Assembly: GCF_011320225.1 (NCBI RefSeq)
Contig: NZ_JAAOEN010000004.1
Location: 62,001 to 126,000 of the forward strand
Reading direction: 5' to 3'
Length of the DNA stretch: 64,000 bases
Source of the DNA: Phytoactinopolyspora limicola
GTDB lineage: Bacteria; Actinomycetota; Actinomycetes; Jiangellales; Jiangellaceae
Both the position numbers and the translations under genes were made by a program. Each line of letters opens with the position of its first letter. Within the stretch, counting starts at the first letter, position 1. The notes under the pieces are model-generated. The model had not been told where the DNA came from, did no database searches, and saw nothing but the letters and a program-made list of their open reading frames with translations. Below, piece after piece: positions 1-64,000 of this stretch.

Positions 1-336
1 ACCGCGCGGGAGCTGCTGAACCAGGCCGAGCAGGTGTTCACCGGCTGTGATGCCCGGCCGTGGTTGCTGTTGGTCGCGGCCGAGACCCGTCGGCTCGGGT
101 TCGGGTTCGACGCTGGTTCCGCCGGTGGACCTGCTGCCCCAGGGGCCGGTTCGAGGCATCCTGAGCTCAGCCCGTCGGAAGCCCGGTTGGCCGAGCTGAT
201 CCGCGATGGCGCCAGCAACCGTCAAGCGGCGAGTTCACTCGGGGTGAGTGTGAAGACGGTTGAAGGCACCCTCACCCGCATCTACCGCAAACTCGGCATC
301 CGGTCGCGCGCCCAGCTCAGCCGCTACCTGCCCTGA
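1..336 (+). CDS. LuxR-family regulator, C-terminal end (partial)
   Basis: The reading frame is open from base 1, so the gene starts outside the window. The last ~60 residues form a LuxR/GerE helix-turn-helix: ELSPSEARLAELI, then SNRQAASSLGVSVKTVEGTL and YRKLGIRSRAQL. The part before the HTH is helical and alanine-rich, as in the C-terminal region of LAL (large ATP-binding LuxR) regulators such as the one at 2805. It is probably the end of a second LAL regulator beside the decayed protease at 455, mirroring the intact protease/LAL pair downstream. Seen: the HTH and the open frame. Inferred: LAL membership, since no ATPase domain is visible here. Confidence 0.8.
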   Translation, partial: TARELLNQAEQVFTGCDARPWLLLVAAETRRLGFGFDAGSAGGPAAPGAGSRHPELSPSEARLAELIRDGASNRQAASSLGVSVKTVEGTLTRIYRKLGIRSRAQLSRYLP

Positions 337-428
337 GCCCGCCGGTTGACGCCCCGCCCTCTACTCCCGGCAACGATCACCGGGAGTAGAGGAGACGAGC
401 TCCTGGCCCCTTGGCCCGTCCTCAATGT

Positions 429-452
429 CGAGGGTTGAAACGAGGGTTTCCC
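429..452 (+). promoter_or_regulatory. Protease-locus upstream repeat, copy 1
   Basis: AGGGTT, seven bases, then GAGGGTTTCCC. This is one of three copies in the first 7.5 kb (others at 735 and 7414) sharing the pattern AGGG-N7-9-RAGGGTTTYCCC. Here it abuts the protease remnant directly. The core GGG-TTT(T)-CCC has dyad symmetry. A role as an operator for the adjacent LAL regulators is inference. Confidence 0.45.
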
Positions 453-454
453 GG

Positions 455-600
455 TACTGTCGGCGAGCGGCCTGCCCGCCGGCGCTAGCGCCGACATCGA
501 CCCCTCCACCATCGAGTCCGGTGCGTCGGCGACACTCACTATCTCCACCAGCGGAACAACCGGCACCATCACCAAACCGGTAACCGTCGGCTGGGAGCTT
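455..600 (+). pseudogene. Remnant of a subtilase gene (C-terminal fragments)
   Basis: Bases 457-555 are nearly identical to the C-terminal beta-domain coding segment of the intact protease (from 2258, starting CTGTCGGCGAGCGGCCTGCC). The sequence then jumps to a match of its last codons (2660-2700, AACCGGCAC-ATCACCAAACCGG). The signal peptide, prodomain, catalytic domain and most of the PKD domain are missing. The upstream repeat (429) and a terminator-like hairpin (658) resembling the one behind the intact gene are both kept. This is best read as a paralogue that collapsed by internal deletions. Confidence 0.75.
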
Positions 601-657
601 TCCGCCAATAGATGCTGGCGGAAGCTCTAAGGACAATCAACTTTCCATCCCCGAAAC

Positions 658-690
658 GCGTGGGCCCCGTCGTCACGGCGGGGCCCACGC
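658..690. terminator. Hairpin behind the protease remnant
   Basis: A 12-bp perfect stem (GCGTGGGCCCCG / CGGGGCCCACGC) with a 9-nt loop. It resembles the terminator after the intact protease at 2725 in stem sequence and in the preceding CATCCC-ACGCG context, so it is probably the terminator of the decayed paralogue. Confidence 0.6.
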
Positions 691-734
691 ATCCGGATCG
701 ACGGCGCCGCACCAAGCATCCCGAGCCCGGCTCA

Positions 735-763
735 GGGTTCTAGCAAGGGTTTTCCCTGTACGT
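735..763 (+). promoter_or_regulatory. Protease-locus upstream repeat, copy 2
   Basis: AGGGTTCTAGCAAGGGTTTTCCC, about 120 bases before the start codon of the intact subtilase. The position fits a promoter-region activator or operator site. Copies 1 and 3 precede decayed copies of the same gene, so the element appears to travel with the gene's control region. Confidence 0.5.
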
Positions 764-880
764 CCCCCTCGCTCGCCGGCCATACCGTCTCGATACCCCA
801 TCAAGGCGGTCGGTCACGAGCCGGACCGTCGTACCCGTCGCCGGGGCCGCACCGGCCCCGATACAGGAGGTGAAACCGAC

Positions 881-2704
<1,824 letters not shown>

Positions 2705-2724
2705 TGCTTCTGCCCATCCCACGC

Positions 2725-2758
2725 GTGTGGACCCCGCTGACGCCAGCGGGGTCCACAC
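2725..2758. terminator. Terminator after the subtilase
   Basis: A perfect 15-bp stem (GTGTGGACCCCGCTG and its complement) with a 4-nt loop, 20 bases after the protease stop. No U-tract follows, which is common in high-GC actinobacteria. It lies before the start chosen for the next gene. Confidence 0.8.
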
Positions 2759-2804
2759 GCCTACGTCGGCATCTCAGACCAACACCGACACCTCGGAGCA
2801 CGCC

Positions 2805-5750
2805 ATGGTCACCACCCCGGTATATCCAGTCCATCCTGTCCATCAACCCGGACCAGTCCGGCCGGCGTATCCAACACCGCTGGTCGGGAGGGAAGACGAG
2901 CTGAGCGATCTGGTCTACGCGCTGCGGCATCCACCAGCCCTGGCCGTGATCGACGGCGAGGCCGGCGTGGGCAAGAGCCGGCTCATCCACGATGCCCTTC
3001 ACGAGGCCGGCCCCGGTGTGCGTGGTCCGTGCCTCGTCACTAGGTGCCTGCCGACCCGGAGTCCGCTTCCGTACGGACCGGTCCTCGACGTCGCTCGCCG
3101 ACTCACCATTCCACGGCCGGAGCGGCTGAACCCGGTCTGTGGTGCCCTGCATCCTTACCTGCCTGAGCTGGCGGCGATCCTGCCCGCTCCGGTTCCAACG
3201 GCGCTCGGCTCCGGGGGTGAGTGCCATCGCCTGTTCCGAGCGCTACGCGAGTTGCTGGCCGCATCCGGCGCCGCCGTCCTCGTGATCGAGGATCTGCACT
3301 GGGCCGATTCCGATACCGTCGATCTCATCCGGTTCCTCGCCGCCGATCTGCCGGGAACGTTGTCGTTGGTACTCACCCGCCGACGCGACGTCCCGCACCC
3401 GCCGGGGGTCCCCCTCGGCCGGACGCTGCGGCCGGGCCCGGACACAGCCCACGTGGTGCTCTCCTTGGGCCCGCTGGATGCTGGCGAGACCGGTGCCCTG
3501 GCGGCGGCCGAGTTCGGCGTCCCAGGTCTCGCGACGCCGGTCGCCCACGCCATCCACGCTCACACCGGTGGGATTCCCTACCTCGTCGAACAGGTGGTCC
3601 GTTCCCTGCCCGCACCGCCCCCGCCGGTCCCGGCCAGTCCAGTTCCGGGCACCTCTGACCCCCGGTGGGATCTCCCCGTTCCCGTCGCACTGCGCGATTG
3701 GGCGGCCGAGCGCCTGACGATGCTCGACGAGGCCGCGGCCCACGTGGTGCGTGCCGCCGCCGTCCTCGAATCCGCTGTCTCCGAAGACCTCCTGGGCGCG
3801 GTGGCCGGCAGCGCCGCTGAACCCGGCGGTGTGGCCATGGCGTTACGTACCGCGTTGACGGCAGGGCTGTTGCACGAAGCTGGCGAAGGACGCTACACGT
3901 TCCGGCACGGCGTGGCCCGCAAGGCGGTCTACGATGCGATCCCGGGACCAGATCGACGGGCCCTGCACCAGCGTGCGCTCAAGCACCTAGTCCGGCAACA
4001 CCCGCAGGAGTGGCTGCGGCTGGCGCACCACGCCGAGCGGTCCGCCGACGCACCGGCGTGGTCACGGTACGTTGCAGCAGCCGCGGCTGAAGGGGTGGCC
4101 AGCGGTGATGCCCGCCTGCTGGCTGATCTGGTCGAACGGGTCTTGGCGACGGCGGACGCCGCCCGAGAGGTCCGCGGCGACCTGGCGTGCACTCTCGGCC
4201 GAGTGGCCGTGGCCGGGCTCGAACACGAACGCGCCATCACGATCCTGCGGGCGGCCGTCGACCGGCACCGGTTGCCGGCCGCGGTCCGGGGGGAGATCCG
4301 GGTGTACCTCGGCCTGCTCCTTTCGCAACAGGCCAGTGACGTCTCGGCGGGGCGAGCCGAACTCGAACGCGCCGTCGACGAGCTCGACGACCGGCCCGCA
4401 CTGGCCGCGCGGGCGATGGCGGCGCTCGCTCTGCCGGGTCGTAGCGGCGTCTCGCTCAGCCAGGACCAGCAGTGGGTGGCCCGCGCCCAGCGCCTCGTCG
4501 CGTCGGCCCGCTACCGCCCAGCTGGTGAGGCGGCACCCCTGGTAGTGGAGGGCAGTGCGCTGGCGGTCCGGATGGCCACCGGTGACCCCGACGTGTGGCC
4601 CGACGTCGAACGGTTGTTGGCCAAACAGGGCACGCCGGACGGACAGCCCACGCCGGATGACCAGCGTGCGGCGGCGTGGATCTACTGCGAGCTGGCCGAC
4701 AGCGCCAGCTGGTCGGGACACGACGAGGCGGCGCGCCGGTTGAGCACGCTGGCCGGGCAGATCGCCGCGGAACACTCAGCGCCGTACTACGCCGCCGTGG
4801 CCACCGCGGCCCAGCTGCGCGCGGACTGGTTGGCCGGCCAATGGCACGGCCTGGCGGATCGTGCCAGAGACCTGCTGGCCGGCCACGCCGGGGTCGCTCG
4901 AGTGGCTGCCGAGGCGCACCTCGTGCTCGGATCGCTGGCGGTGACGCAGGGTGCCTGGGCGGAGGCGGAGGCACATCTCGACGCGGCCGGCCTCGATGAG
5001 GCCGGCGCTACGGCGACTCCGGTCATTGCCGCCGCCGCGGCCACCCGCGCCCGGTTGCGGATGGGTCGCGGCGACATCGACGCGGCCGTGGCCGAGATCC
5101 ACGCCGCGATGGACATCATCGAGCGCAAACAGGTCTGGCCATGGGCCGCGGAGTTGGCTCCCACGGCCGTGAACATCCTGATCCGGGCCGGTGCGACACG
5201 TGACGCCCAGCGCATCGCCGCCGACCTCGCCGGCGGTACGGCCGGCCAGGACACACCACTCGTGGCGGCGGCGTTGCACATGTGCCGTGGTGCGTTCGCG
5301 GCCGCCGCGGCCGAACCTGCCTCGGCCGCGGCGGCGTTCGGGCGGGCGGAGGTCGCCTACGCGGCGTTGCCACGGCCGTATCCGGCTCTGCGGGCTGCCG
5401 AGTCGGCGGCCCGGTGCCGGCTCGACAACGGCGACCCGTCGGCCACGACGGAGCTGCTGGACCTCGTGGAGCGCTTCACCGAGTTGGGTGCCGCCCGCGA
5501 CGCCGGCCGCTGTCGGCAGACGTTGCGGGCGGCCGGCGTCGTCATCGCCTCGCCGAAGGGCCGGCGCGGGTACGGTGACCAGCTGTCGCCGCGCGAGGGC
5601 GACGTGGCGCGGCTTCTGGCACTCGGGCAGACCAACCGGGAGATCGCGGAGGCGTTGTTCCTGTCGCCCCGCACGGTTGAGCAACACGTCGCCCGGGTGC
5701 TGCGCAAACTCGGTCTCCGGTCGCGCACGGAGGTGACCTCCACCCCCTGA
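2805..5750 (+). CDS. LAL-type LuxR transcriptional regulator with N-terminal AAA ATPase
   Basis: 981 residues. The N-terminus has VGREDEL followed by Walker A GEAGVGKS (51-58) and a Walker B-like AVLVIEDLHWADSD (~180-192). A long alanine-rich helical (TPR/MalT-like) middle follows. The C-terminal LuxR HTH is LSPREGDVARLLALG, NREIAEALFLSPRTVEQHV, VLRKLGLRSRTEV. The ATG at 2805 follows GGAG. A GTG at 2727 is in frame but lies inside the terminator hairpin, so it was not used. The placement just behind a secreted protease, and a similar HTH end before the decayed protease, suggest regulation of extracellular proteolysis (inference). The ligand is unknown. Confidence 0.93.
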   Translation: MVTTPVYPVHPVHQPGPVRPAYPTPLVGREDELSDLVYALRHPPALAVIDGEAGVGKSRLIHDALHEAGPGVRGPCLVTRCLPTRSPLPYGPVLDVARRLTIPRPERLNPVCGALHPYLPELAAILPAPVPTALGSGGECHRLFRALRELLAASGAAVLVIEDLHWADSDTVDLIRFLAADLPGTLSLVLTRRRDVPHPPGVPLGRTLRPGPDTAHVVLSLGPLDAGETGALAAAEFGVPGLATPVAHAIHAHTGGIPYLVEQVVRSLPAPPPPVPASPVPGTSDPRWDLPVPVALRDWAAERLTMLDEAAAHVVRAAAVLESAVSEDLLGAVAGSAAEPGGVAMALRTALTAGLLHEAGEGRYTFRHGVARKAVYDAIPGPDRRALHQRALKHLVRQHPQEWLRLAHHAERSADAPAWSRYVAAAAAEGVASGDARLLADLVERVLATADAAREVRGDLACTLGRVAVAGLEHERAITILRAAVDRHRLPAAVRGEIRVYLGLLLSQQASDVSAGRAELERAVDELDDRPALAARAMAALALPGRSGVSLSQDQQWVARAQRLVASARYRPAGEAAPLVVEGSALAVRMATGDPDVWPDVERLLAKQGTPDGQPTPDDQRAAAWIYCELADSASWSGHDEAARRLSTLAGQIAAEHSAPYYAAVATAAQLRADWLAGQWHGLADRARDLLAGHAGVARVAAEAHLVLGSLAVTQGAWAEAEAHLDAAGLDEAGATATPVIAAAAATRARLRMGRGDIDAAVAEIHAAMDIIERKQVWPWAAELAPTAVNILIRAGATRDAQRIAADLAGGTAGQDTPLVAAALHMCRGAFAAAAAEPASAAAAFGRAEVAYAALPRPYPALRAAESAARCRLDNGDPSATTELLDLVERFTELGAARDAGRCRQTLRAAGVVIASPKGRRGYGDQLSPREGDVARLLALGQTNREIAEALFLSPRTVEQHVARVLRKLGLRSRTEVTSTP

Positions 5751-5788
5751 TCACGACGAGAGACCACACACGGGCGGGGCGCATCCGC

Positions 5789-7141
5789 TCAACGGGCAGC
5801 GAGCTCCAACCGCTGATGAGAGGCTTCCTCGTCCTGTGCCACGCAGTACTGCGCCTCTTTGCCGATAGCGCGGTACGGGCAGTCGGCGTACTCCATCAGA
5901 TGCAGCACCGCGGCCCGGTTCCTGGCCGTCTCTCGCTCGATCACCGACGGAGGCGGGTAGAAGTTGGCGTGCCGCGGATACATCTCGAAGGTGAACGAGA
6001 ATATCCCCTGGTTCGCCCACATCCAGTCGATGATCGAGCCGTCGGTGATGTATAGGCCGCTGGATTGCATCGGACGGTAACCGTTGGTCTGGGCCATCGC
6101 CCGGCCAAGGGTCACGAACACCGCGTTTTCGTCGGGACTCATGTCGGGTCCGGTCGAGTTGTAGGTGTAACCCATCGGCCACAACACGAGTTCGCTGTAG
6201 GTGTGGAAGTCGATGTGTGCGGTGATCTGCTGTTCGCCGTTCACCACCCGGCTGCGGACGAAGTTCGCCAGCGCCCGCACCTCCGGAGCCGACTCCGGCC
6301 CGGCTCCGCGATAGACGTCGCTGCGCGGGTTGTTCGACGACCCACCACAACATCCCCATCGATGGGCCCAGTTGCGGTTGAGGTCGGTGCCGATGTACGG
6401 GCTGTTCCGGTTGGGCTGCCGGTTCTTCCGCCACATCCGGCCGGACCCCACCATGTCGTAGACCACCCCGTCGGGGTTGGCCATCGGCACGATCCAGATC
6501 TCGCGGGAGTCGAGGAGCCTGGTCACGGCTGGGTCGCGGCCGTACTGCTCAGTGAGCATGGCCGCCAGGTAAAGGTTCATCTCGGAGGTGAGCCGTTCGC
6601 GGGCATGCAGGTTGCCGTTGATGAGGATCTCCGGCACATCCTCGTCGACGTGCACGTTATTGCTGATCTTGAGCGCGGGGATGTCCCGGCCTTGGTGTGA
6701 CCGCCCAATGCTCACCTTCCGTGCGAGGTGAGGATACGACGCCGCGATTGACTCCAGCTCGGCGACCATCTCACTGTAGGTGCGATATCGCGCCTGCTGG
6801 ATCTGCCCCTCGAACGGCTGCGGCAGTAGTTCGACGGTGAACCCCAGCTCTTTGATCGCCTCGATCTCCGCCCGATGCGCGGTGACGACGACGTGATCGT
6901 CCCCGACCTCGTCGATCGCCACCCCCGTCCGCGCGATCCTGGTGCGCTGTTCCCTGGTGTCGGGGCCGAGCACCCGGTACCGCTGTGGCGACGCCTGCCG
7001 GTCCGGCTCGGACTCGGCCCCTGCATCCGATCCGGTTGCATCGTTCGGGTCCGGACCGGACTGAGCCGCCACGGGGACGGCCAGGCTCAACGTCAGTGCT
7101 GCGATGGTGGCGCCGACGACGTGAGCGCGAATGCGTCTCAT
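5789..7141 (-). CDS. Secreted M14-family zinc carboxypeptidase
   Basis: 450 residues with an N-terminal signal peptide (MRRIRAHVVG, hydrophobic core, cleavage near VAAQS). An N-terminal pro-region carries the HRAEIEAIKELGF-type segment of carboxypeptidase propeptides. The catalytic domain (~120-430) has the zinc motif NLHARE (His179, Glu182), His313 (HIDFHTYSEL), substrate-binding LNRNW (~254) and catalytic Glu386 (FTFEMYP). AAGGAAGG lies 7-8 nt before the ATG at 7141. A longer in-frame start at 7174 lacks a ribosome-binding site and would bury the signal peptide. It removes C-terminal amino acids from peptides and probably works with the neighbouring endoprotease. It converges with the LAL gene, and no terminator is visible in the 38-base gap. 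Confidence 0.93.
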   Translation of the reverse strand: MRRIRAHVVGATIAALTLSLAVPVAAQSGPDPNDATGSDAGAESEPDRQASPQRYRVLGPDTREQRTRIARTGVAIDEVGDDHVVVTAHRAEIEAIKELGFTVELLPQPFEGQIQQARYRTYSEMVAELESIAASYPHLARKVSIGRSHQGRDIPALKISNNVHVDEDVPEILINGNLHARERLTSEMNLYLAAMLTEQYGRDPAVTRLLDSREIWIVPMANPDGVVYDMVGSGRMWRKNRQPNRNSPYIGTDLNRNWAHRWGCCGGSSNNPRSDVYRGAGPESAPEVRALANFVRSRVVNGEQQITAHIDFHTYSELVLWPMGYTYNSTGPDMSPDENAVFVTLGRAMAQTNGYRPMQSSGLYITDGSIIDWMWANQGIFSFTFEMYPRHANFYPPPSVIERETARNRAAVLHLMEYADCPYRAIGKEAQYCVAQDEEASHQRLELAAR

Positions 7142-7413
7142 GCTGATCACCTTCCTTGCGGCCCGCCCGGCCACATAGCGGCCGTTTCGAGCGGGCGGCG
7201 TACACCGGCAGCATCAGGGACCTACCCGGGGTGAACAATCCGGATTTGTCTAGGTAGATCGAGAAGTCAGCACCAGGTCGCACGGCACAGATCCGGCGAC
7301 GACGATTTCCGCCAGGCGTCATCAGGAGGGCCCTGACCCGCAGATTCGCCCTAAACGAACGGCCGACGGTGGATGAATTACGAAGGGCGCGGCATCCACG
7401 GATAGACCGGCGA

Positions 7414-7440
7414 ACTCAGGGCCAAAGCGAGGGTTTTCCC
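7414..7440 (+). promoter_or_regulatory. Protease-locus upstream repeat, copy 3
   Basis: CAGGGCCAAAGCGAGGG followed by TTTTCCC. This is the third copy of the element at 429 and 735, about 95-100 bases before a second subtilase remnant. The remaining sequence between 7142 and 7674 shows no other gene. Its left part should carry the carboxypeptidase promoter. Confidence 0.45.
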
Positions 7441-7534
7441 TAAATGACCAACTATGCGACTATTCGCAGGTTCTCCAGTATTCAGGTCGGCGCATTGTGA
7501 TGCCGCCATCCGGCAGGGGCCACGTGCCCTCATC

Positions 7535-7635
7535 CCCCCGGCGGCAACTCCGTCGACCGCAACGGCACCCACGTCGCCAGCAGCGCCGTCGGCAGGGTCA
7601 CCGCCAACGGCCAGCGCCCCGCCGAAGCGGTAACC
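7535..7635 (+). pseudogene. Remnant of a subtilase gene (catalytic-domain fragments)
   Basis: Bases ~7538-7598 match the catalytic-His region of the intact protease (around 1457-1525: CCGGCGG-AACTCCGTCGAC, then GGCACCCACGTCGCCAGCAG). The sequence then joins directly to a match of 1619-1645 (GGTCACCGCCAACGGCCAGC). Everything else is gone. Together with the repeat copy at 7414 this is a third, almost erased protease locus. A short hairpin (CCCTGCC / GGCAGGG, 7638-7664) follows. Confidence 0.7.
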
Positions 7636-7674
7636 CTGCCTCGCCATTGGCGTGGCAGGGCCCACCTCACACGA

Positions 7675-8379
7675 TCATGGGCGGTCACGCGAACTCGCCC
7701 AGATTCCCACCAACCGGGCGATCACCACTGTGAGGTACAGCGTACCCGCGACGGTCTCGAACGACGCCAACGACCGCGCCCAGGCCGTCAGCGGAAGGAT
7801 CTCGCCGTACCCGAGTGTGGCCATGGTGACGTAGCTGTAGTACACAAGCTGCTGCCATGCTGGCGATTCTCCAGGCGTCGTCGGATCCTCGAAACTCCCG
7901 GGCTGAGTGATCTCGACAATCGAGAAGACCGCACCGAAGAAGCCACCCATGATGATGTAGACACACACCGCCGCCGCGATGAGATCGACGCCAACCGCCT
8001 GCCCCCGGCGGAAGACGAACCGCAGCAGCGACAACACCAGTGCCAGCATAAATGCGGCCACCGACCCGAGCATGGCAAGCGTCACCGGCTCGCTGTGCTG
8101 CGCGAAGGCGAACCAGATCCCGAATACGGCGAACACCGAGCCGAGCACGAGGAACCCGCCGACGCGCTGGCCCTCCTCGCGGACGACGAGAACCCCGAAG
8201 AAGATCATGCCGGCATAGAGGATCATGTACAGGCCGGTCCACAGCTCGCCATAGAGCGTGATCGGGTACCCGAATTGCAAGAGCACCGCAACGACGAGCA
8301 ACGACACCAAACTTGTGGTGCGACGAGAGAACCGATCCAGCCGGGTTGGATGCGATCTACCGGGTTGCATGCGCTCCAT
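7675..8379 (-). CDS. Potassium-channel-like membrane protein (Ion_trans_2 pore)
   Basis: About 234 residues with several hydrophobic segments (near 24-45, 50-67, 75-92, 98-120, 131-155) and a C-terminal pore loop carrying the K+ selectivity filter TLGYG (~188-192), then a last membrane helix. This is a small voltage-gated-like channel architecture without a visible cytoplasmic RCK domain. The start is uncertain: the frame stays open to 8457, but that would overlap the divergent gene at 8430, and no good ribosome-binding site precedes any candidate. The ATG at 8379 is chosen. Likely role: K+ conductance at the cytoplasmic membrane. Confidence 0.8.
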   Translation of the reverse strand: MERMQPGRSHPTRLDRFSRRTTSLVSLLVVAVLLQFGYPITLYGELWTGLYMILYAGMIFFGVLVVREEGQRVGGFLVLGSVFAVFGIWFAFAQHSEPVTLAMLGSVAAFMLALVLSLLRFVFRRGQAVGVDLIAAAVCVYIIMGGFFGAVFSIVEITQPGSFEDPTTPGESPAWQQLVYYSYVTMATLGYGEILPLTAWARSLASFETVAGTLYLTVVIARLVGIWASSRDRP

Positions 8380-8429
8380 GAAACCAGTTGGCGCGCTGAC
8401 CGGGCGGAACCTTGCTAATGTAGCCAGCC

Positions 8430-9611
8430 GTGTCTGACCACGTGACGTCCGAACCACCCCGGCGACGGCTAACCCGGCTCGGCGGCAGCGTCCATGTTGG
8501 CGGCATCGAACTGTTCTTCGACCTCGTCTATGTGTTCACCATCATCCAGTTGTCGCACTACCTGCTGCACGACATGTCGTGGCGCGGCGCAGCGGAGACA
8601 GCCGTGCTGTTTCTAGCAGTGTGGTGGGGATGGAACTACACAGCGTGGGCCATGAACTGGCTCGACCCGGAGCACGCTGGGGTGCGCGCCCTGCTGGCCG
8701 TCCTGATGCTCGCCGCCCTCGGCATGGCCATCGCCATACCGGGTGCGTTCGCGGACAAGGCCGGCCTGTTCGCCACGGCCTACGTGTTCTTTCAGCTGCT
8801 ACGCAGTGCCTTCATGGTGGCCGTTTTCCGGGGCCAGGTCATGGGCCGCAACTATGCCCAGCTCCTGACGTGGAGCGCCATCGCCGGCGTGATCTGGATC
8901 GTCGGCGTGTTCGTTCCCGACGACACTCGCCTGGGTGTGTGGGCGCTGGCCGTCGCTGTCGACTACGCCGCTCCTCGGATCGGCTTCTGGCTACCTGGAG
9001 CCGGGGCGACCCAGATGTCCGACTGGCCGCTGGCCGAAGAACATCTTGCCGAGCGCAACCGGCTCGTTTTCATCATCGCACTGGGCGAATCCATCCTGAT
9101 TCTGGGTTTCGCCCTCTCCGAGGTCGAGCTGACCACCGCGGTGACCACAGCGGCCGTAGTCGGATTCGCCACCATTGTCATGCTGTGGTGGCTGTACTTC
9201 AGCTTCCGCCTGGGCAACGCCGAACATCAGGCGCCCGACGCGCGCAACGCCACCGCGATGGCGCGCACCGCCTACGCCTATGCACATGCGTTGATGGTCG
9301 GTGGAGCCATCGTCGTCGCCGTCGGGATCGAACAGATCACGTTGCATCCGCTGGATGACGCCACATGGCCACTGGTGGGCACGGTACTCGGGGGGCCGGC
9401 GATCTATCTTGTCGGCAACATCATCTTCAATGTCGCCCGCACCGGTGCGGTGCCACGATCTCGGCTGGTGGCCTTAGCCGCACTGGCCGCGCTCGCGCCG
9501 ATGAGCCAGGTGATGTCCACACTCGTTCTCGGGCTCTCGGCGCTCACGGTGCTGACGGTGTTGGCAGTCACCACCGGCGAAATCCGAGCCAGCGAGGATG
9601 CTGACCTCTAG
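8430..9611 (+). CDS. Low-temperature-requirement A (LtrA) family membrane protein
   Basis: 393 residues, GTG start. The N-terminus has the family hallmark VGGIELFFDLVYVFTIIQLSH, followed by about ten hydrophobic helices. EEHLAERNRLVFIIALGESIL in the second half is also typical of LtrA. The family name comes from a Listeria locus needed for growth in the cold; its biochemical function is unknown. It is divergent from the channel-like gene with about 50 bases between starts, so the two may share a control region. Confidence 0.9.
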   Translation: MSDHVTSEPPRRRLTRLGGSVHVGGIELFFDLVYVFTIIQLSHYLLHDMSWRGAAETAVLFLAVWWGWNYTAWAMNWLDPEHAGVRALLAVLMLAALGMAIAIPGAFADKAGLFATAYVFFQLLRSAFMVAVFRGQVMGRNYAQLLTWSAIAGVIWIVGVFVPDDTRLGVWALAVAVDYAAPRIGFWLPGAGATQMSDWPLAEEHLAERNRLVFIIALGESILILGFALSEVELTTAVTTAAVVGFATIVMLWWLYFSFRLGNAEHQAPDARNATAMARTAYAYAHALMVGGAIVVAVGIEQITLHPLDDATWPLVGTVLGGPAIYLVGNIIFNVARTGAVPRSRLVALAALAALAPMSQVMSTLVLGLSALTVLTVLAVTTGEIRASEDADL

Positions 9612-9698
9612 ACGGGTTCGCCCAGGTCAGTCGCGCACCGCGGATTCCCGCTCGACCACACTCGTGGTGTGCCTAACCTCGGCCACGTCCCCGTCGAT

Positions 9699-11270
9699 TC
9701 AGTGGCCACATACCTGCTTGATGGCCGCCGCGACACCGGCCGCAGCCGAGTCCGGGAGGACCGCGGCGATGTGGGCGTCGGGCCGGACGAGCCACAACTC
9801 CCCCAGGCGGGCGGCGAGCGTGGCGGTCAGCGTCCCGGTCGGATCGAGGGTGCTCATCACCTCGGCCCGTACCGCTGCTCCAGTGGCCGACGCCGCCGCC
9901 GACCGCGCCGTCGTGATGTCCACGCCGTGGCTGGCCAGGAGCAAGAACCCGTCACGGGCCAGCTCGCGCAGCCGCCTCGGCCGCCCGTCGTCGACCACCG
10001 GCAGGTCGGGTAGCAGCACACCGGGTGCGGCTGGTGGAACGGCACCACGCTCGGGCCGCTCGGCGAACGGGCGGGACGGATCCGGCGTGGTCAGCGGCGA
10101 GTCGACGTACCAGAACGGTTCGGCGAGCCGTCCAGAGTCGACCGCTGCCCTGGCGCGTGGATCGTGTGCGGCGCGTTCGAGGGTGTCCAGCCGGATGCGG
10201 CGCTGCTCGTCGTCATGGGGAACGAGGAAGTTCATCGTGGCGGTGGTGACGTCGAGGTTCTCTAGTGCGGCGGCGTGCCGTTCGGTGTGGTAGGTCTCCA
10301 AGAGCGTCTCACGGGCCCAGCCGTTCAGCACGAAGGCCAGCTTCCAGGCCGCGTTCTCCGCATCACCCACCCCGGAGTTCAGTCCACGTGCCCCGAACGG
10401 CGCCATGACGTGGGCGCAGTCGCCGGCCAGCAGCACGCGGCCCACCCGCATGCGGTCGGCGACCCTGGAGTGGAAGCGGTACACCGAATTCCACCCGATC
10501 TCGTACGGCCGGTCGCCGATGACGGCCCGGATCCGCCGGTCCAGCGCACCGCTGGCCTCTTCGGCGGCGAGATCGTAGTCCCCCGGCACCTGCCAGTCGA
10601 TACGGAACGTCGAGTCAGGACACGGGTGGATGAGGATCTGCCGGCCCGGGTTCCACTCCGGGTCGAAGTAGAAGCGCCGCTCGTTGGCCCATCCCGGCAG
10701 GTCGGCCCGGATGTCGCAGATGAGGAAACGGTCGTCGAACGAGGCACCGTCGAATCCGACCCCGAGACCCTCGCGGAGGGCATCGCAGCGGGCACCTGCA
10801 CACACCACGGCGTAGGGGGCGGGGATGGCGACCGGTCCGCCCGGCGTGTCGCAGCGTAGCTCCACACCGTTGGTGTCCTGCTCGATGCCGGTGACGGTGT
10901 GGCTCCACCGGACGTCGATCAGCGGCTCGGCGGCGATGCACTCGTCGAGGATCTCTTCGGTGCGCGCCTGCGAGATGTTCACGAACGGCGGCAGCGGCGA
11001 GCGGCCCGGGTCGAGTAACTGGTAGGAGAACAGTTCCGTGTCCCGGTAGAAGGTGCGGGCCGTCGTCCAGGTGAGCCCTTCGGCGGCGATCCGCCCAGCG
11101 CCGACCGACGCCCACACGTCGAGCACGTCGCGTTGCTGACAGATGGCCTTGGACCCGATGGGGTCACGTTCCGGCCGCCCGTCGAGCAACACCGATGGGA
11201 CACCCCACCGAGCCAGCAGCAACGCCGTCGTCTGCCCGACCGGTCCGTTGCCGACGATCGCTACCAACAC
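9699..11270 (-). CDS. FAD-dependent aromatic monooxygenase (PheA/TfdB/MhpA type)
   Basis: 523 residues. FAD-binding Rossmann motif VGNGPVGQTTALLL at 6-19, ribose-binding end LLDGRPE (~33), and the second FAD motif VLLAGDCAHVMAPFGARGLN (~275-295). A C-terminal thioredoxin-like domain (~390-523) is typical of the phenol/3-hydroxyphenylpropionate hydroxylase group. It should hydroxylate a phenolic ring with NAD(P)H and O2. GTG start preceded by GAGGGG. It lies downstream of the MBL hydrolase on the same strand behind a strong hairpin, and near the homogentisate operon. The substrate cannot be read from sequence. Confidence 0.9.
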   Translation of the reverse strand: MLVAIVGNGPVGQTTALLLARWGVPSVLLDGRPERDPIGSKAICQQRDVLDVWASVGAGRIAAEGLTWTTARTFYRDTELFSYQLLDPGRSPLPPFVNISQARTEEILDECIAAEPLIDVRWSHTVTGIEQDTNGVELRCDTPGGPVAIPAPYAVVCAGARCDALREGLGVGFDGASFDDRFLICDIRADLPGWANERRFYFDPEWNPGRQILIHPCPDSTFRIDWQVPGDYDLAAEEASGALDRRIRAVIGDRPYEIGWNSVYRFHSRVADRMRVGRVLLAGDCAHVMAPFGARGLNSGVGDAENAAWKLAFVLNGWARETLLETYHTERHAAALENLDVTTATMNFLVPHDDEQRRIRLDTLERAAHDPRARAAVDSGRLAEPFWYVDSPLTTPDPSRPFAERPERGAVPPAAPGVLLPDLPVVDDGRPRRLRELARDGFLLLASHGVDITTARSAAASATGAAVRAEVMSTLDPTGTLTATLAARLGELWLVRPDAHIAAVLPDSAAAGVAAAIKQVCGH

Positions 11271-11295
11271 CCCGCCCCTCCTCCTGCGCCCCTCC

Positions 11296-11349
11296 CATGA
11301 TCATGAACACTTTGCCGTGCGATAGCACGGCAAAGTGTTCATGATCATG
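11296..11349. terminator. Perfect 25-bp hairpin over the stop codon of the MBL gene
   Basis: CATGATCATGAACACTTTGC and five further bases form a perfect 25-bp stem with a GATA loop. The distal arm contains the stop codon of the MBL gene (11345-11347). It sits between two same-strand genes, so it probably ends or attenuates the upstream transcript. Its tips carry TGATCATG, as do several other hairpins in the window. Confidence 0.75.
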
Positions 11350-12307
11350 AGTGGAGTTGGTTCCAGACGTCGCGATCACGCTCGGCGGTCCAGATCTCCG
11401 GCCGCTCGATGCCGGCCAGTTCGTCCCACACCCGCGACACGTCGAACGGCAAACAATGCTCGAAGATCGGCCATCCGCCATAACGGTCCACCAGGGCCGC
11501 ATGACACGCCACGAACGCCTCCCGCAACGTCCCGCCACGGGCCTGCACGGCACCAACCTCGGCCAGCAACACCTGCAGGAAATGCCGCGTCTGCCCCACC
11601 GCGGCCGCCACCGCGTCCCGACCCCGCACCACGGCTCCACGTCCACCCACCAGGGTCTCGGCGTCCAGCGCAGCCACCCGATCCAGGGTCGACGACGACC
11701 AGTCACGGTGAAATGCGTCACCGGTGTACAGCGCAGCCTGCGCCTCCACCAGGTCACCGGCGAAGAGAATCCGCTGGTGCGGCAGCCACGCCACGATGTC
11801 ACCCTCCGTATGCCCACGGCCCAGATGTCGCAGCTCGACGACGCCGCGATCGCCACCCAGGTGAATCGTCGCCGTGTCATCGAAGGTCAGCGTCGGCCAG
11901 GTGAGGCCCGGAATCGACGCCGGCTCTTTGAACAACCGGGGCATCCGCCCATACTCGGAGGCCCAGTCCTGCTCCCCTCGCTCGGCGATCAACACCCGGG
12001 TGTTGTCGTGCGCCACGATCACCTCGGCGTCGAACGCACTGGCCCCCAGCACCCGCACCGCGTGGTAGTGCGACAGGACCAGGTACCGGATCGGCTTGTC
12101 CGTGTATTCGCGCAGCTTGGCCAGCCATTCACCGGCCGCGACCGGCGTCGCCAACGCCTCGAAGCACACCAGGAAATCCTCGCCCTCGACGGCGCCGACG
12201 TTGGGGTCGCCCTCGGCGGTCAGCGCGTAGACCCCGTCGGCGAGCACCTCCAGCGTCTGTTCCTTCTCTTCTACATCCGCCGACGACGCGAACGGCCTCG
12301 CACCCAC
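11345..12307 (-). CDS. Metallo-beta-lactamase-fold hydrolase, HYHAVRVLG subfamily
   Basis: 320 residues. MBL fold with SHYHAVRVLG (~103-112) in place of canonical HxHxDH, then GRGHTEGDIVAWLP, FAGDLVEAQ (metal-bridging Asp) and a C-terminal helical tail. The His pair is kept but the second-metal Asp-His is replaced, as in a recognised subgroup of quinoprotein-relay-like MBL proteins. The GTG at 12307 is chosen because GAGGTGG lies 5 nt upstream; a GTG at 12316 has no such site. It is divergent from a MarR regulator, which probably controls it, and upstream of the monooxygenase. Likely hydrolysis of a ring-derived ester or thioester (inference). Confidence 0.85.
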   Translation of the reverse strand: MGARPFASSADVEEKEQTLEVLADGVYALTAEGDPNVGAVEGEDFLVCFEALATPVAAGEWLAKLREYTDKPIRYLVLSHYHAVRVLGASAFDAEVIVAHDNTRVLIAERGEQDWASEYGRMPRLFKEPASIPGLTWPTLTFDDTATIHLGGDRGVVELRHLGRGHTEGDIVAWLPHQRILFAGDLVEAQAALYTGDAFHRDWSSSTLDRVAALDAETLVGGRGAVVRGRDAVAAAVGQTRHFLQVLLAEVGAVQARGGTLREAFVACHAALVDRYGGWPIFEHCLPFDVSRVWDELAGIERPEIWTAERDRDVWNQLHS

Positions 12308-12322
12308 AACAACCACCTCAGG

Positions 12323-12345
12323 ATGATTAAATGTTTGACTAAATG
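12323..12345. promoter_or_regulatory. AT-rich divergent operator/promoter (MarR type)
   Basis: GATTAAATGTTTGACTAAAT is strikingly AT-rich in a high-GC context, with imperfect inverted half-sites (ATTAAAT / ATTTAGT). It lies between the divergent MBL and MarR genes, close to the MBL start. It resembles MarR operators in size and composition. Confidence 0.5.
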
Positions 12346-12415
12346 AGGATGTCGTGAGCCTACCCCAGGCCGCACCTCGGCACTAGAGCGAACTTCCAAC
12401 GACGAGGAGATCGAC

Positions 12416-12994
12416 GTGGAACCCGCGGACGACGGCCCGGAGGTCCTCGACGAGGCGGCACCGGGACACGCCGACGCTGACCACCTCGACTATCTGTCGT
12501 TCATCGATCACGCCATCGGCCGTGCGACGGCGGAGCGACCCGACCTCGACGCCGCCGCCATGCGTATGGTGCTCACCCTGCACCGGCTCGCCAGCACCGT
12601 TGTCTACGACCTCGAGTCCACCGTGCACCGGCCAAGCGGGTGGACGTGGCCCGGATTCCGGCTGCTGTTCGTCCTATGGCTGGCCGGTCCGATGGAGGCC
12701 AAACGGGCCGCCGAACTCTCCGGCACCAGCCGCGCCGCGGTATCTGCGCTGGCCAACACGCTAGAACGGGATGGGCTGCTCGGCCGTCGGCGCGACACGC
12801 TCGACCGCCGCTCGGTGCGGCTGAGCCTGACCACCGCCGGTAGAGCGTCGATCTCCGCGGCGTTCGGGGCGCACAACGCCCGTGAACAAGCCTGGGCCGA
12901 CACGTTGACCGACGATGAGCTAGCCACGTTCAATCGGCTCCTGGACAAACTCATCCAGGGCCCTCAGGCCACGCGCGCCAACCGTCGCTTCTAA
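12416..12994 (+). CDS. MarR-family transcriptional regulator
   Basis: 192 residues, GTG start with GAGGAG 6 nt upstream. Winged-helix core: GFRLLFVLWLAGPMEAKRAAELSGTS, then the recognition helix SRAAVSALANTLERDGLL and the wing RRDTLDRRSVRLSLTTAG (the DxRxxxxxLT hallmark). An ~80-residue acidic/helical N-terminal part precedes the core and is longer than usual. It is divergent from the MBL hydrolase and convergent with fahA. It probably represses the MBL/monooxygenase genes in response to an aromatic ligand (inference). Confidence 0.92.
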   Translation: MEPADDGPEVLDEAAPGHADADHLDYLSFIDHAIGRATAERPDLDAAAMRMVLTLHRLASTVVYDLESTVHRPSGWTWPGFRLLFVLWLAGPMEAKRAAELSGTSRAAVSALANTLERDGLLGRRRDTLDRRSVRLSLTTAGRASISAAFGAHNAREQAWADTLTDDELATFNRLLDKLIQGPQATRANRRF

Positions 12995-13003
12995 GCTTGC
13001 TTT

Positions 13004-14200
13004 CTACCCGTCCACGGCAGGTTCGACGCGGCCGGTGACCTCACCGAGGCTGATCCGCCCGCCATCCGCCGTAGGCGCGGTGCCACTGATGGTGACGGTG
13101 TCGCCGTCGGCGAGAAACGTCCTCGTGCTGCCGTCCTCCAACGTCAGCGGCTCGGTGCCGTTCCAGGTCAATTCGATCAGCGATCCGCGCTGCTCACGTT
13201 CAGGCCCGGACACCGTGCCCGACGCGTAGAGGTCACCGGTGCGCAGACTGGCACCATTCACCGTCATGTGGGCCAGCATCTGCGCCGGAGACCAGTACAT
13301 CCGCGTATATGGCGGACGGCTGAGCACCTGACCGTTCACCTCGAGCGCAAGATCCAGGTCCAACGCCCAGGCCTCTTCGGCCAGATACTCCAGCGGCGCC
13401 GGATCCTGGGGCGGTCGCGGCACCCGCGCCGCCGCCAGCGCGTCGAGCGGTACCACCCACGGCGACACCGTCGTCGCGAACGATTTACCCAGGAACGGGC
13501 CGAGCGGCACATACTCCCACGCCTGGATGTCCCGCGCCGACCAGTCGTTGACCAGGACCACCCCGAAGACGTGCTCGGCGAACCGGCTGACCGGGACCGG
13601 CCGGCCCAACTCACTCGAGGCGCCAACGACGAAGCCGACCTCGACCTCGACGTCCAGCTTCGCCGACGGACCGAAAGTGGGCGCGGCAGCTGACGGCGCC
13701 TTGCGCTGCCCGCACGGGCGCACCACCGGGGTGCCCGAAACAACCACCGTGCCGGCCCGGCCGTGGTAGCCGACCGGCAGGTGCTTCCAGTTCGGAAGCA
13801 GCGGCGCGGCGTCGGGACGGAACATCCGGCCGATGTTGCCCGCGTGGTGCTCGCTGGCGTAGAAGTCGACGTAGTCGGCGACGCCGAACGGCATCTGGAG
13901 GACGACGTCGCCGACCGGATACAGGTGCGGGGTCAAGCGCGGCTCGTGCGACGTGTCGGTCAGCAGGTCGACGATCCGGTTCCGGGTCTGCGTCCACGCC
14001 GTCCGCCCGCGGGCGAGGAACGCGTTCAGCGACGGCGCGGCGAACCCGTCGTCACCCAACGCCGCGGCGAGATCGAGGACGTGATCACCGATCCGCACCC
14101 CGCACCGCGGCGGCTCACCCGGTGGGGCGAAGACACCGTAGGGCAGGTTTGCGAGGCCGAAGCCAGAGTCTGCTGGGACCGGCGCCCATGTCCGCGTCAT
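13004..14200 (-). CDS. fahA: Fumarylacetoacetase
   Basis: 398 residues, matching the family in length. It cleaves fumarylacetoacetate to fumarate and acetoacetate, the last step of tyrosine/homogentisate breakdown. Motifs: DYVDFYASEHHAGNIGRMFR, PVGYHGRAGTVVVSGT, LDVEVEVGFVVG (metal-binding acidic residues), VNDWSARDIQAWEYVPLGPF and GKSFATTVSPWVV. AAGGG precedes the ATG. It is the third gene of the hmgA operon, 37 bases behind the unknown gene. Confidence 0.96.
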   Translation of the reverse strand: MTRTWAPVPADSGFGLANLPYGVFAPPGEPPRCGVRIGDHVLDLAAALGDDGFAAPSLNAFLARGRTAWTQTRNRIVDLLTDTSHEPRLTPHLYPVGDVVLQMPFGVADYVDFYASEHHAGNIGRMFRPDAAPLLPNWKHLPVGYHGRAGTVVVSGTPVVRPCGQRKAPSAAAPTFGPSAKLDVEVEVGFVVGASSELGRPVPVSRFAEHVFGVVLVNDWSARDIQAWEYVPLGPFLGKSFATTVSPWVVPLDALAAARVPRPPQDPAPLEYLAEEAWALDLDLALEVNGQVLSRPPYTRMYWSPAQMLAHMTVNGASLRTGDLYASGTVSGPEREQRGSLIELTWNGTEPLTLEDGSTRTFLADGDTVTISGTAPTADGGRISLGEVTGRVEPAVDG

Positions 14201-14237
14201 CCGTCGTTACCCTTCATCGTCGTTGTGCCAGCTCCGG

Positions 14238-15197
14238 TCAGGAGGCGAGGCCGAGTTCGTGGGCTTCGGTCGCCGGCGTCGCCGTGCTGCAGGAGCCGTA
14301 GCTGACGAACGTGTGCCGAGTCCGACGCACCGCGTCCGCGTCCAAAACCTTGGCGCGCTGGACCAGTTCGGCTGCCTCCTCGATCCGCAACGTCGCCGCC
14401 ACGTCGTTCGCTTCCGCGCCGGACACCACCGTCTCCGCGGTGGCCACCAGCAGATTCAGATATCCGTGGTGGGTGAACCCGGTGCTGGCGTCCGTATAAC
14501 GCACGGCATGATGCAACCCCGCCGTCGCCTTGATCGCAACGCCGGCCCGCGTGGCCGCCACCACCGCAGCGGCCAGGTCGTCTGGCGACGGGAACAGCTC
14601 CGCGCGCACGCCGCCGCAGCGCAGCTTCACTCCGACGAAACGTCGCCTCGAACGCGCCGCGACAGCCGGCGCCAACGCGTCGACGTCGGCCAGCACCGCT
14701 GGTTCGACGAACAACGGCACCGTCGGAGGCACCCCAGCGGCGTCCACCGCGGCAACGGCAGCGTCGAGGGCGGCAACGGGCGCCGGTACCGGCTCACCGC
14801 CCGCGCGGGCCAGGGGAAACTCGACTCCGGCCAGCTCGAGTCCGGCGTCGGCGGCAATCTCGGCGACGGCCGCGCCCAGGCCGACCGCGCCGGCGTCGGC
14901 GATGACCCCGACCCGGATCCGGCCCTCCGTCCGCGGCCCGCCGCGCAGCCCGCCGCGCAGCACGCCACGCAGCTCCGCCACCCGCGACACCGGGCATAGA
15001 AAACGGTGGGACAACACCGGGCTCGCCTGGGCGAGGTCCTGGCGGTGGCGTTGCACCGCGTCGGCCATGGTCAACGCGGTGGGCGGAAACAGGCCGGCGT
15101 CGTCGACCAGACCGGTCATCAGACCCGTCGTGGGTCCGGCAGCCGAGCCCGTCGTCGGCCCCGTCGTCGGCCCCGTCGCTGGCCCGGGCAAGGTCAC
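14238..15197 (-). CDS. Conserved protein of unknown function in the homogentisate operon
   Basis: About 319 residues, not a family I can name. The GTG at 15197 overlaps the hmgA stop (GTGA) and has GGGAG just upstream, so translation is probably coupled to hmgA. The first ~25 residues are a degenerate repeat (GPATGPTTGPTTGSAAGP) from a short DNA repeat. The rest alternates strands and helices and ends with the conserved-looking segments FVGVKLRCGG, IKATAGLHHAVRY and HGYLNLL, suggestive of a TIM-barrel-like enzyme with possible Lys/His catalytic residues. It sits exactly between homogentisate dioxygenase and fumarylacetoacetase, the position of the isomerase step. That role is untested inference. 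Confidence 0.7.
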   Translation of the reverse strand: MTLPGPATGPTTGPTTGSAAGPTTGLMTGLVDDAGLFPPTALTMADAVQRHRQDLAQASPVLSHRFLCPVSRVAELRGVLRGGLRGGPRTEGRIRVGVIADAGAVGLGAAVAEIAADAGLELAGVEFPLARAGGEPVPAPVAALDAAVAAVDAAGVPPTVPLFVEPAVLADVDALAPAVAARSRRRFVGVKLRCGGVRAELFPSPDDLAAAVVAATRAGVAIKATAGLHHAVRYTDASTGFTHHGYLNLLVATAETVVSGAEANDVAATLRIEEAAELVQRAKVLDADAVRRTRHTFVSYGSCSTATPATEAHELGLAS

Positions 15198-16387
15198 GTG
15201 TTCTCCCGATTCCAGCTCCACGCATAGGCGGGGTCTTCGGAGGCGTACCCGCCCTCACCCATCTCCAACGGCCGGAAGGTATCGACCATCACCGCCAACT
15301 CGTCGAAGTACTCGACGCCGACACTACGCTCGTACGCTCCCGGCTGCGGCCCGTGCGACCAACCACCCGGATGCAAGGAGATGGAGCCTTGCCCGATACC
15401 CGACCCCTTCCGCGCCTCGTAGTCGCCGCCGCAGTAGAACATGACCTCATCGGAGTCGACGTTGGAGTGGTAGTACGGGACGGGAATAGACAACGGGTGG
15501 TAATCCACCTTGCGGGGCACGAAGTTGCAGATGACGAAGTTGTAGCCCTCGAACGCCTGGTGCACCGGCGGCGGCTGGTGGACCCGTCCGGTGATCGGCT
15601 CGAAGTCGGCGACGTTGAAGGTGTAGGGGTAGAGGCAGCCGTCCCAGCCCACGACGTCGAACGGGTGCTTCGGGTACACGAACCGGGTGCCGACGATGCC
15701 GCCCGGGCCACGGTGTTTGACCAGGACGTCGACGTCGTCACCGTCCATGAGGAGAGGTTCGCTTGGTCCGTGCAGGTCACGTTCGCAATAGGGGGCATGC
15801 TCCAGGAGTTGCCCGTAACGCGAGAGGTACCGCTTCGGTGGTGCGATGTGAGAGTTGGCCTCGATGACGTAGGCGCGCAGCGGCTCGTCGGGGTTGGGAA
15901 CCCAGCGGTGGGTGGTGGCTCGGGGCAAGATGACGTGGTCTCCCTGCCGGACCGAGAGGGCACCGAACACCGTCTCGACGGTACCGGAGCCGGATTCGAT
16001 GTAGACGTCTTCGTCCCCGATGGCGTTGCGATACAACGGCGAGGTCTCGCCGGCGACGACGTAGGAGATCCGGACGTCGCCGTTGCCGAGGACCAGACGC
16101 CGCCCGGTGACCACGTCGGTCGACTTCCACTCCTGGTCGGCGAAGAGGTCGTGCAGCTTCAGATGCCGCGGCTTGAGCGGGTGGTTCGCGGTCAAGGTCT
16201 GGTCCGGCAACTCCCAGACCTGCGAGTCGGCGATGGTGGAGGGGATGTTGCGGTGGTAAAGCAACGACGAGTCGCTGGAGAAGCCCTCCTCCCCCATCAG
16301 TTCCTCGTAGTAGAGGCCGCCGTCCGGGCGGCGGTGTTGAGTGTGCCGCTTGGGTGGGACATCGCCCACATGCCGGTAGTACGCCAT
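15194..16387 (-). CDS. hmgA: Homogentisate 1,2-dioxygenase
   Basis: 397 residues. Opens the homogentisate ring with O2 to give maleylacetoacetate, using non-haem Fe(II). The cupin core has YYHSNVDSDEVMFYCGGDYE with likely ligands His307 and Glu314, and HPGGWSHGPQPG with His345. YHRNIPSTIADSQVW and YVIEANSHIAPPKRYLSRYGQ are also typical. Length fits the shorter actinobacterial form. AAGGAGG precedes the ATG. First gene of hmgA-unknown-fahA, divergent from an IclR regulator. Confidence 0.96.
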   Translation of the reverse strand: MAYYRHVGDVPPKRHTQHRRPDGGLYYEELMGEEGFSSDSSLLYHRNIPSTIADSQVWELPDQTLTANHPLKPRHLKLHDLFADQEWKSTDVVTGRRLVLGNGDVRISYVVAGETSPLYRNAIGDEDVYIESGSGTVETVFGALSVRQGDHVILPRATTHRWVPNPDEPLRAYVIEANSHIAPPKRYLSRYGQLLEHAPYCERDLHGPSEPLLMDGDDVDVLVKHRGPGGIVGTRFVYPKHPFDVVGWDGCLYPYTFNVADFEPITGRVHQPPPVHQAFEGYNFVICNFVPRKVDYHPLSIPVPYYHSNVDSDEVMFYCGGDYEARKGSGIGQGSISLHPGGWSHGPQPGAYERSVGVEYFDELAVMVDTFRPLEMGEGGYASEDPAYAWSWNRENT

Positions 16388-16426
16388 CGTCGGCCTCCTT
16401 GCAGCGACACATTTGAGATGAGCGAT

Positions 16427-16448
16427 AATCGCACGTATAGTGCGTATT
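16427..16448. promoter_or_regulatory. Palindromic operator between hmgA and the IclR gene
   Basis: AATCGCAC-GTATA-GTGCGTATT: 5-bp perfect arms (CGCAC/GTGCG) extended by partly matching AAT/ATT ends, centred in the 112-base divergent gap. Size and position fit an IclR operator controlling both genes. Confidence 0.6.
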
Positions 16449-16499
16449 CGGCACCTTCACCTTAGGTAGTGATCCAGAACACGTCAAGGGATAAGGGTT

Positions 16500-17213
16500 G
16501 TGAGCATGGCTGACGTCGCGGATCCCCACCCAGAGCCGGAACGCGCCACGGCTGGCTCCAAGACCCTGGACAACGGCATCCGGGTACTCAAAGCCCTCGC
16601 CCAGCATCCGCGCGGCCTGACCATGACCGAACTGGCCACCGCAGTGGGTGCGCACCGCACGGTGGTATACCGGCTGCTCGGCACCCTCACCAGGCACGGC
16701 CTGGTGGCCCAGGGACCGGACAATCGGTACCAGCTGGGGCTGGCCATCATCGAACTGTCCGGCGCCGTACGGCCAGACTTGCAAACCCTGGCTCAGGCGC
16801 CGCTACGCGAACTGGCCGACGAAACCGGCGCCACCGCGTTCCTCTCGCTCCTCGACGGTGACGAGGTGGTCAGCACGCTGGTGGTCGAGCCGCTGCACGC
16901 CGACGCCCACGTCGCATACCGCCTCGGCACCCGTCATCCGGTCACCCTCGGCTCGGCCGGGCTCGCTATCCTCAGCGCCCGCGCACCACGCGCGAACGAA
17001 CGCGGCGAAATCTCACTCGCCCGCGAGCGCGGCTATTCGGTGAGCCAGGGCGAGATCCAGCGCGGCGCCTGGGGACTGGCCGCACCCATCCGGCCGCGCA
17101 GCGGTGACGCCGAAGCCTCCGTGGGGGTCGTGGCGTTGCAGCCGCTGGATGAGGTGCACGTCGCCCGGCTCGTCATGGATACGGCCGAAACAATCGGCAA
17201 ACTCATCCCCTGA
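16500..17213 (+). CDS. IclR-family transcriptional regulator
   Basis: 237 residues. Winged HTH near 25-85 (GIRVLKALAQHPRGLTMTELATAVGAHRTVVYRLLGTL) and the IclR effector domain after it (LAQAPLRELADETGATAFLSLLDGDEVVSTLVVEP, HPVTLGSAGLAIL, RGYSVSQGEIQRGAWGLAAPI). An ATG six bases after the GTG, better spaced from AAGGG, could be the true start. Divergent from hmgA; the likely local regulator of homogentisate catabolism. Confidence 0.92.
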   Translation: MSMADVADPHPEPERATAGSKTLDNGIRVLKALAQHPRGLTMTELATAVGAHRTVVYRLLGTLTRHGLVAQGPDNRYQLGLAIIELSGAVRPDLQTLAQAPLRELADETGATAFLSLLDGDEVVSTLVVEPLHADAHVAYRLGTRHPVTLGSAGLAILSARAPRANERGEISLARERGYSVSQGEIQRGAWGLAAPIRPRSGDAEASVGVVALQPLDEVHVARLVMDTAETIGKLIP

Positions 17214-17297
17214 CCTGCCCCTCGGTGGCGGATTCGGCCGGGCGGCCAGGCGTCGGGGCGCCGGATCAGGGCCAGAGATCCCAGTGCGCCATCGCGC

Positions 17298-17365
17298 ACT
17301 TCGCTACCGCCAGATGGCGTTAAGCGCCGGAATCGGGCTTTAACGCCATCTGGCGGTAGCGAAGT
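17298..17365. terminator. 26-bp perfect hairpin after the IclR gene
   Basis: ACTTCGCTACCGCCAGATGG plus six more bases pair perfectly with 17340-17365 across a 16-nt loop. It lies 85 bases after the IclR stop and before the convergent pyk gene. Either a terminator or a REP-like element. Confidence 0.6.
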
Positions 17366-17425
17366 CCGAGCCGGGCAGGCACGGTCCCGTCACCCCAAAG
17401 GGAACGTGTTGATCACCCGGACGAC

Positions 17426-17537
17426 AACAAGGAGGCTTACTGCGGCCCCGCCCCGGACACAAGGACGCTTACTGTCGCCAGAGCAACAACAAGGAGGCTT
17501 GCTGCACACGGCGGTGCGCCGTAAGGAAGCTTATTGC
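17426..17537. repeat. Short interspersed repeat A: AACAAGGAGGCTTACTGC, four copies about 31 bp apart
   Basis: Copies at 17426 (AACAAGGAGGCTTACTGC), 17459 (CAAGGACGCTTACTGT), 17488 (AACAAGGAGGCTTGCTGC) and 17522 (TAAGGAAGCTTATTGC), spaced 29-34 bp and all in one orientation. The same repeat recurs at 28890-29003. No start codon follows the SD-like AAGGAGG at translation distance. The 583-base gap 17214-17796 otherwise holds the hairpin at 17298 and repeat family B. Confidence 0.8.
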
Positions 17538-17610
17538 AGCCGACGCCGTGGGCGGTATCGCCAGAATGTACGCCGAGACCGACGCCCGCGAAGGGCGCGG
17601 CGGACGCTCT

Positions 17611-17793
17611 GACGATCAGATGCACGCCGCGCGACCGCACACGTTTGCCGTGCACCTGATCGTTCCGCGTCCACCTCGTGAGATCCGACCGGACGACACT
17701 ACAGCGCGTTGACCAGCAGCGTCACCGACACATGTGCACCTGATCGTCGCCATAGAAAAGATCAGGTGCACAAACGACGATCAGGTGCACAAC
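17611..17793. repeat. Short interspersed repeat B: GTGCAYCTGATCGT, five copies with hairpin pairs
   Basis: Copies at 17611 (GACGATCAGATGCAC), 17650 (GTGCACCTGATCGTT), 17734 (GTGCACCTGATCGTCG), 17760 (GATCAGGTGCAC) and 17776 (CGACGATCAGGTGCAC). The first two and the third with the fifth face each other and can fold into hairpins. The array ends right before the pyk stop codon. The same repeat makes up the large inverted repeat at 41662-42177. Confidence 0.8.
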
Positions 17794-17796
17794 GGG

Positions 17797-19236
17797 TTAG
17801 GAGTAGGCGGGGGCTACCTTGCCGACGGCGTCGCCGATCCGGTGCACCCGCATGGCATTCGTCGACCCGGGGATACCAGGCGGGGATCCGGCGACGATCA
17901 CCACGACGTCACCCTCCTCGCAACGGCCCAGGTCCAGCAGCACTCGGTCGACCTGTTTGACCATCTCGTCGGTGTGTTCGACGTAGTCGGCCGTGAACAC
18001 CTCGATACCCCACGCCAACGCTAGCTGGTGTCGGGTGGACTCCAGCGGGCTAAACGCGAGCAGCGGGGTGATCGGGCGCAACCGCGCCATCCGTCGCGCG
18101 GAATCCCCGCTCTGCGTGAACGCGACGATGTACTTGGCGCCCAGCAGCTCGGCCGACTCCACCGCGGCCCTGGTGATCACCCCACCCTTGGTTTTGGGTC
18201 TGGTGCCCAACGGTGGGATCCGGTCCAGGCCGTGCTGCTCGACCGTCTCCACGATCTTGCCCATGGTGGTGACCGTCTCGATCGGGTAACTCCCGACGCT
18301 GGTCTCGCCGGACAACATAACCGCGTCCGCGCCGTCGAGTACGGCGTTGGCCACGTCTGAGGTCTCGGCCCGGGTCGGCCGCGGGCTGTTGATCATGGAG
18401 TCGAGCATCTGGGTCGCCACGATGACCGGTTTGGCCTGCCGTCGGCACAGCGTGATGGCCTGCTTCTGCACCAGGGGAACGTCCCAGAGCGCCAGCTCGA
18501 CGCCGAGATCACCGCGGGCGACCATGACGCCGTCGAACGCGTCGACGATCTCCTCGAGGTTCTCCACCGCCTGTGGCTTCTCGACCTTGGCGATGACCGG
18601 CAGCCGCAGCCGCTCCTCGTCCATGATCTTGTGCACTTGTTCGATATCCGCCGCCGAGCGGACGAACGACAGGGCGATCATGTCCGCTCCGGTGCGCAAC
18701 GCCCACCGAAGGTCATCGACGTCCTTCTCGGACATCGCCGGCACGCTCACCGCGGTGCCGGGCAGGTTGAGACCTTTGTTGTTGGAGACCCGGCCGCCCA
18801 GGACCACCCTGGTGACAACTTCGTTGCCCTTGACTTCTTGGACTTCCAAGGCCAGCCGGCCGTCGTCGACCAGCACCTGATCACCTGGCGAGACGTCACC
18901 GGGCAGCCCCGAATAGGTGGTCGAGCTGCGCTCCACATCACCGGAGATGTCGTCGGTGGTGATGGTGAACGTGGCGCCCGGTTCGAGGAGCACAGAGCCC
19001 TGGGAGAAAGTGCCAAGGCGGATCTTCGGACCCTGAAGGTCGACGAGGACACCCACGTTGCGGCCGACCTCCGCAGCCGCCTTGCGCACGCGGGCGTACC
19101 GCTCCTCGTGCTCGACGTGGCTGCCATGGCTCAGATTGAAGCGGGCAACGTCCATTCCCGCTTCGACGAGGGCCTGCAAGCGCTCGGGCGAATCGGTGGC
19201 CGGCCCGAGGGTACAGACGATTTTGGCTCTACGCAC
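17797..19236 (-). CDS. pyk: Pyruvate kinase
   Basis: 479 residues with the usual start MRRAKIVCTLGPATDSPE, so the GTG at 19236 is preferred over a TTG seven codons upstream. It makes pyruvate and ATP from phosphoenolpyruvate and ADP. Motifs: FNLSHGSHVEHEERY, DLQGPKIRLG, the active-site signature VIAKVEKPQAVENLEEI, VMVARGDLGVE, TQMLDSMINSPRPTRAETSDVANAVLDGADAVMLSGETS (its pieces) and a C-terminal allosteric domain (FTQSGDSARRMARLRP). The 3' end runs directly into the repeat-B array. Confidence 0.97.
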   Translation of the reverse strand: MRRAKIVCTLGPATDSPERLQALVEAGMDVARFNLSHGSHVEHEERYARVRKAAAEVGRNVGVLVDLQGPKIRLGTFSQGSVLLEPGATFTITTDDISGDVERSSTTYSGLPGDVSPGDQVLVDDGRLALEVQEVKGNEVVTRVVLGGRVSNNKGLNLPGTAVSVPAMSEKDVDDLRWALRTGADMIALSFVRSAADIEQVHKIMDEERLRLPVIAKVEKPQAVENLEEIVDAFDGVMVARGDLGVELALWDVPLVQKQAITLCRRQAKPVIVATQMLDSMINSPRPTRAETSDVANAVLDGADAVMLSGETSVGSYPIETVTTMGKIVETVEQHGLDRIPPLGTRPKTKGGVITRAAVESAELLGAKYIVAFTQSGDSARRMARLRPITPLLAFSPLESTRHQLALAWGIEVFTADYVEHTDEMVKQVDRVLLDLGRCEEGDVVVIVAGSPPGIPGSTNAMRVHRIGDAVGKVAPAYS

Positions 19237-19353
19237 GTCTATCAACTCTAGACCCAAACGGTGTCTCCCCGCGAGCCGGACACGTCGGACCTTGCTCCGG
19301 ACTACCTGACCTTCACGCCGTCGTCACCCAACGGCCATCTCACACCTGGATGG

Positions 19354-20361
19354 TCAGCCGCCGAGTGCACGCAGTCCCGGCAGCACCTGCTCGGCAAAGC
19401 TCGTCAGGAAACGCTGCTGGTCGTGGCCGGGTCCGTGGAAGACCAAGTGCTCGAAGCCGGCATCGACGTACTGTTTGACCGCCGCCACCACCTCGTCCGG
19501 GTCGGAGCTGACGATCCACCGCCGAGCGACCTGCTCCAGCGGCAACGCCTCAGCCGCCTGCTCCATCAGCAGCGGGTCCTCCAGGTCGGCCTTCTGCTCG
19601 GCGGGCAAGGACAGCGCTGCCCAGAACCGAGTGTTCTCCAACGCCTGACTCGGGTCCGGATCGAACGACAGCTTGATCTCGATCATCCGGTCGACCGCCG
19701 ACGGCTGCCGGCCACTCTGTTCGACCCCCTCGGCCACCGCCGGCAAGAGCTTCTCGGTGTAAAGCTCCATCCCTTTGCCGCTGGTGCAGATGAACCCGTC
19801 TCCAGCCCGCCCCGCATACCGGGCCATGACCGGCCCACCGGCGGCGATGTAGATGGGGATAGGTATGTCCGGGCGGTCGTAGACCGTGGCCGCGGTGGTC
19901 TGGTAATGCTCGCCCTCGAAGCTGACCCGCTCGTCGGTCCAGAGCTGCCGGATCAGGTCGACGGCCTCGCGCAGCCGAGCGTAGCGCTCCTTGAAACCCG
20001 GCCATTCGATGCGGGCGACGGCGACCTCGTTGAGCGCTTCGCCGGTGCCGACGCCCAGCAGGATCCGTCCCGGGTACAGGCAACCGAGAGTGCCGAACGC
20101 CTGCGCCACCACTGCCGGGTTGTATCGGAACGTCGCCGTCAGCACGCTCGTGCCGAGTTCGATCCGCGACGTCCGTTCCCCGGCCGCCGCCAGCCACGCG
20201 AGGGAGAACGGGGCGTGGCCACCCCGATGCCGCCAGGGCTGGTAGTGGTCGCTGATCATGACACTGTCCAAGCCGACATCCTCGGCTAGCACGGCATAGT
20301 CCACCAGCTCACGCGGACCGAACTGTTCCGCCGAGGCTTTGTACCCGATCTTCAGAGACAT
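19354..20361 (-). CDS. fgd: F420-dependent glucose-6-phosphate dehydrogenase
   Basis: 335 residues, one short of the mycobacterial enzyme. It oxidises glucose-6-phosphate while reducing coenzyme F420, supplying F420H2 in the cytoplasm. [43 protein letters not shown] is the family N-terminus with the F420-site His/Trp (DHYQPW); also [39 protein letters not shown] and [12 protein letters not shown]. The frame is open 22 codons further upstream, but GGTGATGAG before the ATG at 20361 and family length support the chosen start. Nearby LLM-type genes may use the same cofactor. Confidence 0.93.
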
Positions 20362-20446
20362 CTCATCACCATCCGTCAAAGGTGGTCGCGTATCACCGCG
20401 CCACCGCGTCAACGAGGAGCCACCCAAACCGTGGCCGCGGCTTCTG

Positions 20447-22126
20447 TCATCCCAGGCGTACTTGCAGCTCCGCGACGAGCCGTTCCACTGGGTTGTCGAG
20501 GTCGAGCCCGCAGATCTCGCGGATCCTCTGGAGCCGGTATCGCAGCGTGTTGCGGTGCACGAACAGCATCTGCGCCGCCCGGGCCCGGTCGCACGAGGCG
20601 TCGAAGTAGGCCCGCAAGGTCGCCATGTATTCGGTGTTCTGGGTCCGGTCCAGCTCGGCCAGCACCGAAAGGCGACCGTTCAGGAGGTGTGGGCGGTCGC
20701 GGACGACGTCGCGCAACTCGGACAACACCACCTGAGGCCGCAGATCGTCGGCGTGGCAGACCCGCGTCTCCGGCGCCGACACGATCACACCGAGCATGCA
20801 GTCGACCGTCCGGCGGGCATCCGGTAGGCACCGTAGGTCGCCGACGAGGTCACCAATGGCGGCGACGACGTCGAGGCCCAATTGGTTGCCCGCCCGCTCG
20901 ACGATCTCGGCGGCCAACGCCCAGAGCGCCCGCTCACTGATCCCGGCGACGTCCACCAGGAGGTAGGTGCGCCCGCCCACGGTGGTTCCGGCGCACCTGG
21001 ACCCGAGCGCCTCGGCCCGCATGAGGGCCACCCCGACCAGGCAGCGCACATCCACCGGCTCCGGGGTGTCGCGTGGCGTGACCTCGAACCCGATCAGCCG
21101 GAACAGGCTGGTTCGGGGTGCGGCCAGGCTGGTCACCAGCGCCTCGACGAGGTCGGCACCATCCAGGACGCCGCCGAGCAGACTGGCCCGGACCCGCCCG
21201 TCGGTGCCAGCGGCCGACTGGCCACGCACCATCACGGCGGCTGCCTGGCGGGCCACGCGTTCCACGGTGAGTTCAGCGTCCGGCGGGAAAGGCTCGGCGG
21301 TTTCCGCGACCCAGACGTAACCAAGGATTTCGATGCCGACCCGGATCGGCGCCACGAGCCGCCGTGCGCTATCCGGAGGTTCAACGGACAACGGCTGGTA
21401 CGTCGCTCGCAGCCGCTGGTCCAACCCTTCGGCTCGCAACCATTGCTGAGCCCACGGGGGAACACCTCGATTCAGAATCGACGCGGTCCGTAGCTCGTCC
21501 AGCTGGTGCCCGAGGCTGGAGAAGGCCAAGACCCGCAATGCGGCGTCGTCGATCTCCACGGGCGCACCGAGATCGGCCGCCGCGGCGTTGGCCAGGACGA
21601 ACAGCGCATCACCTGGTGCGTCTGGGCCGCACTCGACGGCGCTGGTAGCGAGCATGCCGCGGGTACGCTGATGGATCCAATCCCACGAGTAGGACGGTGG
21701 CACAGCCAGCACGGCCACTCCCGAACGGTCCGCGTGCGGTCGTAGCCACGACGTCTGTGCCGGGCCTTTCACCAGCACAGCGATCGCACCACTCCGGCCG
21801 GCAGCGGTCACCATGTCGGCCATCGCCGACGCGGTGGCGTCGACCCCAACGGCCAGGACAAGATCGCCGGCGGCCACGGCCGTGGTTCCAGCGTCCCAGA
21901 TCATCACCCGGCGGATCGGCCGATCGATACCCATGGGCGCCGACAGCACCTCGACCTGGGGGATCCAGTCGTCAGCCAGCAGCTGCCGAACCGTCACGTC
22001 CAGCCCCGACGCCTCCTCAGCCAGGTGTGTCGCGGGCGAGTGGTGCTGTTCGGTCGCACCAACCACCGTGAACTGCGGTCGACGGGTGCCAACCGGTTCG
22101 ACGTCGTCATGAACCAGGACAGTCAT
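20447..22126 (-). CDS. PucR-family transcriptional regulator (1)
   Basis: 559 residues. The N-terminal purine-catabolism (PucR) domain opens with [29 protein letters not shown]-like/GAF middle and a C-terminal PucR HTH follow ([37 protein letters not shown], ~495-535). The ATG at 22126 has AAGGAGG 7 nt upstream; a longer in-frame extension to 22306 would read through the divergent promoter region and is not used. Divergent from the HyuA/DUF917/molybdenum hydroxylase operon, which it probably controls. PucR members respond to purine or related N-heterocycle catabolites. Confidence 0.92.
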
Positions 22127-22183
22127 CACGCCACCTCCTTCGGGCATCAAGGTTGCGGCAACGGTAGGTCCCACCGTGACCCA

Positions 22184-22333
22184 CGTCATTGGGCAAGTTG
22201 CATGATCTTCTCCGACCACTTGTGCATAGCGCCCCGTCTCGCCGGCTCCCATCCCGGCCACCCCGAGGTGAACAGCCTGTTGCTGCATGACGCACAACCC
22301 ACACATCCGCGTTGAGCAACTTGACCAATGACG
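22184..22333. promoter_or_regulatory. Divergent promoter region with mirrored 18-bp elements
   Basis: CGTCATTGGGCAAGTTGC (22184-22201) and GCAACTTGACCAATGACG (22316-22333) are inverted copies, 17 of 18 identical. Each faces its own gene: the element reads GCAACTTG-M-CCAATGACG upstream of pucR (58 bases) and of hyuA (108 bases). Each contains a -35-like TTGMCC. This looks like a shared promoter/operator sequence giving coordinate control. A further motif, CTTGTGCATAGCGC at 22219, recurs at 37707. Confidence 0.6.
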
Positions 22334-22440
22334 CCGCGACCACCGCGTCCGTAGGGTCGATCCACAGGCGGCCCGCTCCTGGCCCTATGGCCGCCAGCTG
22401 ACCTGAACCGCTCCAGCGGTGAAAACCACGAGGTGACTGC

Positions 22441-23994
22441 ATGCGCATCGGGATCGACGTCGGCGGGACCAACACGGACGCCGTGCTCCTCGACGGGACG
22501 TCCGTGCTCGCCGAGACCAAGATGGCCACCAGCAACGATGTCACCAGCGGGATCATCAACGCCCTCGACGAGTTGCACCGTGTCCGGCCGTTCCCGACGG
22601 AATCGGTCCAGGCGGTGATGATCGGCACTACCCATTTCATCAACGCCATCGTCGAAGCGGACCGGCTCAGCCCGACCGCCGCCATCCGGCTCGGTCTGCC
22701 GGCTACCGCGGCCCTTCCACCCCTGGTCGGCTGGCCGGACCGGCTGGTCACGGCGATCCGGGGCCGGGGCTACCTCTGCCACGGCGGACACGAGTTCGAC
22801 GGGCGGCTCATCTCGCCGATCAACCGCGCGGAGCTGCTGCGCGTGGCCGAGGAGCTATCCAGCCTGGGCATCCGGTCAATCGCGATCTCCTCGGTATTCA
22901 GCCCGGTCAACGCCGAGATGGAGCAGGAGGCGGCATCGCTTCTTCTGGAGCAGCTACCGGGCCTGCACGTCAGCATGTCGCATGAGATCGGCCGGATGGG
23001 CCTGCTCGAACGCGAGAACGCCACCATCATCAACGCGTCTCTGCGGGAGCTGGCCGAGAACGTCTGCACCGGGCTCGCCCAGGCGCTCAGCACCGCCGGG
23101 TTCTCCGCGGCGTTGTACCTCAGCCAGAACGACGGCACCCTCATGGATGTCGACTACGCCCGCGATTACCCGGTGGCGACGTTCGCGTCCGGGCCAACCA
23201 ACTCCATGCGTGGGGCGGCCTTCCTGTCCGGCCTCGAAACGTGTGCGGTGGTCGACGTGGGCGGCACCACCAGCGACGTCGGCATTCTGCAAGGTGGTTT
23301 CCCCCGGGAGGCCACCGCCGAGGCCAGCGTCGGCGGGGTACGGACCAACTTCCGCATGCCCGACGTGCTGTCGGTAGGCATCGGTGGTGGCAGCCGCGTC
23401 CGGTCCACCGATGGCCAGGTAACGGTAGGTCCGGACAGCGTCGGATACCGGCTGCACGAACAGGCCATGGTGTTTGGCGGCACAACACTCACCGCCACCG
23501 ACGTCGCGGTGGCGGCGGGGCGGGCCGACGTCGGTGATGCCAGCCTCGTCCGCGACCTCGATCCCGCGCTGGTCCGCGCCTGCCTCGACGTCATCGCCGG
23601 CGATGTCTCCTCGGTGGTCGATCGCATGCGGACCAGCCCGGCCCCGCTGCCGGTGGCGCTCGTCGGGGGCGGCAGCATCTTGCTTCCCGACGAGCTCGAC
23701 GGCGCGGCCAAGGTGTTCCGGCCTGATCATTTCGCCGTCGCCAACGCCATCGGCGCGGCCATCGCCCAGGTGGGGGGTGAGGTGGACCGGATCTTCGCGG
23801 TACCACCCGGCCAGCGGGACGACGTGTTGGACACCGCCAAACAAGAAGCCGTCGACCGGGCGGTGGCGGCCGGCGCCGAAGCCACCAGCGTGGAGATCGT
23901 CGACGTCGATGAAGTCCCCATCGCCTACCTGCCGGGCAACGCCACCCGGATCCGGGTGCGCGCCGTCGGCGACCTGACCCTGCGTACGTCATGA
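22441..23994 (+). CDS. HyuA-like hydantoinase/oxoprolinase family protein
   Basis: 517 residues. The ASKHA ATP-binding start is GIDVGGTNTDAVLLDG (3-18), with a second nucleotide motif AVVDVGGTTSDVGIL (~276-290) and GIGGGSRVR (~317). It lacks the separate HyuB-type partner expected for ATP-dependent N-methylhydantoinase or 5-oxoprolinase, and is shorter than classical HyuA (~680). DUF917 follows 58 bases downstream. Proteins combining this family with DUF917 are annotated around hydantoin and S-methyl-thiohydantoin chemistry, so ATP-dependent opening of a five-membered lactam is likely. The substrate is unknown. Confidence 0.87.
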   Translation: MRIGIDVGGTNTDAVLLDGTSVLAETKMATSNDVTSGIINALDELHRVRPFPTESVQAVMIGTTHFINAIVEADRLSPTAAIRLGLPATAALPPLVGWPDRLVTAIRGRGYLCHGGHEFDGRLISPINRAELLRVAEELSSLGIRSIAISSVFSPVNAEMEQEAASLLLEQLPGLHVSMSHEIGRMGLLERENATIINASLRELAENVCTGLAQALSTAGFSAALYLSQNDGTLMDVDYARDYPVATFASGPTNSMRGAAFLSGLETCAVVDVGGTTSDVGILQGGFPREATAEASVGGVRTNFRMPDVLSVGIGGGSRVRSTDGQVTVGPDSVGYRLHEQAMVFGGTTLTATDVAVAAGRADVGDASLVRDLDPALVRACLDVIAGDVSSVVDRMRTSPAPLPVALVGGGSILLPDELDGAAKVFRPDHFAVANAIGAAIAQVGGEVDRIFAVPPGQRDDVLDTAKQEAVDRAVAAGAEATSVEIVDVDEVPIAYLPGNATRIRVRAVGDLTLRTS

Positions 23995-24052
23995 CCGGCT
24001 CCGACACGATCCACCACCAAGCAACCACGATGCCCACGGAAGGACGCACCAC

Positions 24053-25162
24053 ATGGCCTTCGACCTGACCATCGACGACCTCGGCGACCTTGTCCGGGGA
24101 GCCGCGCTGCTCGGCACCGGCGGCGGTGGTGATCCGGAGATCGGCCGGGCGCTGGTCGCCGAGGCACTACGGGCACACGGGCCGATCCGGGTGCTCGACC
24201 CCAGCGAGCTGACCAGCGACGACCTGGTGATTCCGACCGCCCTCGTCGGCGCCCCCAGTGTGCTGGTGGAGCGGCTCCCCCGGGGCAACGAGCCGATCGA
24301 CGCGCTTCGCCGGCTCGAACAGCACCTGGGCCGCAAGGCGACCGCGACGATGCCGATCGAGTGTGGTGGCATCAACTCGACGATCCCGTTGTACGTGGCC
24401 GCTCGCCTCGGCATACCCGTGGTCGACGCCGACGGCATGGGCCGCGCCTTCCCCGAGCTGCAGATGGAGACGTTCGCCGTCTACGGAGTGCCTGGCTCGC
24501 CGTTGGCCATCGCCGACGAACGCGGCCATACCGCCATCGTGCAGACCGGCGACGACAACAAGAAGATGGAGTCCTGGGCCCGGGCGATCACGATCCGGAT
24601 GGGTGGTGTCGGCTACATCGCCGAATACGCCATGGACGGCCCCACTGTGCAGCGCACCGCCATCCCCTACACGTTGTCGCTCGCACTACGCCTCGGCCGC
24701 ACCATCCGGACCGCCCGCAGCAACCACCGCGACCCCGCCGACGCGCTCCGCGACGAACTGGCCGGCACGTTGTACCAGCATGGCGCGGTCATCTTCACCG
24801 GCAAGGTGGTCGACGTCGAACGGAGCACAGAGGGTGGGTTCACCCGTGGTTCGGCCCGGCTGGCCGCCTTCGGCTCCGAGTCGACATGTGTCATCGAGTT
24901 TCAGAACGAGTACCTCGTCGCCCGCGTCGACGGGCAGACCCGGGTTCTCGTGCCGGACCTCATCACGACGTTGCACCTGGAAACCGGGGAGCCGATCACC
25001 GCCGAGTCTCTACGCTACGGGCAGCGGGTCCGAGTGTTCGCCATCTCTACTCCAGAGGTCATGCGGACACCGGAGGCGCTGGCCACGTTCGGGCCGGCGG
25101 CGTTCGGGCTGGCCGAGGAGTTCGTGCCGTTTGAAGAACTCGCCGCCGTCGCGGCGTCCTGA
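24053..25162 (+). CDS. DUF917 / S-methyl-thiohydantoin desulfurase-like protein (1)
   Basis: 369 residues. Family hallmarks: DLVRGAALLGTGGGGDP near the start, then VVDADGMGRAFPELQMETF, and a C-terminal beta-rich part with VIEFQNEYLVARVDG and VPDLITTLHLETGEPI. Pfam places DUF917 in the S-Me-THD group. No enzyme mechanism can be read directly, though the conserved DADGMGRAFPE segment is likely functional. GGAAGGA precedes the ATG. Co-operonic with HyuA-like and the molybdenum hydroxylase; a paralogue is at 30588. Confidence 0.88.
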   Translation: MAFDLTIDDLGDLVRGAALLGTGGGGDPEIGRALVAEALRAHGPIRVLDPSELTSDDLVIPTALVGAPSVLVERLPRGNEPIDALRRLEQHLGRKATATMPIECGGINSTIPLYVAARLGIPVVDADGMGRAFPELQMETFAVYGVPGSPLAIADERGHTAIVQTGDDNKKMESWARAITIRMGGVGYIAEYAMDGPTVQRTAIPYTLSLALRLGRTIRTARSNHRDPADALRDELAGTLYQHGAVIFTGKVVDVERSTEGGFTRGSARLAAFGSESTCVIEFQNEYLVARVDGQTRVLVPDLITTLHLETGEPITAESLRYGQRVRVFAISTPEVMRTPEALATFGPAAFGLAEEFVPFEELAAVAAS

Positions 25163-25177
25163 CCTGGAGGTGACCGG

Positions 25178-26041
25178 ATGCTCACCACGGTGGTATCCCC
25201 TGATGTACGTTCGCCCGGATCCATCGACGACGCCGTCCGCCAGCTGACCGACCTCGGTGCGGACGCCATGCCGCTGGCCGGTGGCACCTGGATCATGCGA
25301 GCCGGACTACGCGGTGAGACGCCGCGCCGGTGCTACGTATCTCTCGACCGCATCGCCGAACTCCGGCGGTACAGCGTGGGCGACGTCGTCGAACTCGGTG
25401 CGCAGCTGACCCACCGGGACCTAACCAGCATCACCACCGGCCCGGCCGCCACGGCGCTGCGGCAGGCGGCGGCGTTGTCGGCTTTTCCGCAGGTTCGCAA
25501 TGTGGCCACGCTGGCCGGCAACATCGCCGCCACCGGCTTCGCCGCCGCGGATCTGGTGCCCGCGTTGCTGGCCGGCCAGGCCGAGGTGGAACTGGCCGGA
25601 CCGGAGGGGCCGCACCGGACCACTCTGGCCAGCTATCTCACCAGCCGGGACCAACGGCCGTCCGGTGAGCTGATCACCGCGGTGCGGCTCCCGGCGCCCC
25701 CTGGCCGGTTCTCGGCGTTCGAGCGGCTGACCGTCCGGGTCGGCGGTGAATACGCCGTGGCCAACGTCGCGGTCTCGGTTGACGTCGACGCCGGCGGCAG
25801 CGTCCATGACGCCCGGATCGCCGTCGGCGCGGTGGAACCCGTGGCCACTCTGGGTCCGGCACGGGCACTCATCGGACACCCCGTCGGCGACGACGACGCG
25901 GCCCAGGCGGCCGGCGAAGCCGTCGCCGCCGGGCTCACCCCACGAGAGGATCCGGACGCACCGGGCTGGTACCGGGTGGCGGTTGTCCCCACCCTGGTCC
26001 GGCGCGCCGTCGCCCAGCTCCCGCAGCTCATCGACCACTGA
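25178..26041 (+). CDS. Molybdenum hydroxylase FAD subunit (CoxM/XdhB type, 1)
   Basis: 287 residues. FAD_binding_5 motif PLAGGTWIM (~30-38, the AGGT/S flavin loop) and the second flavin motif VRNVATLAGNIAATGFAAADLVPALLA, then the CO-dehydrogenase flavoprotein C-terminal domain. It passes electrons from the [2Fe-2S] subunit to an acceptor. GGAGGTG lies just before the ATG, 15 bases after the DUF917 stop. Middle gene of the operon. Confidence 0.92.
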   Translation: MLTTVVSPDVRSPGSIDDAVRQLTDLGADAMPLAGGTWIMRAGLRGETPRRCYVSLDRIAELRRYSVGDVVELGAQLTHRDLTSITTGPAATALRQAAALSAFPQVRNVATLAGNIAATGFAAADLVPALLAGQAEVELAGPEGPHRTTLASYLTSRDQRPSGELITAVRLPAPPGRFSAFERLTVRVGGEYAVANVAVSVDVDAGGSVHDARIAVGAVEPVATLGPARALIGHPVGDDDAAQAAGEAVAAGLTPREDPDAPGWYRVAVVPTLVRRAVAQLPQLIDH

Positions 26042-26051
26042 GGAGGCCCGC

Positions 26052-26522
26052 GTGTCCTATTCCTTCACGCTGAACGGCCAGACCGTCGAGGCCACCACCC
26101 CCGGTCTGACCCCGCTACTCACCGTGCTACGCGACCAGCACGGCCTTCAAGGGGCCAAGCTGGGCTGCGGTGAGGGCCGGTGCGGTTCGTGTACGGTGCT
26201 CGTCGACGATCAGCCGGTGGCGGCCTGCCTCTTCCCGGTGGCCAACGTGGCCGGCCGCGCGGTCCGCACCGTCGAAGGGCTCGCCGCCCCCGGTGCACCA
26301 CTCACCCCCGTCCAGGACGCACTACTCGACCATGGCGGCGTGCAATGCGGCGCCTGCATCCCGGGGGTCGTCATGACGTTGACCGCGCTGTTGGAGTCCG
26401 AACCCGCCGTCGACGCCGCCACCGCCAAGGAAGCTCTGACCGGCAACATCTGCCGGTGTACGGGCTACGTCAAGATCGTGGAGGCGGCCGTCGCCGCCAG
26501 CGGCCGAGGAGATCAGGCATGA
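26052..26522 (+). CDS. Molybdenum hydroxylase [2Fe-2S] subunit (CoxS/XdhC type, 1)
   Basis: 156 residues, GTG start after AGGAGG. N-terminal plant-type ferredoxin cluster: Cys39, Cys44, Cys47 and Cys59 (GCGEGRCGSCTVL...AAC). C-terminal four-helix cluster: Cys99, Cys102, Cys134, Cys136 (QCGACIPG, CRCTGY). All eight ligands are present. Its stop overlaps the start of the large subunit (ATGA). Confidence 0.95.
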   Translation: MSYSFTLNGQTVEATTPGLTPLLTVLRDQHGLQGAKLGCGEGRCGSCTVLVDDQPVAACLFPVANVAGRAVRTVEGLAAPGAPLTPVQDALLDHGGVQCGACIPGVVMTLTALLESEPAVDAATAKEALTGNICRCTGYVKIVEAAVAASGRGDQA

Positions 26523-28816
26523 GTGTCATCGGCACCAGCGTGCGCCGAGCCGACGGCGACGACAAAGTTCGTGGTGCGGCGGTCTACGGCATGGACTACA
26601 CCGAACCGGGCGCGCTCACCGCCCGAGTCTTGCGCTCACCTGTACCCGCGGCCCGGATCCGCCGACTCGACGTCACCGCCGCCGCCGCGATGCCTGGCGT
26701 CCGGGCGGTGGTCACCGCCGCGGACGCGCCCGGGCGGTCCGGCATGTTCTTCGCGCTACGCGATCAGACGTTGTTCGCCACCGACGAGATCCGCTACGCC
26801 GGCGAACCGGTAGCGGCCGTGGCCGCCGACACCGCCGCGCAGGCCGAGGCGGCCATCGCCGCCATTGAGCTCGACCTCGAAACGCTCGACGCCGTGCTCG
26901 ACGTGGAAACCGCCCTGGACGACGGCACCCGGCTGATCCACCCGGACTGGGAGAGCTACGAAACTCTGGTGCCCGGCCCGCGCCGAGGCAATCTCGCCTG
27001 GGAGGCACGTACTGAACGTGGCGACGTCGAGCAGGCGTTTCGCGAGGCTCATCTCGTCGTCGAGGACGAGTACCGTTCACAGCGGCAGCACCAGAACTCG
27101 ATCGAGCCGCACGCCGCGGTCGCCCGGTACGAGAACGGCCGGTACGTGGTGCACACCCCCACCCAGTTCCCGTTCAACGTCCGAGGGCGGGTGGCGCAAC
27201 TACTCGGTGTGCGCCCGTCCGACGTACGCGTCGTCGTTCCCACCATCGGTGGGGGCTTCGGCGGAAAGCTGGACGCGATGCTGGAACCCATCGCGTGTGT
27301 GCTGGCCCAGCGGGCCGGCCGGCCGGTGCGGCTGCTGAACACCCGCGCGGAGGAGCTGCGCACCTGCGGACCGCGGGAGAACGCGGTGGTCCGGCTCCGC
27401 ACCGCCGTCGCCGCCGATGGCACCATCCTGGCGCAAGACGGCCTGATCATCGCCGACAACGGCGCGAACAGCAGCGGTGAGACGGTAGCCTGCGCGAACG
27501 TCGCTCCCTTGGTGCTGGGTGGTAGCTACCGGATCCCGAATGCGCGCTACGTCAGCCAAGTGGTCTATACCAACACCCCGCCCACCGCCGCCTTCCGCGG
27601 CGTCAACGCCCCGTACTGCGTGTTCGCCCAGGAGATGCACCTGGACCACATCGCCCGCGAACTCGGCGTCGACCGTCGCGAGCTGCGGATGCGCAACCTC
27701 CTGCGGGCCGGCGAGCCGATGGTCAACGGCCAGCAACTCGACGACGCCTACCTGGTCGAGGCCATGCAGACGGTGGACCGGCTCCGGCCCTGGGGTGAGC
27801 TGACCGCTGCGAGCCGCCCCTTGCGCGGGCACGCCGTGGTTCCCCTGACCTGGATCACCAACCCTGGCCCCGGGGGTGCGGGCGTCAAGCTGGAGGAAGA
27901 CGGCACGGTCACGGTCGCCAGCGCCGCGGCGGAGATCGGCTCGGGGGCCGTCGCCACCGGCATCCGGCAGATCGTGGCCGAACAGCTGGGTGTGCGGTTC
28001 GAGGACGTCAACGTCTCCCCCACCGACACCGACGCCGCCGCCTACGACAACGGCGCCCAGGGCAGCCGGACCACGTTCGGCATGGGCAACGCCGCGCTAG
28101 AGGCGGCCGGCAAGGTCCGCGAGCAGGTCCTCGACGTCGCGGCCGGCCTTCTGGAGGCCGATCCAGCCGACCTGGAACTCGTGGCCAACGCCGTACGGGT
28201 CGCCGGTGTGCCGGACCGGCAGCTGGACCTTGCGACGGTGGCGGGGACAGCACTGATGACCCGGGGGCCCATCTCCGCCACCGGTGCGTTCGTCGCCCCG
28301 CCGATCCCGTTCGATGCCGGGTGTATGACGGGTGCTCTGTTCACCCACTTCGCCGCCGCCACCTACCATGCACACCTTGCCGAGGTGGAGGTGGATCCGG
28401 ACACCGGCCGGGTCACCGTGCTGCGCTACGCCGTCGCCCAGGATGTCGGGCGAGCCATCAACCCGCAGATGATCGAGGGCCAGATCCACGGTGGTGTGGT
28501 TCAGGGAATCGGATACGCCCTGTTCGAGGATCTGCGGCTGAGCGACGACGGCCACGTGGTCGACGAAAGCCTGGAGACCTACCGGCTGCCCACCTCACTG
28601 GACGTCCCGCCGATCGACGTGGCGATCCTGGAGAACCCCTGCCCCTACGGGCCGCTCGGTGCGAAGGGCGCCGCGGAGCCGTCCATCATCCCGGTAGCGG
28701 CCGTGATCGCCTGCGCCGTGGCCGACGCCATCGGCACGCCGATCCGCCAGCTCCCACTAACACCCTTCGCGGTGCTCCGCGCGCTGCGCGAGGGACGGAG
28801 GTCACGCGACCTCTGA
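26519..28816 (+). CDS. Molybdenum hydroxylase large (molybdopterin) subunit (1)
   Basis: 765 residues, ATG overlapping the preceding stop. Aldehyde-oxidase/xanthine-dehydrogenase fold: GDDKVRGAAVYGMDY at the start, molybdopterin loop IGGGFGGKLD (~242), TAAFRGVNAPY (~358) and the catalytic-Glu region GAKGAAEPS (~719). It lacks the Cys-containing active-site loop of CO dehydrogenase form I, so it is a hydroxylase for an N-heterocycle or aldehyde rather than CO. Last gene of the operon; the Moco insertion factors are probably those at 31650-40632. Confidence 0.93.
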   Translation: MSVIGTSVRRADGDDKVRGAAVYGMDYTEPGALTARVLRSPVPAARIRRLDVTAAAAMPGVRAVVTAADAPGRSGMFFALRDQTLFATDEIRYAGEPVAAVAADTAAQAEAAIAAIELDLETLDAVLDVETALDDGTRLIHPDWESYETLVPGPRRGNLAWEARTERGDVEQAFREAHLVVEDEYRSQRQHQNSIEPHAAVARYENGRYVVHTPTQFPFNVRGRVAQLLGVRPSDVRVVVPTIGGGFGGKLDAMLEPIACVLAQRAGRPVRLLNTRAEELRTCGPRENAVVRLRTAVAADGTILAQDGLIIADNGANSSGETVACANVAPLVLGGSYRIPNARYVSQVVYTNTPPTAAFRGVNAPYCVFAQEMHLDHIARELGVDRRELRMRNLLRAGEPMVNGQQLDDAYLVEAMQTVDRLRPWGELTAASRPLRGHAVVPLTWITNPGPGGAGVKLEEDGTVTVASAAAEIGSGAVATGIRQIVAEQLGVRFEDVNVSPTDTDAAAYDNGAQGSRTTFGMGNAALEAAGKVREQVLDVAAGLLEADPADLELVANAVRVAGVPDRQLDLATVAGTALMTRGPISATGAFVAPPIPFDAGCMTGALFTHFAAATYHAHLAEVEVDPDTGRVTVLRYAVAQDVGRAINPQMIEGQIHGGVVQGIGYALFEDLRLSDDGHVVDESLETYRLPTSLDVPPIDVAILENPCPYGPLGAKGAAEPSIIPVAAVIACAVADAIGTPIRQLPLTPFAVLRALREGRRSRDL

Positions 28817-28889
28817 TCACGGCCGCCGGCGGGGTTGCCTCCACATCGCCCCCACCCATTCAGGAGTGCAGCACCCGCCGGCGGTCGAC

Positions 28890-29003
28890 GCAGTAAGCCT
28901 CCTTATGGCCACCGCAGCACCGCAGTAAGCCTCCTTATGGCTGCCCCAGCAACAACAAGGAGACTTACTGCCACCAGACCCAGCGCAACAAGCCTCCCCA
29001 TGG
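28890..29003. repeat. Short interspersed repeat A, second island (four copies)
   Basis: GCAGTAAGCCTCCTTATGG at 28890 and again at 28922, AACAAGGAGACTTACTGC at 28954 (opposite orientation), GCAACAAGCCTCCCCATGG at 28985. Spacing is about 31-32 bp, as in the island at 17426. It fills the 218-base gap between the convergent large-subunit gene and pucR2. Confidence 0.8.
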
Positions 29004-29034
29004 CGTCCCCAGCCGATCCCACTCGCGCGAACTC

Positions 29035-30591
29035 CTAGCGGGCCGGTGGCATGGTGTCGTCCACGCCCTGCAGAACCCGGCAGGCCAACTGCAACACCAG
29101 CCGGTTGTCCGGTGCGGCGAGATTCATCGCGAGCAGTTGCTCGATCCGGTTGATCCGGTAGGCCACCGTGTTGCGGTGGATTCGTAACGCCGCTGCCGCC
29201 GACGACGCCGACGACTCCAACTCCAGATAGGTTCGCAGCGTCTCGAGGAGCTGCTCCTCACCGGAGTCGAGCAGTGGCGCGAGCAGGGTCCGCGCATACG
29301 CCCGGAACGCCTCGGCGTGATACCAGTCGGCCAGCACCCGTCGCACCCCCAACTCGTCGACGTGTTCGACGCGGTGGCGACGGCGGCCGGTTCCGGCGAA
29401 CAGGCACGCCTCTCGGGCCTCTTTCAGCGACGTGACGATCCCCGCCGGCCCGGCGTACGGCCGGCCGATCCCGGCGACGACATCGACGTCGCTGGCCAAG
29501 CCGGAGAGCGCCTCGCGCATCTTCGCCGTGAAAGCGCGGTGTGACGCGCTGGGCGGCTCATGGTCTTCGGTGATCCAGCTGGCCCAACCGTCAGCGTGTT
29601 CAACGAGCGGCCCGTCCAGGCCGTTCTCGTGGAGAGCGGCCCGCACCCGCGGGGTGGCCCGCACCACGGCGCCAGCATCACCGGCCATCCGGATGTGGAT
29701 CCCCACATGCCAGCCGTCCAGTCGCCACCCGGCCTGCACCGCCCGCTCGGCTAGCCGAGGGGACAGCGACGGTGCGGCGTCCACGAGCTCGGCCAGCAGA
29801 GCACTCCGATCGCGGGCGTCGCGTTCGCCGGCCAGCCGCTGCCGCAACGTCCAGCTCGCCACGGCCAGCGCGGCGGCCGACAGAGCCTGCGACGACGCCT
29901 CGAGCCACCACTGGTGCGATACCGGAACCTGGGCCAGCAGCCAGAGTTCCGGGCGCCGTAGGTTGTCGACGAACACGGGCACACACAGCAGATGCCCATC
30001 GGCGTGATCTATCCGTTCTGCCACTGGCCGGTTGAAGATCGTGGCCGGCAACTCGGTCTCCGGCAACACACCGGCTACCACCGACCCCTCCGTGTTGACG
30101 ATGGCCGCCGTAGCGTTCAGCTCCGTCTCCACCACGGTGATCAAGTCGCTGAGCCGGCTCAGCGGGGCCCGCAGGCGGTGGAGCATGCCGGACACGAGTT
30201 CGGCGCCGAGCCACTCGGGTTCGTGGACATGCCGGGACAGCCGCCACGCCACGTGGAGAGGGTCGCCGTCGGCAAGCGTCAGCAGGGGCATCCGCAGGTT
30301 CTCGGCGAGGCGACGGGTGGACAACATCAGCCGGCCGGCTCCCACGAGGACAACGGCGACGACACCACTGGTGTCGGCCTTACGCAGCAAGAGTTCGGCT
30401 TCATACCCAGCGCCCCGCCGATATGGCGCCACCACCACCGCATCGGACGGCAGGTCGACACCGGCACGAGCCACCACGACGTCGCGGACTTCGCGGTCTA
30501 CGTTGGCCTCGCCGGAGGTCAGTTCGTACCCGGCAAGATCCTCCAAGCGCAGCAACTGGCGAAAGGTGAGGAGCGGGCGATGAGTGTTCAC
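29035..30591 (-). CDS. PucR-family transcriptional regulator (2)
   Basis: 518 residues. N-terminal PucR-type sensor region (LTFRQLLRLEDLAGYELTSGE) and a C-terminal HTH (YLELESSASSAAAALRIHRNTVAYRINRIEQLL, ~455-495). Its GTG start overlaps the stop of the preceding DUF917 gene (GTGA) and has AGGTG upstream, so it is translationally coupled to that operon. It lies between the two molybdenum hydroxylase gene sets and probably regulates the second, with the first under PucR1 (inference). Confidence 0.9.
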   Translation of the reverse strand: MNTHRPLLTFRQLLRLEDLAGYELTSGEANVDREVRDVVVARAGVDLPSDAVVVAPYRRGAGYEAELLLRKADTSGVVAVVLVGAGRLMLSTRRLAENLRMPLLTLADGDPLHVAWRLSRHVHEPEWLGAELVSGMLHRLRAPLSRLSDLITVVETELNATAAIVNTEGSVVAGVLPETELPATIFNRPVAERIDHADGHLLCVPVFVDNLRRPELWLLAQVPVSHQWWLEASSQALSAAALAVASWTLRQRLAGERDARDRSALLAELVDAAPSLSPRLAERAVQAGWRLDGWHVGIHIRMAGDAGAVVRATPRVRAALHENGLDGPLVEHADGWASWITEDHEPPSASHRAFTAKMREALSGLASDVDVVAGIGRPYAGPAGIVTSLKEAREACLFAGTGRRRHRVEHVDELGVRRVLADWYHAEAFRAYARTLLAPLLDSGEEQLLETLRTYLELESSASSAAAALRIHRNTVAYRINRIEQLLAMNLAAPDNRLVLQLACRVLQGVDDTMPPAR

Positions 30592-31640
30592 CGTTCACCT
30601 CGCGGAATGGCGTACGGAACGTCGTAGCCGAAGGCACGTGGTCCGACCAGGCCCAGACCAGCCGGGGTGCGCCAGGCCGGGGCGCATGGGAGCGTGATGA
30701 CGTCGAGTTCCAGGCCGTACCGCAGCCGTTCGCTGGTCACCGGGACACAGCGGTCGGCCTCCAACAGGCAGATGATGTCGGGCACACACGCGCGTACCTC
30801 GCCGTTCTCCAAAACCAGCAGGTTCTCGTTCTGGAACTCCACCCGCAGGTAACGTCCACCGTCGAGGTGCTCGAGAACGGCGCTGCCACCGCCGAACCGG
30901 CCGTGTGAGTCCCGTATGACGTCCACGACGCGCCCGCGGAACAGGGCCCGCCCGCCGTGCCGGGTGAGAATCGCGTCGATGGTGCCGGAGCCGAGCAGCC
31001 GGCCGAGTTCGATCGCCCGGCGGATGGTGCCGGTGATCGCGTATCGGGCCAGGTCCGCACCGCTCTGTGGGGCGAAGACCACCATCGCCCAGCCGCCCAT
31101 GGTCACCACGGCGGACCGGGCCAGCTGCTCGCCCAGGAGGCCGTCCACCCCGTCGAGGACCGCCAACGCACCGCTGCCACCGGACAGGACCATGGGCGAG
31201 ACCGCGAGTCCGTGCAGGGTGAACACGGTCTGGTCGAGTTGTGGAAAGGCGCGTCCCATGCCGTCGGCGTCGACGAGGGGTAGCTCGAGAGCGGCGGCCG
31301 CCGCCACGGCCAGCAGGGCGTTGACCCCGGCCGCTTCGAAACCGAGTACCGCGTCGAGCCGGATACCGGTGTAACGTTCCAGGGCTCGTACCGCCGTCGT
31401 GAACTCGGCACCGGAGAGGGGCTTCTCCTCGAACACCGTGACCGAGCCCACGAGGCCGAGTGCAGCGCCGTGGGCGTCGGGGGCCAGCTCCCCGGCCTCG
31501 ACGACATGAAGCGGTCCGGACCGTTGGAGGGCCCGTTCGGCGACCAGCGCCGCCGCCCGGGTGGACCCGCCCCCGCCGCCACCAACAAGGGCAGCGCCGC
31601 GCGCGAGCGCGCCGACATCGTCGGCCTGCAGCTCCCACAT
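30588..31640 (-). CDS. DUF917 / S-methyl-thiohydantoin desulfurase-like protein (2)
   Basis: 350 residues, a divergent paralogue of the gene at 24053 with the same signposts: GALARGAALVGGGGGGSTR, LPLVDADGMGRAFPQLDQTVF, and the C-terminal YLRVEFQNENLLVLENGEVRA (its pieces) with VPDIICLLEADR. It lies 9 bases behind the CoxE gene on the same strand, apparently the next-to-last gene of the long leftward operon. Two DUF917 genes around two molybdenum hydroxylases suggest two related substrates or sequential steps. Confidence 0.87.
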   Translation of the reverse strand: MWELQADDVGALARGAALVGGGGGGSTRAAALVAERALQRSGPLHVVEAGELAPDAHGAALGLVGSVTVFEEKPLSGAEFTTAVRALERYTGIRLDAVLGFEAAGVNALLAVAAAAALELPLVDADGMGRAFPQLDQTVFTLHGLAVSPMVLSGGSGALAVLDGVDGLLGEQLARSAVVTMGGWAMVVFAPQSGADLARYAITGTIRRAIELGRLLGSGTIDAILTRHGGRALFRGRVVDVIRDSHGRFGGGSAVLEHLDGGRYLRVEFQNENLLVLENGEVRACVPDIICLLEADRCVPVTSERLRYGLELDVITLPCAPAWRTPAGLGLVGPRAFGYDVPYAIPRGER

Positions 31641-31649
31641 GGTGAAACT

Positions 31650-32852
31650 CTAGTGTGCGGCGCCGGAGCCGCCCGCCGGACGTCGCCCAGCGCCCGGTGA
31701 TCGTTGCCGGTTTCGCGTCGCTATAGCGACCGGATCTTGACTTTGATCACCGGATTGGTGGAGGACCGACGCGAGGGTTTCGAGATCGGCTAGGTTGTGC
31801 CCGCTGGAGAACACGTCGACGTGCGGCAGGGCGGCCCGCATCCCGCGGGCCAACGGCTCGTAGCCATCCGCGGCGCTCAACGGATTCAGCCACACCACCT
31901 GATACGCCAGCCGCGACAGCCGGGCCATCTGCCGGCCCAGCACGTCCGGGTCCCCCGTCTCCAAGCCGTCCGAACACATCACGACGACGGCGCCGCGGGC
32001 CATCCCGGCCTGCCCATATCGGTCGAGAAACTGACCCACCGATTCTCCGATCCGGGTGCCGCCGTCCCAGTCGAGGACAACATCGGCGGCACGACGCAGC
32101 ACGAAATCCGGGGTGGAATGGGAGAGCGCGACGGTCAGGCGGGTCAGCCGGGTGCCGAAGCAGAACACCTCGACCGGGCCGGCGCTGCGAAGTCCGGCAT
32201 GGGCGAACATCAGCAACGCGCGCGCGTACCCGGCCATCGAATGCGACACATCCAGGAGAAACACCAGTCTCCGCGGCCGGATCCGGCGGGTACGGGTACA
32301 CAACACCACCGGCTCACCGGCGTGGCGCAACGCCAACCGGGTGGTGCGACGCAGGTCGGGCCGGCCGCGGATGGCGGGTTTCCAGCGCCGGGTGCGCCGC
32401 CTCGGAACGGTGATCTCCAGCCTGGCCAGCACGGCGGCTAGACGCGCCAGCTCGTCGCTGGTGAGAGCGGCGAAGTCCTTCCGCCGTAGCACCTCCACCG
32501 AACTGGCCACGCTGTCGGGTTCTCCCCCACCACCGGAGGAATCGCGGTCGAGATCGGCCAACCGGTTGGACTCCGCGGGCCGGGCCAGCAGGTCACGCGA
32601 CACCGCCCGGCTGCCACCGAAGTATTCGGCGAAGACGCGGTCGTACACCGGCAGGTCGGCCGGGCGGGACACCAGGGTGACCCGCCCGGCCCAGAACAAC
32701 TCGTCCGGACCGGCGAGCACCGCGGCTCGGCAGAACTCGACCATCCGCGCCGGGTCGGCGGGTACACCGGCCCGCCGCAGGGCGGTACCGAACCCGGTGA
32801 GCTCGCGGTGCCCGTCCACGCCGTGCCGGCCTTGATCCGGCTGACGGGTCAC
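31650..32852 (-). CDS. CoxE-like VWA-domain protein
   Basis: 400 residues. Helical N-terminal part (FGTALRRAGVPADPARMVEFCRA, LFWAGRVTLV), basic linker (RRRTRRWKPA), then a von Willebrand A domain with the MIDAS motif LDVSHSM (Asp201, Ser203, Ser205), GGTRIGES and CSDGLETGDP. Partner of the MoxR-type ATPase encoded just upstream (GTGA overlap); CoxD/CoxE pairs mature the Mo active site in CO dehydrogenase systems. The last ~33 residues (from SGDQSQDPVAIAT) read through a repeat element at 31694-31753 and look like a non-conserved extension. Confidence 0.9.
   Translation of the reverse strand: MTRQPDQGRHGVDGHRELTGFGTALRRAGVPADPARMVEFCRAAVLAGPDELFWAGRVTLVSRPADLPVYDRVFAEYFGGSRAVSRDLLARPAESNRLADLDRDSSGGGGEPDSVASSVEVLRRKDFAALTSDELARLAAVLARLEITVPRRRTRRWKPAIRGRPDLRRTTRLALRHAGEPVVLCTRTRRIRPRRLVFLLDVSHSMAGYARALLMFAHAGLRSAGPVEVFCFGTRLTRLTVALSHSTPDFVLRRAADVVLDWDGGTRIGESVGQFLDRYGQAGMARGAVVVMCSDGLETGDPDVLGRQMARLSRLAYQVVWLNPLSAADGYEPLARGMRAALPHVDVFSSGHNLADLETLASVLHQSGDQSQDPVAIATRNRQRSPGAGRRPAGGSGAAH
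31694..31753. repeat. TGATC-tipped repeat inside the coxE-like 3' end
   Basis: Tips CCGGTGATC / GATCACCGG flank a 14-bp palindrome GTCGCTATAGCGAC. Bases 31717-31750 match 53486-53519 on the other strand at 31 of 34 positions. The element lies within the coding sequence and supplies residues ~367-386 of the CoxE-like protein. Confidence 0.7.
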
Positions 32853-33766
32853 CTGCGCTCACCGCCGTCGCCGACCAGCATCGTCCGCACCCGATCCAGG
32901 TCTTCGCGGTGTTTCACCACCGAGCCGACCGTGGCGGCGGCCAGCGCCGGGTCCAGCTCGGCGGCTCCGACGAGGGTGAGTGCGGCCGCCCAGTCGATGG
33001 CCTCGGCCACCCCGGGTGGCTTCACCAGGTCGAGCCCACGAATGTGCTGAACCGTGGCTGCTACCGCCGTGGCGAGCTCCGCCGACACGCCGGGGACTCG
33101 TAGCCGGATGATCTCTACTTCGCGGTCCGGTTCCGGGTAGTCGATCCAGTGATACAGGCAACGCCGCTTCAGCGCGTCGTGCAGTTCGCGGGTCCGGTTC
33201 GACGTAATGATCACCACCGGTGGGGTCTCGGCGGCCACCGTGCCCAGTTCGGGCACCGTCACGGCGAAGTCGGCCAAGATCTCCAGTAAGAACGCCTCGA
33301 ACTCGTCATCGGCCCGGTCCAGCTCGTCGAGTAGCAACACGGCCCGGCCACCGGCCCGGATGGCCTTCAGCAGGGGCCGCTCCAGCAGGAAATCGGGGCC
33401 GTAGAGTTCGGCCATCCGCTGCGCCGGCTGGTCCGGCGCGGGCCGGGTCGCTCCCTCGGCCACCAGCCGGGCGTGCAGCAGCTGACGCGGGTAGTCCCAC
33501 TCGTACAGCGCCTGTGCGGCGTCGATCCCCTCATAACATTGCAGCCGGATCAGCTCACCGCCCAGCAGCCGGGCGAGTGTCTTGGCCACCTCGGTCTTTC
33601 CTACCCCGGCGGCACCTTCGAGCAGCAGCGGCCGACGCATCCCGAGGGCCAGGAACGCCGCCGTGGCCAGCCCGTGGTCCGGCAGGTAGTCCGCGCCGCG
33701 CAACGCCTGCTCCAGCTCGGCGATGGAGGGGAACGCCGGATGCGGCTCGACGACGGGGACACTCAC
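32849..33766 (-). CDS. CoxD-like MoxR-family AAA+ ATPase
   Basis: 305 residues with Walker A GAAGVGKT (51-58), Walker B AVLLLDELDRADDEFEAFLLE (~137, its pieces), sensor I IITSNRTREL and the arginine-finger region. LIRLQCYEGIDAAQALYEWDY is typical of MoxR/CoxD. The GTG at 33766 overlaps the stop of the [2Fe-2S] gene (GTGA); a longer upstream extension would run into that gene. CoxD-type ATPases act with CoxE in remodelling the hydroxylase during active-site sulfuration (family knowledge). Confidence 0.92.
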   Translation of the reverse strand: MSVPVVEPHPAFPSIAELEQALRGADYLPDHGLATAAFLALGMRRPLLLEGAAGVGKTEVAKTLARLLGGELIRLQCYEGIDAAQALYEWDYPRQLLHARLVAEGATRPAPDQPAQRMAELYGPDFLLERPLLKAIRAGGRAVLLLDELDRADDEFEAFLLEILADFAVTVPELGTVAAETPPVVIITSNRTRELHDALKRRCLYHWIDYPEPDREVEIIRLRVPGVSAELATAVAATVQHIRGLDLVKPPGVAEAIDWAAALTLVGAAELDPALAAATVGSVVKHREDLDRVRTMLVGDGGERR

Positions 33767-34281
33767 GTGGCCGGTCTCATCTTCGGCGCGGCTTCCTGGA
33801 TGGATTCGACGATGAACTGGTAACCGGTACACCGGCACAGGTTCCCCGAGATCCCCTCCCGGATTTCCTCGGCCGACGGGTCGGGATTGTCGGCCAGCAG
33901 TTCACACGCGGTCATCAACATCCCCGGCGTGCAGAAGCCACACTGCAGGCCGTGCCGGTTCCAGAACGCCTCCTGCAGCGGATGCAGCTGGCCGTCCTCG
34001 GCCAGGCCTTCCACGGTGGTCACCTCGGAGCCGTCCGCCTGCACGGCCAGCATGCAGCAGGATCGGGCCGTGCTGCCGTCCAGTTGGACCGTACACGCAC
34101 CACACACGCCGTGTTCACAGCCGAGGTGCACACCCGTGTAGCCGAGATCTTCGCGGAGGAAGTCGGCCAGGGTGGTACGCGGTTCGCAGTCGGCCCGATG
34201 GGTCCTACCGTTGACGGTGATGGTCACCGGGACCTTGTTGGCCACCGTGCCCTCGGCCGCGCCGTTCACGTGGTCGCTCAT
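33763..34281 (-). CDS. Molybdenum hydroxylase [2Fe-2S] subunit (2)
   Basis: 172 residues. First cluster Cys55, Cys60, Cys63 and Cys75 or Cys76 ([17 protein letters not shown]...SCC); second cluster Cys114, Cys117, Cys149, Cys151 ([18 protein letters not shown]). AGAGGTGAG precedes the ATG. A 17-residue N-terminal extension precedes the fold. Shares an operon with the FAD and large subunits; gene order L-M-S-D-E reading leftwards, as in cox-type loci. Confidence 0.95.
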
Positions 34282-34291
34282 CAGCTCACCT

Positions 34292-35173
34292 CTACTCGCC
34301 GGCATTCGTTCGGTTGGCTTGGGCCCACGCCCGCTGAATCGCCCGGCGGCCCAGCACCGCGGCCATCTCCCGGCGGTAGTCAGCGGGGGCGTGGATATCG
34401 TTGGGCGGATCGGTCGCCGCCGCGAGCCGGTCGGCGGCCGCACCGGCATCGGCGGCGCTGACCCGGGAGCCGATCAGCGCCTGCTCCGCGTTGTCGGCCC
34501 GCAGCGGTGCGGCGGCCGCACCAGCCACCGAGATCCGGGCCTGAGTGCAGACACCGTCGGCCCCCATAGTCAACGCGGCGAAGACCGCCACCAGCGCGAA
34601 GTCGCCGTTGCGGCGGGTGAGCTCTTCGACCGCGCAGCCGGTCCCCTGGGGCAGCACCGGCCAGCGGATCTCGGTCAACAGCTCGTCGGGTTCCAGCGCC
34701 GTCATCAGATAACCGAAGAAGAAGTCCCCGGCGGCGACGCTGCGCTCCCCTCCGGGGCCACGCAGCCGGAACGTCGCGTCCAATGCAACCGCCACCGCGG
34801 GCAACTCGGCGGCCGGATCGCCGTGTGCGATGCTGCCGCCGATGGTGCCCCGGTTGCGGATGGTGACGTGCCCGACGTGCGCCAGCGCGTCGGCCAGCAA
34901 CGGGACGTCGCGCCGCACCAGCTCAGCCGTCTCCACCGTGCGGTGCCTGGTCAACGCGCCGATGGCGAGCTCTCCGTTCTCGCGACGGACGTAGGCCAGG
35001 TCGGCCAGCCGGTTCAGGTCCACCAGCACGGTCGGCCGGGCCAACCGCATCGCCAACAACGGCACCAGGCTCTGCCCGCCCGCGAGGACCTTGGCATCGT
35101 CGGCGGCACCGAGCTGCTGGATGGCGTCGTCGACGGACGTCGCCCGGTGATAGTCGAACGCTGCGGCCTTCAT
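34292..35173 (-). CDS. Molybdenum hydroxylase FAD subunit (CoxM type, 2)
   Basis: 293 residues. AGGQSLVPLLAMRLARP (~31-47) and TIRNRGTIGGSIAHGDPAAELP (~105-126) are the two flavin-binding motifs of the CoxM group. The ATG overlaps the large-subunit stop (ATGA). Closer in motif detail to CO-dehydrogenase-type medium subunits than the paralogue at 25178. Confidence 0.94.
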   Translation of the reverse strand: MKAAAFDYHRATSVDDAIQQLGAADDAKVLAGGQSLVPLLAMRLARPTVLVDLNRLADLAYVRRENGELAIGALTRHRTVETAELVRRDVPLLADALAHVGHVTIRNRGTIGGSIAHGDPAAELPAVAVALDATFRLRGPGGERSVAAGDFFFGYLMTALEPDELLTEIRWPVLPQGTGCAVEELTRRNGDFALVAVFAALTMGADGVCTQARISVAGAAAAPLRADNAEQALIGSRVSAADAGAAADRLAAATDPPNDIHAPADYRREMAAVLGRRAIQRAWAQANRTNAGE

Positions 35174-37548
35174 GCTTGCACCTGCCCATTTCGCATCGCG
35201 GCCAGAAGCCGGGGTGGGGTGATCGGCAGCGCGACGGTTGCCACTCCGAGGTCGGCCAGAGCATCGTCCACCGCACCCGCGATCGCCGCCGCGCCGCCGA
35301 TCGTTCCACCTTCCCCCATACCTTTGAACCCGCCCGGGATGTGCTCGGCGGGGGTTTCCATGTGCAGCAACTCGAACGCCGGGATCTCACTCGCCGTCGG
35401 CATCAGATAGTCCATGAACGTGGTGGTCTGGATCTGTCCGTCCGGGCCGTACACCAGTTCCTCGTACAGGGCGCCGCCGATGGCCTGCGCGGCGCCACCG
35501 TGGAGCTGGCCGTCGACGATCAGCGGGTTGATGACGGTGCCGCAGTCGTGGGCGATCAGGTAGTCCAGCAGCCGCACCTCGCCGGTCTCCCGGTCCACGT
35601 CGGCCAGCACCGCGGTGCAGCCATACGAGAAGGCGACATTGGGCGGATCGAAGACCTCTCGTTCCTCGAGGGTGGGCACCTCGTCTTCGGGGAGCCGGCC
35701 GTTGATCCGCCGGTAGGCGGCATCACCGATCTCGGCCATACTCACCGACCGATCCGGCACCCCCACCACGGAGATCCGGCCGTCGGCCACCACCAGATCT
35801 TCCGGTGCGGCCTCGAGCATGCCACCGGCGATCCGCAACACCTTCTCCTTGAGCCGCTTCGACGCGGTCAACACCGCCCCGCCGCCCAACGACGCCGCCC
35901 GACTAGCCCCCGTTCCGTATCCCGTGTAAGGGCAGGTATCGGTGTCACCGACAACCACCGTGACGTCGTCGAGTGGTACTCCCAGCTGCTCGGCGGCCAC
36001 CTGGGCGAGTGCGGTCTGGATCCCCTGCCCGAGTGCGGTCTGCCCGGTATACACCGTGACCCGTCCGCTGGAATCGATCCGCACGACCTCTTCGTCGAAC
36101 GCCGAGTGCTGCAACCCGGCCATGTTCATGATCCGGCTGGGCCCCAGCGCGGTGATCTCGACATGGAACGAGTAGCCGATCCCCACGGTGCGGCCGGAGC
36201 CCCGGGCCTCGTCCCGTCGGCGCAGCCAGCCGCGGTCGCGCACGGCGTCCGTGGCGAGGCCGAGGCATTCGTCGTAGCGGCCGCCGTCATAGAAGAAGAC
36301 CGGGCTGGCGTAGGGGAACGCGTCAGCCGGGATGAGATTCTTCCGCCGCACATCCAACGGATCCATGTCCAGCCGCCGGGCCAGCAGATCCACCATCCGT
36401 TCGTGGGCGAAGTTCGACTTCGGCTGCCCCCAGCCACGGTAGGAGCCGTACGGCGAGCGGTTGGTCACCACACCCACAACGGACGCTTCGACGTTGGCGA
36501 TGTCGTACGGCCCGCTCATCAGCGCGGCGGTCAGCCAGCACGGGCCGATCCCGACGGTGGCCAGCTGCCCACCGAGCACGGCGTACACCGTGCCGCGCAG
36601 GCCGGTGATCCGGCCGTCGCTGGTGGCCGCCAGCTCCACCTCCACCTTCTGCTCCCGCGAGTGTGCGTTGGCGACGAAACTCTCCAACCGGTCCTCGATC
36701 AGCTTGACCGGCCGCCCCGTGCGCTTGGACAGAATGGCCGCGACCACTTCCTCGCCGTAGAAGTCGAACTTGTTGCCGAATCCGCCGCCGACGTCGGGCA
36801 CCCGGACCCGGATCTTGTCCACCGACACGTCCAGCACCTCGCCGAACAGGTCCCGGGCGAGATTGGGTGACTGCGTCGACAGCCACACGTCGAGCCGGTC
36901 GGTGAACGGATCCCAGGTAGCGACCACACCCCGCGTTTCCAGCGGAGTTCCCATCTGCCGGGCGAAGCGGAACGTCTCCCGGACAACGACGTCGGCCTCG
37001 GCGAACGCCGCTTCGACATCGCCCTTCGGGATGGTGGCGCGGCAGCTCACGTTGTCCGGCCACTCGTCGTAGAGCTTCGGCGCATCCTCGGCCAGCGCCT
37101 CTTCCAACGTGGTCACCGCCGGCAGCTCGTCGTACTCGACGTCGATCAGCTCCAGCGCGTCTTCGGCGGTGGCCCGGTCGGTGGCCGCGACGGCGGCGAT
37201 TCCCTGCCCGACGTAGCGCGCCTTCCCCACCGCCAACGGGTAGCCGTCGGTCATCCGCTGATCGGGGATCATCCGCCAGATCACCGGCTGCGGGGTGGCC
37301 ACCGCCGCCCGCACTTCGTCCCCGGTGACCACCGCGTACACCCCTGGATGTGCCAGGGCCCGGCTGACGTCGATCCGGACGATGCGGGCATGCGGCACCG
37401 GGCTTCGCAGCACGGCGGCGTTGAGCATGCCGGGTAATCGGACATCGTCGACGAACTGCGCCCGGCCCGTGAGTAGCCGCGGATCCTCTTGTCGTCGTAC
37501 CCGAGCTCCGATCAGCCCGGCAGCACTCTGCTCGGCCACGATTGTCAC
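35170..37548 (-). CDS. Molybdenum hydroxylase large subunit (CoxL-like, 2)
   Basis: 792 residues. GARVRRQEDPRLLTGRAQFVDD is the standard N-terminus, with DVGGGFGNKFDFYGEE (~250-265), PYGSYRGWGQPKSNFAHER (~366) and the catalytic-Glu region GFKGMGEGGTIGG (~742). The active-site loop lacks the CO dehydrogenase form I Cys motif, so annotation as CO dehydrogenase would be misleading. The GTG at 37548 follows GGAG; the frame extends upstream through the divergent promoter region, which is not credible as coding. First gene of the leftward operon. Confidence 0.92.
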   Translation of the reverse strand: MTIVAEQSAAGLIGARVRRQEDPRLLTGRAQFVDDVRLPGMLNAAVLRSPVPHARIVRIDVSRALAHPGVYAVVTGDEVRAAVATPQPVIWRMIPDQRMTDGYPLAVGKARYVGQGIAAVAATDRATAEDALELIDVEYDELPAVTTLEEALAEDAPKLYDEWPDNVSCRATIPKGDVEAAFAEADVVVRETFRFARQMGTPLETRGVVATWDPFTDRLDVWLSTQSPNLARDLFGEVLDVSVDKIRVRVPDVGGGFGNKFDFYGEEVVAAILSKRTGRPVKLIEDRLESFVANAHSREQKVEVELAATSDGRITGLRGTVYAVLGGQLATVGIGPCWLTAALMSGPYDIANVEASVVGVVTNRSPYGSYRGWGQPKSNFAHERMVDLLARRLDMDPLDVRRKNLIPADAFPYASPVFFYDGGRYDECLGLATDAVRDRGWLRRRDEARGSGRTVGIGYSFHVEITALGPSRIMNMAGLQHSAFDEEVVRIDSSGRVTVYTGQTALGQGIQTALAQVAAEQLGVPLDDVTVVVGDTDTCPYTGYGTGASRAASLGGGAVLTASKRLKEKVLRIAGGMLEAAPEDLVVADGRISVVGVPDRSVSMAEIGDAAYRRINGRLPEDEVPTLEEREVFDPPNVAFSYGCTAVLADVDRETGEVRLLDYLIAHDCGTVINPLIVDGQLHGGAAQAIGGALYEELVYGPDGQIQTTTFMDYLMPTASEIPAFELLHMETPAEHIPGGFKGMGEGGTIGGAAAIAGAVDDALADLGVATVALPITPPRLLAAMRNGQVQA

Positions 37549-37706
37549 TCTCCAACGTGTTGAGTGGGTTCGCTGGCGCCGGTGAACCGGGGGACGACGG
37601 CGACTCCGTCGTACCCGCGACAGCACCTGGCGCCTCGGTGTGCTCCCAGCCTGGCCCCCGGCTCGCGCGAGCGCATTGTGCACGCTGGCAAGGCCCGCCG
37701 GCCGGT

Positions 37707-37720
37707 CTTGTGCATCGCGC
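37707..37720. promoter_or_regulatory. CTTGTGCATCGCGC motif shared with the first hydroxylase promoter region
   Basis: This 14-mer in the 239-base divergent gap between the second large-subunit gene and coxG matches CTTGTGCATAGCGC at 22219-22232 at 13 of 14 positions. Both lie between divergent molybdenum-hydroxylase-associated genes. A common regulator site is possible; the rest of the gap shows no gene. Confidence 0.35.
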
Positions 37721-37787
37721 ACGTTCGCCTGGCCACTGATGCGACGAACAATGGTGGTGCATCGGACCGACGTCGAGGAGTTGCCCC

Positions 37788-38459
37788 GTGGAGTTGACCA
37801 ACACGTTCACCGTGCCAGTACCGGTCGAGCACGCCTGGGAAGCGCTACTGGACATCGAGGACGTCGCCGAGTGTGTCCCAGGCGCCTCCCTCGACTCGAT
37901 CGACGCCGACGGAGTCACCGGCACCGTGCGAGTCCGCCTCGGACCGGTACAGCTGACCTACGGCGGCCGAGCCCGGTTCACCGAGCTGGACCGGGCGAAC
38001 TGGCGGGCTGTGCTGGAGGCCACCGGGAAAGAGACTCGGGGCTCCGGAACGGCCAGCGCAACGGTCACCACCACGCTGACGCCGGACGGCGAGCACACGG
38101 TGATCGAGGTGATCACCGACCTCGCCATCACCGGCCGGCCAGCACAGTTCGGCCGCGGGGTGATGCAAGATGTCAGCAACCGGCTCATCGGCCAATTCGC
38201 GCGGGCCCTGTCCGACCGGCTGGCAGCACGGTACACCGGTCAGGCCCCGCTGCCCGATGCGGCCACCCCTGGTTCGGGCGCACCCACCGCACCAGCGACG
38301 CCCGCACCGAACCGGTCGGCCACCGCGGTCGACACCAGCAGCCAGGACAACGGCTCGCTGAACCTCATGGCGGTGGTGGGGATCCCGCTGGCCAAGCGGC
38401 TCGCCCTTCCGGTGCTCGTCGTCGCGGCTATCGTCGTCGGCATCGTGCTGCTGCGCTGA
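37788..38459 (+). CDS. CoxG-like SRPBCC protein with C-terminal membrane anchor
   Basis: 223 residues, GTG start after GAGGAG. The CoxG/SRPBCC fold covers ~1-150: MELTNTFTVPVPVEHAWEALLDIEDVAECVPGA (its pieces), then GRGVMQDVSNRLIGQFA. A Pro/Ala/Thr-rich linker and one C-terminal hydrophobic helix (LALPVLVVAAIVVGIVLL) follow, as in CoxG proteins that recruit the hydroxylase to the membrane. Divergent from the second hydroxylase operon. Confidence 0.9.
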   Translation: MELTNTFTVPVPVEHAWEALLDIEDVAECVPGASLDSIDADGVTGTVRVRLGPVQLTYGGRARFTELDRANWRAVLEATGKETRGSGTASATVTTTLTPDGEHTVIEVITDLAITGRPAQFGRGVMQDVSNRLIGQFARALSDRLAARYTGQAPLPDAATPGSGAPTAPATPAPNRSATAVDTSSQDNGSLNLMAVVGIPLAKRLALPVLVVAAIVVGIVLLR

Positions 38460-38507
38460 ACACCACCGTCCCGCCACCCGAGAGCCGCCCAGACCAAGGA
38501 GCCTTCG

Positions 38508-39500
38508 ATGAGTGAGACCCCCATCGGCGTGTTCATCGCCACCTCCACCCCACCGGAACAGATCGGGCCGCTCGCACACCGCGCCGAGCAACTCGGATAC
38601 TCCGAGGTGTGGGTCGCTGAGGACTACTTCTGCTACGGCGGCTTCACCGCGTCCGCGCTGGCACTCCAGGCGACCAGCCGGGTGGCCGTCGGCCTCGGTG
38701 TCGTGGCGTCGGTGGCCCGCCACCCCGCTGTGACAGCCATGGAGATCGCCACCCTCGCCCGCACCTACCCCTCCAGGTTTCTCCCGGGTATCGGGCACGG
38801 CGTGCCGTTCTGGACCGACCAGATGGGGCTGACACCGAAGTCGCCGCTGACCGCGCTCACCGAGACGATCGACGCCGTACGTGGCCTGCTCGCTGGTGAG
38901 ACGATCGACGTCGAAGGCAAACAGTTCGCCTTCCACTCGGTGAGCCTGGCACACCCCGCGACATCCGAGGTTCCCATCCTGACCGGGGTACTCGGCCCGA
39001 AGTCGTTGCGGCTGTCCGGCCGGATCGCCGACGGCACGGTGATGAGTGTGCTGTGCGGCACGAAATACCTCGAGTTCGCCCACACCCACATCAGCGACGG
39101 GATGGCCGAGGGCGGCCGCACCCAGCACCGGGTGCCCATGTTCGCCCTGTTCAGCGTCGACCACGACAGCAAAGCGGCGAAGGCGGCGGTCCGTCCGACG
39201 CTGGCGTTCTACCTGGCCGCCGTGGGGCCGCACAACCCGCTCACCGCGCCATTCGGTTACAACGACCAGCTCGCCGACCTCCTCGACCGGGGCGGGCCGG
39301 AACTGCTGGCCCGTGAGATGCCGGACGAATGGGTGGACGAGTTGGCCGTCGCCGGTGATCCCGACGAGGTCGCCGACCGGATCCGCACCCTCCTCGACGC
39401 CGGAGCCACCAGCGTCGTCCTGTCCCCCGTCAACCGAGAATCCGCGGCGGCGGAACTGGAGCTGTGTTCGGCCGAGGTTTTCGGCGCGGTCGGGCGCTGA
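38508..39500 (+). CDS. LLM-class (F420- or flavin-dependent) oxidoreductase
   Basis: 330 residues, AAGGAG before the ATG. Luciferase-like TIM barrel: IGVFIATSTPPEQIGPLAHRAEQLGYSEVWVAED (its pieces), VAVGLGVVASVARHPAVTAMEIATLA, PSRFLPGIGHG, and the C-terminal VAGDPDEVADRIRTLLDAGATSVVLSP. An F420H2-dependent role is plausible given fgd in this genome. It lies between coxG and xdhC on one strand, so it likely acts on the same substrate as the hydroxylases. Confidence 0.88.
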   Translation: MSETPIGVFIATSTPPEQIGPLAHRAEQLGYSEVWVAEDYFCYGGFTASALALQATSRVAVGLGVVASVARHPAVTAMEIATLARTYPSRFLPGIGHGVPFWTDQMGLTPKSPLTALTETIDAVRGLLAGETIDVEGKQFAFHSVSLAHPATSEVPILTGVLGPKSLRLSGRIADGTVMSVLCGTKYLEFAHTHISDGMAEGGRTQHRVPMFALFSVDHDSKAAKAAVRPTLAFYLAAVGPHNPLTAPFGYNDQLADLLDRGGPELLAREMPDEWVDELAVAGDPDEVADRIRTLLDAGATSVVLSPVNRESAAAELELCSAEVFGAVGR

Positions 39501-39501
39501 C

Positions 39502-40632
39502 ATGCTCGACGTCCTGGCCGACGTTCGCCGCTGGCATCAGAACGGCCAGCGGTGTGCCGTGGCCACCGTCGTCAGTACGTTCCGCTCCGCACCACGACCA
39601 CCCGGGGCGGCGATGGCCGTCGGCGCCGACGGCGTCGCCGCGGGCAGTGTATCCGGCGGCTGCGTGGAAGGAGCGGTGTACGAGCTGGCCCAAGAGGTCA
39701 TCGTCACGGGCCGACCGGTTCTGCAACGCTACGGGGTCAGCGACGACGACGCGTTCAGCGTTGGGCTGACCTGCGGCGGCATTCTCGACATCCTGGTCCA
39801 GCCGGTAAACGGCGACAGCTTCCCCGAACTCCCAACGCTGGCTCACGCGGTGGACGAGCGTCGTCCCGTGGCGACCGCCACGGTCATCACCGACGGTGCC
39901 CACCTCGGAGCCCGGCTGGTGGTGTGGCCGGAGCAGATGTCCGGCAGCCTCGGTGACCCCGGACTCGACGCGGCGGTGACCGCTGACGCCGCCGGCATGC
40001 TCAGCCAGGCGCAGACCGGCGTGCGGCACTACGGCGCACACGGCGAGCGCCGCCTCGACGACGTAGCCGTCTTCGTCCAGTCCTACGCCCCGCCGCCGGC
40101 CATGTACGTCTTCGGTGCCATCGACTTCGCCGGTGCGGTCGCCCGCATCGGCCGATTCCTCGGCTACCACGTCACCGTGTGCGACGCCCGCGCCGTCTTC
40201 GCCACCGAGCGGCGTTTCCCGGACGCCGACGACGTCGTCGTCGCCTGGCCGCACACCTTCCTGGAGGCGGCGGTGAACCGTGGCGACGTCGATCGGCGCA
40301 GCGTTCTCTGCGTCCTGACCCACGACCCCAAATTCGATGTTCCCCTGCTGGAGGTCGCGTTGCGCACCGACGCCGGTTACATCGGCGTCATGGGCTCACG
40401 CCGGACCCATGCCGACCGCCTGGACCGGCTCCGTGAGTTCGGTGTGACTCAAGCGCAGCTCAGCCGGCTACGGGCCCCCGTCGGGCTCGACATCGGCGCC
40501 CGCACCCCGGAGGAGACGGCGGTGTCCATCGCGGCGGAGATCGTGGCGGTCCGGTCCGGGGCAAGCGGGCGGCCGCTATCGACGACATCTGGACCAATCC
40601 ACGGCGATCATGGCCTCGTGCCTACCCGGTGA
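39502..40632 (+). CDS. XdhC/CoxI-family molybdenum cofactor insertion protein
   Basis: 376 residues. N-terminal XdhC_CoxI domain (MLDVLADVRRWHQNGQRCAVATVV, GSVSGGCVEGAVYELA) and C-terminal Rossmann domain (MYVFGAIDFAGAVARIGRFLGY, VLTHDPKFDVPLLEVAL, YIGVMGSRRTHADRL). XdhC proteins bind Mo cofactor, promote its sulfuration and deliver it to xanthine-dehydrogenase-type enzymes. The ATG at 39502 begins one base after the preceding stop. It probably serves both hydroxylases here. Confidence 0.93.
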   Translation: MLDVLADVRRWHQNGQRCAVATVVSTFRSAPRPPGAAMAVGADGVAAGSVSGGCVEGAVYELAQEVIVTGRPVLQRYGVSDDDAFSVGLTCGGILDILVQPVNGDSFPELPTLAHAVDERRPVATATVITDGAHLGARLVVWPEQMSGSLGDPGLDAAVTADAAGMLSQAQTGVRHYGAHGERRLDDVAVFVQSYAPPPAMYVFGAIDFAGAVARIGRFLGYHVTVCDARAVFATERRFPDADDVVVAWPHTFLEAAVNRGDVDRRSVLCVLTHDPKFDVPLLEVALRTDAGYIGVMGSRRTHADRLDRLREFGVTQAQLSRLRAPVGLDIGARTPEETAVSIAAEIVAVRSGASGRPLSTTSGPIHGDHGLVPTR

Positions 40633-40668
40633 GCCGGGCCGGTACGGTCAGTGCGGAAAGGCGACGAG

Positions 40669-41658
40669 ATGCTGGTTGACCGGTACGGACGGGTGGCAAC
40701 AGACCTGCGTGTCTCGTTGACGGACCGCTGCAACCTACGGTGTACGTACTGCATGCCGGAAAACGGTCTGGCCTGGCTGCCCGGCCCGGACGTTCTCACC
40801 GACGACGAAGTGGTCCGACTGGTCCGCATCGCCGTCGAACGCCTCGGCATCAACGAGGTCCGATTCACCGGCGGCGAACCGCTCCTGCGGCGTGGCCTGG
40901 TGGACATCGTCGCCGCCTGCGCTGCCCTGGAACCGCGGCCCGACCTGTCGCTGACGACCAACGCGGTGGGGCTGGCCCGGATCGCCGCCGCCTTGGCCGC
41001 CGCCGGACTCGACCGAGTCAACGGTTCGCTGGACACACTGCGCGCCGACCGGTTCGAGCAGCTGACCCGGCGCAAGCGCCTGGACGACGTGCTGGCCGGC
41101 CTGGCCGCCGCCGACGCGGCAGGGTTGTCGCCGGTCAAGGTCAACGCCGTGCTCATGCGCGACGTCAACGACGACGAAGCCGTCGACCTCCTCGGCTGGG
41201 CGTTGGGCAACGGCTATGAGCTACGGTTCATCGAGCAGATGCCGCTCGACGCCCAGCACGGCTGGGACCGCGCGCGGATGGTCACGGCGGGCGACATCCT
41301 GGCCGCCCTCCAGCGCCACTACCACCTCACCCCCGAAGCGTCGGACCACCGTGGCAGCGCCCCGGCCGAGCGGTGGCTGGTCGATGGCGGACCGGCCCGG
41401 GTCGGCATCATCGCCTCGGTGACCCGGCCGTTCTGCGGCACCTGCGACCGCACCCGGCTCACCGCCGACGGCCAGGTGCGCACCTGCCTGTTCGCCCGCG
41501 AAGAATCCGACCTGCGCGGCGCCATGCGAGCCGGGGCCAGCGACGACGAACTGGCGCAACGGTGGACGACGGCGATGGCCGGCAAGGCCGCCGGGCACGG
41601 CATCGACGATCCCGGCTTCCTGCAGCCCGACCGGCCGATGTCCGCCATCGGCGGCTAA
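40669..41658 (+). CDS. moaA: GTP 3',8-cyclase MoaA (molybdenum cofactor biosynthesis)
   Basis: 329 residues. Radical SAM motif CNLRCTYC (Cys21, Cys25, Cys28), RFTGGEPLLRRG, and a second Fe-S site in FCGTCDRTRLTADGQVRTCLF (three Cys, near 260-280). It ends in the essential Gly-Gly. It carries out the first step of Mo cofactor synthesis from GTP. The ATG at 40669 is chosen because AAAGG lies 8 nt upstream; a GTG six codons earlier is possible. Last gene of coxG-LLM-xdhC-moaA, tying cofactor supply to the hydroxylases. Confidence 0.95.
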   Translation: MLVDRYGRVATDLRVSLTDRCNLRCTYCMPENGLAWLPGPDVLTDDEVVRLVRIAVERLGINEVRFTGGEPLLRRGLVDIVAACAALEPRPDLSLTTNAVGLARIAAALAAAGLDRVNGSLDTLRADRFEQLTRRKRLDDVLAGLAAADAAGLSPVKVNAVLMRDVNDDEAVDLLGWALGNGYELRFIEQMPLDAQHGWDRARMVTAGDILAALQRHYHLTPEASDHRGSAPAERWLVDGGPARVGIIASVTRPFCGTCDRTRLTADGQVRTCLFAREESDLRGAMRAGASDDELAQRWTTAMAGKAAGHGIDDPGFLQPDRPMSAIGG

Positions 41659-41661
41659 CCC

Positions 41662-42177
41662 CGTTGTGCACCTGATCTCCGTTTTGGCGCCTGATCGTTT
41701 TCACCGGGGTGATCAGATGTGGATGACGACGTGTTGTGGCATGTGGCGGCACGGAGGTGAGCATCTGATCGCGTCTTAGAATGTGAACGCGAAACGATCA
41801 GATGCACAAGCTCGACGTACCGGTAGGTTGATGCATCTGATCGTTAAGAGTCGGCGCCGATCCACATTGATCCTCACCGACCTAGGTTGATCTACGCTGT
41901 CCCACGTTGATCTGCGTCGTGCAGCCAAGCCCGTGGCACGAGCGCGCGCAGCCGCGTTTCCGGACCGCTAGGTGGCCGGGTGGTGGCCCGTTAGACGATC
42001 AGATGCACAACCCGCTCTGAAGCGGCCGCTCGTGCATCTGATCGTTTCGCGTTCACATTCTAAGACGCGATCCGATGCATCAACCTCGCCATCAACCACC
42101 GTCAACACGTCGTCATCCACATCTGATCACCCCGGTGAAAACGATCAGGCGCCAAAACGGAGATCAGGTGCACAACG
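41662..42177. repeat. 516-bp inverted-repeat element built from repeat B
   Basis: Outer arms 41662-41736 and 42103-42177 are perfectly complementary over 75 bp (CGTTGTGCACCTGATCTCCG and onward). Inner arms 41761-41807 and 42032-42078 match at 46 of 47 positions, and the two arm blocks are separated by 24 unmatched bases on both sides. A 224-bp centre (41808-42031) holds further copies of GTGCATCTGATCGT and a 20-bp tandem repeat. It fills the gap between convergent moaA and gltD, and no gene is visible. No clear target-site duplication flanks it. Confidence 0.9.
41861..41920. repeat. Three 20-bp units around a TTGATC core
   Basis: TCCACATTGATCCTCACCGA, CCTAGGTTGATCTACGCTGT and CCCACGTTGATCTGCGTCGT follow each other without gaps, sharing C-A/G-TTGATC. 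They form the centre of the inverted-repeat element. Confidence 0.55.
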
Positions 42178-42213
42178 TGGGCTGGTTGTGCACCAGCGTC
42201 GCGCTGAAGATGG

Positions 42214-43683
42214 TTAGACGACGAGGGGGCGGTCGGTGGGCGCCACCGGCGCGGGCAGCCGGTCGGTACCGGTCAACCACCGGTCGACACCCGCCGCACA
42301 GGCCCGGCCTTCCGCGATCGCCCACACGATCAGCGACTGCCCACGCCCAGCGTCACCGGCGACGAACACACCCGGCACACTCGTCTCGTAGGCGGCGTCG
42401 CGGACCACGTTGCCCCGCGCGTCGAGCTCCACACCTAGCTGCTCCAACAATGGCGAACGCTCCGGGCCAACAAAACCCATCGCGAACAACACGAGGTCAG
42501 CAGGCAGATCGCGTTCGGTTCCCGGAACCGGCTCGAAGCCCTTCTCCCCCATCCGCACCTCGACGATTCGCAGCGCCCGTACCCGGCCGGACTCGTCGCC
42601 CAGGAACTCCTGAGTGGAAACGGAGTAGACCCGCTCGCCGCCCTCCTCGTGAGCACTGGAGGTGCGCATCATCAGCGGCCAGGTGGGCCACGGCGTCGAC
42701 GGGTGCGGCGTGTCCGGCGGTTGCGGCATGATCTCCAGCTGGGTCACCGACGCCGCTCCCTGCCGGTGCGCGGTGCCGAGACAGTCGGCCCCGGTGTCGC
42801 CACCACCGATGATCACGACGTGTTTGCCGTCCGCCGTGATCTGATCCGGCACGGCCTCGCCCAGCGCCACCCGATTGCCCTGCGGCAGATACTCCATGGC
42901 CTGGTGGATACCCGCCAGCTCACGGCCCGGGATCGGCAGATCGCGGGCCTCCGTGGCCCCTACAGCGAGGACGACGGCGTCGTAGCGGGACCTCAGCTCC
43001 TGACCGGTCAACGACTGGCCCGCCTCGACTCCAGTGCGGAAGATCGTGCCCTCAGCGCGCATCTGATCCAGCCGCCGGTCGAGGTGGCGCTTCTCCATCT
43101 TGAACTCGGGAATGCCGTACCGCAGCAACCCACCCACGCGGTCGTCGCGCTCGTAGACGGCAACGGTGTGCCCCACGCGGGTCAACTGCTGCGCAACCGC
43201 CAACCCCGCCGGGCCAGAACCGATCACCGCGACCGTCCGGTCGGTCAGGCGCTCCGGCGGCTGCGGCACCACCCAACCTTCGTCGAAAGCCCGATCGATG
43301 ATGGACACCTCGACGTTCTTGATGGTGACCGCGTCGTCGGCGATCGCCACCACACACGCCGCCTCACACGGCGCCGGGCACAGCCGGCCAGTGAACTCCG
43401 GGAAGTTGTTGGTCGCGTGCAACCGTTCGGCCGCCGCCTGCCAGTCGTCGCGCCAGACGAGATCGTTCCATTCCGGGATGAGATTGCCCAACGGGCAACC
43501 CTGATGGCAGAACGGAATCCCGCAGTCCATGCAGCGTCCGGCCTGCTTGGTGATGATCGGCAACAGGGTCTTACCGATACCCGGCTCCGGGTAGACCTCT
43601 TTCCAGTCCTGCACCCGCTGAGCTGCTGGGCGCGCCTTGGCGCCCTGCCGGTCGGTGGTTAGGAACCCACGAGGATCAGCCAT
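42214..43683 (-). CDS. gltD: Glutamate synthase small subunit
   Basis: 489 residues. N-terminal iron-sulfur motif Cys51, Cys54, Cys59, Cys63 (RCMDCGIPFCHQGC), a second Cys group LCPAPCEAACVV (~108), FAD motif VIGSGPAGLAVAQQL (~150) and NADPH motif VIIGGGDTGADC (~288). It feeds electrons from NADPH to the large subunit for glutamine + 2-oxoglutarate to 2 glutamate. The ATG at 43683 has GGAGG 6 nt upstream; that ribosome-binding site is part of the 95-bp tandem repeat. Confidence 0.96.
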   Translation of the reverse strand: MADPRGFLTTDRQGAKARPAAQRVQDWKEVYPEPGIGKTLLPIITKQAGRCMDCGIPFCHQGCPLGNLIPEWNDLVWRDDWQAAAERLHATNNFPEFTGRLCPAPCEAACVVAIADDAVTIKNVEVSIIDRAFDEGWVVPQPPERLTDRTVAVIGSGPAGLAVAQQLTRVGHTVAVYERDDRVGGLLRYGIPEFKMEKRHLDRRLDQMRAEGTIFRTGVEAGQSLTGQELRSRYDAVVLAVGATEARDLPIPGRELAGIHQAMEYLPQGNRVALGEAVPDQITADGKHVVIIGGGDTGADCLGTAHRQGAASVTQLEIMPQPPDTPHPSTPWPTWPLMMRTSSAHEEGGERVYSVSTQEFLGDESGRVRALRIVEVRMGEKGFEPVPGTERDLPADLVLFAMGFVGPERSPLLEQLGVELDARGNVVRDAAYETSVPGVFVAGDAGRGQSLIVWAIAEGRACAAGVDRWLTGTDRLPAPVAPTDRPLVV

Positions 43684-43774
43684 GCGCCGCCTCCAGTCCA
43701 ATGGTCAGCGCGACACGGACTCGTTCCCTCCGCGGGCGCATCTCCTCCGTCGAGCGACCACTCCACTCACTCAT
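43676..43774 (-). CDS. Micro-ORF 3 of the gltB-gltD junction (32 aa)
   Basis: Peptide starting [18 protein letters not shown] and ending LEAAHG, identical to the two ORFs before it. Its last codons (GCG CAT GGC TGA) overlap the gltD start ATGGCTGAT by eight bases, so ribosomes ending here could re-initiate on gltD. GGAGG lies 9 nt before its ATG. Whether it is translated is unknown. Confidence 0.5.
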   Translation of the reverse strand: MSEWSGRSTEEMRPRRERVRVALTIGLEAAHG

Positions 43775-43869
43775 CCGTGCGCCGCCTCCAGTCCAATGGT
43801 CAGCGCGACACGGACTCGTTCCCTCCGCGGGCGCATCTCCTCCGTCGAGCGACCACTCCACTCACTCAT
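43771..43869 (-). CDS. Micro-ORF 2 of the gltB-gltD junction (32 aa)
   Basis: Identical in sequence to micro-ORFs 1 and 3; its ATG overlaps the stop of micro-ORF 1 and its stop overlaps the ATG of micro-ORF 3 (both GGATGAG). The peptide is strongly basic in the middle (RPRRERVRV). Confidence 0.5.
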   Translation of the reverse strand: MSEWSGRSTEEMRPRRERVRVALTIGLEAAHG

Positions 43870-43964
43870 CCGTGCGCCGCCTCCAGTCCAATGGTCAGCG
43901 CGACACGGACTCGTTCCCTCCGCGGGCGCATCTCCTCCGTCGAGCGACCACTCCACTCACTCAT
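43866..43964 (-). CDS. Micro-ORF 1 of the gltB-gltD junction (32 aa)
   Basis: Its ATG overlaps the gltB stop (GGATGAG) behind TGGAGGTGGCGCACGG, i.e. GGAGG 9 nt before the start. The 95-bp period equals the ORF length of 99 bases minus the 4-base overlap, so the repeat propagates an unbroken chain of coupled ORFs from gltB to gltD. No similarity to a known peptide is recognised. Confidence 0.5.
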
Positions 43965-46900
43965 CCGTGCGCCACCTCCATCACAGCCGTGTCTACATCT
44001 CGTCCATCACGCTCGGCGGCGGCCTTGGCGGCGAGCACACGTTTGAAGTCGCGGGGCATGATCGTGGTGAATCTGCGCGCCGACTGCTCCCAGTCGGCCA
44101 GCAGCGCCTCCGCAACCGTGGATCCGGTTTCGTCGCGGTGCCGGGTGATGATGTCGCGCAGCCGGTCCAACGCATCCGCGGTCGGCTCCTCCATCTCCAC
44201 CATGTCCAGATTCACCCGCGACGGGTCGAGATCGAGGATGTACGCGGTACCACCGGACATACCGGCGGCGACGTTGCGGCCGGTGCGGCCCAGGATGACC
44301 GCGACCCCTCCGGTCATGTATTCGCAGGCGTGGTCGCCGACACCTTCGACCACCGCGGTGACACCGGAGTTGCGCACACAGAACCGTTCACCCGCCATCC
44401 CACGGATGTACAGCTCGCCACTGGTGGCGCCATACGCGGTGACATTGCCGGTGACGACGTTCTCCTCAGCGACGAACGTCGCCGACCGGTCCGGCCTGAC
44501 GATCACCCGTCCGCCGGACAGGCCCTTGCCGAGATAGTCGTTGGCATCACCCTCCAGCCGAAGGGTGACCCCGCGCGGCACGAAAGCACCAAACGACTGC
44601 CCGGCCGAACCGACCAGGGTGATGTCGATGGTGTCGTCCGGCAGTGCGTCGGTGCCGAATCGTTTGGTGACCTCATGGCCGAGCATCGTGCCCACGGTCC
44701 GGTTGACGTTGCGGATATTCACCTGGGCCCGCACCGGCTCACCATGCTCGAGTGCCTCGGTGGCCAGCGAGATGAGCTGGTTGTCCAGCGCCTTCTCCAG
44801 GCCGTGGTCCTGCCCGACCACCTGCCGCCGGGCGGCGCCGTCGGCCAGCTCGGGAACGTGCAGCAGCGGGGTGAGGTCGAGCCCGTTGGCTTTCCAGTGG
44901 TCGACGGCGGCGGTGGTGTCGAGCATCTCCGCGTGTCCGATCGCCTCGTCGAGGCTGCGGAACCCGAGCTGCGCCAGGTATTCGCGGACCTCCTCGGCGA
45001 TGTACTCGAAGAACGTGACGACGAAGTCCGCCTGGCCGGTGTAGCGCTTGCGCAGCTCCGGGTTCTGCGTGGCGATACCCACCGGGCACGTGTCCAGGTG
45101 GCACACCCGCATCATGACGCAGCCGGACACTACGAGCGGCGCCGTGGAGAAGCCGTACTCCTCCGCGCCCAGCAACGCCGCGATGACGACGTCGCGGCCG
45201 GTCTTGAGCTGGCCGTCGGTCTGGACGACGATGCGGTCGCGCAGCCCGTTGAGCAGCAGCGTCTGCTGAGTCTCGGCCAGGCCCAGCTCCCATGGCCCGC
45301 CGGCATGTTTGAGCGAGGTCAGCGGCGACGCGCCGGTGCCGCCGTCGTGCCCGGAGATCAGCACGACGTCGGCGTGTGCCTTGGACACCCCTGCGGCGAC
45401 CGTGCCGACCCCCACCTCGGCGACCAGCTTCACGTGCACCCGCGCCGACGGGTTGGAATTCTTGAGGTCGTGGATCAGCTGGGCGAGATCCTCGATGGAG
45501 TAGATGTCGTGGTGTGGGGGCGGCGAGATCAGGCCGACACCGGGGGTGGAATGCCGGGTCCGGGCGATCCACGGCCACACCTTGTTGCCGGGCAGCTGAC
45601 CACCTTCACCCGGCTTGGCGCCCTGGGCCATCTTGATCTGGAGATCGTCGGCGTTGGTCAGGTACTCCGACGTGACGCCGAAGCGGCCACTGGCGATCTG
45701 CTTGACGGCGCTGCGCCGCTCGGGGTCGTAGAGACGCTCCGGGTCCTCGCCGCCCTCACCGGTGTTGGACTTCGCGCCCAGCCGGTTCATCGCGATGGCC
45801 AGCGTCTCGTGCGCCTCCATGCTGATGGAGCCGTACGACATCGCCCCGGTGGAGAACCGCCGCACGATCGACTCGACCGGCTCGACCTCCTCGATCGGCA
45901 CCGGCTCCCGCTCACCCTCCTTGAAGGCGAACAGCCCACGCAGCGTCATCAGCCGCCGCGACTGCTCGTCTACTCGGTGGGTGTACTGCTTGAACACGTC
46001 GTAGCGCCCCGACCGGGTGGAATGCTGCAACCGGAAGACCGTCTCGGGGTCGAACAGGTGGTGTTCACCCTCGCGTCGCCACTGATACTCACCGCCGACG
46101 TCGAGCGTGCGATGTGCGGCGGCCAATCCGCCGGGCGGGTACGCGCTGACGTGCCGGCGGCGCACTTCCTCGGCGAGCACGTCCAGCCCGACCCCGCCGA
46201 GCCGCGACGTGGTGCCGGTGAAGTAGCGGTCGACGACGTCGCGCGCCAGCCCGATCGCCTCGAAGATCTGCGCCCCCGTATAGGAGGCCACGGTGGACAC
46301 CCCCATCTTGCTCATCACCTTGAGCACGCCCTTGCCGAGCGCCTTGATGAGGTTGGCCACGGCCTTCTCCGGCGCCAGGTCAGGCAGCAGAGTGCCGCGT
46401 CGGGCCAGATCTTCGACCGTCTCCATGGCCAGGTACGGGTTGACCGCCGCGGCGCCGTAGCCGATGAGAAGCGCGACATGATGGACTTCGCGCACGTCGC
46501 CGGCTTCGACCACCAGGCCCACGAACGTCCGGGTCTTCTCCCGGACGAGGTGGTGGTGGACGGCGGCGGTCAACAGCAGCGACGGGATCGGCGCCTGGGT
46601 GGCGTCGGAGTGGCGGTCGGACAGCACGATGATGCGAGCACCGGCGTCGATCGCCTTGGACGCTTCCTTGCAGATATCGTCCAGCCGGCGGGCCAGCGCC
46701 GCTCCCCCGCCCGCGACGTCGTAAAGCCCGCGGATGACGTGAGTGGCATAACCGGGCAGGTTGCCGTCCCGGTTGATGTGGATGATCTTGGCAAGGTCGT
46801 CGTTGTCGATGACGGGGAAGGGGACGACGACCTGCCGGCAGGACGCCGGCCCCGCGTCGAGCAGGTTGCCCTCCGGGCCGATAGTGCTGGCCAGCGACGT

Positions 46901-48517
46901 CACCAACTCTTCCCGGATGGCATCCAGTGGCGGGTTGGTGACCTGCGCGAACAGCTGAGCGAAGTAGTCGAAGAGCATCCGCGGCCGCTCCGACAGGGCG
47001 GCGATCGGAGTGTCGGTGCCCATCGAGCCGATCGGCTCGGCGCCGTTCTTCGCCATCGGCGTTAGGAGAATGCGCAGCTCTTCCTCGGTGTAGCCGAAGG
47101 TCTGCTGACGACGGGTGACACTGGCGTGCGTATGCACGATGTGCTCACGCTCGGGGAGATCGTTGAGGTGGATCAGACCGGCGTGCAGCCACTCGCTGTA
47201 CGGCTCGGCGCCGGCCAGCTCCTCCATGACCTCGTCGTCGCTGATCAGCCGGTGCTCGTCGAGATCGACGAGGAACATCCGGCCGGGTTCGAGGCGCCCC
47301 TTGCGGACAACCCGTGCCGGGTCGATGTCGAGCACGCCGGCCTCGGATGCCAGAACCACGAGACCGTCGTCGGTGACCCACCAACGGCCCGGCCGCAGGC
47401 CGTTGCGGTCCAGCACCGCACCCACCTGGGTGCCGTCGGTGAACACGACACACGCCGGACCGTCCCACGGCTCCATGACCGCACTGTGGAACTCGAAGAA
47501 GGCCCGCCGCTCAGGTGAAAGCCCGGCGTGGTTCTCCCACGCCTCGGGGATCATCATGCGCACCGCGTGCGGCAGGCTGCGCCCTCCGAGGTGGAGCAGC
47601 TCGAGCACTTCGTCGAAACTGGCGGAGTCGCTGCCCGACGGGTCGACGATGGGGAACAGCCGCGTCAGCTCGCCGGGAATGAGCTCACTGGCCAGCAGCG
47701 ACTCCCGGGCCCGCATCCAGTTGCGGTTGCCCTGCACGGTGTTGATCTCGCCGTTGTGGGCGACGTACCGGTACGGGTGCGCCAGCGGCCAGCTGGGGAA
47801 CGTGTTCGTGGAGAAGCGAGAGTGGACCACAGCCAGCGCGGAAGCGAACCGGTGATCGGAGAGATCCGGGAAGAACGGCTCCAGCTGACCGGTGGTCAGC
47901 ATGCCCTTGTACACCGTGGTACGGGCGGACAAACTCGGCAGGTACACACCGGCCTCGTGTTCGGCCCGCTTGCGCAGCGCATAGGCAAGCCGTTCCAGAT
48001 GCATCACGTCGGCCTCACCGGCGACGGCAACGAACAACTGCCGGAACCGCGGCATCACCGAGCGGGCGGTAGCACCCACCAGCGACGGCATCACCGGGAC
48101 GTCGCGCCACCCGAGCACCCGCAGGCCCTCCTCGGCCGCGATGCGCTCCACCGCGTCGGCACAACTTCCTGCCTGCTCGTCGTCGTCCGGCAGGAACGCC
48201 ATGCCGACCGCGTACGAACCAGCCTCCGGCAGCTCGAACTCGACTACTGCCCGCAGGAACGCGTCCGGGACCTGAACCAGGATGCCGGCGCCGTCGCCGG
48301 AGTCAGGTTCGGCACCCGAGGCACCCCGATGGTCGAGGTTGGCCAGCGCGGTGAGGCCGTGCCGGACGATCTGGTGACTTGCTTCCCCGTCGAGCGTGGC
48401 GACGAACGCCACACCGCAGGCGTCGTGCTCGAACCGGGGGTCGTACAAGCCCTGCGGCCCGGGCATCCCTGGGCGGGATACGAACGGGCTAGGCGGGACA
48501 GCAGGCGTGAGGCGCAT
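43961..48517 (-). CDS. gltB: Glutamate synthase large subunit
   Basis: 1518 residues, full length. Class II glutaminase domain with nucleophile Cys34 ([11 protein letters not shown]) after a 33-residue propeptide, and [21 protein letters not shown]. The central and FMN domains have [28 protein letters not shown] and [12 protein letters not shown]. The 3Fe-4S cysteines are in [15 protein letters not shown] (~1130-1145), followed by the C-terminal beta-helix ([14 protein letters not shown]). GGGAG lies 5 nt before the ATG at 48517. It makes glutamate in nitrogen assimilation with GltD. A GlnR-like box is 72 bases upstream. Its last codons seed the micro-ORF array. Confidence 0.97.
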
Positions 48518-48588
48518 CGGCACTCCCGTCGTCTTCGATCTGGCGGCGGGTGATCGGGACAGCGCTGGCCCTGGGAAGCTCTTGACGA

Positions 48589-48604
48589 GTTTCGTGGAGG
48601 TTAC
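48589..48604 (-). promoter_or_regulatory. GlnR-like box upstream of gltB
   Basis: On the minus strand GTAAC-CTCCAC-GAAAC matches the actinobacterial GlnR a/b-site pattern GTnAC-N6-GAAAC at every fixed position, 72 bases before the gltB start. Only one a/b pair is seen. Nitrogen control of gltBD by GlnR is known in related bacteria; binding here is inferred. Confidence 0.55.
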
Positions 48605-48631
48605 ATCATCAATGCCGGAAATTGTTGTGCT

Positions 48632-48650
48632 GTCTCACCAGAAGTGGGAC
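48632..48650. promoter_or_regulatory. Inverted repeat in the gltB upstream region
   Basis: GTCTCAC-CAGAA-GTGGGAC: 7-base arms with one mismatch, 115-133 bases upstream of gltB. A possible second operator; the binding protein is unknown. The remaining 48518-48839 gap shows no gene. Confidence 0.35.
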
Positions 48651-48839
48651 AACCAACTCCCGTGGTACGCCGGCGGCGATGCCGGGAAACGAACCCACGT
48701 CAGACTGCCGGATCGCGGCGCTACGTGCACTGTGTTAAGCCGACTTTACCGCATGTGTCGAGGTAGGGAGCGCATCACGGGTGCGGCGAGGGTGTGCCGC
48801 CGGTCTCCGCGTACCCCCGTTTCGTCATCATCGGTCAGC

Positions 48840-49976
48840 CTAGGGGTCGCGTGCAACGGTCTCGTCGTGTTTCTTATCACCAGAGGGCGTGTCGTCCTGG
48901 TCATCGATGTCGTCGACGCCCGACGTGTCCTGATCGACGTCCGACGCCGGGCCGTCACCAACCCCGGATCCGTCAGCCGGCTCTCCGTCGTCGCCGCTCG
49001 GCTCTCCGTCGTCGCCGGCGCTCGGGCCGTCGTCGTCGGGTTTGGTGTCGCCGGGTCTGGTGTCGCCGGGTTTGGTGTCGTCGGTCGCGTACGAGCCGAG
49101 CAGGTCAGCCGGCTCCTCACGCCCCGGCCGCCGACGGGCGGAGACGATGAAGTACACGACGGCCCCGACGAACAGCAACGCCGACACCCACTGGTTGACC
49201 CGCAACCCGAGGATCTCGTTCGCCTCGTCGATGCGCAGGTACTCGAACAGGCTACGTCCCAGGGTGTACCCGGCCACATACAGCGCGAACACCCGGCCAT
49301 GCCCGAGCCGGAACCGGCGATCGGCCCAGATCAGCAGGCCGGCGATCGCGAACGCCCACAACGACTCGTACAGGAAGGTGGGGTGATACAGGCCTTCCAG
49401 CAGCACCGGCTCACCGTCCGGGCCAACCACGGCCCGGCCGTTCTCCATCTGATGGATCTCCAGGCCCCACGGCAGGTCGGTCTGGCGCCCGTAGAGCTCG
49501 TTGTTGAAGTAGTTCCCCCACCGGCCGATCCCCTGCGCGATGAGGATGCCAGGTGCCAGGGCGTCCGCCATCGCCGGCAGCGGGATACCCCGTCTGCGGC
49601 AGGCGATCCACGCCCCGAGCGCACCACCGGCGATGGCACCCCAGATGCCGATGCCGCCTTCCCAGATCTCGAAGATCCGCATGGCGTCCCGGCCTTCACC
49701 GAAATAGAGCTGATGATCGGTGATGACGTGGTAGATGCGGGCGCCGATGATACCGAACGGCACCGCCCAGATGGCGATGTCGCTCACCGCCGCCGGGACC
49801 CCACCACGGGCCGCCCAGCGCCGGGTGCCCAACCAGATGGCGACCACGATGCCGGCGATGATGGCCAGCGCGTACGCACGCAGTGGCACCGGCCCAAGGT
49901 TCCACACGCCACGATCCGGGCTGGGAATCGACGCCGGGAGCATGGCCGGCACCATCGCCGGGGAGATCATCGTCAT
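48840..49976 (-). CDS. lgt: Prolipoprotein diacylglyceryl transferase
   Basis: 378 residues. About seven membrane segments with PLRAYALAIIAGIVVAIWL, GIIGARIYHVITDH, GGIGIWGAIAGGALGAWIA and the Lgt signature GRWGNYFNNELYG (~150). It transfers diacylglycerol to the lipobox Cys of prolipoproteins, e.g. the product at 60859. The C-terminal ~90 residues are an acidic Asp/Gly/Pro tail (repeats of PGDTKP and GDDGEP) absent from standard Lgt. No strong ribosome-binding site is visible; ATGs at 49970 and 49955 are alternatives. Its position after trpBA is the usual actinobacterial layout. Confidence 0.95.
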   Translation of the reverse strand: MTMISPAMVPAMLPASIPSPDRGVWNLGPVPLRAYALAIIAGIVVAIWLGTRRWAARGGVPAAVSDIAIWAVPFGIIGARIYHVITDHQLYFGEGRDAMRIFEIWEGGIGIWGAIAGGALGAWIACRRRGIPLPAMADALAPGILIAQGIGRWGNYFNNELYGRQTDLPWGLEIHQMENGRAVVGPDGEPVLLEGLYHPTFLYESLWAFAIAGLLIWADRRFRLGHGRVFALYVAGYTLGRSLFEYLRIDEANEILGLRVNQWVSALLFVGAVVYFIVSARRRPGREEPADLLGSYATDDTKPGDTRPGDTKPDDDGPSAGDDGEPSGDDGEPADGSGVGDGPASDVDQDTSGVDDIDDQDDTPSGDKKHDETVARDP

Positions 49977-50023
49977 GGAGAGACCGTACCGGTCCGAGCT
50001 GTTCGGCTAACAGCCCGTTGGTG

Positions 50024-50044
50024 AGGGTCCGTCTGACGGACCCT
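50024..50044. terminator. Hairpin over the stop codon of the DsbA-like gene
   Basis: AGGGTCCGTC-T-GACGGACCCT, a 10-bp inverted repeat (about 8 bp pairable). It reaches into the TAG stop of the DsbA-like gene and precedes lgt. Confidence 0.55.
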
Positions 50045-50870
50045 AGTCATCGGCGGCGCCGTCCTCGTCGTCGTCCTGATCGGCCTCGGAGTCGTCATCC
50101 GCGTCGTCGCCGTCGTCGCTGGTGTCGTCGTCCGCGCCGTCGTCGTCGCCGGCGGGCTGGTCGGCACCGGCAGCAGCCTGCTGAACCGCGGCGGCCAGGT
50201 TCTCCGGGGTCCAATCACCGACCGGTTCTCCGTTGACGAAGATCGACGGAGTACCGGTGATCTCGGCGGCTCGGGCCGCGTCCACCATCGAGCGAGCCCA
50301 GTCCGAGTAGTCGCCGTCTCGTACGCAGCTGGAGTAGTCGCCGCCGATACCGATGTCGTCACCGAGGCTCACCAGCGCGTTGTTCGTCCATTGCTGTGGT
50401 GCGGCGAAGGCGGCCTTGACGAACTCGTCGGCCATACCCTCGTCGGCGGCACAAGCCAGGGCGTTGTTGGCGCGCCGGGAGCTGTTCTGCCCCGTGTAGT
50501 CCACCGGGCTGTAGACCACGTTGACCTCACCGGCCTCGACCCACTGGTCGATCATCGCGGCGTTGGTCTGCTCAAAAGTCTGGCAGTGCGGACAGAGGAA
50601 ATCCATCCAATTGGTGATGGTGACCGGAGCGTCCGGATCGCCGACCATGATGCCGTCGTTATCACCCAGCGACGCCTGCGGGACCGCCACCGGCCCGTCG
50701 TCGTCTCCGCCACGATTGCTGATCACCGCGACGGCGATGATCACCACACCCACCAGGACCGCGGCAGCAATGCCGAAGCGCATCATGCGCTCGCGAGCGC
50801 GGTCCTTACGAGCCTGCTCCTCGCGCATCGCCTTGACCCGCTCACGGGCCTCCGCCTTCTTGGAGCTCAT
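50043..50870 (-). CDS. Membrane-anchored DsbA-like thiol-disulfide oxidoreductase
   Basis: 275 residues. A basic N-terminus (KKAEARERVKAMREEQARKDRARER), one membrane helix (~33-51), then a thioredoxin-4/DsbA domain outside the cell with redox motif CPHC (Cys93, Cys96), helical insert and cis-Pro region TGTPSIFVNGEPVGDW. The C-terminal ~45 residues are almost all Asp/Glu/Ala/Gly. AAAGG precedes the ATG at 50870. Likely disulfide formation in exported proteins; neighbours lgt and trp are positional only. Confidence 0.88.
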   Translation of the reverse strand: MSSKKAEARERVKAMREEQARKDRARERMMRFGIAAAVLVGVVIIAVAVISNRGGDDDGPVAVPQASLGDNDGIMVGDPDAPVTITNWMDFLCPHCQTFEQTNAAMIDQWVEAGEVNVVYSPVDYTGQNSSRRANNALACAADEGMADEFVKAAFAAPQQWTNNALVSLGDDIGIGGDYSSCVRDGDYSDWARSMVDAARAAEITGTPSIFVNGEPVGDWTPENLAAAVQQAAAGADQPAGDDDGADDDTSDDGDDADDDSEADQDDDEDGAADD

Positions 50871-51042
50871 CAGCTGCCTTTCTGAGATCACCTGAACTGT
50901 GTGTTCGCGTGCGCCGCCCCACGCGGGAGACGCCCTCGACGCGCCACGCGGAGGAATGCCGTCGACGACGGTACAACTTCCGTCGCGCCGTGGCGAGTTC
51001 CCGGCCCAAGATTACGGTTCGGTCACCGCATGTCCAGGGGCC

Positions 51043-51837
51043 TTACCGCTGGCGGACCCCCTGGGCGAGATCGGCCGCGACCGCGGCGACGGCACGTGCG
51101 CCCGCGGCGGCGTCATCCGCCTCGAGCAACGGGCGCACGAAGGCCGAGCCAACGATGACACCATCGGCGAAACCGGCTACCTGCGCCGCCTGCGCCGCGT
51201 TAGACACCCCGAGCCCCACCGCCACTGGTAAGTCAGTGACCCGGCGGGTGCGCTCCACCAGACCCGCGGCAGCGTCCCCTACCTGCTCCCGAGTACCGGT
51301 GACACCCATGGTGGAGGCTGCGTACACGAATCCCCGGCAGGCGTCGGCGGTGAACGCGACGCGTTCGTCAGTGGACGACGGTGCCACCAGGAAGACGGTG
51401 TCGAGGTCATGCCGCCGGGCGGCCGGCAACCATTCGCCGGCCTCGTCGGGGATCAGATCAGGGGTAATCGCCCCGGCGCCGCCGGCAGCGGCGAGATCAC
51501 GGGTGAACGCATCGACGCCGTACCGGTCGATCGGATTCCAGTACGACATCACCAACACCGGGGCGCCGGTGCTGGCCACCGCCTCCACGGTGCGCAACAC
51601 GTCGCGGGTGTTGATGCCTTGCCGCAGCGCTGCCTCAACCGCCGCCTGGATGACCGGGCCGTCCATGAGGGGGTCGCTGTAGGGCAAACCCACCTCGACG
51701 ACGTCCACCCCGGCATCGATCATCGCCTTCAGCGCGTCGATCGCGCCGTCAGCGGTGGGGTAACCGGCAGGCAGGTAGCCGACCAGCGCGGCACGCCCCT
51801 CGGCGCGCGCCTTCTCGAACACCGCCAGGGTCGTCAT
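51043..51837 (-). CDS. trpA: Tryptophan synthase alpha subunit
   Basis: 264 residues. Cleaves indole-3-glycerol phosphate to indole. Catalytic Glu48 and Asp59 in [29 protein letters not shown] and [17 protein letters not shown] follow, with the phosphate site [13 protein letters not shown]. The ATG overlaps the trpB stop (ATGA). Translation is coupled to trpB, its partner in the alpha2-beta2 complex. Confidence 0.97.
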
Positions 51838-53066
51838 GGCGCGTCTCCCTCCAGCAAGCCGAACCAGCGAGCCGCCGTATCCACGTCCTTGTCGCCCCGC
51901 CCGGAGAGGTTCACCAGAATCACCGCGTCCGGACCGAGTTCGGCGCCGAGATGGCGGGCCCCGGCGAGCGCGTGGGCGCTCTCGATGGCGGGGATGATCC
52001 CTTCGGTGCGGCACAGCAGCCGGAACGCCTCCATAGCCTCGGCGTCGGTGACCGACCGGTAGTGCGCCCGGCCGGAATCCCTCAACCAGGAATGCTCCGG
52101 CCCGACGCCCGGGTAGTCCAGACCCGCGGAGATGGAATGCGACTCGATCGTCTGCCCGTACTCGTCCTGGAGCAGGTAGGAGCGGGCGCCGTGCAAGACG
52201 CCGGGGGTTCCCGCGCTGATGGTGGCGGCGTGCCGCCCCGTCTCGACCCCGTCACCGCCGGCCTCGAAACCGTAAAGGGCCACGTCAGCGTCATCGATGA
52301 AGGCGTGGAAGATGCCGATGGCATTGGAGCCGCCACCAACACAGGCCGCCACGGCGTTGGGCAGCTTTCCGGTCAGCTCCAGGACCTGCTGGCGGGCCTC
52401 GACCCCGATGATGCGCTGGAGATCTCGGACCAACGTGGGGAACGGATGTGGCCCGGCCACCGTGCCGAAGACGTAATTGGTGGTGTCGACGTTGGTGACC
52501 CAGTCGCGCAGGGCTTCGTTGATCGCGTCCTTCAAAGTGCGCGAGCCCGTCGACACCGGAACGACGGTAGCCCCCAGCAACTCCATGCGGGCCACGTTCA
52601 GTGCCTGCCGGCGGGTATCTTCCTCGCCCATGTAGATCACACACTCGAGCCCCATCAGCGCCGCCGCCGTCGCGGTCGCCACGCCATGCTGGCCGGCGCC
52701 GGTCTCGGCGATGACCCGCTTCTTGCCGATCCGCTTGGTCAGCAAGGCCTGCCCGAGCACATTGTTGATCTTGTGCGAGCCGGTGTGGTTGAGGTCCTCA
52801 CGCTTGAGCAGTACCCGAGCGCCCGCCGCGGCCTCGGCACCGAAGCGGGCCGCCTCGGTGACCGGCGTAGGACGCCCGGTGTAGGACTTCAGCAGCCCGT
52901 CGAGCTCAGTGGAAAAGGCGGGGTCGGCCACCGCGGCCTGATACTCGCGGTCGAGTTCGTCGAGGGCCGCCACCAGGGCCTCGGGTACATACCGGCCGCC
53001 ATAGGGGCCGAACCGGCCCGGCGCATCGGATGGGAGGGTGGCGCTCGGATTGTCGCTCACGCACAT
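51834..53066 (-). CDS. trpB: Tryptophan synthase beta subunit
   Basis: 410 residues. Joins indole and serine using PLP; Lys99 in [20 protein letters not shown] is the Schiff-base lysine. [15 protein letters not shown] at the start and [15 protein letters not shown] (PLP phosphate site, ~230) are typical. GGGAGG lies 9 nt before the ATG. trpC, normally just upstream, is 3.3 kb away behind an inserted cassette, so trpBA probably needs its own promoter in the 534-base gap to 53600. Confidence 0.97.
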
Positions 53067-53199
53067 GACAGTAGTCCTCCCCGTGGCGACGCCGAAACGC
53101 GGGGCAGTACGACCGACGGCGCATCATCCGTTCGGCCGCGTTCTTCACAAACTCATTGACGTGAGGTCATTGGACGCCCTAGTTTTCTGCGCACCGCAA

Positions 53200-53215
53200 G
53201 TTACTCGCGCGTAAC
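53200..53215. promoter_or_regulatory. Palindrome upstream of trpB
   Basis: GTTAC-TCGCGC-GTAAC, 134-149 bases before the trpB start. It could be an operator for the displaced trpBA promoter; there is no direct support. No leader peptide with tandem Trp codons was found here. Confidence 0.3.
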
Positions 53216-53338
53216 AGCGCAGATCCACTCCCACCCGGCACCCACCGGGTGATCACGTTCCGGCTGAACCTGCCGGACGAGCACCATCCCCAGGGCCGGC
53301 CCGGGCTTTGCTCCCCGCACCAAGTCCGGGCCGGTCAC

Positions 53339-53450
53339 CCCACACCCCCACACCCCCACACCCCCCACACCCCCACACCCCCCACACCCCCACACCCCCC
53401 ACACCCCCACACCCCCCACACCCCCACACCCCCCACACCCCCCACACCCC
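53339..53450. repeat. CCCCCACAC minisatellite (17-bp period), G-quadruplex candidate
   Basis: About 112 bases of C5-6 runs separated by ACA, with a unit close to ACACCCCCACACCCCCC repeated about six times. On the minus strand (sense strand of trpBA) this gives G5-6 runs with TGT loops, an ideal G-quadruplex pattern. No coding sequence is credible here. Confidence 0.95.
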
Positions 53451-53452
53451 GG

Positions 53453-53573
53453 GTGATCGTCAGCTGATTTCTGCCCTCACCCCCAGTGATCGAAGTCAGG
53501 ATCCGGTCGCTATGGCGACACCAAACTGCTGACGATCACTGGGGGTGAGGGGCAGAAATCAGCTGACGATCAC
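53453..53573. repeat. 40-bp inverted repeat, TGATCGT-tipped, before the Tat/GMC cassette
   Basis: Arm 53453-53492 (GTGATCGTCAGCTGATTTCT and onward) pairs with 53533-53573 with one bulged G. The 40-base centre contains the element copy 53486-53519 that matches 31717-31750. Could act as a terminator/insulator at the cassette border. Confidence 0.85.
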
Positions 53574-53600
53574 TGAGGTATTGAATGAAAGACGTGCACT

Positions 53601-54500
53601 ATGGCTGACCGAACCCTCGCGCGCCGCACCTTCCTGGCACGTATCGGTGTGCTCGGCGCCGCCACCGCCTTCGGCTCGGCGATTCCCGCCGCCCTCCCCC
53701 GCACGGCCGCCGCAGCCGGTTCCGACGCGCTACTCGACCCACTCGTTGGTCTGCTGCGGCCGGTCCTGGCCGAGTTGGCCCGCGACACGCTCAGCGGACT
53801 AGTGGTGATGACCTGCCCGGGGCCGGATCGGTTCTCTCATGCGCAGGGCACACCGCGTTCCGAACCCGGCGCCATCGACGCCGGGGCGGACGACTTCATC
53901 ATCAACGCACTCGACAACTTCCTGCCGTTCCCCGACCAAATCGCCACCCCACTGGCCACCGCGCTGACCACCGCCCTGGACGACACCGGCATCCCGCTGC
54001 CACCGTCGTTGCATTCACTGCTGCTCGGCCAGGTCAACACCGTCGATCGCGCCCTCATGGTCATCTTGCGCAACGATCAGACGGTCCCGCTGTCCCTCGT
54101 CGTCGGGCTCCTACTGAACCTGCTGGCTACCCAGGTGAACCCGCTGTCCATCACCGGGTCTTTGCTGTCGCCGTTCGCCCGGCTCAGCATCGACGAGAAG
54201 TGCCGCGCGTTCGAGCTGCTGGAAGGGCCCAACGCGGATCTTCTCGCGGTGCTCGACTCCAACCTGCCGGAGCCGTTGACCAGCTCGCTGTCCGGCCTTC
54301 TGCAATTCCTCGCCGGTGCGCTACTCGAGTTCTCGGCTTTCGGCGCGCACAACGAGTTCGCGGTGTTCGACCCTGACACCAAGGAGCTCACCGCGCGGCC
54401 CGTCGGATGGGAGTTGGCCGGTTATCAGCCTGACGGCGTGGTCGACGGGTGGGACGACTTCATCGGCTACTACGAGGATCGAACCGAGGTGGGTGCGTGA
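53601..54500 (+). CDS. Tat-exported protein paired with a GMC oxidoreductase
   Basis: 299 residues. Twin-arginine signal LARRTFLARIGVLGAATAFG (Arg8-Arg9) with cleavage near AAAAG. The mature part is helical and Leu-rich, without Cys clusters or known catalytic motifs, and ends in GWELAGYQPDGVVDGWDDFIGYYEDRT (its pieces). By architecture it resembles small Tat partner subunits (gluconate 2-dehydrogenase subunit 3/DUF5987-like) that carry the cofactor-free side of GMC dehydrogenases; this is inference. Its stop overlaps the GMC start (TGATG). The pair lies opposite to the trp genes. Confidence 0.75.
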   Translation: MADRTLARRTFLARIGVLGAATAFGSAIPAALPRTAAAAGSDALLDPLVGLLRPVLAELARDTLSGLVVMTCPGPDRFSHAQGTPRSEPGAIDAGADDFIINALDNFLPFPDQIATPLATALTTALDDTGIPLPPSLHSLLLGQVNTVDRALMVILRNDQTVPLSLVVGLLLNLLATQVNPLSITGSLLSPFARLSIDEKCRAFELLEGPNADLLAVLDSNLPEPLTSSLSGLLQFLAGALLEFSAFGAHNEFAVFDPDTKELTARPVGWELAGYQPDGVVDGWDDFIGYYEDRTEVGA

Positions 54501-56278
54501 TGCGCGACGTCATCATCATCGGCGCGGGCGGCGGCGGTCCCGTCGTCGCCAAGGAACTGGCCGCTCGCGGCTTGGACGTCCTGCTGTTGGAGGCCGGTCC
54601 GCGACACGCCGATCCGGAGTCCGAATGGACCCACTTGGAGAACGACGCCAACAACCCGCTCTCCGGCTTCCTACGGTTCGGCCCGGAGAACCGGGACGCA
54701 CCGGCCTGGTACCGCGAGACCCCGCAGAACTCGTTCATCTGGCAACTGTCCGGCGTCGGCGGCACCACCCAGCACTATTTCGGCAACTCGCCACGCGCCA
54801 TGCCCGGTGTCTTCACCGGGTACAACGGGCCGGACCGCGACGCCTACGACACCGCGCACCTGTTCCCGTTCACCTACGAGGAGCTGGTGCCGTACTTCGA
54901 GTGGGTCGAGGCCACCCTGCCCGTGCAAACAGCCGCCATGGGCACCAAGGAGTCGGTGTTCTTCCGCGGGTGCGAGGGTATCGGGCTGCCGGTGCAAACG
55001 TCGAAGACCACCACTGAAGACTCGTTCCGGCCTCAGGAGAACGCCATTTTGCAGCCGGGTGGGTGGGCCGGCAAGCTGACCGGGCGGGACGATCCCCGGC
55101 TGCGCTTTCCGGAGGCCACCGGCTGCACGTTCTGCGGGTATTGCATGCAGGGCTGCTCCAAGCCGCGCGGGGCGCCGCGCAACCTGGCCGCCAAACGGTC
55201 GACGGACAACAGCTACGTGCCGATGGCGCTGACCGCCGACGTGTGGGCCGACGGCGGCCGTCGCGCTGAATTGATCGCCGACGCCTACGTCACCAAGATC
55301 CACACAGAACAGCGCGGCGGTGAAACCACGGCTACCGGGGTGACCTGGCGGGTAGGTGCTACCGGTGACTATCACCGCGAGGACGCCACCGTGGTGGTCA
55401 TGGCGGGTGGCTGTACCGAAGACCCCCGACTGTGGCTGAACAGCGCACTGCCGAATCCCAACGGCTGGGTCGGGCGTGGATACACCGATCACTTCTTCGA
55501 CTGGGTGATCGGCCTGTTCGACGACGACACCGGATCCACCAGGGGAGCCGCGTCGGCGGCCCGCGCCGACTTCCCGGGCCGCGGCGGCATGGAGAACGTC
55601 GGACTGACGCCGGGGTTGCAGCAGTTCGCCGCCACCTTCTCCGACAGTGGCATCCGCGGCCACTACACCAATGGGCGCGGCCCGGAGGGCCCCTGGGACG
55701 GCACGGCCGGCCGGATGATCGGCGACGAGCTCAAGGATGCCCTGACGAACGGGATCGACCGGCTGCTCAACGTGCTGGTGATTACCGACGACGACGTCGA
55801 AGCCCAGAATCGGGTGACGTTGTCGGCGCTACCGGCCGACGAGCACGGCCCCGTGCCTAAGGTCCGATTCCACCAGCGCGAGCGTTCCGCGCGCACGCGG
55901 GCGAACCGGGAGTTCGTGGCCCGCCGGGCGGCTGAGATGTTGCGGGCGGCCGGGGCGACGAAGGTGGTTCGGATCGACTGGCCGCCCCTGTTGCTCCACG
56001 TACAGTCGTCGATGCGGATGGGTCTGTCCGAGGACGACTCGGTGCTGGACGCCAACGCCGAGGCGCGGTGGGTCAAGCGGCTGTTCATCGCCGACAATGC
56101 CGCCTTGGCGAACAGCCTCGGCGGGCCGAATCCGACGTTAACGGCGCAGGCGCTGGCCACCCGCACCGCGGAGAAGATCTTCAGCCGCTACTTCGGTGGC
56201 GATGCCTGGGTGGGTCGGGAATCTCCCGTCGTCTCCACCGACTCCCGGATCTCCGCGCAACTTACCCCCTCCCGGTGA
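54500..56278 (+). CDS. GMC-family FAD oxidoreductase
   Basis: 592 residues. FAD motif VIIIGAGGGGPVVAKELAAR (4-23), VLLLEAGPRH, SGVGGTTQHYFGNSPRAMP, and a Cys-rich CTFCGYCMQGC (~209) as found in gluconate/FAD-dehydrogenase-type GMC enzymes. The C-terminal domain has the active-site His (LLHVQSSMRMG, ~495) and FIADNAALANSLGGPNPTLTAQALATRTAE (its pieces). It oxidises an alcohol, sugar or sterol; the substrate is unknown. It has no signal of its own and may travel with the Tat partner. The stop codon lies inside a hairpin. Confidence 0.9.
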   Translation: MRDVIIIGAGGGGPVVAKELAARGLDVLLLEAGPRHADPESEWTHLENDANNPLSGFLRFGPENRDAPAWYRETPQNSFIWQLSGVGGTTQHYFGNSPRAMPGVFTGYNGPDRDAYDTAHLFPFTYEELVPYFEWVEATLPVQTAAMGTKESVFFRGCEGIGLPVQTSKTTTEDSFRPQENAILQPGGWAGKLTGRDDPRLRFPEATGCTFCGYCMQGCSKPRGAPRNLAAKRSTDNSYVPMALTADVWADGGRRAELIADAYVTKIHTEQRGGETTATGVTWRVGATGDYHREDATVVVMAGGCTEDPRLWLNSALPNPNGWVGRGYTDHFFDWVIGLFDDDTGSTRGAASAARADFPGRGGMENVGLTPGLQQFAATFSDSGIRGHYTNGRGPEGPWDGTAGRMIGDELKDALTNGIDRLLNVLVITDDDVEAQNRVTLSALPADEHGPVPKVRFHQRERSARTRANREFVARRAAEMLRAAGATKVVRIDWPPLLLHVQSSMRMGLSEDDSVLDANAEARWVKRLFIADNAALANSLGGPNPTLTAQALATRTAEKIFSRYFGGDAWVGRESPVVSTDSRISAQLTPSR

Positions 56279-56327
56279 TCATTGGCTTTTGTCTACCGAA
56301 TTCGGTAGTCAAAAGCCAATGATCACC
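56274..56327. terminator. Long hairpin over the GMC stop codon
   Basis: GGTGATCATTGGCTTTTG and its complement, separated by a T-T mismatch and the palindrome CTACCGAATTCGGTAG, form one near-continuous stem. The GMC stop TGA (56276-56278) is in the first arm. It probably terminates both the cassette and the convergent trpC transcript. Confidence 0.8.
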
Positions 56328-56343
56328 GGGGGGGGGGGGGGGG
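56328..56343. repeat. G16 homopolymer next to the trpC stop
   Basis: Sixteen consecutive G residues between the hairpin and the trpC stop codon (TTA, 56344-56346 on the plus strand). Such runs slip readily and are also prone to sequencing error. Confidence 0.9.
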
Positions 56344-57153
56344 TTACTGGGAGCGGTTGTTCAACGCGGGGTGCGCGCCGGCAGCGACCAGGTCGGCGAC
56401 GGCGCTACGCGGGTCCCGGCCAGTGACCAGGCTCTCCCCGACCAGAACGGCATCGGCGCCGGCCTGGGCCAGCTCGATCACATCGTGTGGGCCGCGCACC
56501 CCGGACTCGGCGATCCGCACCACGCCGTCCGGCACCGCGGGCGCCAGCCGGTGGAACGTCTGGGTGTCGACCTGGAGGGTCTTGAGATTACGTGCGTTGA
56601 TGCCGATGATGCGGGCACCGGCGTCCACTGCCCGGGTGACCTCGTCCTCGGTGTGTGCCTCGACCAACGGAGTGAGCCCGATCGACTCGGCCCGCTCGAT
56701 CAGGCTAACCAACGCGGTCTGTTCCAACGCCGCCACGATGAGCAACGCCAGATCGGCCCCACAGGCCCGGGCTTCCCACAGCTGGTAGCTGGCGACGATG
56801 AAGTCCTTGCGCAAGATGGGAACGTCGACGACGTTGCGGACCGCGCGGAGATCGTCGAGCGTGCCACCGAACCGGCGCTCCTCGGTCAGCACGCTGATGG
56901 CTGCGGCTCCACCGGCCTCATAGTCCGTGGCCAGCGCGGCAGGATCGGAGATCTCAGCCAGGGAACCCTTGGACGGGCTCGACCGTTTCACCTCTGCGAT
57001 GACGGCGACGCCGGGCGACCGGAACAGGGGTAACGGGTCACGTGCCGGTGGTTGCTTCGCCGCGAGAGCCTTCAGCTCGCCCAGCGAGACGCGTTCTTGA
57101 CGCACGGCGAGGTCGGCGCGGACTCCATCGAGGATCTCCTCGAGAACGCTCAC
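56344..57153 (-). CDS. trpC: Indole-3-glycerol phosphate synthase
   Basis: 269 residues. Ring closure of CdRP to indole-3-glycerol phosphate. [19 protein letters not shown] is the usual actinobacterial start, so the GTG at 57153 (GGAGG 5 nt upstream) is taken; ATG at 57189 is in frame but less likely. Catalytic Lys56 in [46 protein letters not shown] and [12 protein letters not shown] follow. It ends at the G16 run; trpB is displaced by the GMC cassette. Confidence 0.96.
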
Positions 57154-57323
57154 CCTTGCCTCCGCCCTCTGCCTGATTACTCGGATCGTCATAGCGACCT
57201 TGTCTCGACCCTGACATGGCGGCTCCAGCGTAGCCGCGCGGCCCACCGCGTCACGCCGCACCCCCCTGTTGAGTTCGTTCAGGTGGTTCCACGCCGGGTC
57301 TGGCGCGGCCGGCCTGCCAACCA

Positions 57324-57340
57324 CGGGGAGTTACTCCCCG
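57324..57340. terminator. Small hairpin with the wHTH stop codon in its loop
   Basis: CGGGGAG-TTA-CTCCCCG: a 7-bp stem whose 3-base loop is the TAA stop of the winged-helix gene. A 170-base gap to trpC follows, so this may mark a transcript end or an attenuation point. Confidence 0.4.
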
Positions 57341-57693
57341 CCGCGCACACCCGGCCGTTCGAGGGTATAACCAACTCCGCGCACGGCCCGAATCCGCAGC
57401 GCTCCACCCAGCTTGCTGCGCAACGTGGCGACGTGGACGTCGACGGTGCGCGAACCGACCGGGTTGGGATACCCGAGCGCGTCGCGCATCAGGTCTTGCC
57501 GGGTGCATACCTCACCGGGCCGACTCATCAGATAAGCGAGCAACTCGGTCTGCAACGGCGTCAAAGGGACGCCGGCACCGGAGCCGTGCGCGACCCGGCG
57601 CCGCAGAGTATCCAACGTGACCCCACCCACCGAGATCGACGACGGGCCCCCCAAGGGCTGGCCCGCCGATCCGGCGCCGAGGCCACCGGACAT
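57331..57693 (-). CDS. Stand-alone OmpR-type winged-helix protein
   Basis: 120 residues, only a Trans_reg_C DNA-binding domain: LTPLQTELLAYLMSRPGEVCTRQDLMRDALGY, then SRTVDVHVATLRSKLGG and IRAVRGVGYTLERP. A Gly-rich N-terminus replaces the receiver domain, so it cannot be controlled by phosphorylation in the usual way. ATG two bases after the stop of the HGxxPAAW gene (TAGCCATG), so it is in the trp transcript. Possibly a trp-linked regulator; no target is known. Confidence 0.88.
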   Translation of the reverse strand: MSGGLGAGSAGQPLGGPSSISVGGVTLDTLRRRVAHGSGAGVPLTPLQTELLAYLMSRPGEVCTRQDLMRDALGYPNPVGSRTVDVHVATLRSKLGGALRIRAVRGVGYTLERPGVRGGE

Positions 57694-57695
57694 GG

Positions 57696-57962
57696 CTACC
57701 CGCTGCTGCCCTCTGCGGTGGCCACCGCCTGCTCCGCCGGCTGCTCAGCGCCGGGTGCCGGGGCCCGTTCGGTCTGCCCCATGCCCATCATCTGCATCAC
57801 CTTGCCGACGATGCCGCCGAGCACTATCAACCCGACGCCACCGAACCAGAACACCTGCCAGGTCAGTGTCATGACGCCGATGGCGGCGACCACGAACCCG
57901 AGCACGATGATGATCACAGCCGTCCAGGCCGCTGGAGTGTGGCCGTGGCTGTTGTAAGCCAT
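57696..57962 (-). CDS. HGxxPAAW-family small membrane protein
   Basis: 88 residues, AAGGAG before the ATG at 57962. The hallmark HGHTPAAWTAVIIIVLG is at 7-23, with two membrane helices (~13-33 and ~37-58) and a Pro/Ala/Glu-rich tail. An actinobacterial family regularly found between trpE and trpC, function unknown. Confidence 0.9.
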   Translation of the reverse strand: MAYNSHGHTPAAWTAVIIIVLGFVVAAIGVMTLTWQVFWFGGVGLIVLGGIVGKVMQMMGMGQTERAPAPGAEQPAEQAVATAEGSSG

Positions 57963-58110
57963 CTCATCTCCTTCTACCCATGGCGCGGGCCGCACCCGCC
58001 GCAGTGTTCTGGTGAATCTGTCTCACCATTGTGCCGGATCGGGTCAGAATCGTGCGGGCGGGTCGCCCAACGGCAGCCTAGGCTGCGCCGACACTTCGAG
58101 GCCGGGTCTC

Positions 58111-58725
58111 TTACGCTGTTGGGTCGTCACCCCGGTCGAGCGCATCCCACGTCTGGGCTGAATTGGCGGCCGCGGTGGTGTCGCCGGCCGCGGTGGTGTC
58201 GCCGGCTGAGGGGGCAGCGGCCCGGGCGGAGGATGCGGCCGGCCTCTCGTATCGCGACCCCATACTCGGCCAGCGGGGACCACGCACTGCCACCAACACC
58301 CCCGCCAACGTGACCGCGGCCGCGGCAACCACCGCGAGGAACCCCCAGGCCGGTGCTGTGGAGACCGATTCCAGCACACCGTGGTCGGGCACGCTGGTGA
58401 CCCAGTCGTTTACCTCGGTGCCGAGCCTGGCGGTGACGACGGCCGCGTTGACGGCCATGGCGACCCCTAACAACGCAACAACCGCACCTGCCAATCGCCG
58501 CCCGATCCGACGCACCGCCGGGACCAGGATCACCGCGGCCAGCGCGACGAACGGCACCGCCGACACCAACGGAGCGAGATCCGCGCCGGAGACGGTGGTG
58601 GACGTCGCCGTAAACGCCGACGACTCCTGGGCCGTCCCCCACGCCTGTCCGCGCACTACAAGGCCGAGAACACCGCCGAAGGCGAGCAGCACCAGCGCGG
58701 CCAGATACTCACGTTTGGCGGTCAT
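58111..58725 (-). CDS. Trp biosynthesis-associated membrane protein
   Basis: 204 residues. ATG overlaps the trpE stop (ATGA). Four hydrophobic segments (near 9-25, 50-68, 77-95, 124-145), extracytoplasmic loop with GQAWGTAQE, and an Ala/Thr-rich C-terminal tail containing a repeat ([12 protein letters not shown]). Matches the Trp_oprn_chp membrane family by position and architecture. Its biochemical role is unknown. Confidence 0.87.
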
Positions 58726-60260
58726 CGCTCGACGCCGGGTCCAACCGGGCGCATCGCGTTGGCCAGCGCCACCGCCCGCAGTGCCGCCGCGGCCTTGTTC
58801 CGCGACTCGGTCCATTCGGCTTCCGGATCGGAGTCGGCGACGATGCCACCTCCAGCCTGGACGTACGCGACACCATCGCGGATGAGCGCGGTGCGGATGG
58901 CAATCGCGACGTCGAGGTCGCCGGCGAAGTCGAGGTACCCGACCACCCCGCCATACAGGCCGCGCCGGGTGGGTTCGAGTTTGTCGATGATCTCCATGGC
59001 GCGCACTTTCGGCGCCCCCGAGAGGGTGCCGGCCGGGAAACAGGCGGCCAAGACGTCGAGTGCGGTGCGATCTTCCCGCAGCTGCCCGACGACGGTGGAC
59101 TCGATGTGCATGACGTGGCTGTACCGGCGCACCGACATGAAGTCGACCACCTCGACGCTGCCGGACACACACACCCGGCCGAGGTCGTTGCGGGACAGGT
59201 CGACCAGCATCAGGTGCTCGGCCCGCTCCTTGGGGTCGTCCAGCAGCTCGGCGGCGAGCGCCGCGTCGGCCTCTGGTGTGTCGCCCCGCCAGCGGGTGCC
59301 GGCGATCGGGTGGGTCATCACCCGGTCACCCTCGACCTTGACCAGCGCCTCCGGGCTGGAGCCGACCACGGCGAATCCGTCGGCGCCGGTTCCGTCCGGG
59401 CCGGGGAAACGCAGCAGGTACATGTACGGGCTGGGGTTGTCCCGGCGCAGCACTCGGTAGATATCGAGGGGATCAGCGTGGGTCTCCGCCTCGAACCGCT
59501 GCGACACGACGATCTGGAACGCCTCACCGGCGTAGATCTCCCGTTTGGCGTGTTCGACGGCGGCGATGAACTCGGCTTTAGGGGTACGACTGCGGTGTTC
59601 GGGCAGGGTTTCCGGCACGTACGGGTTCACCGACGACGGCGTGGGCGCGGCCAGCTGTGCGGTCATGCGGTCGAGCCGGCGGACCGCGTCGGCCCACGCG
59701 TCGTCGACCCGTTCGTCGCTGTTGTCCCAGTTGACGGCGTTGGCGACGAGGAGCACGGTGCCTTGTTCGTGGTCGAGCACGGCAAGGTCGGTGGCGAGCA
59801 AGAACGCCATCTCCGGCAGCCGGAGGTCGTCGGCGGTGGTGTCCGGCAACCGCTCCAGGCGGCGCACCGCGTCGTAGGAGACGAAGCCCACCAGCCCGCC
59901 GGTCAGCGGCGGCAGGTCGGGCAGGTGTGAGGTGCGCAGCACCTCCAGCGTGCCGGCCAACGCCACCCACGGGTCGCCGCCGGACGGCAAGCCGACCGGC
60001 GGGTTGCCATGCCACACCGCCTCGCCGGCCCGTTCGGTCAGGATGGCGGCGGAGTCGGCGCCGATAAACGAATAACGAGACCAGACTCCACCGTGTTCGG
60101 CCGACTCGAGGAGGAAGGTACCGGCGCGCTCACCAGCGAGCTTGCGGTACACACCCACCGGGGTCTCGGCGTCGGCCAGCAGCTTGCGCACCACCGGAAT
60201 CACCCGGCGATCCTTGGCCAGGACCCGGAAAGCCTCCAGGTCGGGTGTTACCTCGAGCAC
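58722..60260 (-). CDS. trpE: Anthranilate synthase component I
   Basis: 512 residues, GTG start. Converts chorismate and ammonia (from a TrpG partner not in this window) to anthranilate. The Trp feedback site is visible as [11 protein letters not shown] (~50). C-terminal chorismate-binding motifs: [54 protein letters not shown]. No Trp-rich leader peptide in the 67 bases to hisI. Confidence 0.96.
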
Positions 60261-60296
60261 GGCACTACCCTTCTTCCGCCATCATGACGAACATTC

Positions 60297-60329
60297 GATC
60301 GTGGATGGGAGCACCAACTATCCACGATC
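60297..60329. terminator. Hairpin over the hisI stop codon
   Basis: GATCGTGGAT and ATCCACGATC pair perfectly across a 13-base loop; the second arm borders and partly contains the hisI stop (60328-60330). Separates hisI from trpE. Confidence 0.6.
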
Positions 60330-60678
60330 ATGGTGTGGTGACCTCGATCAGGCCGTCGTCGAAACACGTACGCGTCCCGGTGTGGCAGGCCGGGCCTTCC
60401 TGGTGGACTTTGACGAGCAGGGTGTCACCATCGCAGTCGAGACGCACCTCGCGCACCCACTGACGGTGCCCCGACGTCTCCCCCTTGACCCAATACTCCT
60501 GCCGGCTGCGGCTCCAGTAGGTGGCCCGGCCCGAGGTCAACGTCCGGTGCAGCGCCTCGTCGTCCATCCAGGCGAGCATGAGCACCTCACCGGTGTCATG
60601 CTGCTGGACCACCGCGGCGACCAAGCCGTCCGGGGTGCGTTTGAGCCGCTCGGTGAGAGCGGGTGCGAGACCGGGCAT
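60328..60678 (-). CDS. hisI: Phosphoribosyl-AMP cyclohydrolase
   Basis: 116 residues. Opens the adenine ring of PR-AMP in histidine synthesis. Zn/Mg ligands are all present: DCDGD (Asp81, Asp83, Asp85) with Cys82, and Cys98 and Cys105 in [12 protein letters not shown], at the spacing of the E. coli enzyme. Signature [20 protein letters not shown] is intact. GGAG lies very close to the ATG, and a GTG one codon earlier is possible. The usual actinobacterial neighbour of trpE. Confidence 0.96.
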
Positions 60679-60858
60679 CACTCCATTCTGCCGGACGGAG
60701 GTGCGATCGGCTCCCAGGACACCTACCCTAGGTGCGGCCCACCCGGTGCCATGCGGAGTGTGGTCCGTCCATACGCTGGACACCGCACCCGGCCGACCCG
60801 ATGAGTGGTTGGGTCCGTTCCGGGCCGAGATGAGCTGATTTCGACAAGGAGTATCTCT

Positions 60859-61380
60859 GTGACACGCACCACCCGCATCTCCGGCGCCATCCGCGTCGCC
60901 GCTATCGTCGGCGCCAGCGCGTTGGTCCTGACCGGATGCTCGGTGTTCGACGACCTCTTCGGTGGCGACGACGAGCCGGACCGAAACGACGACGGCCAGG
61001 TCAGCGACGTCGTCGAGAATGCCAGCATCTTCGATATCACCGAGGGCGACTGTCTGGGTGAATACGCCGACGACGGCGACGTGAAGGTCGTCGACATCAT
61101 CCCGTGCGACCAGGAGCACTTCCAGGAGGTGCTCCTCATCACCCAGATCGACGCCGAGGAGCTGCCCGACCAGGAAGAGGTCCGCGCTCAGGTGATCGAC
61201 GAGTGCCCGCCGGCCTTCGAGGAGTTCGTCGGGCTCGACTTCGACGAGTCCGAGCTCGACATCCACTACCTGTCGCCGTCCAGCGACTCCTGGGAGCAGC
61301 AGGACGACCGTGACATCGTCTGCACGGTCTACGACCCCAGCGGCATGGTGACGGGTAGCTTCCGGGGCGCCGAGCGCTGA
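60859..61380 (+). CDS. Lipoprotein of the septum-formation (Septum_form) family
   Basis: 173 residues, GTG start with AAGGAG 7 nt upstream. Signal peptide with lipobox LVLTGC (Cys27 would be lipidated by Lgt). A very acidic linker ([12 protein letters not shown]) leads to a domain with [30 protein letters not shown] (its pieces) and two further Cys (DECPPAF, VCTVYD), probably paired in disulfides. Related domains occur in proteins implicated in septum formation; function uncertain. Divergent from hisI. Confidence 0.85.
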
Positions 61381-61437
61381 CCCGCAGGACACCCCCGCCC
61401 AGCGCCACCTAACTGCCGTCGGCGTGCCTGATCGCTC

Positions 61438-63231
61438 TCAGCGGGACTGGGTGATCCACGCCGCGTGCAGGGTGGCGTACACGCCGCCGCCATCCACCAG
61501 CTTGGCATGGGGGCCACGCTCCACCAGCCGGCCGGCGTCGAACACGAAGACTTCGTCGGCCGCCTCGGCGGTGGACAGCCGGTGCGCGATGGTCACCGAC
61601 GTACGCCCGCGCGAGATCCCTTCGAGTGCCCGGGCCAGGCGTACCTCGGTAGCCGGATCGACGGCGCTGGTGGCCTCGTCGAGCACCAGCAGGTCCGGGT
61701 CGGTGAGATAGGCCCGCGCTAGCGCCACCAGCTGGCGCTCACCAGCGGAGAGGGACTCACCGCGCTGCCCCACGGGTGAGTCCAGGCCGAGAGGCAGCGC
61801 TTCGGCCCAGTCGGCCAGGCCCAGCTCGGTCAGCGCCAGCCAAAGGTCGTCGTCGGTCGCCTCGGGCCGGCCGAACCGGAGGTTGGCCGCCAAGGTGTCG
61901 TCGAACAGGAAACCCTCCTGCGGCACCATGATCACCCGGCGGCGCAGCGAGTCGAACTGAATCTCACGCAGGTCGACGTCGTCGATCAGCACCCGTCCGG
62001 AGATCGGGTCCATCAGCCTGGTCAGCAACTTGGCGAAGGTGGTTTTGCCCGAGCCGGTCTCGCCCACGACGGCCACCCGGGTGCCTGGCGAGATATCGAC
62101 GTTGACGTCGTCCAGCACCACTGGTCCGTCGGGGTAGGCGTAGGCCACCGACTCGAACCGGACGTCGATGGGGCCACGCGCCAGCTCCTGCCCGCCGGGG
62201 CCGGGGTCGGCGATGTCGGCGGGTGTGTCGAGCACACCGAGCACCCGCCGCCAACCGGCGATCGCGTTCTGCGCCTCGCTGAGCACCTCGGTTCCGACCT
62301 GGACCGGTGCGACGAACAACGTGACCAGGAAGATGAACGCGAGCAGGCCGCCCAGCGTGATGTCGCCGGCGATGCCGAGGTAGACGCCGACGACGATCAC
62401 CGCGGCGTTCGCGAGGCCAGCCACCACCTCGCCGGTGGAGAACGTCATCGCCGCCAGCCGCTGCGCCTTCGTGGCCGCGACACGGTGTTGCTCGACCGCG
62501 TGGTCGATCCGCTCCTGGGTGCGCGTCTCGACGGCGTAGGCCCGCACTGCCTGGGCGCCTACCACCGACTCGGAGATGGCACCGAGCATGACGCCGACCC
62601 GCTCCCGCACCACCATGAACGCCGCCGACAGCCTCCGCTGAAACCACCGCAGCGCGACGAAGAACGGCAGGAACGTGATCCAGACCAGCAACGTCAACTG
62701 CCACGAGTAGATCGCCATGATCACCGTGGCGATCACCAGCTGCCCCATGCTGACCAGCAGGAACAATCCGCCCCACTGGACGAACTGGGAGATCGTGTCG
62801 ACGTCGGTGGTCACCCGGGCCACCAACGCGCCGCGCCGCTCGGTGTTCTGCGTCAGCACCGAGAGGTCGTGGACGTGCCGGAAACCCTTGGTGCGCAGCG
62901 TCGCCAGCCCGGACTCGCTGGCCCGGAAGATCCGGAGGTTCATCAGGTAGGCCGCCCCGATGGTGACCATGATGCCGACCGCGGCTAGCAGGCACATCCA
63001 GCGCACGTAGGCGAGGTCGGGCCCGCCGGGTGCGTTCAGTCCACGATCGATGGTCTGCTGGACCGCGACGGGGACGATCACCCGTCCGGCGGTGGCGATC
63101 ACCGCGATCCCCAGCGTCAGTGGCAGACCTTGGCGCATCTCCGGAGACAGCGACAGGCCTCGCCGGATGGTCCGCATCGCGCCGTCGAGCCTGGTGTCGC
63201 CCAGCCGGGACGACGTTCCCGTCGTGCTCAC
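61438..63231 (-). CDS. ABC exporter half-transporter (permease-ATPase), second of a pair
   Basis: 597 residues. N-terminal six-helix ABC_membrane domain (~35-310), C-terminal ATPase with Walker A VGETGSGKTT (~375), Q-loop VPQEGFLFDD, signature SLSAGERQL (LSAGE rather than LSGGQ), Walker B LLVLDEATSAVD and H-loop TIAHRLST. The GTG start overlaps the stop of the upstream half-transporter (GTGA), so the two form a heterodimeric exporter of lipid, peptide or drug; substrate unknown. Confidence 0.95.
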   Translation of the reverse strand: MSTTGTSSRLGDTRLDGAMRTIRRGLSLSPEMRQGLPLTLGIAVIATAGRVIVPVAVQQTIDRGLNAPGGPDLAYVRWMCLLAAVGIMVTIGAAYLMNLRIFRASESGLATLRTKGFRHVHDLSVLTQNTERRGALVARVTTDVDTISQFVQWGGLFLLVSMGQLVIATVIMAIYSWQLTLLVWITFLPFFVALRWFQRRLSAAFMVVRERVGVMLGAISESVVGAQAVRAYAVETRTQERIDHAVEQHRVAATKAQRLAAMTFSTGEVVAGLANAAVIVVGVYLGIAGDITLGGLLAFIFLVTLFVAPVQVGTEVLSEAQNAIAGWRRVLGVLDTPADIADPGPGGQELARGPIDVRFESVAYAYPDGPVVLDDVNVDISPGTRVAVVGETGSGKTTFAKLLTRLMDPISGRVLIDDVDLREIQFDSLRRRVIMVPQEGFLFDDTLAANLRFGRPEATDDDLWLALTELGLADWAEALPLGLDSPVGQRGESLSAGERQLVALARAYLTDPDLLVLDEATSAVDPATEVRLARALEGISRGRTSVTIAHRLSTAEAADEVFVFDAGRLVERGPHAKLVDGGGVYATLHAAWITQSR

Positions 63232-64000
63232 GACACCTCACCTTGGTCGCCGTCGCCGTCCATCGCGGCCCGCTCCGCGGCATCGCGTTCATACGCGGTG
63301 ATCAGCCGCTCGTAACCCGCCGCCGCGACCATGAGTTCGTCGTGGCTTCCGCGGGCCGCCACCCGGCCGCCTTCGATGTAAGCGACCTCGTCGGCCAACG
63401 CGATCGTGGCCCGCCGGTAGGCCACGACCAGCACCGTCGACGGCAGTCCGGCGGCCCGCAGGCCGGCCAGGATGCGCCGCTCCACCTCGGGGTCGACGGC
63501 GCTCGTGGCGTCGTCGAGCACCAACAGCCGCGGTTTGCGGACCAAAGCCCGGGCAAGAGCCAGCCGCTGGCGTTGCCCTCCGGACAGCGTAGATCCCCGC
63601 TCGCCGACCGGGGCATCGAGGCCGCCGTCGAGCTCACGGACGAACTGATCGCCCTGGGCCAGCTCGAGCGCCGCCCAGACGTCGTCGTCGGGCACGTCAC
63701 GGCCGAGGGTGATGTTGTCTCGGATGGTGTCCTCGAAGACAAACGGCTGCTGGAAGACCAGCGCCACCGACTCGGAAATCTCGCCGCGGCGCAACTCCCG
63801 GAGGTCGGCGCCGTCCAGCAGGACCTGGCCGTCGTCCGGGTCGACCAGCCGGACCAACAGGCTGACCAGTGTGGACTTCCCGGATCCGGTGGGGCCGACG
63901 ACGGCGACGGTACGCCCCGGCGGGACGTCGAGGTGGACGTTGTCGAGCACCGACACCCGCCCGTCGGTGACCGGTCGGCCGGTCACGGCGCGGTGGTGAT
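63228..64000 (-). CDS. ABC exporter half-transporter, first of a pair (partial, ATPase end)
   Basis: The frame is open to the window edge, so the membrane domain is missing. The visible ATPase has Walker A GPTGSGKST, Q-loop VFQQPFVFED, signature TLSGGQRQRL and Walker B LLVLDDATSAVD, with Asp where the catalytic Glu is usual. The H-loop reads VVAYRRAT, without the usual His. These changes suggest that this half carries a degenerate ATPase site, as in many heterodimeric exporters. Confidence 0.93.
   Translation of the reverse strand, partial: HHRAVTGRPVTDGRVSVLDNVHLDVPPGRTVAVVGPTGSGKSTLVSLLVRLVDPDDGQVLLDGADLRELRRGEISESVALVFQQPFVFEDTIRDNITLGRDVPDDDVWAALELAQGDQFVRELDGGLDAPVGERGSTLSGGQRQRLALARALVRKPRLLVLDDATSAVDPEVERRILAGLRAAGLPSTVLVVAYRRATIALADEVAYIEGGRVAARGSHDELMVAAAGYERLITAYERDAAERAAMDGDGDQGEVS

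Follow-up and report, generated by a model that had tools for sequence, protein, structure and literature searches.

TGATC-tipped hairpins of Phytoactinopolyspora limicola belong to dispersed repeat families, each paired with an AbiEi/DUF559-like gene that is their predicted mover

Introduction

Why do hairpins scattered along one actinobacterial contig carry the same TGATC tip over different inner stems, and why does the tip so often coincide with the stop codon of a neighboring gene? The window, by which we mean the whole 64,000-nucleotide stretch analysed (C34:62001-126000 in a 6.59-Mb genome of 40 contigs, with host relatives in Phytoactinopolyspora, Jiangellaceae), contains five such candidates. 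The original prediction took them for unrelated hairpins and suggested termination or insulation modules or an insertion mechanism targeting TGA-TC. We consider it probable that the hairpins are mobile, tiny dispersed elements, and that each family is paired with an AbiEi/DUF559-like protein that copies it.

Results

Anatomy of the elements in the window

Direct inspection of the sequence and an inverted-repeat scan of the window identified four of the five elements examined as genuine TGATC-tipped elements and the one at 60297 as a short, one-sided look-alike (Table 1). The shared tip thus holds at 11296, 31698, 53453, and 56271 and fails at 60297, where it is one-sided. Rather than being unrelated, the hairpins are copies of several dispersed families of tiny repeats with a shared anatomy: they measure about 50–54 bp, usually have AT at the center, and have inner stems that vary with family and species, which agrees with the predicted difference of inner stems under a common tip. 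Family A is represented by 31698 and 53454, family B by 11296, and family C by 56276; family D has sites elsewhere in the genome.

The family B hairpin (11296-11349) has perfect arms of 25 bp, a loop of 4 nt, and tips CATGATCATG, and the family C hairpin (56271-56330) has perfect arms of 21 bp and tips GGTGATCAT. The nested family A hairpin (53453-53573) has outer arms tipped by GTGATCGTCAGC. The single family A element, which lies within the 3' part of a CoxE-like ORF (31650-32852), has tips TGATCGTT and TTTGATCA and a perfect core, with arms that are unpaired between tip and core. A hairpin peculiar to its locus (358-392) contains, by our reading, the apparent family A remnant in its loop and base. 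Three ORFs, with ends at 11345 (minus strand), 56278 (plus), and 60328 (minus), each stop at the tip TGA, so the stop codons predicted in or at the stems at 11296, 56274, and 60297 are all there; the last belongs to an ORF (60328-61392, minus) with a phosphoribosyl-AMP cyclohydrolase domain. The length of the 60297 hairpin does not match the 50-nt class, and it probably falls outside it; we assign it to no family. Rfam, at gathering scores, has no match in the window.

Table 1. Hairpin elements, stop codons taken from hairpin tips, and cognate genes
Feature	Location	Strand	Description
Apparent family A remnant	367..383		CCGGCAACGATCACCGG, right half of A tip
Family B hairpin	11296..11349		54 bp, CATGATCATGAACACTTTGCCGTG-CGATAG-mirror
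Stop TGA of metallo-beta-lactamase-superfamily gene 11345-12316	11345..11347	-	From hairpin tip
Family A single element A1	31698..31749		Mosaic: two arm types meeting at core GTCGCTATAGCGAC
Family A nested element A2	53454..53572		Outer arms TGATCGTCAGCTGATTTCTGCCC(T)CACCCCC around inner 52-nt element
Inner element of nested A2, 52 nt	53487..53538		Tips TGATCG/CGATCA; core GTCGCTATGGCGAC at 53506-53519
Family C hairpin	56276..56325		TGATCATTGGCTTTTGTCTACCGAATTCGG...; perfect arms 56271-56291 / 56310-56330
Stop TGA of GMC oxidoreductase-like gene	56276..56278	+	From hairpin tip
Short hairpin, TGATC on one side only	60297..60329		10-bp arms, 33 nt overall; left side TTCGATCG
Family A cognate gene, outside the window	C12:364124, 364.1-365.1 kb		Flanked by two A elements
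Family B cognate gene (L291), outside the window	C10:92941, ~92.3-93.4 kb		Flanked by two B
Family C cognate gene, outside the window	C12:13212, ~12.6-13.7 kb		Flanked by two C
Family D cognate gene	C3:56618		Flanked by two D

Other repeats were seen in the same sequence. A G run of about 16 (56327-56343) adjoins the family C hairpin, and a tandem CCCCCACAC-type repeat (53350-53450) immediately precedes the nested family A element; this repeat is missing in the relative G001, where the intergenic region is far shorter. Palindromic repeats with inner CTGATCG / CGATCAG (GTGCATCTGATCG, TGTGCACCTGATCG) form short arrays at 41761-42045 and 17650-17791, with counterparts in L031, L032, L043, and L050 of the sample (in L050:3905-4591 as repeated inverted repeats of the CTGATCG family). 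An inverted repeat with 58-bp arms at L034:7099-7264 mixes the CTGATCG family with a TGATC end, and a hairpin with 26-bp arms, ACTTCGCTACCGCCAGATGGCGTTAA (17298-17365), recurs in L035 and L046 near CTGATCG-type repeats.

Dispersed families and their copy number

We sampled 464 kb of this genome (the window plus 20 stretches of 20 kb). Perfect arm pairs of 12 or more numbered 101, nested pairs being counted repeatedly, versus 12 in one third-order Markov simulation, and TGATC headed the 5-mers on their left side (49 of 101; background 1.9 per 1000). The pattern TGATCRT-N30-44-AYGATCA, which does not require internal pairing, occurs at 280 places in the genome and its reversed counterpart at none, so the genome-wide search suggested along with the original prediction bore out the abundance of the tips. 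The five nearest relatives have 69–249 places each (reversed: 1 in G003, 0 elsewhere) and 16 further Jiangellaceae genomes have 0–144, which gives a range of 0–280 across 22 Jiangellaceae genomes, the present one counted. The 38 other genomes of the class have 0–14 (reversed: 1 each in G039 and G058), and several of the matches listed there look like coding sequence.

Spacing from TGATC to GATCA is 50–52 nt in families A, B, and C. Family A elements are mosaics in which two arm types meet at the core. Many of them sit within another hairpin whose tip is identical, and such nested elements measure about 118–124 bp. Their core, GTCGCNATNGCGAC, has 84 matches in this genome with 3 mismatches allowed (some palindromic places count once per strand), versus 2 for the reversed core. 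Family A cores also lie within about 140 bases of the ends of contigs C7, C15, C20, and C39, and the elements may have caused these assembly breaks. Families C and D have 11 and 2 occurrences, respectively, in the sequence of this genome that was examined.

Family B has 51 copies with exact 22-nt arms, and 80 by tip and length pattern. Among 50 listed copies the center is always 6 nt, NNATNN in 49 and CCGTGG in 1, and in the copies read the flanks are unrelated to each other. Half-arm matches number 0–3 in four genomes of the same genus. The pattern CATGATCATGAAC-N14-44-GTTCATGATCATG has 80 matches in this genome, 13 in G001, 73 in G002, 26 in G003, 17 in G005, and 0 in G004, and has none in the other 290 of the 296 genomes searched. 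Searched for in named genomes, a hairpin pattern gave at least 79 loci, and those listed all come from P. halotolerans, P. endophytica, and P. halophila. Across these three named species the B-type length is 53 (73 copies) or 54 (8 copies) in 81 of 81, and the inner stem is species-specific, with pairing often preserved via changes on both sides.

Each of families A to D brackets its own gene

In this genome, each of families A to D has one gene with copies of that family on both sides. The first cognate was a gene enclosed by a family A pair; its product begins like AbiEi and matches DUF559 weakly. Further members were collected by homology alone, through a DUF559 search and then a profile of such proteins. 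We called an ORF bracketed if a stretch of at least 13, in palindromic context, was shared between the two flanks, within 450 bp on both sides. By this rule 38 of 67 family ORFs are bracketed, versus 9 of 655 other genes (Fisher p ~2e-36), where the 67 rows count L263 (bracketed) and L323 (not) twice and omit one family ORF near a stretch end, and the controls are 12 of 658 minus the family genes L043:14124, L283:4639, and L285:12570. Counted per locus, the result is 37 of 65 versus 10 of 656 (p ~4e-35), the latter including one family gene that the HMMs missed (L283:4639, that of L227). In both comparisons the controls come from G000–G005 only and the family ORFs from 16 genomes, and orthologue pairs (e.g., L300/L304 and L297/L303) are not independent. 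Without L043, the sole member noticed through its hairpins, 37 of 66 are bracketed, and the B/C protein type alone gives 15 of 19. The pairing of hairpin family and gene is well supported. The same rule leaves 29 of 67 family ORFs unbracketed, and the conserved orthologue group L222–L224 has no shared flank repeat.

The pairing recurs in other genomes. In G000, G001, and G002, the B hairpins that bracket a gene have the inner stem of their own species. In G001, separate genes lie between hairpins of the B-like, C-like, D-like, and A-like kinds and of two more families; 540 kb of this genome contain more copies of the B-, C-, D-, and A-like families and of that of L227, and one weak match elsewhere to that of L234. 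G002 and G003 have hairpin-enclosed genes of the same kind, and other Jiangellaceae genomes carry hairpin families that lack TGATC, of which several have a tip TGA. Family matches, fragments counted, number 7–23 in each of 15 Jiangellaceae genomes and 8 in G026, from another family of the class, where a 59% identical homologue lies between two TGATC hairpins and has the tip TGA as its stop. Outside Jiangellaceae, a shared flank repeat of at least 15 occurs in only three of 12 judgeable loci (L333, L340, and L343), 17 loci having been read and L327, L335, L336, L339, and L341 excluded for overlapping flank windows that give false matches.

Of seven other, unpaired genes or fragments of the wider family in G000 (one on C7 and two on C1 among them), the four checked, L287, L288, L289, and L292, fail pairing. 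Each of the four cognate genes is single-copy in the present genome, a point against the mobile reading, and the genes themselves are at most candidates for movement. We also considered and dropped a composite element with other cargo, since genes between neighboring hairpins (L044, L181, L182, and L043) are mostly ordinary metabolic ones by reading, one of them confirmed by Pfam; reading these loci yielded the one AbiEi/DUF559-like gene.

Tips, stop codons, and gene ends

We called genes by codon score, with a caller trained on the sample; it miscalled the hisI region of the window. Gene context was assessed for 52 B sites, some two thirds of all 80 found genome-wide and mostly from the exact-arm list: 30 lie between tandem genes, 13 between convergent genes, seven between divergent genes, and two within an ORF. 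Divergent regions are under-used relative to their share of intergenic length (p 0.001), and the deficit relative to their share by count is not significant (p 0.11). There are 56 gene 3' ends that face a B copy, and 23 of these end exactly at the TGA of the first tip; the other 33 have their stop outside the hairpin (28 of them 5–53 nt off). None of the 56 stops at the far tip, and two "inside" ORFs stop at the center. The in-hairpin stops share one frame in 23 of 25 cases, versus one third expected (p 1.5e-9). Stops at the tip TGA were also found for family C (6 of 13), nested A (4 of 42, with two more inside elsewhere), and single A (1 of 10), and nested A has convergent context in 15 of 31 (p 0.001).

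The cognate genes themselves often end in this way. The gene's own stop lies within 10 nt of a hairpin edge in 24 of 68 family ORFs, the stop TGA being within the stem in 20 of these 24, and 26 of 68 have no hairpin near the stop; the ORF of the B cognate, L291, runs through its own hairpin as far as the far tip. Because a hairpin edge so often meets the stop of its cognate gene, the TGA looks like part of the element rather than of the target. Insertion, the second suggestion of the original prediction, was rightly suspected, and TGA-TC as its target fits less well, with a TGA that looks element-borne in 20 of 24 near-stop hairpins. A preference for insertion at a pre-existing TGA may nonetheless exist. 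Insertion into existing terminator hairpins seems unlikely, because in the copies read the outer palindrome meets the tip without a leftover loop.

Alternatively, selection at gene ends could have shaped the hairpins as bidirectional terminators or insulators that include the stop in their stem, the gene pairing being a by-product. Their position at gene 3' ends, the 30 tandem and 13 convergent B contexts, the convergent contexts of nested A, and the compensated stem changes would all suit this explanation, which we nevertheless regard as improbable. A T-tract (at least 6 T in the 12 nt beyond either end) accompanies 0 of 52 B copies, for which reason we dropped a pure terminator reading, and transcription termination alone is a weak one. 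Arms of 22 nt that are identical at 51 places require copying rather than selection; total length is constant across species, seven of 52 B copies are divergent, and each family has its own gene. The absent T-tracts, the constant length, and the gene per family also speak against termination modules in the primary sense of the original prediction.

The partner proteins

The cognate proteins combine an AbiEi-like N-terminal region with a conserved C-terminal region that resembles DUF559, mostly below the Pfam cut-off. Six of 10 proteins pass the AbiEi_4 cut-off (25 bits), including the B (36.1) and C (49.0) cognates of this genome; the A cognate scores 25.0 and the D cognate 18.1, L293 and L296 are below the cut-off, and L227 has no match. 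PADLOC AbiEi models match all five proteins tried (down to 7e-28), NCBIfam matches none of five, and a PDB sequence search gave two weak matches, both to abortive-infection proteins (E 0.16 and 0.17). For DUF559 (PF04480, cut-off 20.6 bits), L227 is above the cut-off (22.9), and L293 (18.7), L301 (17.5), L043 (16.0), and L290 (13.5) are below it. The B (L291) and C cognates of this genome have no DUF559 match reported at E 0.05. Scanned singly at a loose limit, seven of 11 B/C-type proteins have a weak DUF559 match (best E 0.0038), all those with a displayed score being under the cut-off.

Profiles of the A/D and B/C types can be aligned along 286 columns (99.6%), the C-terminal region among them, and E-L-D-G-R-x-G-H-x3-G-x-F-R-D-R-x-R-D-N does not vary in any of the 11 aligned proteins of the B/C type. 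DUF559 groups with the Vsr-like PD-(D/E)XK nucleases. From motif and profile similarity we infer that the C-terminal region may be a Vsr-like nuclease, an identity that is weak; Vsr is described as a PD-(D/E)XK superfamily member (PMC1189080). Genes of this family are, we presume, usually annotated as antitoxin-like or as DUF559. L291 is 70–74% identical to C-type proteins versus 58–59% to the B cognates of G001 and G002, so hairpin family and protein clade agree imperfectly.

With such an N-terminal region, the paired repeats might be operators for AbiEi-like autoregulation and the dispersed copies regulon targets, not mobile DNA. AbiEi does autoregulate by binding inverted repeats (PMC7319586). 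We nonetheless hold this to be quite improbable: one bracketing copy often sits at the stop codon, gene 3' ends hold most of the dispersed copies, and a regulator leaves unexplained 51 copies with identical arms that are nearly missing from relatives.

Gain and loss between relatives

The hairpins differ between relatives, as the comparison suggested in the original prediction would have it: those at 56276 and 53454 are missing in both G001 and G002. At 56276 both neighbor genes are present in these two genomes, with another hairpin-like sequence there by reading, and the GMC oxidoreductase-like orthologue in G001 ends in TAG without the hairpin; in G003, G004, and G005 the trpC side alone aligns and no TGATC hairpin was seen. 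Near the 60297 site, G005 carries a 57-bp hairpin of its own with a B-like tip, and G001 and G004 have none. At four further sites of this genome the hairpin is missing in the relatives compared, and at one of them, an A site, G002 has a different, non-TGATC hairpin. G002 and G003 share one B-type hairpin at an orthologous site and have different hairpin families at another. In G002, a segment of about 0.9 kb (L078:16114-17104) lies between two B-type hairpins, and G003 has a single hairpin without the segment. Because relatives diverge in about 15–30% of aligned bases, neither a precise empty site nor a target duplication was recovered at the sites compared.

Two side observations concern larger segments. 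The L078:16114-17104 segment encodes a membrane protein, VIT/CCC1-like by reading. About 23 kb of the window (~19283-42209) are missing in G001, G002, G003, and G004, where the flanks abut; this is a lineage-specific insertion or a shared loss.

Palindromes private to one locus sometimes extend beyond the tips. We set aside copies whose flanks were short, repeated, or contained N, which left 21 B and 4 C, and compared these with 1000 permutations. Palindromes of at least 6 bp past the tip were centered on eight of the B copies (permuted mean 0.9, maximum 5) and on three of the C copies (permuted mean 1.7, maximum 3). The counts are 2 of 16 in P. endophytica and 3 of 11 in P. halophila, each equal to the permuted maximum, and 0 of 52 in P. 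halotolerans. We infer that these palindromes may be traces of fold-back copying upon insertion. The hairpins could also have grown and spread by replication template switching with no dedicated enzyme, for which the inverted flanks in this genome, P. halophila, and P. endophytica would be a sign; that is very improbable, given that such flanks are absent in P. halotolerans and that dispersal to unrelated sites and the gene pairing are left unexplained.

Discussion

The closest known arrangement is that of REP/REPIN sequences and RAYT (TnpA-REP) in "REPtrons", in which many short, mostly extragenic palindromes are dispersed and each repeat family lies beside its own single-copy gene, the palindromes bordering the coding sequence. 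Dispersed palindromes bordering the cognate gene, and co-evolution of repeat and protein, are described for these systems (PMC3116915 and PMC8266576). The high copy number of dispersed palindromes and a cognate gene bordered by them are likewise found here, but the protein is AbiEi-like with a DUF559-like region and not HUH/Y1, and the hairpins are long (50–54 bp) and near-perfect, with a TGA-bearing tip that serves as a stop codon. Classical REP/REPIN moved by a RAYT (Y1, HUH) transposase is the least credible explanation despite the equal layout and was ruled out for want of any Y1 transposase (PF01797) match in this genome (assembly 99.45% complete; the control is positive in five of 14 genomes), and no GTAG/CGTC tag was seen on reading the displayed A, B, and C copies, whose conserved tips are TGATC....

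By layout alone the pairs are of the REP kind; by enzyme they are a separate kind, which is the filing we prefer. They share the N-terminal region (Pfam AbiEi_4, PADLOC AbiEi) with the AbiEi antitoxins of AbiE type IV toxin-antitoxin systems, but have an extra conserved C-terminal region and bracketing dispersed hairpins. That region resembles Vsr, DUF559, and MTES_1575 nuclease-like families in motif and Pfam matches, but these have no link to dispersed hairpins in the literature searched. Within the open PMC literature, a scope largely exclusive of subscription papers and preprints, no listed match connects dispersed hairpins with AbiEi/DUF559 proteins. Organelles also have small mobile or dispersed hairpins, the double-hairpin elements and GC clusters of mitochondria, and we know of no cognate nuclease gene for them.

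We therefore return to hairpins copied by their partner protein, the predicted mover. Its AbiEi-like part would bind the inverted-repeat hairpin, and its nuclease part would nick or cut the hairpin, or a cruciform or single-stranded form of it, with the AT center as a candidate cut site. Repair or replication would then copy the hairpin to new places, mostly close to gene 3' ends. Carrying a TGA, the tip would make the final codons of a host gene a nearly harmless landing site, as gene ends would tolerate an insertion whose tip supplies the stop. As a secondary effect, the copies may affect the 3' ends of messages.

On balance, we lean toward an unrecognised minimal mobile system of actinobacteria, in which gene-less 50-bp hairpins are amplified by cognate AbiEi-DUF559-like nucleases. 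Such a system would be convergent on REPIN/RAYT but have a PD-(D/E)XK/Vsr-like enzyme, and its hairpin tip would form the stop of both nuclease and host genes. If true, a large and poorly studied gene family of actinobacteria would gain a function, and pairs of REP-like repeat and enzyme would have arisen repeatedly, with unrelated enzymes. Such small, defined pairs make the spread of gene-less hairpins in bacterial genomes testable.
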